From assembly GCA_014859545.1 (NCBI GenBank), contig JACUTZ010000004.1:1-43656 (forward strand): 43,656 nucleotides of DNA, written 5' to 3'. The position numbers and the translations under genes are program-made. Positions 1 through 43,656 of the stretch are shown here, in pieces. Numbering within the stretch: the first letter of the stretch is position 1; each line of letters opens with the position of its first letter. The DNA comes from Gammaproteobacteria bacterium (GTDB taxonomy: Bacteria > Pseudomonadota > Gammaproteobacteria > Thiohalomonadales > Thiohalomonadaceae). Under the pieces are notes generated by a model, which worked only from the letters and a program-made list of their open reading frames with translations, searched no databases and had not been told where the DNA came from.

Positions 1-38
1 CCTCTGCGCCTCTGCGCCTCTGCGGTGAGATCTTTTTT
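1..38. repeat. CTCTGCG octamer-type intergenic repeat arm (cctctgcgcctctgcgcctctgcggtgagatctttttt)
   Basis: Tandem cctctgcg x3 followed by gtgagatc; reverse complement matches the repeat arm at 43507-43530 and resembles the copies at 17901-18060. Confidence 0.75.
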
Positions 39-68
39 AAGGGGCGAGTAGATACCAGCAAGCAAAGA

Positions 69-551
69 TCAGGAAAAATGCTCACGACGGATCGCGGCGA
101 ACAAGCCACGTGAGGCGGCATCAACCAGACTGTACACATGCTCAAACCCATCCGGCCCGCCATAGTAAGGGTCGGGCACTTCCTCTTCTGCCAGTTCCGG
201 GGCGTATTCCAGAAACAGTTGCAGTCTGGCACGGCTGTCATCCTTGACAAAGCGATCCAGAATCGCCAGATTGTCCCGGTCCATGGCGATGATGTAATCG
301 AAGGCATCGAAGTCATCAGCACTTATCTGGCGAGCACGCTGTGCACCGAGATCCAGCCCATGACGACGCGCGGTATCCTGGGAACGCGGATCCGGTGATT
401 TTCCAATGTGATAGGCATGGGTCCCGGCAGAGTCCACCCGAATACGATCCGCCAGGCCCGCTTCTCGAACCAGGGCCTCAAAGTGTCCATGCGCCAAGGG
501 GGAGCGACAGATATTGCCCATGCAGACCATTAATACCTTAATTTCTCTCAT
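69..551 (-). CDS. Low-molecular-weight protein-tyrosine phosphatase
   Basis: N-terminal VCMGNICRSPLA (CX5R P-loop) and DPYYGG acid loop. Confidence 0.93.
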   Translation of the reverse strand: MREIKVLMVCMGNICRSPLAHGHFEALVREAGLADRIRVDSAGTHAYHIGKSPDPRSQDTARRHGLDLGAQRARQISADDFDAFDYIIAMDRDNLAILDRFVKDDSRARLQLFLEYAPELAEEEVPDPYYGGPDGFEHVYSLVDAASRGLFAAIRREHFS

Positions 552-604
552 ATAATCATCACCTTAAAGCATACACCTAATCTAATATATAACGTATCAC
601 CAGC

Positions 605-2320
605 CTAGCGACTCAGCTTTAGCCCAACCCGGCTGACCCGCTCACCATCGATCTCACGCAGCACTAACATCACCGTGCCCAGGTCAATCCGATCACCCAC
701 AACCTGGCGACCGGCAAAGCGCAAGGCAAACAATTCCTGAATACTTTGCTCTCCCGGGATCCCCTCCGGCAGATTAAAACCGTAGGCCATCGCCACATCC
801 TCAAGCCGGGCCTCACCATTGATGACAAACTCACCGAAGAACTGACGGGCGGCCTGACGATCCATATCTGCCGAGGAGGCAAACAGCTTGTCCAGTGCCG
901 GCAGGTCATCGTGGGTCGCCAGCAGGTAAACGTAGTCACCATCGCGAAAGTTCTTGAGCTGGCAGAGGTCAAGCGCCTGCCCGGCGCGCAGAATTGCAGC
1001 AAAACAAACGCCATTTGGTAATTTTGGCAGCTCCCCCGACATGGCCGGGCTATCCGCATTGAGCCGATATCCAACCAGCTCTCTGCCCAATTGGCCCGGC
1101 ACATCCAGTTCGACACGCTGGATGAGCTCACTACCACTGGGCACCTCCAGGCGCAGACGTTTGGCCAACGGTGCGACGGTCCAGCCCTGCAATACCAGCG
1201 AGACCAGCACCACAAAGAAGGCCACATTAAAGAACACCCAGGCATTCTCCAGCCCGGCCATCAGCGGGAACAGCGCCAGCACAATCGGCACCGCCCCACG
1301 CAGGCCCACCCAGGAGATGAACAGTTTTTCCTCACGGGGAAAACGAAACGGCAGCAGCCCCAGCCACACCGACAATGGCCGAGCCACCAACATCAGCACC
1401 GCGGCGATCAGCAGGGCCGGCAGGGCGATCTCCAGCAACGCGGCCGGATGGGCAAACAGACCGAGCACCAGGAACATCGAGATCTGCGCCAGCCAGGCCA
1501 TGCCATCGTGAAAACGCAGGATGTTCTGGCCAGATTGCAGGGGACGATTGGCCAGCACGATCCCGGCCAGGTAGGCGGCCAGGAAGCCGCTGCCACCCAG
1601 TACCGAGGCGGCGGCAAAGACACAGACCCCACCGGAGAGTGCCACCAGGGGGTAGAGGCCGGCGCTCAACTGCATACGGTTGATCACCTGGCCCAGCAAA
1701 ACCCCGCCCAGCAGGCCAAAGGCGGCCCCCAAGCCCATTTGCTGAACGAATACCCACAGGGTTTCCCAACCCAGGTAGTTTTGCCCGGCCAGCAGCGCCT
1801 CGACCAGCACGATGGTCAGAAACACCGCCATCGGATCATTGCTACCCGATTCGATCTCCAGGGTGGCCCCGACGCGCTGCTTGAGTTCCAGGCCCCGCGA
1901 ATGCAACAGGCCAAACACCGCCGCCGCATCGGTCGAGCCGACAATCGCGCCGATCAACAGCCCTTCCAGCCAGCTAAGACCCAGTACCCAGGCGGCGAAA
2001 AGCCCGGTGATCCCGGCGGTGACCAGCACCCCAAAGGTGGCCAGACTGAGTGCCGGGCGCAGCCCGACACGGAAGTGCCGCACATCGGTACGCAGGCCCC
2101 CATCAAACAGGATCACCGCCAGGGCCACACTGCCGACCAGGTAGGCGGTACGAATATCGGCAAACACGATCCCGCCCAGCCCATCACTACCCAGCAACAT
2201 GCCGATGCTCAGAAACACCAGCAGCAGCGGCATCCCGACCCGTGCCGAAAGCACACTGGCCAGGATGCTGAGCAACAGCAGGCCGGCGGTCAGCAGGATG
2301 AGCTGGTTAACGGTATCCAA
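605..2320 (-). CDS. K+/H+ antiporter, NhaP2/CvrA-like (CPA1) with C-terminal TrkA-C-like domain
   Basis: Multi-TM Na+/H+ exchanger sequence (ESGSNDPMAVFLT, GLRGAVPIVLALFP). ORF is open to 2566 but homology appears to begin near a TTG at 2320; start uncertain. Confidence 0.85.
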   Translation of the reverse strand: MDTVNQLILLTAGLLLLSILASVLSARVGMPLLLVFLSIGMLLGSDGLGGIVFADIRTAYLVGSVALAVILFDGGLRTDVRHFRVGLRPALSLATFGVLVTAGITGLFAAWVLGLSWLEGLLIGAIVGSTDAAAVFGLLHSRGLELKQRVGATLEIESGSNDPMAVFLTIVLVEALLAGQNYLGWETLWVFVQQMGLGAAFGLLGGVLLGQVINRMQLSAGLYPLVALSGGVCVFAAASVLGGSGFLAAYLAGIVLANRPLQSGQNILRFHDGMAWLAQISMFLVLGLFAHPAALLEIALPALLIAAVLMLVARPLSVWLGLLPFRFPREEKLFISWVGLRGAVPIVLALFPLMAGLENAWVFFNVAFFVVLVSLVLQGWTVAPLAKRLRLEVPSGSELIQRVELDVPGQLGRELVGYRLNADSPAMSGELPKLPNGVCFAAILRAGQALDLCQLKNFRDGDYVYLLATHDDLPALDKLFASSADMDRQAARQFFGEFVINGEARLEDVAMAYGFNLPEGIPGEQSIQELFALRFAGRQVVGDRIDLGTVMLVLREIDGERVSRVGLKLSR

Positions 2321-2337
2321 GTGCGTGTCGCTCCCGC

Positions 2338-2595
2338 CTAATCCCGGATCTCGTCTCGGATCTCCCGTGCCGTGTCGCGCACCGCATGGCCGCCCTCGCG
2401 CGCGGTATCCGCCACCGCCCTGCCACCCTCCTTGGCCCCTTGCTTGATCTCCTGTTTTGCCTCCTTGGCCCCAGATTTGATTTCCTGAGCGGCCTCCTTG
2501 ACATCCGCTTTGAGATCCGCCCAGACGCCCTCGGCATACACTGGACTCAGCACCAGCAGGTACCACAACACACTACTTATCGCCCATCGTTTCAT
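2338..2595 (-). CDS. Small exported amphipathic Ala/Lys/Glu-rich helical protein
   Basis: Signal-like N-terminus MKRWAISSVLWYLLVLSPVYAEG, then repeated KEAxQEIKxGAKE / DTAREGGHAVRDTARE segments. Confidence 0.65.
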   Translation of the reverse strand: MKRWAISSVLWYLLVLSPVYAEGVWADLKADVKEAAQEIKSGAKEAKQEIKQGAKEGGRAVADTAREGGHAVRDTAREIRDEIRD

Positions 2596-2663
2596 TTGCT
2601 TGCTCTCCGCTTGTGTTCGGTCCGATTGGGCCTAATATCTGTGTAATCTATTAAGGTATTATC

Positions 2664-2939
2664 ATGACACTGACAAAACAACATCACCAGCAACTGCGCG
2701 GCCTGCTTGGTCAGGCGATCTGCTATGGCGGTGAAAACGGGCAGATAATCGAATTCCTGGAACAGGAACAGGCCCTGGTGGTGCAGTTGCACCGTGCACG
2801 TGGCAGTGTGCAGGACGGGCAATACGGGGAGCCGAATCGTCGTGTGCCCAGCACCTGCCTGCTGCCGATCTTTGATCCGGAGCAACCGCAACAACTCAAC
2901 CCAGCCCTGCAGGCACTGAATTTTCGTCTGGACGATTAG
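2664..2939 (+). CDS. Hypothetical protein, 91 aa
   Basis: Only plausible ORF in the gap; its stop overlaps the kdsB stop convergently. Confidence 0.6.
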   Translation: MTLTKQHHQQLRGLLGQAICYGGENGQIIEFLEQEQALVVQLHRARGSVQDGQYGEPNRRVPSTCLLPIFDPEQPQQLNPALQALNFRLDD

Positions 2940-3691
2940 GCCTTCAGCAAGGCCCGAACCCGCTCCAGATCCGCGACCGTATCCACGCCAGGCCCTGGCA
3001 GGCAGCTGGCCTCGGCCACCTTAATCCGTCCGCCGTACCACAGCACCCGCAACTGCTCCAGGGATTCGCGCTGCTCCAACTCGCAAGGTGCCTGACTGAC
3101 ATAGTCGCGCAAAAAACCGACCCGGTAGGCATACAGGCCCAAATGGCGATAATGGGGCGCGCCAGGCAAGACACCGGGCTCAGCGGCAAAGGCATCCCGA
3201 TCCCAGGGGATTGCTGCACGGGAGAAATACAGGGCATGGCCCTGGGCATCCATCACCAACTTGACCACATTCGGGTCGAACAACTCCTCGGCATGATGAA
3301 TTCGGGTACACAGGGTGGCCATCGATACGCCATCATCTTCATCCATCAAGCCAGCCACCTGGTTGAGCAGTGCCGCCGGCATCAGCGGTTCATCGCCCTG
3401 CAGATTGACCACCACCGCCTGAGCATCCAGCCCGAGGCGTTCACAGGCCTCGGCCAGACGCTCACTACCGCTGTTGTGATCCGGGCGGGTCATACACACC
3501 TGGCCACCAAATCCGCGCACCGCCTCGGCAATGCGCTCATCATCCGTTGCCACACGCACCGAGGCCGCCCCGCTGGCCGTGGCCACCCGGTAGACATGCT
3601 CGATCATCGGCCGTCCGGCGATCGCCAATAGCGGCTTGCCAGGCAGACGGGTCGAGGCATGACGCGCCGGGATGATGACGTGAAAACTCAT
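2936..3691 (-). CDS. kdsB: 3-deoxy-manno-octulosonate cytidylyltransferase
   Basis: [36 protein letters not shown] motifs. Confidence 0.97.
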
Positions 3692-3870
3692 TCAGCCAGT
3701 TCCTCGGCGCTAAGGACGCGCGCCTCCTCCTCCAGCATCACCGGGATATCATCACGGATCGGATAGGCGAGGCGGTCGGCCCGGCAGATCAATTCCTGAT
3801 TGCTCTTGTCGTATTGCAAGGGACCCTTGCAGATCGGACAGACCAGGATCTCAAGCAGTTTCTTGTCCAT
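3688..3870 (-). CDS. Trm112-family small zinc-ribbon-like protein (YcaR-like)
   Basis: [21 protein letters not shown]...[17 protein letters not shown]; lies between lpxK and kdsB. Confidence 0.92.
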
Positions 3871-4861
3871 GGTTTTTCTCCGGCATGGTGGCCCGCTCGG
3901 GCAGGCGTGACAGCAATTGCTGCATAAATTCCTCATCCAGCTGCGCCTGCACCGGCAGATACCAGTGCTGGGCGCCCGCATAGAGGCGATATTTTACCGC
4001 ATCCTTTTCAGTCATCAGCACCGGCAGGCCATCGGCAAAATCCAGTTCGCCCAGGCCATAGGGATGGTGATCACCGAATGGATGTTCGATCAGTTCCAGA
4101 CCGGCAGCACGCAGGCTGGCAAAGAAGCGCTGTGGATGACCAATCCCCGCCACCGCATGCACCCGCTGCCCGGCCAGTGCAGCAAGGCGAAGCTGCTCGT
4201 TGCCTTTCAGGGCACACAGCGTCGAGCCCTGTAATTGCATCGCCCACTCCCCTGCCCTGGCCTCCCCGTTGGCCACCACAAAATCCACCGCATTCAGGCG
4301 TCCAGGCGGTTCGCGCAGTGGACCGGCAGGCAGGCACAGGCGATTACCGAGACGGCGCTGGCCGTCGAGCACGGCGATCTCAATATCGCGCCCCAGACGA
4401 TAATGCTGTAACCCATCGTCGGCCAGGATGATGTCCACCTGTTGCCCTGCCAGCAAGGCCTCGGCGGCCGCCACCCGGTCGGGACCCACCATCATCGGAC
4501 AGCCACTGCGCTGTACCAGCAGCAAGGCCTCGTCTCCGACCAGTTGAGGAACACTATCTGCCCTGACCGGCTGTGGCCACTGTATGGATTGACCACCATA
4601 GCCGCGACTGATCAGGCCTGGACGATAACCCCGTTGTTTGAGCTGTTCGGCAAGATACAGCACCAGGGGGGTCTTGCCACTGCCACCGGCAGTGATATTG
4701 CCGATCACGATCAGCGGCACCGGCAGACGGTGGCTTGCCAACCAACCGCGCCGATAGGCCAGACGCCGCAGCCAGACCAGGGCACAAAACAACAGAGAAA
4801 GCGGCCACAACAACCACAGCCAGGGGCTGGCCCGATACCAGTGTGCGGCGAGATCAATCAT
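3851..4861 (-). CDS. lpxK: Tetraacyldisaccharide 4'-kinase
   Basis: [17 protein letters not shown]-loop, [16 protein letters not shown]; start at MIDLAAHW. Confidence 0.95.
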
Positions 4862-6602
4862 CCTGGAATTGCAGGCGATAAAGATTGGCGTATTGGCCGT
4901 TCTTCGCCAGCAATTCGCCATGGGAACCCGACTCGATGATCCGCCCCTTGTCCATCACCATGATGCAATCCACCCGTTCGATGGTCGAGAGGCGATGGGC
5001 GATCACCAGGGTGGTGCGATTTTGCATCAGGGTTTCCAGCGCGGCTTGAATATGGCGTTCCGATTCGGTGTCCAGCGCCGAGGTGGCCTCATCCAGGATC
5101 AGGATCGGCGAGTCCTTGAGCAGGGCACGGGCGATCGCCAGGCGCTGGCGCTGGCCACCGGACAGCAACACCCCGTTTTCGCCCACCATGGTATCCAGGC
5201 CCTCGGGCAACTGACGGATAAATTCCATCGCATGGGCGGCCTCGGCGGCGGCGATGATCGCCTCGCGACTGGCCCCTTCCAGACGGCCATAGGCGATATT
5301 ATTAGCGATGGTATCGTTGAACAGGGTGATGTGCTGACTGACCAGGGCGATTTGATCGCGCAGACTCTGCAGGCCAAGACTGCGAATGTCTTCCCCATCG
5401 ATCAGGATCTGTCCGGCGCTGACATCATAAAAGCGCGGCAACAGGCCAACCAGGGTCGATTTACCACTGCCGGAGCGCCCCACAAAGGCCACGCTCTGCC
5501 CCGGTTTGATCGCCAAATCGATGTCGTGCAAGACCAGTTCGCTATCCTCCTGGTAACGAAATGACACCTTCTGATAGCGTACCGCCCCCATGGCCCGCGC
5601 CAGCTGCTTGTTTCCTGGCTCCGGCTCAGCGGGGGTGTCGACAAAATCAAAGATACTCTGTGCGGCGGCAATACCTTTTTGCAAACTGGCGAGGATCTTG
5701 GTCAGGCGTTTGAGCGGTGCCAACAGCAGCATCATCGCCGCAATGAAGGACATGAAACCACCAACGGTCAGCTCACTGCGCTCCACCTCCTGCAGGGCCA
5801 TGTAGATCACCCCGGCGGCAGCGATCGCGGCAATGAACTGGATCACCGGCACACTGGCCGCATTGGTCGATTCCAGTTTCATATTGAGTTTGCGATTGCG
5901 TTCATTGGCCTGATCAAAACGTCCCTGCTCATAGGCCTGACCACCAAAGGTTTTGACCACCCGCTGGCCGTTGATCGCCTCCTCGGCAATTTGGGTCACA
6001 TCACCAACCGAGTCCTGGATACGGGTGCTGTAACGACGGAAACGCCGATTGATCAAATTGATCACATGAGCAATCAATGGAGCACCGATCAATAACACCA
6101 GGGCCAGACGCCAGTTGAGATAAAACATCCAGCCCAACAGGCCGATCACCGTGAAGGTATCGCGCACCAGAATGGTGATCACATCGGTGGTGGCACGTGC
6201 CACCTGCTCGACGTTGTAGGTGAGCTTGGCCAGCAGGGTACCGGAGGGTGTGCGGTCGTAAAAACTGACCGGCAGACGCAACAAATGGGTAAACATCTCG
6301 CCACGCAAGGTATTGATCACCTTGCGCCCCACCCAGGCCATGGCGTAGCTGGACAGAAAGGCCGCCACGCCACGCACAAAAAACAGGCCCACCAACACCA
6401 GTGGCGCATACATGATGATGCGCTGGTCGCGTTCAACAAAACTGCCGTCGATCAGCGGCTTGATAAAGGCGGCAAAGCCCGCCTCGGTGGCGGCCACCAG
6501 CAACAGGGCAACAATCGCCACGGCAAAGGCCGGCCAGTGTGGCAGCACGTAGCCAAGCAGGCGACGGTAGACCTTGGCCCCGTCTGTAGGGAAGGTGGAC
6601 AT
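4854..6602 (-). CDS. msbA: Lipid A export ABC transporter, permease/ATP-binding protein
   Basis: ABC exporter with VGRSGSGKSTL, LSGGQRQRLAIARA, ILDEATSALD; adjacent to lpxK. Confidence 0.96.
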   Translation of the reverse strand: MSTFPTDGAKVYRRLLGYVLPHWPAFAVAIVALLLVAATEAGFAAFIKPLIDGSFVERDQRIIMYAPLVLVGLFFVRGVAAFLSSYAMAWVGRKVINTLRGEMFTHLLRLPVSFYDRTPSGTLLAKLTYNVEQVARATTDVITILVRDTFTVIGLLGWMFYLNWRLALVLLIGAPLIAHVINLINRRFRRYSTRIQDSVGDVTQIAEEAINGQRVVKTFGGQAYEQGRFDQANERNRKLNMKLESTNAASVPVIQFIAAIAAAGVIYMALQEVERSELTVGGFMSFIAAMMLLLAPLKRLTKILASLQKGIAAAQSIFDFVDTPAEPEPGNKQLARAMGAVRYQKVSFRYQEDSELVLHDIDLAIKPGQSVAFVGRSGSGKSTLVGLLPRFYDVSAGQILIDGEDIRSLGLQSLRDQIALVSQHITLFNDTIANNIAYGRLEGASREAIIAAAEAAHAMEFIRQLPEGLDTMVGENGVLLSGGQRQRLAIARALLKDSPILILDEATSALDTESERHIQAALETLMQNRTTLVIAHRLSTIERVDCIMVMDKGRIIESGSHGELLAKNGQYANLYRLQFQDD

Positions 6603-6605
6603 CGG

Positions 6606-7028
6606 CTAGCGCGCCTCGGCCGGTGAGCTGGTGGCAAAGGTCAGGTTCACCAGGCCGACCTGACGGGCCGCATCCATCGCGGTGATCACCGCCTGGTGCG
6701 GGGTTTGCCGATCGGCGCTGAGGATCACCTGGGGCCGTTCCACATCGCCCCTGGCCTGTTGGATGGCGCGCTTGATGGTGTCGATCTGGGTGTTGATCAA
6801 TTCCTGCTGATTCACGTAATAGTGCCCCTGGGCATCGATACTGATCTCAATCACGACTTGCTCGGTCTTCAACGGCTCGCCACTGGCCTCGGGCAGCTCC
6901 AGGCTGATCTCGGTGTCCCGCTCAAAGGTGGTGGAGACCATAAAAAAGATCAGCAGCAGAAACACCACGTCGATCAGTGGGGTCAGATTCAGATCCGGGT
7001 CTTCCGCACGCCGCGACTGCAGACGCAT
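6606..7028 (-). CDS. exbD: ExbD/TolR-family biopolymer transporter
   Basis: LNLTPLIDVVFLLLIFFMVSTTF. Confidence 0.93.
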   Translation of the reverse strand: MRLQSRRAEDPDLNLTPLIDVVFLLLIFFMVSTTFERDTEISLELPEASGEPLKTEQVVIEISIDAQGHYYVNQQELINTQIDTIKRAIQQARGDVERPQVILSADRQTPHQAVITAMDAARQVGLVNLTFATSSPAEAR

Positions 7029-7654
7029 CAGGCGATCTCCTCACCGCGCTCACGTTCGCCGTGGATCACTTCCACCAGCTTCAGCGATTCCTCCTCCATG
7101 CGGATCACCAGCATGTCGACCTTGCCGCGGAAATAGCGGTAAAACATCAGGCTGGGGATGGCCACCGACAGCCCGGCAGCGGTGGTAATCAGTGCCTCGG
7201 AGATGCCGCCGGCCAGCACCGCCGGATTACCCACCCCCTGGGCGGTGATCGCCGAGAAGACCTTGATCATGCCGATCACGGTACCGAGCAGACCGAGCAA
7301 GGGGGTGATCGAGGCGATGGTGCCCAGGGTGTTCAAAAAGCGTTCCAGCTCCAGCACCACCTGACGGCCGGTTTCCTCGATCGCTTCCTTCATCACATCC
7401 CGATCATGTTGCATATTGATCAGGCCTGCAGCGAGGATGCGACCCAGCGGCGAGCTGTCCCGCAGCAGGCGGATACGGTCATTATTCAGCTCCTGCTTCT
7501 GATGCAGTTTCCAGACCTGGGCCACCAGGCCAGCTGGTACCACTTTTCCCTGTTTCAGAGCCCAGAAACGCTCGGCAACAATGGCCAGCGCCAGCACCGA
7601 ACACAACAGTATCGGCACCATCAACCAGCCACCGGCAGTAATCAATTCCAACAC
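7028..7654 (-). CDS. exbB: ExbB/TolQ/MotA-family proton channel protein
   Basis: LELITAGGWLMVPILLCSVLALAIVAERFWAL...LGTVIGMIKVF; likely GTG start at 7654 (ORF open to 7672). Confidence 0.92.
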   Translation of the reverse strand: MLELITAGGWLMVPILLCSVLALAIVAERFWALKQGKVVPAGLVAQVWKLHQKQELNNDRIRLLRDSSPLGRILAAGLINMQHDRDVMKEAIEETGRQVVLELERFLNTLGTIASITPLLGLLGTVIGMIKVFSAITAQGVGNPAVLAGGISEALITTAAGLSVAIPSLMFYRYFRGKVDMLVIRMEEESLKLVEVIHGERERGEEIA

Positions 7655-7760
7655 GGCTATACCTATCCTCACGTCCTGTAAATACAGGCCGTCAATGTAA
7701 CAAATACCCGCCCTGAATCATAGATTGCCCGGTGTGTGTCTGGCTGATTTGTACCCACAC

Positions 7761-10061
7761 TCAGGGTTGTGTATGCCAGTAACGGCGCGCCGTCTGCCGA
7801 TACCGCTGCACCGCCAGCGTGTTGCCGCCCAGCTCCAGGCGGATTGCCCCTTCCCGCCAGGTCTCCAGGCCTTGCACCCCATGCGCGGCATAGCGGGCTT
7901 GTACCGCCGGATGCGGGTGGCCGTAACGGTTGCGATAACCGGCACTGAAAATCACCCAGCGAGGGGAAACCGCCGTGATAAAGGCCTCGGTGGAAGAGCT
8001 GGCGCTGCCATGATGGGGGGCGATCAAGACATCGGCAGACAGGTGTTCTGTGCTGTTTAGCAGGCGTCGCTCGGTTGCAGCCTCAATATCACCGGTAAGC
8101 AGTACCGCATGGGCGCCCGCCTGGATGTGCAGCACACAGGAGTCGTCGTTACCGGTGCGTCGATGCAGGGGGCGATCCGGATAAAGGAAACGAAACACCA
8201 CCCCATCCCATTCCCAGTGATGCCCCTGGCTACAGGCCTGGTGTGGCAGCCAGTCCATACGACGGGACTCGCCGCTATAGACCTGTGCCACCGGCATCCC
8301 CGCCAGCAGCGCCGCCGCACCGCCCAGATGGTCGTTGTCACTATGGCTGATCACCAGCTTGTCGAGTCGGCGGATGCCACGATGCTGCAAATACGGCAAT
8401 AGCACCGCATCACCGGTATTAAAACCAGAGGCAAAAGCTGGTCCGGTATCAAACACCATGCTGTGGTGGCGGGTCTGGATCACCGTCGCCAGGCCCTGCC
8501 CCACATCCAGTTGGGTCAGCCAGAGTTCACCATCACCCGGCACGGGCGGGCGCAGCAGCACCAGCGGCAGACACAGCACCAAACCCAGGGGACGCAGGGG
8601 CCAGCCCCGTGGCGCCAGTAACCAGGCCAGGCCCAGCCCCGCCAGCAGCAGCGGCCAGCCCTTCAGGGACAACGCTAGCATCGGTACCGTGTCGGCCAGC
8701 CAGCGCAGCAGTGGCCAGCCGACCTGAAATGCGCCTGCCGCCACCTGTAAAATCCCCTGGCCCAGCGGTTCAAAGACCGGCAATAGCGCGGTTCCAATCA
8801 GGGTCAGCGGCACCACCACCAGGCTAACCCAGGGCACCGCCAGCAGGTTGGCCAGTGGCGCACTCAGCGAACCCTTGCCAAAAAACAACACCAACAAGGG
8901 CAACAGGCCCACTGAGACCAGCCACTGTACCCTGCCCCAGCGCCACCACAGTCCAGATGCCTGCACCCGCGCATGCATGCCGTAGAGGATCAAGGCGACT
9001 GCGGCAAAGGACAACCAAAAACCCGCCGCCAATACCGCCGTAGGCTGCCACAACAGCACCAGCCAAAGTGCCAGGGCAAGCGCCCTGCCGGCGGCCAAGG
9101 GACGCATCCAGAACACCGCACCCAACACCACCGCCAGCATCAGCAAGGCCCGTTGGGTGGGGATGGCAAAACCGGCCAGGGCGGCATACCACAAGGCGAC
9201 AAGAAAGGCCGCAATCGCCGCAGCCCGTGGTGCCGCGAGGCGCAGACAACAGCCCGGACAGCGCCGCCACAAAAAGGAAAACAGGAAAAAGGCAAAGCCG
9301 GCCACCAGGCCCACATGCAGCCCGGAGATCGCCATCAGGTGGTTGGTGCCGGTGGCGATCAACACCCGCCAGTGTTCATCATCCATTTGGCCGCGCTCGC
9401 CAATGGCCAGTGCCATGATGATCCCCTGGGCCGGGTGACCGTCCAGTACCTGTAGCAGACGCTGCTGCAACGGGTGACGAACACGCTGAACAGGCATCCA
9501 GGCCCCAAACTCATCAAGCAGCTGATTATCTGCCGATTGGCGGACATAGCCGGTTGCCCCCAGTCCGCCCTGGTACAACCAGCCCTCATAATCAAAGCCA
9601 CCGGGATTCATCATGCCCCAGGGACGTTTGAGACGGACCAGCAACTGCCAGTCCTGCCCTGGTGCCAGCTCCGATGGATAGGCCCCATACCAGTTTAGCC
9701 GTAATGGCGTGGTCAAGCGGATCGCCTCACCAGCCAGACTCGCCTGCCTGGGGATGAATTCAAAGCGCACACGCCGTGCATCGATCTGGGGCAGGGAACG
9801 CACGGTGCCGATCAGCAATAGATCCTGCCCCTCCAGCTCGGCAGAGAGGCTGTGGCGTAATTGAAACTGGGCATGCAGGGCCGCCCAGATCAGCCCAAAC
9901 ACAAAGGCCAGCAGGGGCAGACTCCAGGTCCGGCTGGCAGGCCAGTAGGCAGACACGAATAGCGGGATAATGGCTGACACTAGCCAGGGCCAGTCGGGCA
10001 GACTGGGAAATTGCTGCAGGGCGAATACCCCAAATAAAAATGCCATCGTCCTTGAAAGCAT
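7761..10061 (-). CDS. comEC: DNA internalization-related competence protein ComEC/Rec2
   Basis: Multi-TM competence domain (GTNHLMAISGLHVGL) plus C-terminal metallo-beta-lactamase domain (LDVGQGLATVIQ, SHSDNDHLGG, APHHGS). Confidence 0.95.
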   Translation of the reverse strand: MLSRTMAFLFGVFALQQFPSLPDWPWLVSAIIPLFVSAYWPASRTWSLPLLAFVFGLIWAALHAQFQLRHSLSAELEGQDLLLIGTVRSLPQIDARRVRFEFIPRQASLAGEAIRLTTPLRLNWYGAYPSELAPGQDWQLLVRLKRPWGMMNPGGFDYEGWLYQGGLGATGYVRQSADNQLLDEFGAWMPVQRVRHPLQQRLLQVLDGHPAQGIIMALAIGERGQMDDEHWRVLIATGTNHLMAISGLHVGLVAGFAFFLFSFLWRRCPGCCLRLAAPRAAAIAAFLVALWYAALAGFAIPTQRALLMLAVVLGAVFWMRPLAAGRALALALWLVLLWQPTAVLAAGFWLSFAAVALILYGMHARVQASGLWWRWGRVQWLVSVGLLPLLVLFFGKGSLSAPLANLLAVPWVSLVVVPLTLIGTALLPVFEPLGQGILQVAAGAFQVGWPLLRWLADTVPMLALSLKGWPLLLAGLGLAWLLAPRGWPLRPLGLVLCLPLVLLRPPVPGDGELWLTQLDVGQGLATVIQTRHHSMVFDTGPAFASGFNTGDAVLLPYLQHRGIRRLDKLVISHSDNDHLGGAAALLAGMPVAQVYSGESRRMDWLPHQACSQGHHWEWDGVVFRFLYPDRPLHRRTGNDDSCVLHIQAGAHAVLLTGDIEAATERRLLNSTEHLSADVLIAPHHGSASSSTEAFITAVSPRWVIFSAGYRNRYGHPHPAVQARYAAHGVQGLETWREGAIRLELGGNTLAVQRYRQTARRYWHTQP

Positions 10062-10126
10062 CGTTCCTATCCGCTGTAAATGATGGATAATAAACAGATC
10101 GACAACTTACTATACAGCCGACCCCC

Positions 10127-10684
10127 ATGGCAAAAAAGTACATCCGCCGCATTATGCCCAATCACAAACGAATCCGTGAACATCGGCATTTGCGTTTTTT
10201 TGGGACCCTGCTGCACGACCCCAATCTGTGGCACGTCAATCGCCGTTCGGCCGCTGGCGCCTTCGCCATCGGCATCTTTCTGGCCTTTATCCCGATCCCG
10301 TTTCAAATGGTGTTTGCCGCCGCAGCAGCGATCTGGTTTCGGGTCAACCTGCCACTATCGGTAGCGCTGGTCTGGATCAGCAATCCGCTCACCATGCCAC
10401 CGATGTATTATTTTACCTATCGCGTCGGGGCATGGGTCCTCAATGTCCTCCATCACAGTGAAGACCACATCGGTTTTGAGTTCAGCCTGGAATGGTTTAC
10501 CAGCAGTGTCGGGCAGATCTGGGAGCCACTGTATCTGGGCAGTTTTCTTGTTGCAGCGCTCTGTTCGGCACTCGCCTATTTTAGCGTGCGCCTGTTATGG
10601 CAACTGCATTTGGTGCGACACTATAAAAATCGCAAACGCTTGCGCCGCATCCGTGAACTTTCGCGTCGGCAAGAGCACGATTAG
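10127..10684 (+). CDS. DUF2062 domain-containing membrane protein
   Basis: GAFAIGIFLAFIPIPFQMVFAAAAAIWFRVNLPLSVALVWISNPLTMPPMYYF. Confidence 0.88.
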   Translation: MAKKYIRRIMPNHKRIREHRHLRFFGTLLHDPNLWHVNRRSAAGAFAIGIFLAFIPIPFQMVFAAAAAIWFRVNLPLSVALVWISNPLTMPPMYYFTYRVGAWVLNVLHHSEDHIGFEFSLEWFTSSVGQIWEPLYLGSFLVAALCSALAYFSVRLLWQLHLVRHYKNRKRLRRIRELSRRQEHD

Positions 10685-11646
10685 CTCAGTGCCCCGCCAC
10701 AACTACTCCCCTGTCCGGCGGTACAACCGTAGCAGTGGCCCAATACCTTGATTGGCCGTCCCTCTATCCGCATCCCGCGCAGGTCACGCAGATGCAGGGG
10801 CGTCGGCTCCCCATCCAAACCGGGCATGCCCAGCCCGAGCATTTGATTGAAATCACAATCGTAGAGATAGCCCTGCCAATCCACACTGATGAGGTGTCGA
10901 CACATCACCCCAGGCAGATTGCTGTCCAGATGCGCCTCCTGCAACAATTGCATGTATTCACCCAGCTGTCCCCTGGACATCAGACTACTGCCAAAACGGG
11001 CGATCGGCATATTGGTGATGGTCAGTAGTTGATTGAACACAATCCCATGGTCCTGGTACAGACGCTGTTTGTAATCCTGTTCCAGCGCCTGTTGCGGTGG
11101 TGGCAACTGCGGCCCCTGAGGATTGTAGACCAGTGACAGCGAAAGCCCGTCCAGCTGCCCGTAGCCCAGCCCATTCAAACGCTGCAGGGCGCGAATACTC
11201 AAGTCGAACACCCCCTTGCCACGCTGTGCATCGACATTTTCCTGCAGATAACAGGGCAAGGAGGCCACCACCTCCACCCCCTGTTGCGCCAGGAAGTCAG
11301 CCAGATCTTCCTGGCCAGGCTCTTCCAGAATGGTCAGATTGCAGCGGTCCAGCACCCGTACACCACGCTCGCGAGCGGCGATCACCAACTCACGAAACTG
11401 CGGATGCATTTCGGGTGCACCACCAGTCAGATCCAATTGCCGGATCGACATCTCATCCAGCAGGCCGATCAATAGCGCGATGCCCTCTGGCGTCATCATT
11501 TCCTGCCGATTCGGCCCGGCATTCACATGACAGTGCAGGCATTGCTGATTGCAGCGATAGCCCAGATTGACCTGCAGGGTATGCAGGTTGGCACGCTGCA
11601 AGGCGGGGAATGGGACTTTCGCCAGGGCGGGGAGTGGATTTAGCAT
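10681..11646 (-). CDS. arsS: Radical SAM/Cys-rich protein, arsenosugar biosynthesis ArsS-type
   Basis: QVNLGYRCNQQCLHCHVNAGP (CX3CX2C) and C-terminal HCYGCTAGQGSSCGG; start at MLNPLPALAK. Confidence 0.85.
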   Translation of the reverse strand: MLNPLPALAKVPFPALQRANLHTLQVNLGYRCNQQCLHCHVNAGPNRQEMMTPEGIALLIGLLDEMSIRQLDLTGGAPEMHPQFRELVIAARERGVRVLDRCNLTILEEPGQEDLADFLAQQGVEVVASLPCYLQENVDAQRGKGVFDLSIRALQRLNGLGYGQLDGLSLSLVYNPQGPQLPPPQQALEQDYKQRLYQDHGIVFNQLLTITNMPIARFGSSLMSRGQLGEYMQLLQEAHLDSNLPGVMCRHLISVDWQGYLYDCDFNQMLGLGMPGLDGEPTPLHLRDLRGMRIEGRPIKVLGHCYGCTAGQGSSCGGALS

Positions 11647-11662
11647 AATCTTCTCATTTTCA

Positions 11663-14600
11663 TCAATCGATATAGGCACCCAGTTCGGCCAACAAGGCAT
11701 CGCCCAGTGCATACAGTTCATCCAGGCGTGCAATCGCAGATTCTGCCTGATCCTGGTCATGCAGCTCGCATAACTCGCTGGCCAGTTGATGCACCTGAAG
11801 ATGCAGTAGGTCGATCTTGCCAAAGCCCGGTTGCTGACGATAACCGGAACGACCCAGCCAGCCGTCAAAACGGCAGCGATGCGGGTTCAGTTCAGGCCGT
11901 TCCACCTTATTAAATTGTAGCGATAAGGCCAAATCCCGTATCCAGGCACGGTGCTCTACCCCCGCATACAGCAGTGGCATGGTCTCGCGGCTGAGTCGTC
12001 TCAAGTTTGACCAATGGGGTTCAGGGCGCCAGGCTTCCACCCACGAAGGAAAGTCATCGGCGGGCATGGGGCGGGCGATCCCATAGCCTTGGGCCAACTC
12101 GCAACCAACACGCAACAACATATCCCCATGTTCCGTGGTTTCCACCCCTTCGGCAATCACCTTGCGCCCAAAGGCACTGGCCAGTCCCAGCACCCCATCC
12201 AGGATCGCCAGGTCTTCCGCATCCTCGAGGATATCACGCACAAAACTCTGGTCCACCTTCACTACCCCAGCGGGTAGACGCTTCAGATAGGTCAGCGAGG
12301 AGTATCCTGTCCCGAAATCATCCAAGGCCACACCCACCCCAAGGGCGCGGCATTTTTCCAGTAGTCTCGACACACTGGCCAGATCACCCAAGGCACTGGT
12401 TTCCAAGACCTCCAGCTCAAGGAATGCGGCAGAGATATCCGGCTGCGCTGCCAGCAGTGTCTGCAGGCGTTCAGGAAAGCTCGCCTGATGCAATTCGTGC
12501 GCACCGATGTTGACACTGACCGGCATGGTCAAGCCTGCCGTTTGCCAGGTCGACATCTGTGCCAGTGCGGTGGCGATCACCCACTCACCCACTTCGCTCG
12601 ACAAGGGATGGTCCTCGATCACCGGCAGGAAACTGGAGGGAGGCAGCAGGCCCTTGACCGGGTGCTGCCAGCGGATCAAGGCCTCGGCGCCGACCACCAC
12701 GCCGCTATGCATATTCACCTTGGGCTGGTAATACAGGCAGAACTCGCCATTTTCCAGTGCACTGCGAATACGCTCCAGGCTTTCATGGTGACTGCGGACA
12801 CTGCGATCCTGCTCGGCATCAAAGACATGATATCGCCCCTTGCCCGCCAGCTTGGCCTGGTACATGGCCTGGTCTGCCTGGCGCATCAGTTGCTCGGCCT
12901 CAACCGGCCCGCTCTGTGGGTAGAAGGAAATGCCGGCGCTGGCCGAGACCTGCAATACATTCCCTTGATAGGCCAAGGGCTCGGCAGCCGCTGTCAGCAA
13001 GCGTGAAAGCATCGGTACACTGGCCTCCACATCGGCAAGATCCAGCAACACCACCACAAATTCATCCCCGCCCAGACGCGAAAGGGTATCCCCCTCACGC
13101 AATACCGCCTTCATGCGGCTCGCTATGGCGACCAGTAACTGATCCCCGGCGGCATGGCCGTAACGGTCATTAATGCCCTTGAAGCCATCCAGATCCAAAT
13201 AGGCCACCGCCAGGTGTTGATCACGTCGCTGCGCCTGCGACATGGCCTGATGCAGACGGTCTGCCAGTAGTACCCGATTGGGCAGATTGGTCAGGGCATC
13301 AAAGTGGGCGATGTGCTCGAGTTGCTGCTCGTGTTCCTTGAGTGGAGTGATGTCGGTGGAAATCCCCAGGATCCCGACTATCTCTCGCTGCTCGGACTCA
13401 TCGTAGATGGGGGCCTTGATCTCCAGAAAGACCCTGGCCTTGCCATTGGCATCGACGGATTCCACCTCTTCGGTGGTCTGCTCGCCACGTAAGACCCGCG
13501 CATCGATTTGATGCATTTTATGGACCGTGGCCGCTGGAAAAAATTGCTCATCCCCACTACCAAGCAGACCTTCTGCGCTACAGGCGAACAGTTCCAGGGT
13601 GGCCCGGTTGGCATAGATATATTGTGACTGAGTATCTTTCATGTAGACATATGAAGAGAGATAATCCAGTGCATCGCGAAAACGCTTGGCCTCCGCATGG
13701 GCACGGCGTAGCGCCAGTTCAGATTCCTTCTGTTCGGTGACATCAGAAATAACCCCGTACCAGCTGATCACCCCATCCTCGCCGCGATGGGGTAGCGAAT
13801 CACCGTAGAGCCAACGCACCCGGCCATCGGCAAATTTCACCCGATACTCATGGCGCCAGGGCGAAAGCGCCTTGGCCGATCTGCGGACGCTCTCAACCAG
13901 CCCCTCATAATCATCGGGATGGATCACCGAAAATACCGCCGAGGCATCCTCACGCACCGACTCGGGGCTCAGCCCGTAGATATGCTGTATGGCATCGCTG
14001 GAATAGGGAAAACTGGATCGTCCGTCCGGAAAGAGACGATATTCAAAGACCATGCCTGGCACCCGGCTGGCCGTGGTCTGCATGCGCAACAACAACTCCT
14101 CACGCGCGGCCTCCAGGGCCTTGCGTGAACTGATATCCGACATGGTACCCAGCATGCGCAGCGGCACCCCATCATCGTCGCGCTCCACCACGATGCCACG
14201 ATCCAGCACCCACAACCAGTGCCCATCCTTGTGCTGCATGCGATGCACATGAACGTACTCGTGACTGTCACCATCCCGACAGGCCTTTGCCGAGGCAAGG
14301 GTTTCCTCCCGGTCATCCGGGTGTAGGCGTGCCTGGAAATCGGTCACATCGCCACGCACATCCTCGTCACCCAGCCCTAACAGCACCTTCCATTGCGGCG
14401 AGTAAAAGACCGTATCATCACGCAGGTTCCAATCCCACAGACCATCCCCGGAACCCTCGATCGCAAAACGCCAGCGAAATTCGCTATCGCGAAGCTGTGA
14501 CTCCTGCTCCCGCACTGCCACCGTCAGCTGATCGGCAATCCGGGCAGCACGCACCTGGGTATTGGCCATCGACAGCATCAAACCAAACAACAGGCCACTC

Positions 14601-15562
14601 AGCAACAGACCACCCAACAGGGTATTCCAGGCGGTGGTGTAATGAAGTCCGGCAGCAGGCTTGAGATGGTCAAACACCAACACCCATTGGCGACCATTGA
14701 AATCCAGGATGTGCTGTTGGGCAAAGCGGCTGGGAGCTGCCTGGGATCTGGCATGATTACGATAAAGCAGATTTGCTTCGGCTACGTGCTGATCGAACAC
14801 CGTGATCCCGACCGCCGCGTCGTCCATCCTTTCCCAATTGCCGAGGATCCCCTCCATCAAGTCGCGCATGCGATACGGACTGTACGACCAGCCAATCAGT
14901 GCTTCGCGTCGCTGCTCAACACTTCCCCACGGCGCACCATGCCGATAGACTGGTACGTACATCAAGGTACCCGGCTGCACATCACTGCCCGTTTCCTGCA
15001 CCAGCTCGACCCGGCCAGTCAGTGCCGCCATACCCGTGTCACGGGCATGAATCATCGCCTCGCGACGAACCGGCTCGGAAAACATGTCATAGGCAAAGGC
15101 ACGCAGATTGCGTCCGCTGAAGGGTTCAAGATAGATAATCGAAGAGTAGAGATCGCGCTCGCCCTCAGGGCGGATCTGATAATCGGGAAAGCCCTCGGCG
15201 CGAACACTGGCGGTGTGCTGTGCCAGATCGTCAGGGCGAATCAGCAGTGCAAAACCGATCCCCTGCACACCCACCACAGTATCCGAAACGCGTAATTTTT
15301 CGGTATAGGCACGCCATTCATCACGGGTCACATCCTCCGAGGCGTCGAACAATGCCGCCCCACCACGCAATACCATGGCATAGGTGTTCAGGCGTTCCTC
15401 AATACGAATCGAGACCTGCTCTGCGGCAAAAGAAAATCGTTCCACTGCCTCGGCTTCCAGCCGCTCTTTGACCTGCAGGGCGAAATAGCCACTCAGGAAC
15501 ACACCCAGCAACAGGATCAGCCAGGCATAGAGCGGTTGGCGGATCAGCCGTGTTTCAGACAT
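11663..15562 (-). CDS. CHASE-PAS-GGDEF-EAL c-di-GMP signalling protein with C-terminal CZB-like domain
   Basis: N-terminal TM and CHASE-like region, several PAS/PAC segments, SRLGGDEFVVVL, GAEALIRWQHP, DDFGTGYSSL; C-terminal HRAW...CRFDGW...HLQVH. Confidence 0.93.
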   Translation of the reverse strand: MSETRLIRQPLYAWLILLLGVFLSGYFALQVKERLEAEAVERFSFAAEQVSIRIEERLNTYAMVLRGGAALFDASEDVTRDEWRAYTEKLRVSDTVVGVQGIGFALLIRPDDLAQHTASVRAEGFPDYQIRPEGERDLYSSIIYLEPFSGRNLRAFAYDMFSEPVRREAMIHARDTGMAALTGRVELVQETGSDVQPGTLMYVPVYRHGAPWGSVEQRREALIGWSYSPYRMRDLMEGILGNWERMDDAAVGITVFDQHVAEANLLYRNHARSQAAPSRFAQQHILDFNGRQWVLVFDHLKPAAGLHYTTAWNTLLGGLLLSGLLFGLMLSMANTQVRAARIADQLTVAVREQESQLRDSEFRWRFAIEGSGDGLWDWNLRDDTVFYSPQWKVLLGLGDEDVRGDVTDFQARLHPDDREETLASAKACRDGDSHEYVHVHRMQHKDGHWLWVLDRGIVVERDDDGVPLRMLGTMSDISSRKALEAAREELLLRMQTTASRVPGMVFEYRLFPDGRSSFPYSSDAIQHIYGLSPESVREDASAVFSVIHPDDYEGLVESVRRSAKALSPWRHEYRVKFADGRVRWLYGDSLPHRGEDGVISWYGVISDVTEQKESELALRRAHAEAKRFRDALDYLSSYVYMKDTQSQYIYANRATLELFACSAEGLLGSGDEQFFPAATVHKMHQIDARVLRGEQTTEEVESVDANGKARVFLEIKAPIYDESEQREIVGILGISTDITPLKEHEQQLEHIAHFDALTNLPNRVLLADRLHQAMSQAQRRDQHLAVAYLDLDGFKGINDRYGHAAGDQLLVAIASRMKAVLREGDTLSRLGGDEFVVVLLDLADVEASVPMLSRLLTAAAEPLAYQGNVLQVSASAGISFYPQSGPVEAEQLMRQADQAMYQAKLAGKGRYHVFDAEQDRSVRSHHESLERIRSALENGEFCLYYQPKVNMHSGVVVGAEALIRWQHPVKGLLPPSSFLPVIEDHPLSSEVGEWVIATALAQMSTWQTAGLTMPVSVNIGAHELHQASFPERLQTLLAAQPDISAAFLELEVLETSALGDLASVSRLLEKCRALGVGVALDDFGTGYSSLTYLKRLPAGVVKVDQSFVRDILEDAEDLAILDGVLGLASAFGRKVIAEGVETTEHGDMLLRVGCELAQGYGIARPMPADDFPSWVEAWRPEPHWSNLRRLSRETMPLLYAGVEHRAWIRDLALSLQFNKVERPELNPHRCRFDGWLGRSGYRQQPGFGKIDLLHLQVHQLASELCELHDQDQAESAIARLDELYALGDALLAELGAYID

Positions 15563-15617
15563 GCTGGCAATCTGTTGCAGTAATTTAGGCGCTGCGTATT
15601 TCTCATTGGCAGCATCG

Positions 15618-16748
15618 CTAACGATACTGACGCAGATAGAGACGTTCAAAGAAGCGCTTGGCCCAGTGCAACAGCCGACAGGCAGGCAGCACCAGCGAAC
15701 GCTTGGGAGTACGCAGTACCAGCATCCCCTTGTCCAGGCTATCGACGATACACATCAGCTCGACCTTGAAACGGGCATCGGAGGGACGACCATCCAGATC
15801 GGCGAGCAGATTGGTGACCGCCGCCCTGGCCTGCAGATCGGCCATGTGGGCCTGCTTGGGCATCCACTCGGGCCCCTCAAAACTACCGGAATCCCCCGCC
15901 ACATAGACCTTATCAAAACCCGGGACGCGACAATCGCCACCGGCCTTAATCAGGCCGCCGGGAGAACGTGGCAAGCTGGAATTATCAAACCAGCTGTTAC
16001 CGGTCATGCCTGGCATGAAGAGGATCAGATCCGCAGCAAACTCCCCGCCCTCGGTGATCACCTTGTTGGACTCAAAGCCCTTCATCTTGTGGCCAAGATG
16101 GGTCTCGATGCCACGCTTGGCCATGGTGTTCAGCAGTCCCTTGACCGCATTGGGACCCAGGCGCTTGCCCGGCTCGGGAGCGGGGTTGAAAAACACCAGC
16201 TTGAACTTGTCGCGCCGCCCCTGTTGTCGCAGCAAGGTGTCGGTGCCGAACAGGAATTCAAACATCGGGCCGCCGCGCATCGCCGAGGGTTCGTTAGGAT
16301 TGCCGCCAAAGCCGATGGCAATGGTACCGCCTTCCATTTCCGCCAGACGATCACGTATTTTAAGCGCTGCGCCAATCCCCTCGCAGGGGGTGATCGCATG
16401 TTCGATCCCCGGCAGTTTTTTGATGAAACGACCACCCGAGGCAATGATCAGGGCATCATTGTGAATGCTGCCCGCATCGGTATGCACGGTACGGCCATCC
16501 TCACTCAGGCCGGTGACCTCAGCCTGGATATGGCTGACCTTCATACGCCGAAAGAAATTATCCAGTGGGATCACCAGATCTTCCGGCTGTCGCAGGCCAG
16601 AAGGAATCCAGATCAGGCTGGGCAGAAAAACAAACTCGGCGCGTGGACTGATCACGCTAATCACCGCATGCTCATGCTGCTTGCGCAGGGCCTGCACTGC
16701 GGTCAGGGCGGCAAAGCCACTGCCAATAACGGTGATCTTTTGGCTCAT
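15618..16748 (-). CDS. SQR-like FAD/NAD(P)-dependent oxidoreductase
   Basis: ITVIGSGFAALTAVQAL dinucleotide-binding motif, VYVAGDSGSF; overall SQR-like organisation. Confidence 0.8.
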   Translation of the reverse strand: MSQKITVIGSGFAALTAVQALRKQHEHAVISVISPRAEFVFLPSLIWIPSGLRQPEDLVIPLDNFFRRMKVSHIQAEVTGLSEDGRTVHTDAGSIHNDALIIASGGRFIKKLPGIEHAITPCEGIGAALKIRDRLAEMEGGTIAIGFGGNPNEPSAMRGGPMFEFLFGTDTLLRQQGRRDKFKLVFFNPAPEPGKRLGPNAVKGLLNTMAKRGIETHLGHKMKGFESNKVITEGGEFAADLILFMPGMTGNSWFDNSSLPRSPGGLIKAGGDCRVPGFDKVYVAGDSGSFEGPEWMPKQAHMADLQARAAVTNLLADLDGRPSDARFKVELMCIVDSLDKGMLVLRTPKRSLVLPACRLLHWAKRFFERLYLRQYR

Positions 16749-17137
16749 ACGGCGTTCTCTCCTCGCATCAAGGTAACAAAGGCGATGGCGTAATCCTGTT
16801 CGTCGGAGATCGACAGATGGGCCTCACCCACCCCCTGGTCACGACAAAATACCTCGGCCTGGCCATGAAAGGATAACAGTGGACGTCCTCGCGCGTCATG
16901 GCTGATGACGATATGCTGCAGGCTTAGCCCCGCACTGAAACCGGTACCAAAGGCCTTTGCGGCAGCCTCCTTGGCGGCAAAACGCTTGGCCAGAAAGCGG
17001 GCGGGCCTGGCGGCCTCCGCATAGGCAGCACGCTCCTGTTCGGCCAGGATGCGTTCGGCAAAGCGCTCACCGTGGCGGGCCAGGGCCTTTTCCATGCGGG
17101 CGATGGCAACGATGTCGGTGCCGATCCCAAAGATCAT
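16745..17137 (-). CDS. acpS: Holo-[acyl-carrier-protein] synthase
   Basis: [33 protein letters not shown]. Confidence 0.96.
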
Positions 17138-17874
17138 CGGCGCGCCTCAAGCATAATCCGTTTCATCTCGCGCACCGCCCCAGGCAGACCGTCAAACACC
17201 GCCTGGGCGATGATCGCATGGCCGATATTCAGCTCGGTGATACCGGGGATGCGGGCGATGGCCTTGGTATTGTGATAATGCAGGCCGTGGCCGGCATTGA
17301 CCTGCAGACCCGCCTCTCGTCCCCATACCACCGCCTGCTCGATACGGGCCAATTCGGCAGCCTGTTCGGCGGGGCTGGCGGCATCGGCGTAGTGGCCGGT
17401 GTGGATCTCGATGGCCGGGGCCCCACAGGCAGCGGCGGCCTCGATCTGGGCCTGTTCGGCATCGATAAACAGGGAGACCTTGATCCCGGCAGCGGCCAGG
17501 CGTGCGCAGGCATCCTTGACCCGTGCCAGCTGCCCGGCCACATCCAGCCCACCCTCGGTGGTCAGCTCCTCACGCTTTTCCGGTACCAGGCAGCAATCAG
17601 CGGGGCGATATTTTTCAGCGATGGCGATCATTTCATCGGTCACCGCCATCTCCAGATTCATACGGGTCTGCTGTAGCTCATGGATGATCGCCACATCACG
17701 ATCCTGGATGTGGCGACGGTCTTCACGCAGGTGCAGGGTAATGCTATCGGCACCGGCCTGCTCGCAGATCAGTGCCGCCTGTACCGGCTCGGGATAGCGG
17801 GTGCCACGGGCCTGGCGCAGGGTGGCCACATGGTCAATATTCACACCCAGGAGGATCTCGTTGCTCTTGTTCAA
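17134..17874 (-). CDS. pdxJ: Pyridoxine 5'-phosphate synthase
   Basis: [43 protein letters not shown]. Likely TTG start at 17874; upstream open frame runs into a repeat. Confidence 0.95.
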
Positions 17875-17900
17875 TCGTCTGGCTCCGAAGATTTCAATCA

Positions 17901-18060
17901 AAAAAAAGGATCTCACCGCAAAGGCACAAAGGACGCAAAGAAACACCGTTGCTACGCTTATCTACCCTGGGGGTGCCCATATTCAGCAGCATATTGCACA
18001 TGATACATCAGCCCCAGGAACCCATTAATACCTTTGCGTTCTTTGCGTCTTTGCGGTGAA
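17901..18060. repeat. Inverted pair of CGCAAAG-type repeat arms in the recO-pdxJ intergenic region
   Basis: 17911-17941 tctcaccgcaaaggcacaaaggacgcaaaga, inverted relative to 18031-18060 cctttgcgttctttgcgtctttgcggtgaa. Confidence 0.85.
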
Positions 18061-18061
18061 T

Positions 18062-18781
18062 TTATTGTCCACTCACTGTCTGAAACAACGCGCGACTGGC
18101 CAGGGGCTTGGGACCAAGATAGCGGGCCAGGCTCTGGCGCAGCAGGTACTTGGCCTCCTGCAACAACTGAGGATCTACCTCGCTGGCTGGCCACTGGGCC
18201 TCGGCCAGACGCAGCAAGGTTTTCCCCTGCAAGACCCTCCCCTCTGCCTGTTCTGCTGGAATCGGACCACGCTCGGGCAGGTAGACGTAAGGCTGTAGTG
18301 GCTCAAGAGCCATTCCCGTGTCGGCAGCACAGCCAAGCAACAGACCATAACCCAATTGCTCCAGCAATTCACATTCAAACAGACGCAGGGTCCACTCAAT
18401 CTGCTCACCGCTTTGCAGGCGCAGCAGCGCAATGCAGTAGGCTTGGTAGAGTTCGGGGTGGGGGTCATGGCGCTGCAGCAGGCGCAGCAGTAATTCATTC
18501 AGGTAAAAGCCACTATTCAGTGCGGCACCATGCAGACTTTGCGCCGGGCCGTCAGGCTCCACATTGTGCAGGCTGAGCAAGTCCCCGCGCCCGGCCCAGG
18601 AAGCCAACAAGGGCTGAAAGGGCTGAAGCAGGGCCGCCTTGTGGGAGCGTTTGCCACGCACCCCACGGGCCACCAGACCGATGCGGCCATGTTCTGGCGA
18701 AAAGGCCTCAATCAACAGGCTGGTATCGCGCCAGGGTGTGCGGTGTAAGATATGGATCGGATACAGCTGGCTAGAACTCAT
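18062..18781 (-). CDS. recO: DNA repair protein RecO
   Basis: YPIHILHRTPWRDTSLLIEAFSPEHGRIGLVARGVRG; between era and pdxJ. Confidence 0.95.
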   Translation of the reverse strand: MSSSQLYPIHILHRTPWRDTSLLIEAFSPEHGRIGLVARGVRGKRSHKAALLQPFQPLLASWAGRGDLLSLHNVEPDGPAQSLHGAALNSGFYLNELLLRLLQRHDPHPELYQAYCIALLRLQSGEQIEWTLRLFECELLEQLGYGLLLGCAADTGMALEPLQPYVYLPERGPIPAEQAEGRVLQGKTLLRLAEAQWPASEVDPQLLQEAKYLLRQSLARYLGPKPLASRALFQTVSGQ

Positions 18782-19682
18782 CCTTGTAACCAAGGCTATT
18801 GAGCAGGCGTTCGTTATCCGACCAACCTTCCTTGACCTTGACCCAACACTGCAAAAAGACCTTCTGGCCGAACAGCTTTTCCATATCCATGCGGGCCTGC
18901 TGACCGACCTGTTTAAGCCGCTCACCGCCCTTGCCGATAACGATCTTTTTCTGACTCTGCCGTTCTACCCAGATCAACGCCGAGATGCGCAGCAGGCCAT
19001 TGTCATCCTTGAACTGCTCGATCTCCACGGTGGTGGCATAGGGCAGTTCCTGCCCCAGGCTACGGATCAGTTTTTCACGCACCATCTCGGCGGCCAGAAA
19101 GCGCTCGGAACGATCGGTAATGTAATCATCGGGGAAAATGCCCTCCCCTTCAGGCAAGGCATCAAATACCAGCTTCTCCAGCTGTGCCACGTTCTGCCCC
19201 TTCAATGCCGAGAGCGGTACCACCGCAGCAAAATCCATATGCGCAGAAAGCTTTTGCAGCAAGGGGAGTAATTCTTCCTTGTCCTTGACATGGTCGACCT
19301 TGTTGACCACCAGCACCACCGGAGTGGCCTGTTGTTTCAGACGGGTCAGGACATTGGCATCCTCTTCGGTCCAATGATTGACCTCGACCACAAACAATAC
19401 CAAATCAACCGCATCCATGCCGCTGCTGGCGGCGCGATTCATATAGCGGTTCATCGCCGACTTGGGATTGAGATGCAGGCCGGGGGTATCGATATAGACG
19501 ACCTGCTTGCCCGCCTCGGTCTTGATCCCCAGGATACGGTGGCGGGTGGTTTGCGGCTTGTTGGAGGTAATGCTGATCTTTTGACCCAGAAGATGATTCA
19601 TCAGGGTCGACTTGCCCACATTGGGACGTCCTACAATCGAAATAAAGCCACTGTGGTGGATGCTGCCGGTATCAGTTGTCAT
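18771..19682 (-). CDS. era: GTPase Era
   Basis: GFISIVGRPNVGKSTLMNHLLGQKISITSNKPQTTRHRI, KH domain IGKGGERLKQVG; start at MTTDTGSIHH. Confidence 0.97.
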   Translation of the reverse strand: MTTDTGSIHHSGFISIVGRPNVGKSTLMNHLLGQKISITSNKPQTTRHRILGIKTEAGKQVVYIDTPGLHLNPKSAMNRYMNRAASSGMDAVDLVLFVVEVNHWTEEDANVLTRLKQQATPVVLVVNKVDHVKDKEELLPLLQKLSAHMDFAAVVPLSALKGQNVAQLEKLVFDALPEGEGIFPDDYITDRSERFLAAEMVREKLIRSLGQELPYATTVEIEQFKDDNGLLRISALIWVERQSQKKIVIGKGGERLKQVGQQARMDMEKLFGQKVFLQCWVKVKEGWSDNERLLNSLGYKDEF

Positions 19683-20350
19683 GCAATCGTGTCCAGGATC
19701 TGTTGTGCGGCGGTTTGTTCTGCCTTGCGGCGACTGCTGCCTTCGGCAATGCTTTCCTGTTCCAGTCCCTCGACCCAGCATCGCACCCGAAAGGTCTGGG
19801 TGTGTGACTTGCCACGGATCTGGGTCACTTCATATTCGGGCAGTGGCAAGGCGCGGGATTGCAGATACTCCTGCAGACGTGTTTTGGGATCCTTGAGCGC
19901 CAGCTGTGGATCGACCTTGTCCAGACGACTGGCATACAGACGCAGCACCAGCTCCCGTGCCGATTCGATCTCCGCGTCCAGATAGACCGCCCCGATGATC
20001 GCCTCCATGGCATCGGCAAGAATGGAGTCACGCCGATAGCCACCACTCTTGAGTTCACCACTACCCAGGTGCAGATAATCCCCGAGCTGCAGCTCCCTGG
20101 CCAGGCCGGCAAGGGTTTCTCCCTTTACCAGGGAGGCACGGATACGACTCAGGCGCCCTTCGTCGATATCGGCAAATCGTTCATAGAGTTCGGAAGAAAT
20201 GGCAAAGCTGAGGATCGCATCCCCCAGAAACTCCAGGCGCTCATAGTTTCGGCTGCCGACACTGCGGTGGGTTAGGGCCTGCTCAAGCAAGCCAGGGTCA
20301 CTGAAACGATAGCCCAGGGCCTGCGTCAGCCGATTCAGACCTTCACTCAC
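19679..20350 (-). CDS. rnc: Ribonuclease III
   Basis: ERLEFLGDAIL signature, C-terminal dsRBD. Confidence 0.97.
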   Translation of the reverse strand: MSEGLNRLTQALGYRFSDPGLLEQALTHRSVGSRNYERLEFLGDAILSFAISSELYERFADIDEGRLSRIRASLVKGETLAGLARELQLGDYLHLGSGELKSGGYRRDSILADAMEAIIGAVYLDAEIESARELVLRLYASRLDKVDPQLALKDPKTRLQEYLQSRALPLPEYEVTQIRGKSHTQTFRVRCWVEGLEQESIAEGSSRRKAEQTAAQQILDTIA

Positions 20351-20742
20351 CGCGCCCTCACTTCCGCCTCATGCTGAAATTCCAATAACAGGGAAATATT
20401 CCACATATAGGGAACCTGTACGCTGTATTCCGCATTGATGAGATAATAATCGCCATCACGTACCACGCTGATATCATCGCGCCCGATACGGGTGATCTGA
20501 TTCACCCCGAAACGCCGAAAGATCGCCTGGTAAACATCGCTGGGGCGGCTGTACTGGGCGTCTGCATCATTACTTACGCTCTTGATAATGGAAGCCACTT
20601 CCATGTTTTCCATGTAGATCGGAAACAGTTTGAAAAAGGTATGACCCACAAACACCGCCACCAGCACCACAAAGATGATCCCGTATAAACTGGCACCGAC
20701 TTGATAACGTTGTAATTTCACCCTGTGTCTCCTTGCCTGCAA
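20347..20742 (-). CDS. DUF4845-type membrane protein
   Basis: Single-TM small protein between lepB and rnc; family assigned by position and sequence character. Confidence 0.8.
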   Translation of the reverse strand: MQARRHRVKLQRYQVGASLYGIIFVVLVAVFVGHTFFKLFPIYMENMEVASIIKSVSNDADAQYSRPSDVYQAIFRRFGVNQITRIGRDDISVVRDGDYYLINAEYSVQVPYMWNISLLLEFQHEAEVRAR

Positions 20743-20745
20743 AAA

Positions 20746-21576
20746 TTACTGAATACGACTGCCCAGACGATCCCAGGCAATCACCTTTTCCTTGCTCCAA
20801 TCCCAGCTCATCCAGATCAGAAAGGCCTTGCCGACCAGGTTTTCTTCCGGCACGGTACCCCAGGCACGGGAATCACGACTGTTGTCGCGATTATCACCCA
20901 TGGTGAAATACTGGCCCTGCGGCACGACAAATTCAAAATCGCCCAGGAACATGTTGTCATGGGGCATGACCAGGATGTCGTATTCCAATCCCAGCAGGTT
21001 TTCACGCATGCGCCGCGCGCCGGTCATGCGACTTTCGCTGCCCTCACCCACGAATACCCCGCCCGGCTGCTGTGTCGCCAATTCACCATTGATCGTCAGC
21101 TGCTTGCCCTGATAGCGAATATGGTCACCAGGCACCCCGATCACCCTCTTGATATAGTCGACCCTGGGGTCTTCGGGATAACGAAACACCATCACATCAC
21201 CGCGCTGTGGTTCGCCCAGCGACAGAAAACGGGTATTCAGTACCGGCAGGCGCAGACCATAGGAGAACTTGTTGACCAAAATAAAGTCGCCCACCAGCAG
21301 GGTCGGCATCATCGAACCAGAGGGGATGCGGAAGGGCTCGGCAACAAAGGAACGCACCACCAGTACCAGCAGGATGATCGGAAAAAAGGAACGGGACAGA
21401 TCAACCAGACCGGGTTCCTTGACCTGACGCGCGACCTCATCCTCTCCTACTCCTTTGGCACGCAGGGCATCGGCCCGTTGCTCGCGGCCCTTTGACCAAA
21501 ACAGGGCATCCAGTGCCCAGATGAGACCAGTGACCAGTGTCAGTAATACCAGGATAAGTGGAAAATCCAGATTCAT
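20746..21576 (-). CDS. lepB: Signal peptidase I
   Basis: [46 protein letters not shown]. Confidence 0.97.
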
Positions 21577-23381
21577 TGTTGTTTTTTTCCTACGTGTAGT
21601 ACGGCAAAGAATGCCTCCTGCGGGATCTCTACCGAGCCCACCTGTTTCATGCGTTTCTTACCGGCTTTTTGCTTTTCCAGCAGTTTGCGTTTGCGGCTGA
21701 CATCACCACCATAACACTTGGCGGTGACGTTCTTGCGCATCGCCTTGACATTGGTACGGGCAATGATGTGATTACCGATGGAGGCCTGGATCGCCACCTC
21801 GAACATCTGGCGCGGGATCAACTCCTTCATCTTTTCAGCCATTTCACGGCCACGCAACTGGGCCTGATCCCGGTGCACGATCAGTGCCAGGGCATCGACC
21901 ACCTCACCGTTGATCATGATGTCGAGTTTGACCAGATCCGCATGCTGAAAATGCGAGAACTGGTAATCCAGCGAGGCAAAACCACGGCTGACCGATTTGA
22001 GCCGGTCAAAAAAGTCCAGCACTACCTCATTCAGGGGCAATTCATAGGTCAGGGAGACCTGTTTGCCCAGGTATTGCATATTCTTTTGTACCCCGCGCTT
22101 TTCCACACACAGGGTGATCACATTGCCCACGTAGTCCTGTGGCAGCAGGATATTGGCGGTGATGATCGGTTCGCGGATTTCATCGATTTGATTGACCGGC
22201 GGCAGCTTGGCCGGGTTATCCACCATCAGGATCTCACCCTTGGTGGTAAGCACCTCATAGATCACCGTCGGTGCAGTGGTGATCAGATCCAGATCGTATT
22301 CACGCTCCAGGCGCTCCTGGATGATCTCCATGTGCAGCATGCCGAGGAAGCCGCAGCGGAATCCAAAACCCAGTGCGGTGGAGGTCTCCGGCTCGTAGAA
22401 CAGGGAGGCATCATTCAGGCGCAGCTTGGAAAGCGCATCGCGCAGGCCTTCGTAGTCCTCGCTGCTAATCGGGAACAGCCCGGCAAAGACCCGTGGCTGG
22501 GCCGGTTTGAAATCTGGCAGGGCGGTATCGGCCGGTCGGTCGCTCAGGGTTAGGGTATCGCCCACCGGGGCGCCATCGATCTCCTTGATCCCGGCGATCA
22601 CAAAGCCCACCTCACCGGTACTCAATTCCTGCTGATCGGTCATCTTGGGGCTGAAGATCCCCACCCGGTCGACCTGATGGCTGCGCCCGGTGGACATCAC
22701 GGTGATCTTTTGCTTCGGCTTCAAGGCACCATTCATCACTCGCACCAGCGAGACCACGCCCAGATAGTTATCAAACCAAGAGTCGATGATCAAGGCCTGC
22801 AAGGGGGCACTCTTGTCGCCCTGCGGGGGTGGGATCTTCACCACCAGCTGTTCGAGCAGGTCATCGATACCGATCCCGGACTTGGCACTGACCAGGATCG
22901 CATCGTGGGCCTCGATGCCGATGACCTCTTCGATCTCGTCGATCACCCGTTCCGGATCGGCAGCAGGCAGGTCGATCTTGTTCAACACCGGCACCACTTC
23001 CAGCCCCTGTTCAATGGCGGTATAGCAATTAGCCACGGTCTGCGCCTCTACCCCCTGCGAGGCATCTACCACCAGCAAGGCCCCTTCACAGGCGGCCAGC
23101 GAACGGGAAACCTCGTAGGAGAAATCCACATGGCCAGGGGTGTCGATGAAATTCAACATATAGACCTGCCCATCGCGAGCGGTGTATTTCAGCGAGACAC
23201 TCTGGGCCTTGATGGTGATGCCGCGTTCGCGTTCCAGATCCATGGAGTCGAGTACCTGGGAGGCCATCTCACGTTCAGTCAGTCCACCACAGACCTGAAT
23301 GAAACGATCCGAAATGGTGGATTTGCCGTGATCGATATGGGCGATGATGGAAAAATTGCGGATATGCTGAAGGTCAGTCAC
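21573..23381 (-). CDS. lepA: Elongation factor 4
   Basis: [47 protein letters not shown]. Confidence 0.98.
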
Positions 23382-23436
23382 AGGGTTTTGGCTTTTTTAC
23401 TATCGGGCTGAAGGGAACCGGTGATTCTACCGGAGA

Positions 23437-23676
23437 TCACGACCTGGCGAAATAGTCTTGCAGGGCCTGGGAGTCGAGGAAATAGTGGCAGATCTCCACC
23501 TGATCCGGCCCGGTCAGCACCGGTACCTTGTGGCCATAGCGGGCAACCAGCTCAGGGTCCGCGTCCACATCCACACACTGCAACAGGGCGGGATCGACCA
23601 GCGGCGAGTGCAGCAGCTCCCGGTGCATCGCCTCACACAGGGAGCAGCCACTGCGGTAATACAGGCTCAGCCTCAC
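23437..23676 (-). CDS. Glutaredoxin-like (DUF836) protein
   Basis: LSLYYRSGCSLCEAMHREL with CSLC motif, about 79 aa. Confidence 0.85.
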   Translation of the reverse strand: MRLSLYYRSGCSLCEAMHRELLHSPLVDPALLQCVDVDADPELVARYGHKVPVLTGPDQVEICHYFLDSQALQDYFARS

Positions 23677-25106
23677 TCCGCCGGGATACGCAGGGCAAAG
23701 AAGCGCGGGCTGCCACCACGGATGATCAGCACCGGAACCGAACGCCCGGCAGGCAAAGCCTCGAGGATGCGCTGATAATCGCGCTCGCTCTCCACCGGGC
23801 GATTGTTCAAACGGGTGATCACATCGCCACGGCTGAGGCCGGCACTGGCCGCAGGACCGTCCTCGATGCGCTCGATCAACACCCCGCCCTTGTCGATCCC
23901 CAGCTCTTTGCGCTGGGCATCATTCAAGGGCTTGACCGCCAGGCCAAGACGGTCGGTCTCTGGCTGGCTGGGACGGCTGGGGCTGGCCTGTGGCTCGGTA
24001 GCGTCACTGGGCAGCTCGGCAATGCGCACCTTGAGGTTACGGGTCTTGCCATCACGCAGCACCCGCAGCTGGGCATCCTGCCCCACTCGTGCCCGCCCAA
24101 CCAAGGGTGGCAGCTCGGCGGAGGTGTTCACCTCCTGGCCGTTAAAGGCGAGGATCACATCCCCGGCCTGAACACCCGCCTTGGCGGCCGGTGAACCATC
24201 CATCACCTGCGCCACCAGCGCCCCCATTGGCCGTTGCAGGCCAAAGGATTCGGCCAGATCACGGGTCACATCCTGGATCAACACCCCCAACCAGCCACGG
24301 GTCACGTGACCCTGCTCCTTGAGCTGGGTGACCACATCCATGGCCACATCGATGGGGATCGCGAAGGACAGGCCCATGAAACCACCGGTACGACTGTAGA
24401 TCTGGGAGTTGACCCCGACCACCTCCCCGTCCAGATTGAACAGTGGGCCACCGGAATTACCCGGATTGATCGCCACGTCGGTCTGGATGAAGGGCACATA
24501 ATTCTCACTGGGCAGGCTACGACCCAGAGCGCTGACCACCCCGACCGAGACCGAATGGTCAAAGCCAAACGGTGAGCCGATCGCCATCACCCACTCACCC
24601 ACACGCAGCTTTTCACTACGACCCAGCTTCACAAAGGGCAGATCCGCAGCCTCAATTTTGAGCAGGGCAATATCACTCTGCTTGTCTGCACCGATCAGCT
24701 CTGCGTTCACTTCACGTCGATCACTCAGGCGCACGGTAATGGTCTCGGCATCGTCGATCACATGATTATTGGTGATGATGTAACCGGCACGGTCGATAAT
24801 GAATCCGGAACCCAGCGAGCGTGCCTCACGCTCACGCGGCATCTCCTCGCCCTCGCCACGCTCACCAAAGAAATGGCGCAACAGATCATCCCAGGGGCCA
24901 CCACGGGGCATCTCAGGCAGAGAAAATTCGTGGGGAGAGCTACGTGTGCTGCGCTTTTGAGTGGTACTGATATTCACCACCGCCGGCCCATGGGCCTCCA
25001 CCAGGCGGGTAAATTCGGGCAGTTCACGGGCCTGCAGCGGCAAGGCCAGCAGGCCAAGCATCACAATCAGCAGGAAATGGCGTGCCAGAATCATCTTTAT
25101 CATCAA
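23673..25106 (-). CDS. DegP/MucD-family periplasmic serine protease (Do family)
   Basis: Signal peptide, NNHVIDDA (His), SDIALLKI (Asp), NPGNSGGPLFN (Ser), two PDZ domains. Confidence 0.95.
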   Translation of the reverse strand: MMIKMILARHFLLIVMLGLLALPLQARELPEFTRLVEAHGPAVVNISTTQKRSTRSSPHEFSLPEMPRGGPWDDLLRHFFGERGEGEEMPREREARSLGSGFIIDRAGYIITNNHVIDDAETITVRLSDRREVNAELIGADKQSDIALLKIEAADLPFVKLGRSEKLRVGEWVMAIGSPFGFDHSVSVGVVSALGRSLPSENYVPFIQTDVAINPGNSGGPLFNLDGEVVGVNSQIYSRTGGFMGLSFAIPIDVAMDVVTQLKEQGHVTRGWLGVLIQDVTRDLAESFGLQRPMGALVAQVMDGSPAAKAGVQAGDVILAFNGQEVNTSAELPPLVGRARVGQDAQLRVLRDGKTRNLKVRIAELPSDATEPQASPSRPSQPETDRLGLAVKPLNDAQRKELGIDKGGVLIERIEDGPAASAGLSRGDVITRLNNRPVESERDYQRILEALPAGRSVPVLIIRGGSPRFFALRIPAE

Positions 25107-25143
25107 TCCAGTCCTTCTCTATCAATTTGTTTTTGAAATCTGA

Positions 25144-25626
25144 CTAGGACTTGTGTCCCAGCCTATCGATCGTTATCGCCACCGGTGTAACCCGCAGGAT
25201 CTCGGCCATAAAGCGCGGATCGCCACTGGCCCGGCGATTGAAACGCGTCAACCACCACAAGCCAGCGCCAAGGCCTGTCATGCCAAAGATCAGCGCCAGG
25301 GTATCGGGATTCATCAACCACTGTGGTGCCAGCCATTGTCCCAGCAGGCCGCCCGCCATCATCGACAGCAGCGGCACCAGATAGACGGCCAGGGAGCCTT
25401 TAATCAGGGTCTGTTCCTCGATCCCCAGAATCACCTCATCACCCGCTCGCGCAGCGACGGGATTGCGCACCTTGATGGCCTGCACCCGCGCACCCAGCAC
25501 CTGACTCAGCGCACCGGTGCCGCAGCCTTTTTTCGCTGCGCAGCTGCCACAGCTACTCCGGCGCTGGGTCTCTACCCAGGCATAGTCCCCTTCGGTACGC
25601 AATACATGGGCGGTTTCTTCAATCAT
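25144..25626 (-). CDS. rseC: SoxR-reducing / sigma-E regulatory protein RseC
   Basis: Cys cluster CGSCAAKKGCGTG followed by two TM segments; position after rseB. Confidence 0.9.
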   Translation of the reverse strand: MIEETAHVLRTEGDYAWVETQRRSSCGSCAAKKGCGTGALSQVLGARVQAIKVRNPVAARAGDEVILGIEEQTLIKGSLAVYLVPLLSMMAGGLLGQWLAPQWLMNPDTLALIFGMTGLGAGLWWLTRFNRRASGDPRFMAEILRVTPVAITIDRLGHKS

Positions 25627-26615
25627 GGACGCACGATCGGCTGCATGGCTTCGGCAATAAATTGCACCGTAACCATCGGCACCTCACCCAATACGGTAAT
25701 CAGGTGGCCGTGGCTAAATTGGCCATAGACATTGATCCCCCCCATCCGTGAGGGACCGATAAGCACCTCATCCTCGTCGTCACGTTCCTCGATAAAAACC
25801 GACACCGAGGCCAAACCATCGCCATAGACGTGGTGTTCCACCGGGGAGAATTTATTGGGGAGGTAATGACGGCGCAGCACCTTCTGCTGAAACCCTGGTG
25901 GCAGGGAGCTTGTCTGCCAGCTGGCCTGGGCATGGGAACTGCCACGTCGGTGCATCAGGCCACTATCCAGCTCGAGGATTTGATCGCCGGCCGCGATATT
26001 CGGCTGCAACATCTCGGCGGGGATGTGATCGTGCAGTTCCAAGGAGGTAAACAGCAGTTTTTCGATCACCTCACCGCGCTCATTGAATACCTCGGAGCGC
26101 AACAACAGACGACTGTTCTCTTCCAGCCAAAGGCGCTGGCCAAAACGGTATTGATCACGAGGGATAATATCGATCTGACGTGTATTCAAGTCGGCAATAC
26201 GTGCCCTGCCGCCCATTTGAATCGCATAGAACTCGCCCAGCAGGGCCAGGTGCTCGATGGGGATCGCGGTAAAGGGCCGTGGAGAGCCGGCCTGCTCAAT
26301 CACGATGGAGCTGTCTTCGGGAAGGATACAGGTAACCTTGTCCTGAGCCCGGATCACCTCACGGTTTTGCCCGCTCATGGAGACCAGACGTTCGTATTCA
26401 CCCTCATCGGTGACCGAACGGATGATCCGCATGGTCTGCAGGTTGTCCCCCTGCTGGTAGACAAAGGTACCGATATAGCTGAGTTGGTGGGCCGCCTCTG
26501 CCATGCCCTCCAGCCAGGTGATCGCCTCATCGTCGGTATTGGCCAGCGCCATACTGCCAAACATCATCAGCAGGGCAGCCATGGCGAGCTGTTGCATGCT
26601 ACTGATTCGGTCCAT
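25623..26615 (-). CDS. rseB: Sigma-E regulatory protein RseB/MucB
   Basis: AITWLEGMAEAAHQLSYIGTFVYQQGDNLQTMRI; start at MDRISSM. Confidence 0.93.
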   Translation of the reverse strand: MDRISSMQQLAMAALLMMFGSMALANTDDEAITWLEGMAEAAHQLSYIGTFVYQQGDNLQTMRIIRSVTDEGEYERLVSMSGQNREVIRAQDKVTCILPEDSSIVIEQAGSPRPFTAIPIEHLALLGEFYAIQMGGRARIADLNTRQIDIIPRDQYRFGQRLWLEENSRLLLRSEVFNERGEVIEKLLFTSLELHDHIPAEMLQPNIAAGDQILELDSGLMHRRGSSHAQASWQTSSLPPGFQQKVLRRHYLPNKFSPVEHHVYGDGLASVSVFIEERDDEDEVLIGPSRMGGINVYGQFSHGHLITVLGEVPMVTVQFIAEAMQPIVRP

Positions 26616-27156
26616 GACTGACGATGCGAACATAGGGCAACATCCCCTGCATATTGGTACTGGACGAGTATTCATTGTGGTTAACCAGATAGGGCGCAAG
26701 GTGGTCGTTACGCACCTGCTGGCCAAGCGGATTAGGCAAACGCTCGGCTTGTGCCACTGCCTGCACCGCTGGAGCCTGGCTGGCCAGGGTCGGCACCGCG
26801 GCCGGCAGGCTCGCAGGCTGATTGAGCGCCTGCACCCCAACGATCGCAACCCCGGTCACCGAGGCCGCTACCGCCAGACCCGCCACATGACGTACCCAGT
26901 TACGGGGGAGGCGCCGGGGTGCCAGTACCACCGGCTCATTGCTCAGTGCAGCACTGACGCGCTGCTGCAATTGACTACCCAGCGCCAGCTGGCTATCTCC
27001 GTGCAAGGCCTCACGGATGGCATGGTAGTTCGCCCAGCGTCGGCGCAGCCCATCATCCCGCATCAGGCTGTCCAGACGCCGCTGCAACTCGCCGCCATGC
27101 AGTTCATCATCGGCCAGGGCCGATAACCATTCTGTGTCGTGATTTTCTGTGTTCAT
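26599..27156 (-). CDS. rseA: Anti-sigma-E factor RseA/MucA
   Basis: EWLSALADDELHGGELQRRLDSLMRDDGLRRRWANYHAIREAL; single TM. Confidence 0.93.
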   Translation of the reverse strand: MNTENHDTEWLSALADDELHGGELQRRLDSLMRDDGLRRRWANYHAIREALHGDSQLALGSQLQQRVSAALSNEPVVLAPRRLPRNWVRHVAGLAVAASVTGVAIVGVQALNQPASLPAAVPTLASQAPAVQAVAQAERLPNPLGQQVRNDHLAPYLVNHNEYSSSTNMQGMLPYVRIVSHGPNQ

Positions 27157-27190
27157 CTGTAGTACTCCCGGGTTTATGACTCGCCCCGTG

Positions 27191-27769
27191 TCAGGATCCC
27201 AGCAATGGTTTCAATTTTACTTCAATCGCCTCGCGGGCACGGAAGATACGCGAACGCACCGTACCGATGGGGCAATCCATGGTCTGGGCGATCTCTTCAT
27301 AACTCATCCCCTCCAGCTCTCGCAGGGTAATGGCGGTGCGCAATTCATCCGGCAAGGCCGCAATGGCGTCGTAGATGGCGATTTCGACCTTGTCCCGATG
27401 CACCAGATCCTCTGGCAGATCGGTCTCGCGCAGCTTGCTATCGCTATCAAACTGTACGGCATCGGCGGCGTCGATATCGGTGTCCGGTGGTCGCCGACTC
27501 TGGGCAACCAAGTGATTCTTGGCAGTGTTGATCGCAATCCGATACAGCCAGGTGTAAAACGCACTGTCACCACGAAAATTAGCCATGGCCCGATAGGCCT
27601 TGATAAATGTTTCCTGGGCTATATCCAGTACCTCGTCCTGATCGCGCACATAACGGGCGATCAGTTTGACGATGCGTTGCTGGTACTTGAGCACCAATAC
27701 ATCAAAGGCCTTTTTGTCACCCTGCTGGACTCGTCGGACCAGCTCCTGGTCGACGCTAAACTCGCCCAT
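27191..27769 (-). CDS. rpoE: RNA polymerase sigma-E factor
   Basis: ELVRRVQQGDKKAFDVLVLKYQQRI...DIAQETFIKAYRAM...MDCPIGTVRSRIFRARE; start at MGEFSVDQ. Confidence 0.97.
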   Translation of the reverse strand: MGEFSVDQELVRRVQQGDKKAFDVLVLKYQQRIVKLIARYVRDQDEVLDIAQETFIKAYRAMANFRGDSAFYTWLYRIAINTAKNHLVAQSRRPPDTDIDAADAVQFDSDSKLRETDLPEDLVHRDKVEIAIYDAIAALPDELRTAITLRELEGMSYEEIAQTMDCPIGTVRSRIFRAREAIEVKLKPLLGS

Positions 27770-27817
27770 CCAGACCTTCCTCTTGGATTGTGGTACGAGC
27801 ATCCTGATATGTAAGGG

Positions 27818-27847
27818 TATGACAGTCCCTGGACATTGGAGTTTCAC
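27818..27847 (-). promoter_or_regulatory. Candidate sigma-E-like promoter upstream of rpoE (tgAAACT-N17-TCATA)
   Basis: Minus strand gtgaaact ccaatgtccagggactg tcata about 50 nt upstream of the rpoE ATG; only a partial match to the GAACTT-N16/17-TCTGA type consensus. Confidence 0.3.
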
Positions 27848-27988
27848 TCGGTATAAGAAATTTTTTCAGTCGGCAGGTATTCTATGATAGAAAGGAGCTG
27901 TGCGGGGAGAAACTTGCCCCTGCGCATCATACAGGCAGCCCTGTCATGCCCTCAACCTCAAACAAATACAAATGGTTAGCCTCCTCCC

Positions 27989-29593
<1,605 letters not shown>

Positions 29594-29594
29594 C

Positions 29595-30059
29595 TCAGGC
29601 TTGGCGGTTGCCCTGCGGTTTTTCCTCGGCATAACGCAGGCGCAGACCAAGACGTCGGTAGTCATCCCGACCCAGCATGCCCGGGGTCAGGATCACCGCA
29701 AAACGACCACGCCAGCCCCCACCCACAGGACGAAAACGCAGTATCGTCCAGTGCGTCGCCAGCAGGTGCTCCCGGTCCAGTTCCAGCAACACCGGTCCTG
29801 GCTCCAGCCACCACTGCCCGCCCTCATCCCAATGCAATGCCAGCCTGGGCCCACCCAGCTCACCGCGCCGCGTCCAGACACGCCACAGCGGCCAAAGCAG
29901 GCCCAGCACAGCAAATAGACGCAGCCACCAAGGCCAGGGAAGCAGGATCAGGGAAAAGATCGCCAGCGCCGCCATGCCCAGATACAGGGCTTGCAGCAGG
30001 GGGATGGCGCGGCACTCAAGGTGCAGCGCTGGCGCGTATGCGTGTGATGACATCGGCAA
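29595..30059 (-). CDS. YgfX/CptA-like membrane protein
   Basis: Two N-terminal TM segments and W-rich C-terminus; follows sdhE. Confidence 0.75.
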   Translation of the reverse strand: MPMSSHAYAPALHLECRAIPLLQALYLGMAALAIFSLILLPWPWWLRLFAVLGLLWPLWRVWTRRGELGGPRLALHWDEGGQWWLEPGPVLLELDREHLLATHWTILRFRPVGGGWRGRFAVILTPGMLGRDDYRRLGLRLRYAEEKPQGNRQA

Positions 30060-30258
30060 ACTCCGTTTCGCTGGCGTCCTGTTGCTGGATCAGATAATCA
30101 AACAGGCTTTGGTCCGGCAAGGCCAGCAGACGTTCAAAGCACTGCTGCTGTTCCCTGCCAAGCCGGTCATAGGCCTGTTCCAGAAAGCCCTGCAAGAGCA
30201 GATCCAGTTCCAGCATGCCGCGACGGCAACGCCAGGCAAGACGAGCCTTGTCGGTCAT
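30016..30258 (-). CDS. sdhE: FAD assembly factor SdhE
   Basis: RLAWRCRRGMLELDLLLQGFLE (RGxxE motif). Confidence 0.95.
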   Translation of the reverse strand: MTDKARLAWRCRRGMLELDLLLQGFLEQAYDRLGREQQQCFERLLALPDQSLFDYLIQQQDASETEFADVITRIRASAAP

Positions 30259-30262
30259 CGCC

Positions 30263-30961
30263 CTAGACCTGCCTGGCCAGCATCAGCTGCTTGATCAGGC
30301 CGATCGCCCGGGTCGGGTTCAGGCCCTTGGGGCAGACATTACTGCAATTCATGATGCTATGGCAGCGAAACAATTTGTAGGGGCCATCCAGGGCCTCGAG
30401 GCGGCTGGCGGTGTCCTGATCACGACTGTCGGCCAGAAAGCGCCAGGCCTGCAGTAATGCCGCCGGGCCACGGAATTTCTCCGGATTCCACCAAAAGGAC
30501 GGACAGGCGGTGGAACAGGCACCACAAAGAATGCACTCGTACAGTCCGTCCAGGCGCGCCCGCTCGGCCGGGGACTGACGGTATTCCACCTCGGGCACCG
30601 GCTCGTGCACCGTCAGCCAGGGCTTGACCGCCTTGTAGTGATGGTAGAACTGGCTCATGTCGACGATCAAATCGCGGATCACCGGCATGCCGGGCAGCGG
30701 GCGGACCTCGACCGGCTGCTTCAGCTCGGCCAGCGGGGTGATGCAGGCCAGGCCATTTCGACCATTGATATTCAGTGCATCGGAACCACATACCCCCTCG
30801 CCACAGGAGTGGCGAAAACTCAGCGATTCATCCTGTTCGGCCTTGATGCGCAGCAAGGCCTCACGCAGCATCATCCCCGGCTGGATCCCCTCCAGCACGA
30901 AGCTCTGCATCGAGGGCTTGGCCATGCCCTCGGGGTCGTAGCGGTAGATGCGAAATTCCAT
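30263..30961 (-). CDS. sdhB: Succinate dehydrogenase iron-sulfur subunit
   Basis: SFRHSCGEGVCGSDALNINGRNGLAC, CILCGACSTACPSFWWN. Confidence 0.97.
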   Translation of the reverse strand: MEFRIYRYDPEGMAKPSMQSFVLEGIQPGMMLREALLRIKAEQDESLSFRHSCGEGVCGSDALNINGRNGLACITPLAELKQPVEVRPLPGMPVIRDLIVDMSQFYHHYKAVKPWLTVHEPVPEVEYRQSPAERARLDGLYECILCGACSTACPSFWWNPEKFRGPAALLQAWRFLADSRDQDTASRLEALDGPYKLFRCHSIMNCSNVCPKGLNPTRAIGLIKQLMLARQV

Positions 30962-30963
30962 GG

Positions 30964-32724
30964 CTAGTAGACCCGTGGCTTGGGTGGAAAGGACGCCACG
31001 CTCAATGGCTTCATCCGCACTGGTTTAAAATCCATGCGCTCGCCCTCCAGATAGAACAGGGAATGCTTGAGCCAATGCACATCATCCCGCTCGGGGTAAT
31101 CGATGCGGGAATGGGCGCCACGGCTTTCCTGACGGGCCAGTGCCGAATTGACCGTGGCCAGGCCGAGATCGACCAGATTCTCCAATTCCATCGCCTCGAT
31201 GCGGGCGGTATTGAAGATCTTGCCATGATCGCGCAGACGCACCCCCGCCAGCCTGGCCTTGATCGCGCGCACCTTTTCCAGGCCCTCGCCAAGCACCGCC
31301 GCGCTGCGAAACACCCCGCAATACTCCTGCATGGTTTGCTGCAACTCGGCGCGCAGCGCGGCCACGCTTTCCCCCTCACCACGCTGATCCCAGCGCTGCA
31401 AATGGGCCATAGCCTGGGCCAGGCTGGCCTCATCCAATGGCCGATGAAAGCGGTTTTCCTTCAAGTAGTCGATGATCTGCTGGCCGGCGGCACGCCCAAA
31501 CACCACGATGTCCAGTAGCGAGTTGCCACCGAGACGATTGGCCCCGTGTACCGAAACGCAGGCACATTCGCCCACCGCGTACAGACCGGGAATCGCCTCC
31601 TCGCCCTGCCCCACCGGCACCACCACCTGACCGTGACGATTGGTGGGAATACCGCCCATGGTGTAGTGGGCGGTGGGATAGACCGGGATCGGGGCGCTGG
31701 TCGGATCGATACCGAGGAAGGTGATCGCCATTTGGCGGATCCCCGGCAGACGGCTGGCGATCAACGCCTCGGGCAGATGATCCAGCTTGAGTAACACATG
31801 GTCCTTGTGCGTACCGCAGCCACGCCCCTGCTTGACTTCGGTATAAATGGCCCGGCTGACCACATCACGGCTGGCCAGGTCTTTGGCATGGGGGGCATAG
31901 CGTTCCATGAAGCGCTCACCCTCGCTGTTGAGCAGATAGCCGCCCTCACCGCGCGCCCCCTCGCTGATCAGCATGCCCTTGCCGGCGATGCCGGTGGGAT
32001 GGAACTGGAAGAACTCCATGTCCTGCAGCGGGATCCCCGCGCGCAGCGCCATCGCCAGACCATCGCCGGTGTTGATGTGGGCATTGGTATTGGTACGAAA
32101 CAACTGCCCGGCGCCGCCGGTGGCCAGCAGGGTGGTCTTGGCCTCGATCAGCATCGGCTCGCCGGATTCGATATCCAGCACCAGAGCACCGAGGATCACC
32201 CCCTGCGCATCACGGATCAGATCGATGGCAAAGTATTCGTCGAAGAAATGGCTGCGGGCGCGGATATTCTGTTGATAGAGGGTATGCAGGATCGCATGAC
32301 CGGTGCGATCCGCCGCCGCACAGGTGCGTGCCGCCTGGGCACCACCGAAGTCCTGGCTCTGCCCGCCAAAGGGACGCTGGTAGATCCGCCCGTCATCAAG
32401 ACGGGAAAACGGCACCCCGGCATGTTCCAGCTCATAGACCAGATGGGCGGCGGAGCGACACATGTATTCGATCGCGTCCTGATCACCCAGATAATCGCTG
32501 CCCTTGATGGTGTCATACATATGCCAGTGCCAGTTGTCCGGCAAAACATTGGCCAGGGCAGCATTGATCCCACCCTGGGCCGCCACAGTATGGGAACGGG
32601 TAGGAAACACCTTGGAGACCACCGCCACGGTGGCCTCGGCCTCAGCCAGCGACAGGGCGGCACGCAGCCCGGCACCGCCAGCACCGATCACGAGGGTGTC
32701 AAAACGACGTCTTGCCAGGCTCAT
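30964..32724 (-). CDS. sdhA: Succinate dehydrogenase flavoprotein subunit
   Basis: [31 protein letters not shown]; start MSLARRRFD overlaps the sdhD stop. Confidence 0.97.
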
Positions 32725-33074
32725 GCCAAAACTCCTGTCCAAACGCCTGTCAGAATCCGCAATGCCCAGACCCCCATCGCCAGCAGACTGGCTCCAAGCA
32801 GACTCAGCATCGCCAGGCGCAGACCGGGACGATAGCCCAGATAATCCAGCAGGATATTACGCATCCCCACCCAGGCATGCAGCAACAGCGCCAGGACAAA
32901 CATGCCCACCGCGATACTCACTGGCAGGCTGGCAAACAGGGCATGCCAGGCAGCATAGTCATTGGGGCGCGCCAGCCACCACCACAGCAGGGCCAGCAGT
33001 ACAAACAGCGCCAGATAGACCGCGCTCAGTCGCTGCACCAACCAGGCTGGCAGACCGGACAGATGCTGATTCAC
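32721..33074 (-). CDS. sdhD: Succinate dehydrogenase hydrophobic membrane anchor subunit
   Basis: Three TM helices, [36 protein letters not shown]; likely GTG start overlapping the sdhC stop. Confidence 0.93.
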
Positions 33075-33481
33075 AGATAGACCCCCAGCAGCAATAGCAA
33101 CACACACGGCGACAGCCACATCAACGCCGTGGCGCTGGCCCTGGCCTGCCTCAGGCCCACTCCAATATCCATATCCAGCAGCAGGATCCGCAGGCCGGCC
33201 AGCAGATGATGCAACAACCACCAGCTCAACAGGGCCAGCAACAGGCGCAGCGGCCAGGCCGCCAGGTATTCCTGTACCTGGGCATAGCCTTCGGCATCGC
33301 GCAGCGAGTGTTGCCACAACCACAACCACAGCGGCAGCGAGAGATAAAACAGCACGCCGCTGATCCGATGACTGATCGAGAGCAGACCAGTGATCGGTAA
33401 ATGGATGCGATAAAGACTCAGAAAGCGTGGACGTGGACGGCCTTGCATTGAATTATCAAACCCTAACCCCATGATTGGCAC
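33071..33481 (-). CDS. sdhC: Succinate dehydrogenase cytochrome b556 subunit
   Basis: RPRFLSLYRIHLPITGLLSISHRISGVLFYL...HHLLAGLRILLLD; true start may be 33448. Confidence 0.94.
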   Translation of the reverse strand: MPIMGLGFDNSMQGRPRPRFLSLYRIHLPITGLLSISHRISGVLFYLSLPLWLWLWQHSLRDAEGYAQVQEYLAAWPLRLLLALLSWWLLHHLLAGLRILLLDMDIGVGLRQARASATALMWLSPCVLLLLLGVYL

Positions 33482-33540
33482 AGTATTACCATATTGGCAG
33501 TTTATCCGCTATTATTCCCGACACGCACAGGGGAGCACCG

Positions 33541-34581
33541 ATGAATCAGGCATGGCATACCTTTCTTACGCAGCATGGCGCACATTTTGACGGGGATCGA
33601 GTGTGTGATTTCGGTCAGCCCGATGCAGAGCAACAGGCCGCCCTGCAAACCGACATCCTCTGCGACCTGAATCATCTGAGCCTGATCCGCGCCAGTGGCG
33701 AAGAGCTGCGCGACTTCCTGCAGGGCCAGCTCAGCAATGATATCCGCCAGGTCAGCGACAGCCATCACCAACTCAGTACTTATTGCAGCCCCAAGGGACG
33801 CATTCTGGCGCTATTCCGCATCTTCGCCCGTGACGATGCCTGTTACTTGCGTCTCCCCAGCAGCATGCAGGAAGCCACCCTCAAACGCCTGCGTATGTTT
33901 GTGCTGCGCAGCAAGGTCGTACTGGAGCCAGAGCTAAATCTGCTCGGCATCGGCCTGTCCGGTCCCCATAGCGAAACCCTGCTGCGCGCACAGCTGGGCA
34001 CCCTACCCGCCGAGGCAGACGAGGCCGTCCAGGTAAACGGCCTGACAGTATTACGTGTTGCCGGCCCCCATCCTCGCTTCGAGATCTACGGCGAGCCCGA
34101 GGCGATTCAAGGCCTCTGGCAATCACTCAGCTCAGACACTCGCCCGGTTGGGCCCAGCGCATGGGATCTTCTCGATATCCATGCCGGTTTGCCCAGCGTA
34201 CTACCCGGTACCAATGAGGCCTTCGTCCCACAGATGCTGAATCTGCAGCTGATCAATGGCGTCAATTTCAAAAAGGGCTGCTACACCGGTCAGGAAGTGG
34301 TGGCCCGCATGCACTATCTGGGCAAACTCAAGCGACGCATGTATCTGGCCAAAACCAGTCTGAATGAACTACCACAACCTGGCGACGAGCTGAGCTCACC
34401 CCAAAGCGCCAGCAGTCAGGGGGCCGGCAAGGTGGTACTGGCGGCACCACGCGGGGATGGCAGTTATTCTCTACTGGTCGTCGCCGAGACAAGTGTGGCA
34501 GAATCAGGACAACTGTTTTTGGAAAGGGCCGGTCAGCATCCTATCGAGCGACTGCCAATGCCCTATGCACTTGAATCTTGA
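33541..34581 (+). CDS. ygfZ: tRNA-modifying / Fe-S cluster protein YgfZ (folate-binding)
   Basis: KKGCYTGQEVVARMHYLGKLKRRMY signature. Confidence 0.95.
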   Translation: MNQAWHTFLTQHGAHFDGDRVCDFGQPDAEQQAALQTDILCDLNHLSLIRASGEELRDFLQGQLSNDIRQVSDSHHQLSTYCSPKGRILALFRIFARDDACYLRLPSSMQEATLKRLRMFVLRSKVVLEPELNLLGIGLSGPHSETLLRAQLGTLPAEADEAVQVNGLTVLRVAGPHPRFEIYGEPEAIQGLWQSLSSDTRPVGPSAWDLLDIHAGLPSVLPGTNEAFVPQMLNLQLINGVNFKKGCYTGQEVVARMHYLGKLKRRMYLAKTSLNELPQPGDELSSPQSASSQGAGKVVLAAPRGDGSYSLLVVAETSVAESGQLFLERAGQHPIERLPMPYALES

Positions 34582-34615
34582 ATAACGTCCCACTGAATAA
34601 TAAGGATCCCTTCAC

Positions 34616-35461
34616 ATGTCGATGGATATCGCCAAGGAGTTTCTGCAGGAACTTCTCAAGGAACTGGACAACAAAACCCTGGTTCTGCCCACCCTGCCGG
34701 AAGTGGCACTTCGCGTCCGTGATGCGGTCGATGATGAGGATGCCTCCATTAATGACATCAGCAAGGTCATTGCGACCGACGCAGCCCTCGGCGCGCGTCT
34801 GATCCAGGTCGCCAACAGCCCCTTGATGCGCGCCAGCCAGGAGATCGAATCCCTGGACATGGCGGTCAATCGTCTGGGCCTCAAGCTGGTGCGGGACATG
34901 GTGATCAGCATGGTGATGGAACAGATGTTCCAGGCCACCTCGGAGCTCACCGACAAGAAGCTGCGCGAGATCTGGGAGCACTCCACCCTGGTTGCAGCGA
35001 TCAGCCATACCCTCGCCGCCCAATTCACCAAACTCTCACCACAGCAAGCCCTGCTCGCCGGCCTGGTACACGACATCGGTGCGCTGCCAATTTTGACCAG
35101 GGCCGAAGATTATCCCCAATTACTGGAAAACGAGACTGCCCTGGATCGCATCATCGAGAAGCTGCATAGCAAGATCGGCTATGCCATCCTCAAGGCCTGG
35201 AACTTCCCGGCTGAATTGGTCAAGGTACCACTGGAGCACGAAAATCTTCAGCGTGATTCCGAGCAGGTCGACTACGTGGATATCGTCACCGTGGCCAACC
35301 TGCAAAGCTACATGGGGACCGATCACCCCATGGCCAAACTCGATTGGAGCAAGGTACCGGCCTTTGCCAAGCTGGGGCTCAACCCCGAGATCAATGTGGT
35401 CGAAATGGAAGAAACCGCCGAGGACATCAAGGAAGCACAGCGCCTGCTCAGCGGTCACTAA
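34616..35461 (+). CDS. HDOD domain-containing signalling protein
   Basis: LPTLPEVALRVRDAVDDEDASINDISKVIATDAALGARLIQVANSP...GLVHDIGALPIL. Confidence 0.93.
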   Translation: MSMDIAKEFLQELLKELDNKTLVLPTLPEVALRVRDAVDDEDASINDISKVIATDAALGARLIQVANSPLMRASQEIESLDMAVNRLGLKLVRDMVISMVMEQMFQATSELTDKKLREIWEHSTLVAAISHTLAAQFTKLSPQQALLAGLVHDIGALPILTRAEDYPQLLENETALDRIIEKLHSKIGYAILKAWNFPAELVKVPLEHENLQRDSEQVDYVDIVTVANLQSYMGTDHPMAKLDWSKVPAFAKLGLNPEINVVEMEETAEDIKEAQRLLSGH

Positions 35462-35476
35462 TGCAAAACACGCCCC

Positions 35477-35506
35477 AAAAAAAGCCCGCATCGCGGGCTT
35501 TTTTAT
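35477..35506 (+). terminator. Rho-independent terminator after the HDOD gene
   Basis: aaaaaagcccgc-atc-gcgggctttttt perfect stem with U-tract. Confidence 0.92.
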
Positions 35507-35551
35507 GGTTTTTCGCAGATTAGCTGGATAATCAAGCCTGAAATAGTAATT

Positions 35552-36080
35552 GTGTCGCTATCGCGACGGTTATTGGATGCGGGGGGCTACCGCGCACGCA
35601 GCTCACTTTCTCTTGCGCGGCCAAGAGAAAGTAAGCAAAGAGAAGGCCGCCCGGGACTCGCCGCTATCGCGGTGCCCTGCGCTTCTCGCCATTTCAGGCG
35701 TTCGGGAAACTCGCGAGGCAAACAGCCGCCTCGCTCAAACAACCCTCACTTGACCCTGAAATGTCTGCGATGCTCGGCGTCGTCCAACGGGATGGGCCCG
35801 CTCCGATGCAGTCCAACGAAGGGACATGCCCGTGGATTCCCGCCGAGTAGCGCAGTGGAAGAAGGAACAGCCCGCAGGGTGGCGCGCAGGACGCGCGACA
35901 CTTTGCAGTCAGGCCAGGGACGGCCTGTCTGCAAAGCCCGACTGGAGCGAGCAACGCAGGGTACCCGTTAGGGCGGGAATGTCGGGAGCGTTTCTTTGGG
36001 TACTTTCTTGTCGTCACAAGAAAGTGCCTCGCCCGCGGGGGCGAAATCCCCGCATTCCATCCACGTCGCGATAGCGACAC
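35552..36080. repeat. About 529-bp intergenic element with perfect 16-bp terminal inverted repeats
   Basis: gtgtcgctatcgcgac (35552-35567) and gtcgcgatagcgacac (36065-36080); imperfect inversion continues inward (gatgcgggg.../ccccgcattc). Confidence 0.85.
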
Positions 36081-36147
36081 CATACCATAGGTAGAACAAT
36101 TTCCCTGTAAAGTGCGATGAAACTTTTTTGTTGCGTGACGTACTGAC

Positions 36148-37662
36148 TCAGCCAGCAGGCCGCATGTGCGGGAACAACAACACATCACGGATCGATGGTG
36201 AATCGGTAAACAGCATCACCAGGCGATCGATACCGATCCCCTCCCCTGCAGTCGGCGGCATACCATGTTCCAGGGCCACGATGTAGTCTGCATCAAAATG
36301 CATCGCCTCCTCATCACCCGCATCCTTCTCCGCCACTTGGCGACGAAATCGTTCGGCCTGGTCTTCCGGATCGTTCAACTCGGAGAAACCATTGGCGATC
36401 TCACGTCCTCCGACGAAAAACTCAAAACGATCGGTCACGAAGGGATCACTGTCACTGGGACGTGCCAGCGGTGAGACCTCGGTCGGATAGGCGGTGATAA
36501 AGGTCGGCTCCTTGAGACGATGTTCAACGGTCTTTTCGAAGATCTCGATCTGAACCTTGCCCAGACCATAGCTGTCCTTGAGCGCAATGCCGAGACTCGT
36601 TGCCAGCTCGCGTGCCGCCTCCAGAGATTCCAGCTGCTGTGGCTTCAGTTCGGGATTGAAATGCAGGATCGAATCCTTCACTGTCAGCCGTGCGAAGGGC
36701 TCGCCAAAGTGATAGGTCTCGCCCTGATACTGAATCGTTGTTGTACCAAGCACCTCTTTGGCGACATGACGCAACATTGCTTCAGTGAGATCCATCAGAT
36801 CGTGGTAATCCGCGTAGGCCTGGTAGAATTCGATCATGGTGAATTCCGGGTTATGCCGGGTGGATAGCCCTTCATTGCGGAAATTGCGATTAATCTCAAA
36901 CACCCGTTCAAAACCGCCCACCACCAGACGCTTGAGATAAAGCTCAGGCGCGATACGCAGATACAGTTCCATGTCCAGGGCATTGTGATAGGTGGTAAAC
37001 GGCTTGGCGGTGGCACCACCAGGGATCGCCTGCATCATCGGTGTTTCCACTTCCAGGAAATCCCGTGCACAGAGAAAATCCCTTATCGATTGCACGACGC
37101 GGGTACGCACCTTAAAGGTTTCACGCGTCAGATCATTGATAATCAAATCCAGATAGCGCTGGCGATAGCGCGTTTCCTGATCACTCAGGCCATGCCATTT
37201 TTCCGGTAATGGACGCAGTGATTTGGTGAGCAAACGTATGCTGTCGACCTTGATCGACAGCTCACCGGTCTTGGTGCGGAACAACACCCCCTCAGCGCCG
37301 AGGATGTCACCAACATCCCAACGCTTGAACTGTTCGTTGTAGACATTCTCGGCCAGGCCGTCGCGCTGTACGAACAATTGAATCGTGCCGGACATATCCT
37401 TGAGGCTGGCAAACGAGGCCTTGCCCATGATGCGCTTGCTCATCATGCGCCCCGCCACACTGACACGTATTGGGGAGGACTCCAGCTCTTCGGCTGGGGT
37501 TTCAGCGTATTTGGCATGCAGCTCACCGGCAACCACGTTACGGCGAAAATCATTCGGAAAGGCCAGACCCTGCTCGCGGATCAGATTGAGTTTCTGCCGG
37601 CGCTCCTGGATCAGTTTGTTCTCATCCAGCGGGGTGTTTTGCTGCTGTTCATCACTCATCAA
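36148..37662 (-). CDS. lysS: Lysyl-tRNA synthetase (class II)
   Basis: [38 protein letters not shown], class II motifs, [28 protein letters not shown]. Confidence 0.98.
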
Positions 37663-37773
37663 ATCTTACCTGTATTGTGTTATTCATAGCCGGAGAGAGC
37701 TGGCTAATATGAGCAACATAGTTTGCTTCGAAACGAGCATGAACCCCTGCGTCTCTGCGCGAGGCCATGTTTA

Positions 37774-38872
37774 TTAAAGTCCACTCTTCAAACTGGCCTC
37801 GATAAAATCATCCAGATCCCCATCGAGTACCGCCTGGGTGTTACTGGTCTCAACGCCGGTACGCAAGTCCTTGATCCGGGACTGGTCCAACACATAGGAG
37901 CGAATCTGCGATCCCCAGCCGATGTCTGACTTGCTGTCTTCCAGGGCCTGCTGATCGGCGCTGCGCTTTTGCATCTCCAGCTCATAAAGTTTAGCCTTGA
38001 GCTGTTTCATCGCCTGATCCTTGTTCTTGTGCTGGGAACGATCGTTCTGACACTGCACTACGATCCCGCTGGGATTATGGGTGATACGCACCGCCGACTC
38101 GGTACGGTTGACGTGCTGGCCACCAGCACCGGAGGCCCGATAGACATCGATACGCAGGTCAGCGGGATTGATCTCGATCTCGATACTGTCATCGATCTCG
38201 GGGGAAACGAATACCGAGGCAAAGGAGGTATGGCGGCGATTGCCTGAATCGAAGGGCGATTTTCTGACCAGGCGATGCACTCCGGTTTCGGTACGCAACC
38301 AGCCAAAGGCATACTCCCCCTCAAAACGGATGGTGGCGCTCTTGATCCCCGCCACTTCACCATCGGAAACTTCCATCAACTCAGTTTTGAAGCCGCGCCG
38401 TTCCCCCCAGCGCAGAAACATGCGCAACAGGATACTGGCCCAATCCTGTGCCTCGGTACCACCGGAGCCGGACTGGATATCCACATAGGCGTTGCAGGCG
38501 TCCATCTTGCCAGAAAACATCCGGCGAAATTCCAGCTCGGACAGCTGCTTTTCAGCATCGGCCAGATCACCGGAAATCACATCCACCGCATCCTGGTCGT
38601 CTTCGTCGGCCGCCATCGCCAGCAGATCAGCCGCATCCGTCAGGATTGCCTCCAGGGTATCAATGGTCTCGACCACTTTTTCAAGTACGACACGTTCACG
38701 CCCCAGCTCCTGAGCATACTCTGGCTTATTCCAGACACCCGGGTCTTCCAGTTCGCGGCAGACCTCTACCAGACGTTCGCTTTTGACATCATAGTCAAAG
38801 ATACCCCCTCAGGGCTGCAACTCGCCCTTGCATATCTTTGATCTGACTGACTATCGGATTGATTTCCAACAT
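37774..38872 (-). CDS. prfB: Peptide chain release factor 2 (programmed +1 frameshift)
   Basis: ATG at 38872, 25 sense codons to in-frame TGA at 38797-38795 in AGGGGGTATCTTTGAC, then the +1 frame continues; [16 protein letters not shown] motif. ORF-track entry 37774..38676 is N-terminally truncated. Confidence 0.95.
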
Positions 38873-38935
38873 GGACGGGAACCGCTCTCACAAAATTAGG
38901 GAAGCCGGGAATGATACTACAGCGAGAGGGGCGGA

Positions 38936-40081
38936 TTAAACCGGTTTGATGCTATTCCACTGCTTGCAGCCGGGGCACTGCCAAAGCATGCTGCGCCCCT
39001 GGTAGCCACACTGACGGCACTGAAACCGCGCATTGCTCTGTAACAAACGGCTGGTCACATCCCGCAGTTGCTGCCATTGCTGATCGCTGGACTGCCCAGA
39101 GACCACCTCAAGCAAACAGGAAAGCCCCTGCAAGGAGGGCTGATTTGCCAGGGATTGCCTGACCATGCCCTCGGCCCGTTGGGTATCCCCCCGCTTAAGC
39201 CAGAGCCGCACCAGGGGCTCAACCAGGGTAGGACTATGATGACGCTGCACCAAGGACTCAAGATAGGCACGATATTCGCTTCCCTGACCGAGTTGCTGGT
39301 AGGCCTGCTCGAGTGGTTCCAGAATCAACGGTAGATAATCCGGGTCCTGCTGTTCGACGCGTTTACAGCTGCGAATCGCCTGGCCGTACAAACCCTGCCG
39401 ACTGGCCAGCTGCGCTTCAAGCAGGCTGGCACGTACGCAGTTTTTATCCCAATCGACGGCACGGCGTAAGCACTTTCCGGCCTGGCCCAGGTCTGATGTG
39501 GACAGCATCTGCTCGGCCAGTTCGCAGTAGTATTGCGCAACCACCGCTGCCATATTGGCAGCCTTGACGCCACGAATACGCTGCGCGACATCGATGGCCT
39601 TCTCCCACTCCTTTTCCTGCTGAAAGATATCCAGCAACTGCTTATGACTATCGCTACCATGTACCGGATCATTCAACAGATCACGAAACAGATTTTCAGC
39701 GCGATCCAGCAGACCGGCACTCATATAGTCCATACCCAGGGCGTACAGCGCCTGGCGCCGGTGCGGAGTGGAAAGCGTTGGTCTGGCGATCAGATTTTGA
39801 TGGATGCGAATGGCGCGTTCCACCTCGCCACGACGCAAAAACAAGGATGCCAGGGCAAACTGGATCTCCACCGATTCACTGTCCAGCTCGGAAATGCCGA
39901 TAAACACATCCAGGGCCGCATCGGGGCGCTCATCCAGCAGATAGTTCAAACCCTGAAAATAACGGGAGTTCATCTGTGGGGGGCAATCCTTGCCATGAGT
40001 TCGCTTCGCCGAACCACGCCCCAACAACCAACCGGAGAAGGCTGCCACGGGAAGCAGCAGAAACAGCAGCTCGATCCCCAT
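38936..40081 (-). CDS. lapB: Lipopolysaccharide assembly protein LapB (YciM)
   Basis: N-terminal TM, TPRs, C-terminal rubredoxin-like CRQCGYQ...WQCPGCKQWNSI. Confidence 0.94.
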   Translation of the reverse strand: MGIELLFLLLPVAAFSGWLLGRGSAKRTHGKDCPPQMNSRYFQGLNYLLDERPDAALDVFIGISELDSESVEIQFALASLFLRRGEVERAIRIHQNLIARPTLSTPHRRQALYALGMDYMSAGLLDRAENLFRDLLNDPVHGSDSHKQLLDIFQQEKEWEKAIDVAQRIRGVKAANMAAVVAQYYCELAEQMLSTSDLGQAGKCLRRAVDWDKNCVRASLLEAQLASRQGLYGQAIRSCKRVEQQDPDYLPLILEPLEQAYQQLGQGSEYRAYLESLVQRHHSPTLVEPLVRLWLKRGDTQRAEGMVRQSLANQPSLQGLSCLLEVVSGQSSDQQWQQLRDVTSRLLQSNARFQCRQCGYQGRSMLWQCPGCKQWNSIKPV

Positions 40082-40374
40082 TAATACGGGCCTTTGATCG
40101 GGATATCACGCAAATTACGGACTTCCTGCCGCGCGAGGTTCAACTGCTTGCGCAAACGACGTCGCTCCAGGGAGGCAGCTAAAAACATCCCAAGACAAAC
40201 CAGCAGGGAAAACAGACTACCCAGGGCAAAGGCCATCAGCAACAGGAGAGCCAAGGGCAACTCGAGCGTAGCGAGGTAGTAATTGAATTGCACTGTCGAC
40301 GCATTCAAAAAGGCCAGCACCGCAGCCAGCAGCGTAAACAGAAGCAGGATGATAATCAGGAGTGCACGTTTCAT
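40081..40374 (-). CDS. lapA: Lipopolysaccharide assembly protein LapA-like
   Basis: Two TM helices, NASTVQFNYYLATLELPLALLLLMAFALGSLF. Confidence 0.92.
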   Translation of the reverse strand: MKRALLIIILLLFTLLAAVLAFLNASTVQFNYYLATLELPLALLLLMAFALGSLFSLLVCLGMFLAASLERRRLRKQLNLARQEVRNLRDIPIKGPY

Positions 40375-40406
40375 GTCCGTATCACTTTAACAGTCATCGC
40401 GGGCTT

Positions 40407-40567
40407 AGGAGGCAGGTCAAAATACTATTTACATTCGGTCGCAGCTGGGCCATCACTGCTGTGTTAGGTTTCTTGGCAAGGGCGCAGCCATTACCTACGA
40501 AACCTGCCTTGCATTGATGGCCCAGCCACGCCCTCGGTGTTGACAATAGTATTTTGACCTGCCTCCT
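40407..40567. repeat. About 161-bp near-palindromic (MITE/REP-like) element
   Basis: aggaggcaggtcaaaatactatt (40407-40429) is the perfect reverse complement of 40545-40567; inner arms gctgggccatca/tgatggcccagc and aggtttc/gaaacct. Confidence 0.9.
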
Positions 40568-40634
40568 TAGAGATAGTGCGGATCAGGTGAATGTACGACC
40601 GGGACTGGTCGAGATATGACAATCAGGCCTGTAT

Positions 40635-40952
40635 TCAGGCAGTTTCCTGCTTGATATCGTGCCCGTTGATCAGACCCTCATTTACCCTGTCACGCAATTC
40701 CTTGCCGGGCTTGAAGTGTGGCACATATTTGGAACCTAGCGCTACCGCTTCGCCGGTCTTGGGGTTACGCCCCATACGCGGTGGTCGATAGTGCAAAGAA
40801 AAACTGCCGAAACCGCGGATCTCGATACGCTCGCCACTGGCCAGTGAATTCGCCATGGATTCCAGCATCGTCTTGACTGCCAGTTCCACATCCTTATAGG
40901 CCAATTGCTGCTGTTTGCGGGAAAGGATATCGATCAGTTCGGACTTGGTCAT
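40635..40952 (-). CDS. ihfB: Integration host factor beta subunit
   Basis: [45 protein letters not shown]. Confidence 0.96.
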
Positions 40953-41026
40953 TTTATTTATACCGTTTGTTCACCGTAGAACTGCAGGGGCCGACAAACG
41001 CCGACCCCAACAGCATCGGATAGTAC

Positions 41027-42700
41027 TTAGTCTTCCTTGTTTTCCATCTGCTCCTTCAGCAGATCACCCAGGGTCGGGTTGATCGGTGCGGAACGCTTGT
41101 AATCCTGAATAGCGTCGTGCTCGTCGTCACTATCCTTGGATTTGATGGACAAGTTGATGGTGCGGTTCTTGCGATCCACCCCAATGAACTTGGCTTCTAC
41201 TTCTTCGCCTTCCTTGAGTACCGAACGGGCATCTTCTACGCGATCCTGAGAGATCTCGGAGGCACGCAGATAACCTTCAACGCTGTCGGCCAGGTCGATG
41301 ATGGCACCCTTGGCATCCACTTCACGCACCACACCCTTGATGATGCTGCCCTTGGGATTGGCGGCAACGAAATCGGAGAAAGGATCCTGTTCCATCTGCT
41401 TGATGCCCAGGGAGATACGCTCACGCTCGGGGTCGATGGCCAGAATGACCGCTTCCACCTCGTCGCCCTTCTTGAAGTTGTGCACGGCTTCTTCTGCCGA
41501 GTCACTCCAGGAGATATCGGACATGTGCACCAGACCATCGATGCCACCGTCCAGACCGATGAAGATACCGAAATCGGTAATCGACTTGATGTTACCGGAG
41601 ACCTTGTCACCCTTGTTGTGGGTAGAGGCGAACTCTTCCCAGGGATTCATCACGCACTGCTTCATGCCCAGGGAGATACGACGGCGCTCGGCATCGATAT
41701 CGAGAACCATCACTTCGGTTTCGTCACCCAGCTGTACCACCTTGGAAGGATGGATGTTCTTGTTGGTCCAATCCATTTCGGAGACGTGAACCAGACCTTC
41801 CACACCCTCTTCGATCTCGACAAAGCAGCCGTAGTCGGTCAGGTTCGTGACCTTGCCGAACAGGCGGGTGCCTTCCGGATAACGGCGGGTGATATCTTCC
41901 CACGGATCGTCGCCCATCTGCTTGAGGCCGAGGGAAACACGGTTACGTTCGCGGTCGAACTTCAGTACCTTGACATCGATCTCTTCGCCCACATTGACGA
42001 TTTCGCTCGGGTGCTTGACGCGCTTCCAGGCCATATCGGTAATGTGCAGCAGACCATCGATACCACCAAGGTCGACGAATGCGCCGTAATCGGTAAGATT
42101 CTTGACGATACCCTTGACCACCTGGCCATCCTGCAGATTGGCCAGCAGCGCATCACGCTCTTCACTGCTTTCGGTTTCCACCACGGCACGGCGGGAAACC
42201 ACCACGTTGTTGCGCTTGCGATCAAGCTTGATGACCTTGAATTCAAGGTCCTTGCCTTCCAGGTAAGCGGTGTCGCGAACCGGACGAACATCAACCAGGG
42301 AGCCGGGCAGGAAGGCGCGAACGTCTTGCAGCTCAACAGTAAAGCCACCCTTCACCTTGTCGATAATACGACCGATCACAGTCTCGTCGGCATCGTGTGC
42401 CTTTTCGAGGCGGGTCCAGGACTCGGCACGCTTGGCCTTTTCACGGGACAGGCGGGTTGCGCCATAGCCGTCTTCGACCATCTCCAGTGCCACGTCGACC
42501 ATATCGCCCACGGCCACTTCGATCTCGCCGTTCTCGTTACGGAACTGCTCAACCGGAATCATGCCTTCGGACTTGAGGCCGGCATTGACCACGACCACAT
42601 CGGAACCCACGGATACCACTACCCCGGACAGAATGGCACCCGGACGCATTTGGGTGGTATTTAGGCTCTCTTCAAAAAGTTCTGCAAAGCTTTCGCTCAT
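41027..42700 (-). CDS. rpsA: 30S ribosomal protein S1
   Basis: Multiple S1 domains ([35 protein letters not shown]). Confidence 0.98.
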
Positions 42701-42817
42701 CGCTATGTAACCTGAAAGTAAAAAACCGCGTTTGTCACCGTATCGGCCAGGCCGTCAGCAAACAAGGCGGGTCGTTTGACTGTGTAATGTGTCTGCAAAA
42801 CAGACACCCCAATGTGT

Positions 42818-43495
42818 TTAGATCACGACATCCTGACAGTGTGCCAGCACTTCGGCGAACACCGCCTCGATACCCTTTTCGGAGGTATCGATACAGATGG
42901 CGTCATCTGCCGGACGAAGCGGTGAGGCGCTGCGGTTACGATCCCGCTCGTCACGCTGTTCAATCTCTTCGACCAGACCCGCTAGGTTAGCATCCAATCC
43001 CTTTTCTATCAACTGCTTATACCTTCTTTCCGCGCGAACCCTCGCCGAGGCCGTTAAAAAAAACTTGCGCTGTGCCTGGGGGAATACCGTAGTGCCCATA
43101 TCCCGCCCATCGGCCACCAGCCCCGGCGGCTGGGCAAAGTCGCGCTGACGCTGCAATAGCGCCGCCCGCACCGACGGATGGACAGCCACCACCGAGGCAT
43201 CCACACCCGCCTGGGCGGTGCGGATATCATTCGTAACCTCCTGATTATCAAGAATTACCCGCGCCTCACCCTGCGCGACCGGCTCAAAGCGCACCGCCAG
43301 TTCGGCAGCCAGCAGGCCAACCGCCTCGCTGTCTTCCAGAGCAATACCGCGTCGCCTGGCCGCCAGCGCGGTCAGGCGGTACAGGGCCCCACTGTCGAGA
43401 AAATGCCAATCCAAATGGCGCGCCAACAACTGGCTGATGGTGCCCTTGCCGACCCCGCTGGGCCCATCGATGGTAATGACCGGAAGCTTACTCAT
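42818..43495 (-). CDS. cmk: Cytidylate kinase
   Basis: VITIDGPSGVGKGTISQLLARHL, VADGRDMGTTVFP. Confidence 0.97.
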   Translation of the reverse strand: MSKLPVITIDGPSGVGKGTISQLLARHLDWHFLDSGALYRLTALAARRRGIALEDSEAVGLLAAELAVRFEPVAQGEARVILDNQEVTNDIRTAQAGVDASVVAVHPSVRAALLQRQRDFAQPPGLVADGRDMGTTVFPQAQRKFFLTASARVRAERRYKQLIEKGLDANLAGLVEEIEQRDERDRNRSASPLRPADDAICIDTSEKGIEAVFAEVLAHCQDVVI

Positions 43496-43506
43496 GGCTT
43501 ATTCCC

Positions 43507-43656
43507 AAAAAAGATCACCGCAGAGGCGCAGAGATCGCCGAGAAATTCGTTTTATAAAGCAGGTGGTATGGATTATCTCATCCCATTGCATGCAAACGCA
43601 GTAAACGACTGATTTTCTCTGCGCACTCTGCGTCTCTGCGTCTCTGCGTCTCTGCG
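43507..43656. repeat. CGCAGAG/CTCTGCG octamer-type inverted repeat pair, truncated by the window end
   Basis: aaaaaagatcaccgcagaggcgcagag (43507-43533) and tctctgcgcactctgcgtctctgcgtctctgcgtctctgcg (43616-43656). Confidence 0.8.

Follow-up and report, generated by a model that had tools for sequence, protein, structure and literature searches.

A near-palindromic repeat between ihfB and lapA, a probable non-autonomous mobile element with a core hairpin widespread in Gammaproteobacteria

Introduction

Several families of small bacterial repeats resemble the element described here. Bacterial MITEs, such as ERIC/RU-1, YPAL/RU-2, Correia and Nezha, are likewise small, non-coding and dispersed between genes, with terminal inverted repeats (TIRs) and short TA-rich target repeats. 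REP, REPIN and BIME sequences with RAYT transposases, and TIR repeats with TIRYT transposases, share with it the hairpins, the frequent inverted pairs, the location at gene ends and the many copies. Integron attC sites combine free stem sequence with a fixed structure and fixed unpaired bases, and take up insertions at one point. Insertion sequences (ISs) of the IS5/IS630 type have TNA or TA target repeats and CTAG-like targets. Among the Pseudomonas fluorescens repeats of Silby et al. 2009, R6 is 177 bp long with 34-bp inverted repeats and R178 is 101 bp long with internal inverted repeats (PMC2718517). By size and described structure alone, R6 is close to the one-hairpin form of the present family and R178 to its core, and both may be earlier sightings of that family.

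In the window, the whole stretch of 43,656 nucleotides that was analysed, a palindrome separates ihfB from lapA. It is probably a mobile, non-autonomous DNA element and belongs to a superfamily in which TIRs surround one or two core hairpins of ∼100 nt. It has the hallmarks of a MITE: 22-bp TIRs in complete copies, a TWA duplication at 11 of 14, a multicopy state and no coding capacity. Unlike in the known bacterial MITEs, its core is conserved across many families while the terminal repeats differ. REP/RAYT and TIR/TIRYT units of 20–40 bp contrast with its 100-nt core and its direct target repeats, and attC sites with its own terminal repeats, its dispersed single copies and the missing R-box pair of the window copy. 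About one third of the sampled gammaproteobacterial genomes carry such a repeat without an assigned mover, among them named replicons of Azotobacter and Pseudoalteromonas; should the core be what is recognised, this would point to an undiscovered DNA-handling enzyme. On the practical side, contigs end in copies, copies sit on stop codons and strong hairpins are placed into operons such as ihfB–lapAB.

The palindrome and its neighbourhood

The features of the locus are as follows.

40081–40374, minus strand: lapA, neighbour, named by its position before lapB; start codon 30 bp from the element
40405–40407, no strand: left target-site repeat TTA (identical TWA flanks at 11 of 14 two-ended copies)
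40408–40566, plus strand: probable mobile hairpin element, 159 bp (same-ended copies in its own genome and in relatives)
40408–40429, plus strand: left TIR, family form GGRGGCWGGTCRAAATARTATT (arm pairing, end scans)
40437–40536, plus strand: conserved core hairpin (model R2, 96.8 bits; class-wide relatives)
40437–40459, plus strand: core outer stem, 5′ arm, pairing with 40511–40533
40463–40465, plus strand: near-invariant GTT of the core (GTTGC in most relatives), where small modules are inserted in other genomes
40466–40472, plus strand: inner stem, 5′ arm, pairing with 40499–40505 (compensatory changes AGG/CCT to GCG/CGC)
40472–40495, plus strand: conserved apical motifs CTTG..AAGG....GCCATT.CC (alignment conservation)
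40499–40505, plus strand: inner stem, 3′ arm (same compensatory changes)
40506–40512, plus strand: conserved GCCTTGC (alignment conservation)
40511–40533, plus strand: core outer stem, 3′ arm, pairing with 40437–40459
40545–40566, minus strand: right TIR (arm pairing, end scans)
40567–40569, no strand: right target-site repeat TTA (identical TWA flanks at 11 of 14 copies)
40635–40952, minus strand: ihfB, neighbour (NCBIfam IHF beta above cut-off, E 4e-45); stop codon 65 bp from the element

The preliminary description had reported a near-palindrome of 161 bp at 40407–40567, and arm pairing and fold statistics bear out the palindrome. Its outer inverted repeat is perfect over the 23 bp claimed (40407–40429 with 40545–40567) and extends to 26 nt with one mismatch (40404–40429 with 40545–40570). 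The outermost A/T pair, however, is part of the flanking TTA repeats, and the element proper is therefore 40408–40566, a near-perfect palindrome of 159 bp with TTA at both flanks. The inner arms placed at 40444–40455 and 40515–40526 do pair but had been drawn too short, since they span 40437–40459 and 40511–40533 with 83% pairing. The second inner arms (40466–40472 with 40499–40505) pair completely, as described; their 5′ arm reads AGG in the subgroup of the window element and GCG in most others. Folding of the element is far more stable than expected, both as RNA (z = −8.1) and as DNA (z = −9.4), and none of 200 shuffles reached its stability in either case. No fitting open reading frame (ORF) had been noted, in agreement with the finding that only ORFs of 21–59 codons with TTG or GTG starts cross the element.

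Both neighbouring genes are on the minus strand, and the element lies after the ihfB stop and before the lapA start. lapA has no NCBIfam match of its own, and lapB, partial in the window piece, is identified by its best NCBIfam match, which is below cut-off. The position between co-directional genes and the very stable fold would suit an mRNA hairpin, as had been proposed, or a terminator, acting in cis on the ihfB–lapAB transcript. Such a role is extremely improbable: the same gap lacks the element in two relatives (G001 and G008), copies are dispersed, a terminator-like site is absent inside the element, and no Rfam match reached the gathering threshold, eight relatives included (the best hit below threshold, M23, scored 29.9 of 41.2 bits and has a different fold).

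Copies, empty sites and target repeats

The host genome (2.44 Mb, 253 contigs) contains at least nine copies or fragments of the element, which is also present in G001, of the same genus, and in G006 and G008, of the same family. Further full or nearly full host copies are found on contigs C101, C212, C23, C162 and C235 with 88–94% identity, with fragments elsewhere, and two contigs of the assembly end within a copy. The orthologous ihfB–lapA gap of G001 and G008 is ∼110–160 bp long and without the element; these empty sites are not alignable to the single-base level. A single copy conserved as part of an untranslated region, named beforehand as the outcome that would speak against a mobile repeat, is thus not what the genomes contain.

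Most copies are flanked by direct repeats. Identical TWA (TTA or TAA) stands on both sides of 11 of the 14 copies with both ends, a count that takes in the copy on contig C55 of G008, where an extra base shifts the match. The chance of so many identical flanks is 0.03 if the middle base can be T or A only and 4e-5 if it can be any base. In many copies the target is longer, CTNAG. The proposal of a MITE-type mobile repeat is supported by the multicopy state, the target repeats and the absence from the orthologous gap. Copies are dispersed, their ends are fixed, TWA direct repeats flank most of them and the ihfB–lapA gap of two relatives lacks one; from these copies, flanks and empty sites, mobility can be read with some assurance. 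The element would move as DNA, helped in trans by a protein encoded elsewhere, and a staggered cut at CTNAG-like targets would generate the 3-bp TWA repeat. This protein may read the ends, the core or both; more tentatively, it would recognise the folded core, exposed as single-stranded DNA or as a cruciform, with terminal arms that need only pair and end correctly. The ihfB–lapA copy would then be a tolerated intergenic insertion.

In 5 of the 14 copies (six with one base of leeway) the target falls exactly on the stop codon of an adjacent ORF at least 130 codons long, compared with 16 stop codons among 190 TWA sites outside ORFs at the same loci. The simple reading is selection: an element that lands on a stop codon restores the stop, and copies therefore persist at gene ends.

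Other forms occur in the host family. A 231-bp form with 70-odd additional bases is found in G001. In G006, two terminal repeats stand back to back and make up a perfect palindrome of 35 bp flanked by TTA at either end (L106:790-824; G006:C37:111289-111323), and an element in G000 is likewise reduced to two back-to-back terminal repeats (L031:1476-1515, contig C23). Two-hairpin elements with other terminal repeats are also present in the family (L147, L148 and L151 in G008; L141 on C28 of G000), and several types therefore coexist per genome.

Distribution of the core hairpin

A covariance model of the window type matched the inner ∼98 nt at many more places than the ends. These cores largely correspond to inverted pairs, 7–8 bp apart and with a CCTTCGG spacer, within elements of ∼270 bp. 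The terminal repeats of these paired-core elements vary by lineage and are quite different (AGTGTACTG..., AGTGGGCC..., AGTACTCC..., TACTAAGAC..., GGGGGCGTTCTC...). A one-hairpin element of 164 bp with ends of the paired-core type also exists.

The core-only model R2, whose E-values are rough and whose copy counts per genome, taken from a capped number of scored candidates, are lower bounds, with single weak matches possibly false, has matches in 118 of 369 Gammaproteobacteria genomes (E 1e-4), about a third, and in 64 of 398 Pseudomonadota genomes (E 1e-5). Among the latter, 24 are outside Gammaproteobacteria, 21 of them in one family and three marginal others. Carriers named by blast are Azotobacter, Pseudoalteromonas, Halomonas, Photobacterium and a Pseudomonas aeruginosa plasmid, and R2 confirmed the core in the first two. 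A blast against plasmids and phages with the window copy and one core as queries gave no match. The element is unannotated in two database records examined, and no description of the core emerged from literature searches, whether by sequence string or by topic. One Escherichia coli ERIC copy gave no match to the core model, and the printed YPAL/RU-2 sequence, compared by eye, is without the core motifs (PMC2759123).

Pairing and conserved motifs of the core

Among 65 cores, most of them absent from model building, 91.6% of the pair cells are standard versus 58.8% after shuffling and 35–43% after sliding; the alignment is fitted to the model, which favours pairing, but the effect is large. Double changes number 622 versus 179, and both partners vary at 26 of 30 pairs, mostly by swapping as whole Watson–Crick pairs. 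Stem columns hold little sequence information, whereas GTTGC, CTTG..AAGG, CCATT and GCGCCTTGC are near-fixed. Across the superfamily, stem sequence turns over under maintained pairing, with very little change in the apical motifs. Stems can also be kept paired by template switching from arm to arm in replication. Mismatches outside the fixed columns comprise 25 G-T and 52 A-C in ∼1,700 cells. The scarcity of G-T was considered as proof of DNA over RNA and fails, since A-C on one strand is G-T on the other and the mismatch type cannot tell single-stranded DNA from RNA.

It is tempting, if speculative, to propose that the core hairpin defines a structure-recognised class of mobile DNA, distinct both from TIR-defined MITEs and from RAYT-dependent REPs. 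A host or mobile recombinase could bind the folded core, with its fixed apical motifs and T^TGC point, and move whatever element pairs around that core, which would leave terminal repeats free to evolve.

Variable stems with nearly fixed unpaired bases, together with small modules at the core T^TGC in several genomes, recall the attC sites of integrons, site-specific recombination sites that are recognised as folded strands. However, the RYYYAAC/GTTRRRY box pair is absent at the fold base of the window copy and the element brings ends and target repeats of its own, which makes an attC-like site very unlikely.

Candidate transposases

In its classical form, a MITE is a deletion derivative, here of an IS5- or IS630-like IS, with a DDE transposase that reads the terminal repeats only and a core that is a passenger. 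This explanation, which opposes core recognition and not the mobile-element claim, falls only a little short of an even chance. TNA and TA target repeats and ends starting with GG fit IS5/IS630-type enzymes, direct repeats are present at 11 of 14 copies, and the 35-bp TIR–TIR palindrome with TTA flanks indicates that ends can exist without a core. On the other hand, despite the shared target repeats, pattern scans at 2–3 mismatches uncovered no IS with such ends in the element's own genome, 20 family genomes and 369 class genomes. The same holds for the complete genome G137, where TIR matches nearly all pair at element length and therefore no IS with those ends is seen. A parent IS may have been lost or may lie outside the sampled genomes. 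Solo ends, upon inspection, showed no transposase alongside. Genes of the IS5 group are few in carriers: DDE_Tnp_1 (PF01609) is matched once in G000, once in G006 and not at all in G001 and G008, despite the many copies in G008, and no element ends occur at the DDE_Tnp_1 genes of carriers. An autonomous version was also sought between close copies in G137, G011 and G044, where the first residues of the ORFs revealed no recognisable transposase. Finally, a passenger is not expected to keep its apical motifs class-wide while the ends change.

The REP/BIME-like label given earlier holds for the inverted pairs of the wider family but not for the enzyme. A Y1 tyrosine transposase (RAYT/TIRYT) that moved REP/REPIN-like or TIR repeats through their single-stranded hairpins would account for the hairpins and for the inverted pairs with their spacer, and Y1 genes are present in 25 of 27 carriers versus 13 of 23 chosen non-carriers (p 0.006, uncorrected for relatedness). 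Yet direct TWA repeats are not expected from the Y1 mechanism, two carriers (G364 and G437) have no Y1 gene at threshold, and 0 of 30 Y1 loci have a core within 1.5 kb or paired element ends. REPs are short GTAG-tagged palindromes with a transposase gene flanked by the repeat, whereas the unit here measures ∼160–270 bp; similarly, the same ends flanking a Y1 gene, as in TIRYT systems, were not seen among the 30 loci. A Y1 mover is thus unlikely. Several Y1 genes are instead flanked by inverted repeats containing GGGGTCAG (L258, L259, L265, L268, L270 and L271), which match the published TIRtron motif GGGGWSAS (PMC3733652).

Signs of activity and inserted modules

The complete genome G137 holds ∼22 near-identical copies of 267 bp, with TA on both sides in the 14 examined. 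Some of them (L189, L199, L201 and L203) directly adjoin another repeat, whose final GTTGCCGGGTTAA also forms the end of a core-bearing element in G248 (L179), and elements thus seem to insert side by side. Strain A316 of Pseudoalteromonas shioyasakiensis carries a related element at a place where SDCH90 has none; the left junction differs by ∼11 bp and the duplication is therefore unreadable there. The Pseudoalteromonas element (L278:1477-1768) sits between the stop codon of a gene and the terminator-like hairpin of that gene.

Two kinds of insert occupy the T^TGC point. A 22-bp CGCCTAAAGCGCCTACTGTTGG, with no match in viral contigs, is inserted without flanking duplication in three genomes of different families (L168, L169 and L183, positions ∼1635–1700), two of the insertions being in the 5′ arm (GT^TGC) and the third in the 3′ arm (CT^TGC). 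A small-hairpin module of ∼70 bp (GACTCCATCCCTGGAGTC...CGCTCCCGGCGG) is found at the same point in L053, L043/L046 (G001), L144 and L120 (G011), in cores that differ in their terminal repeats, and a related module stands alone near the host copy on C101 (L002).
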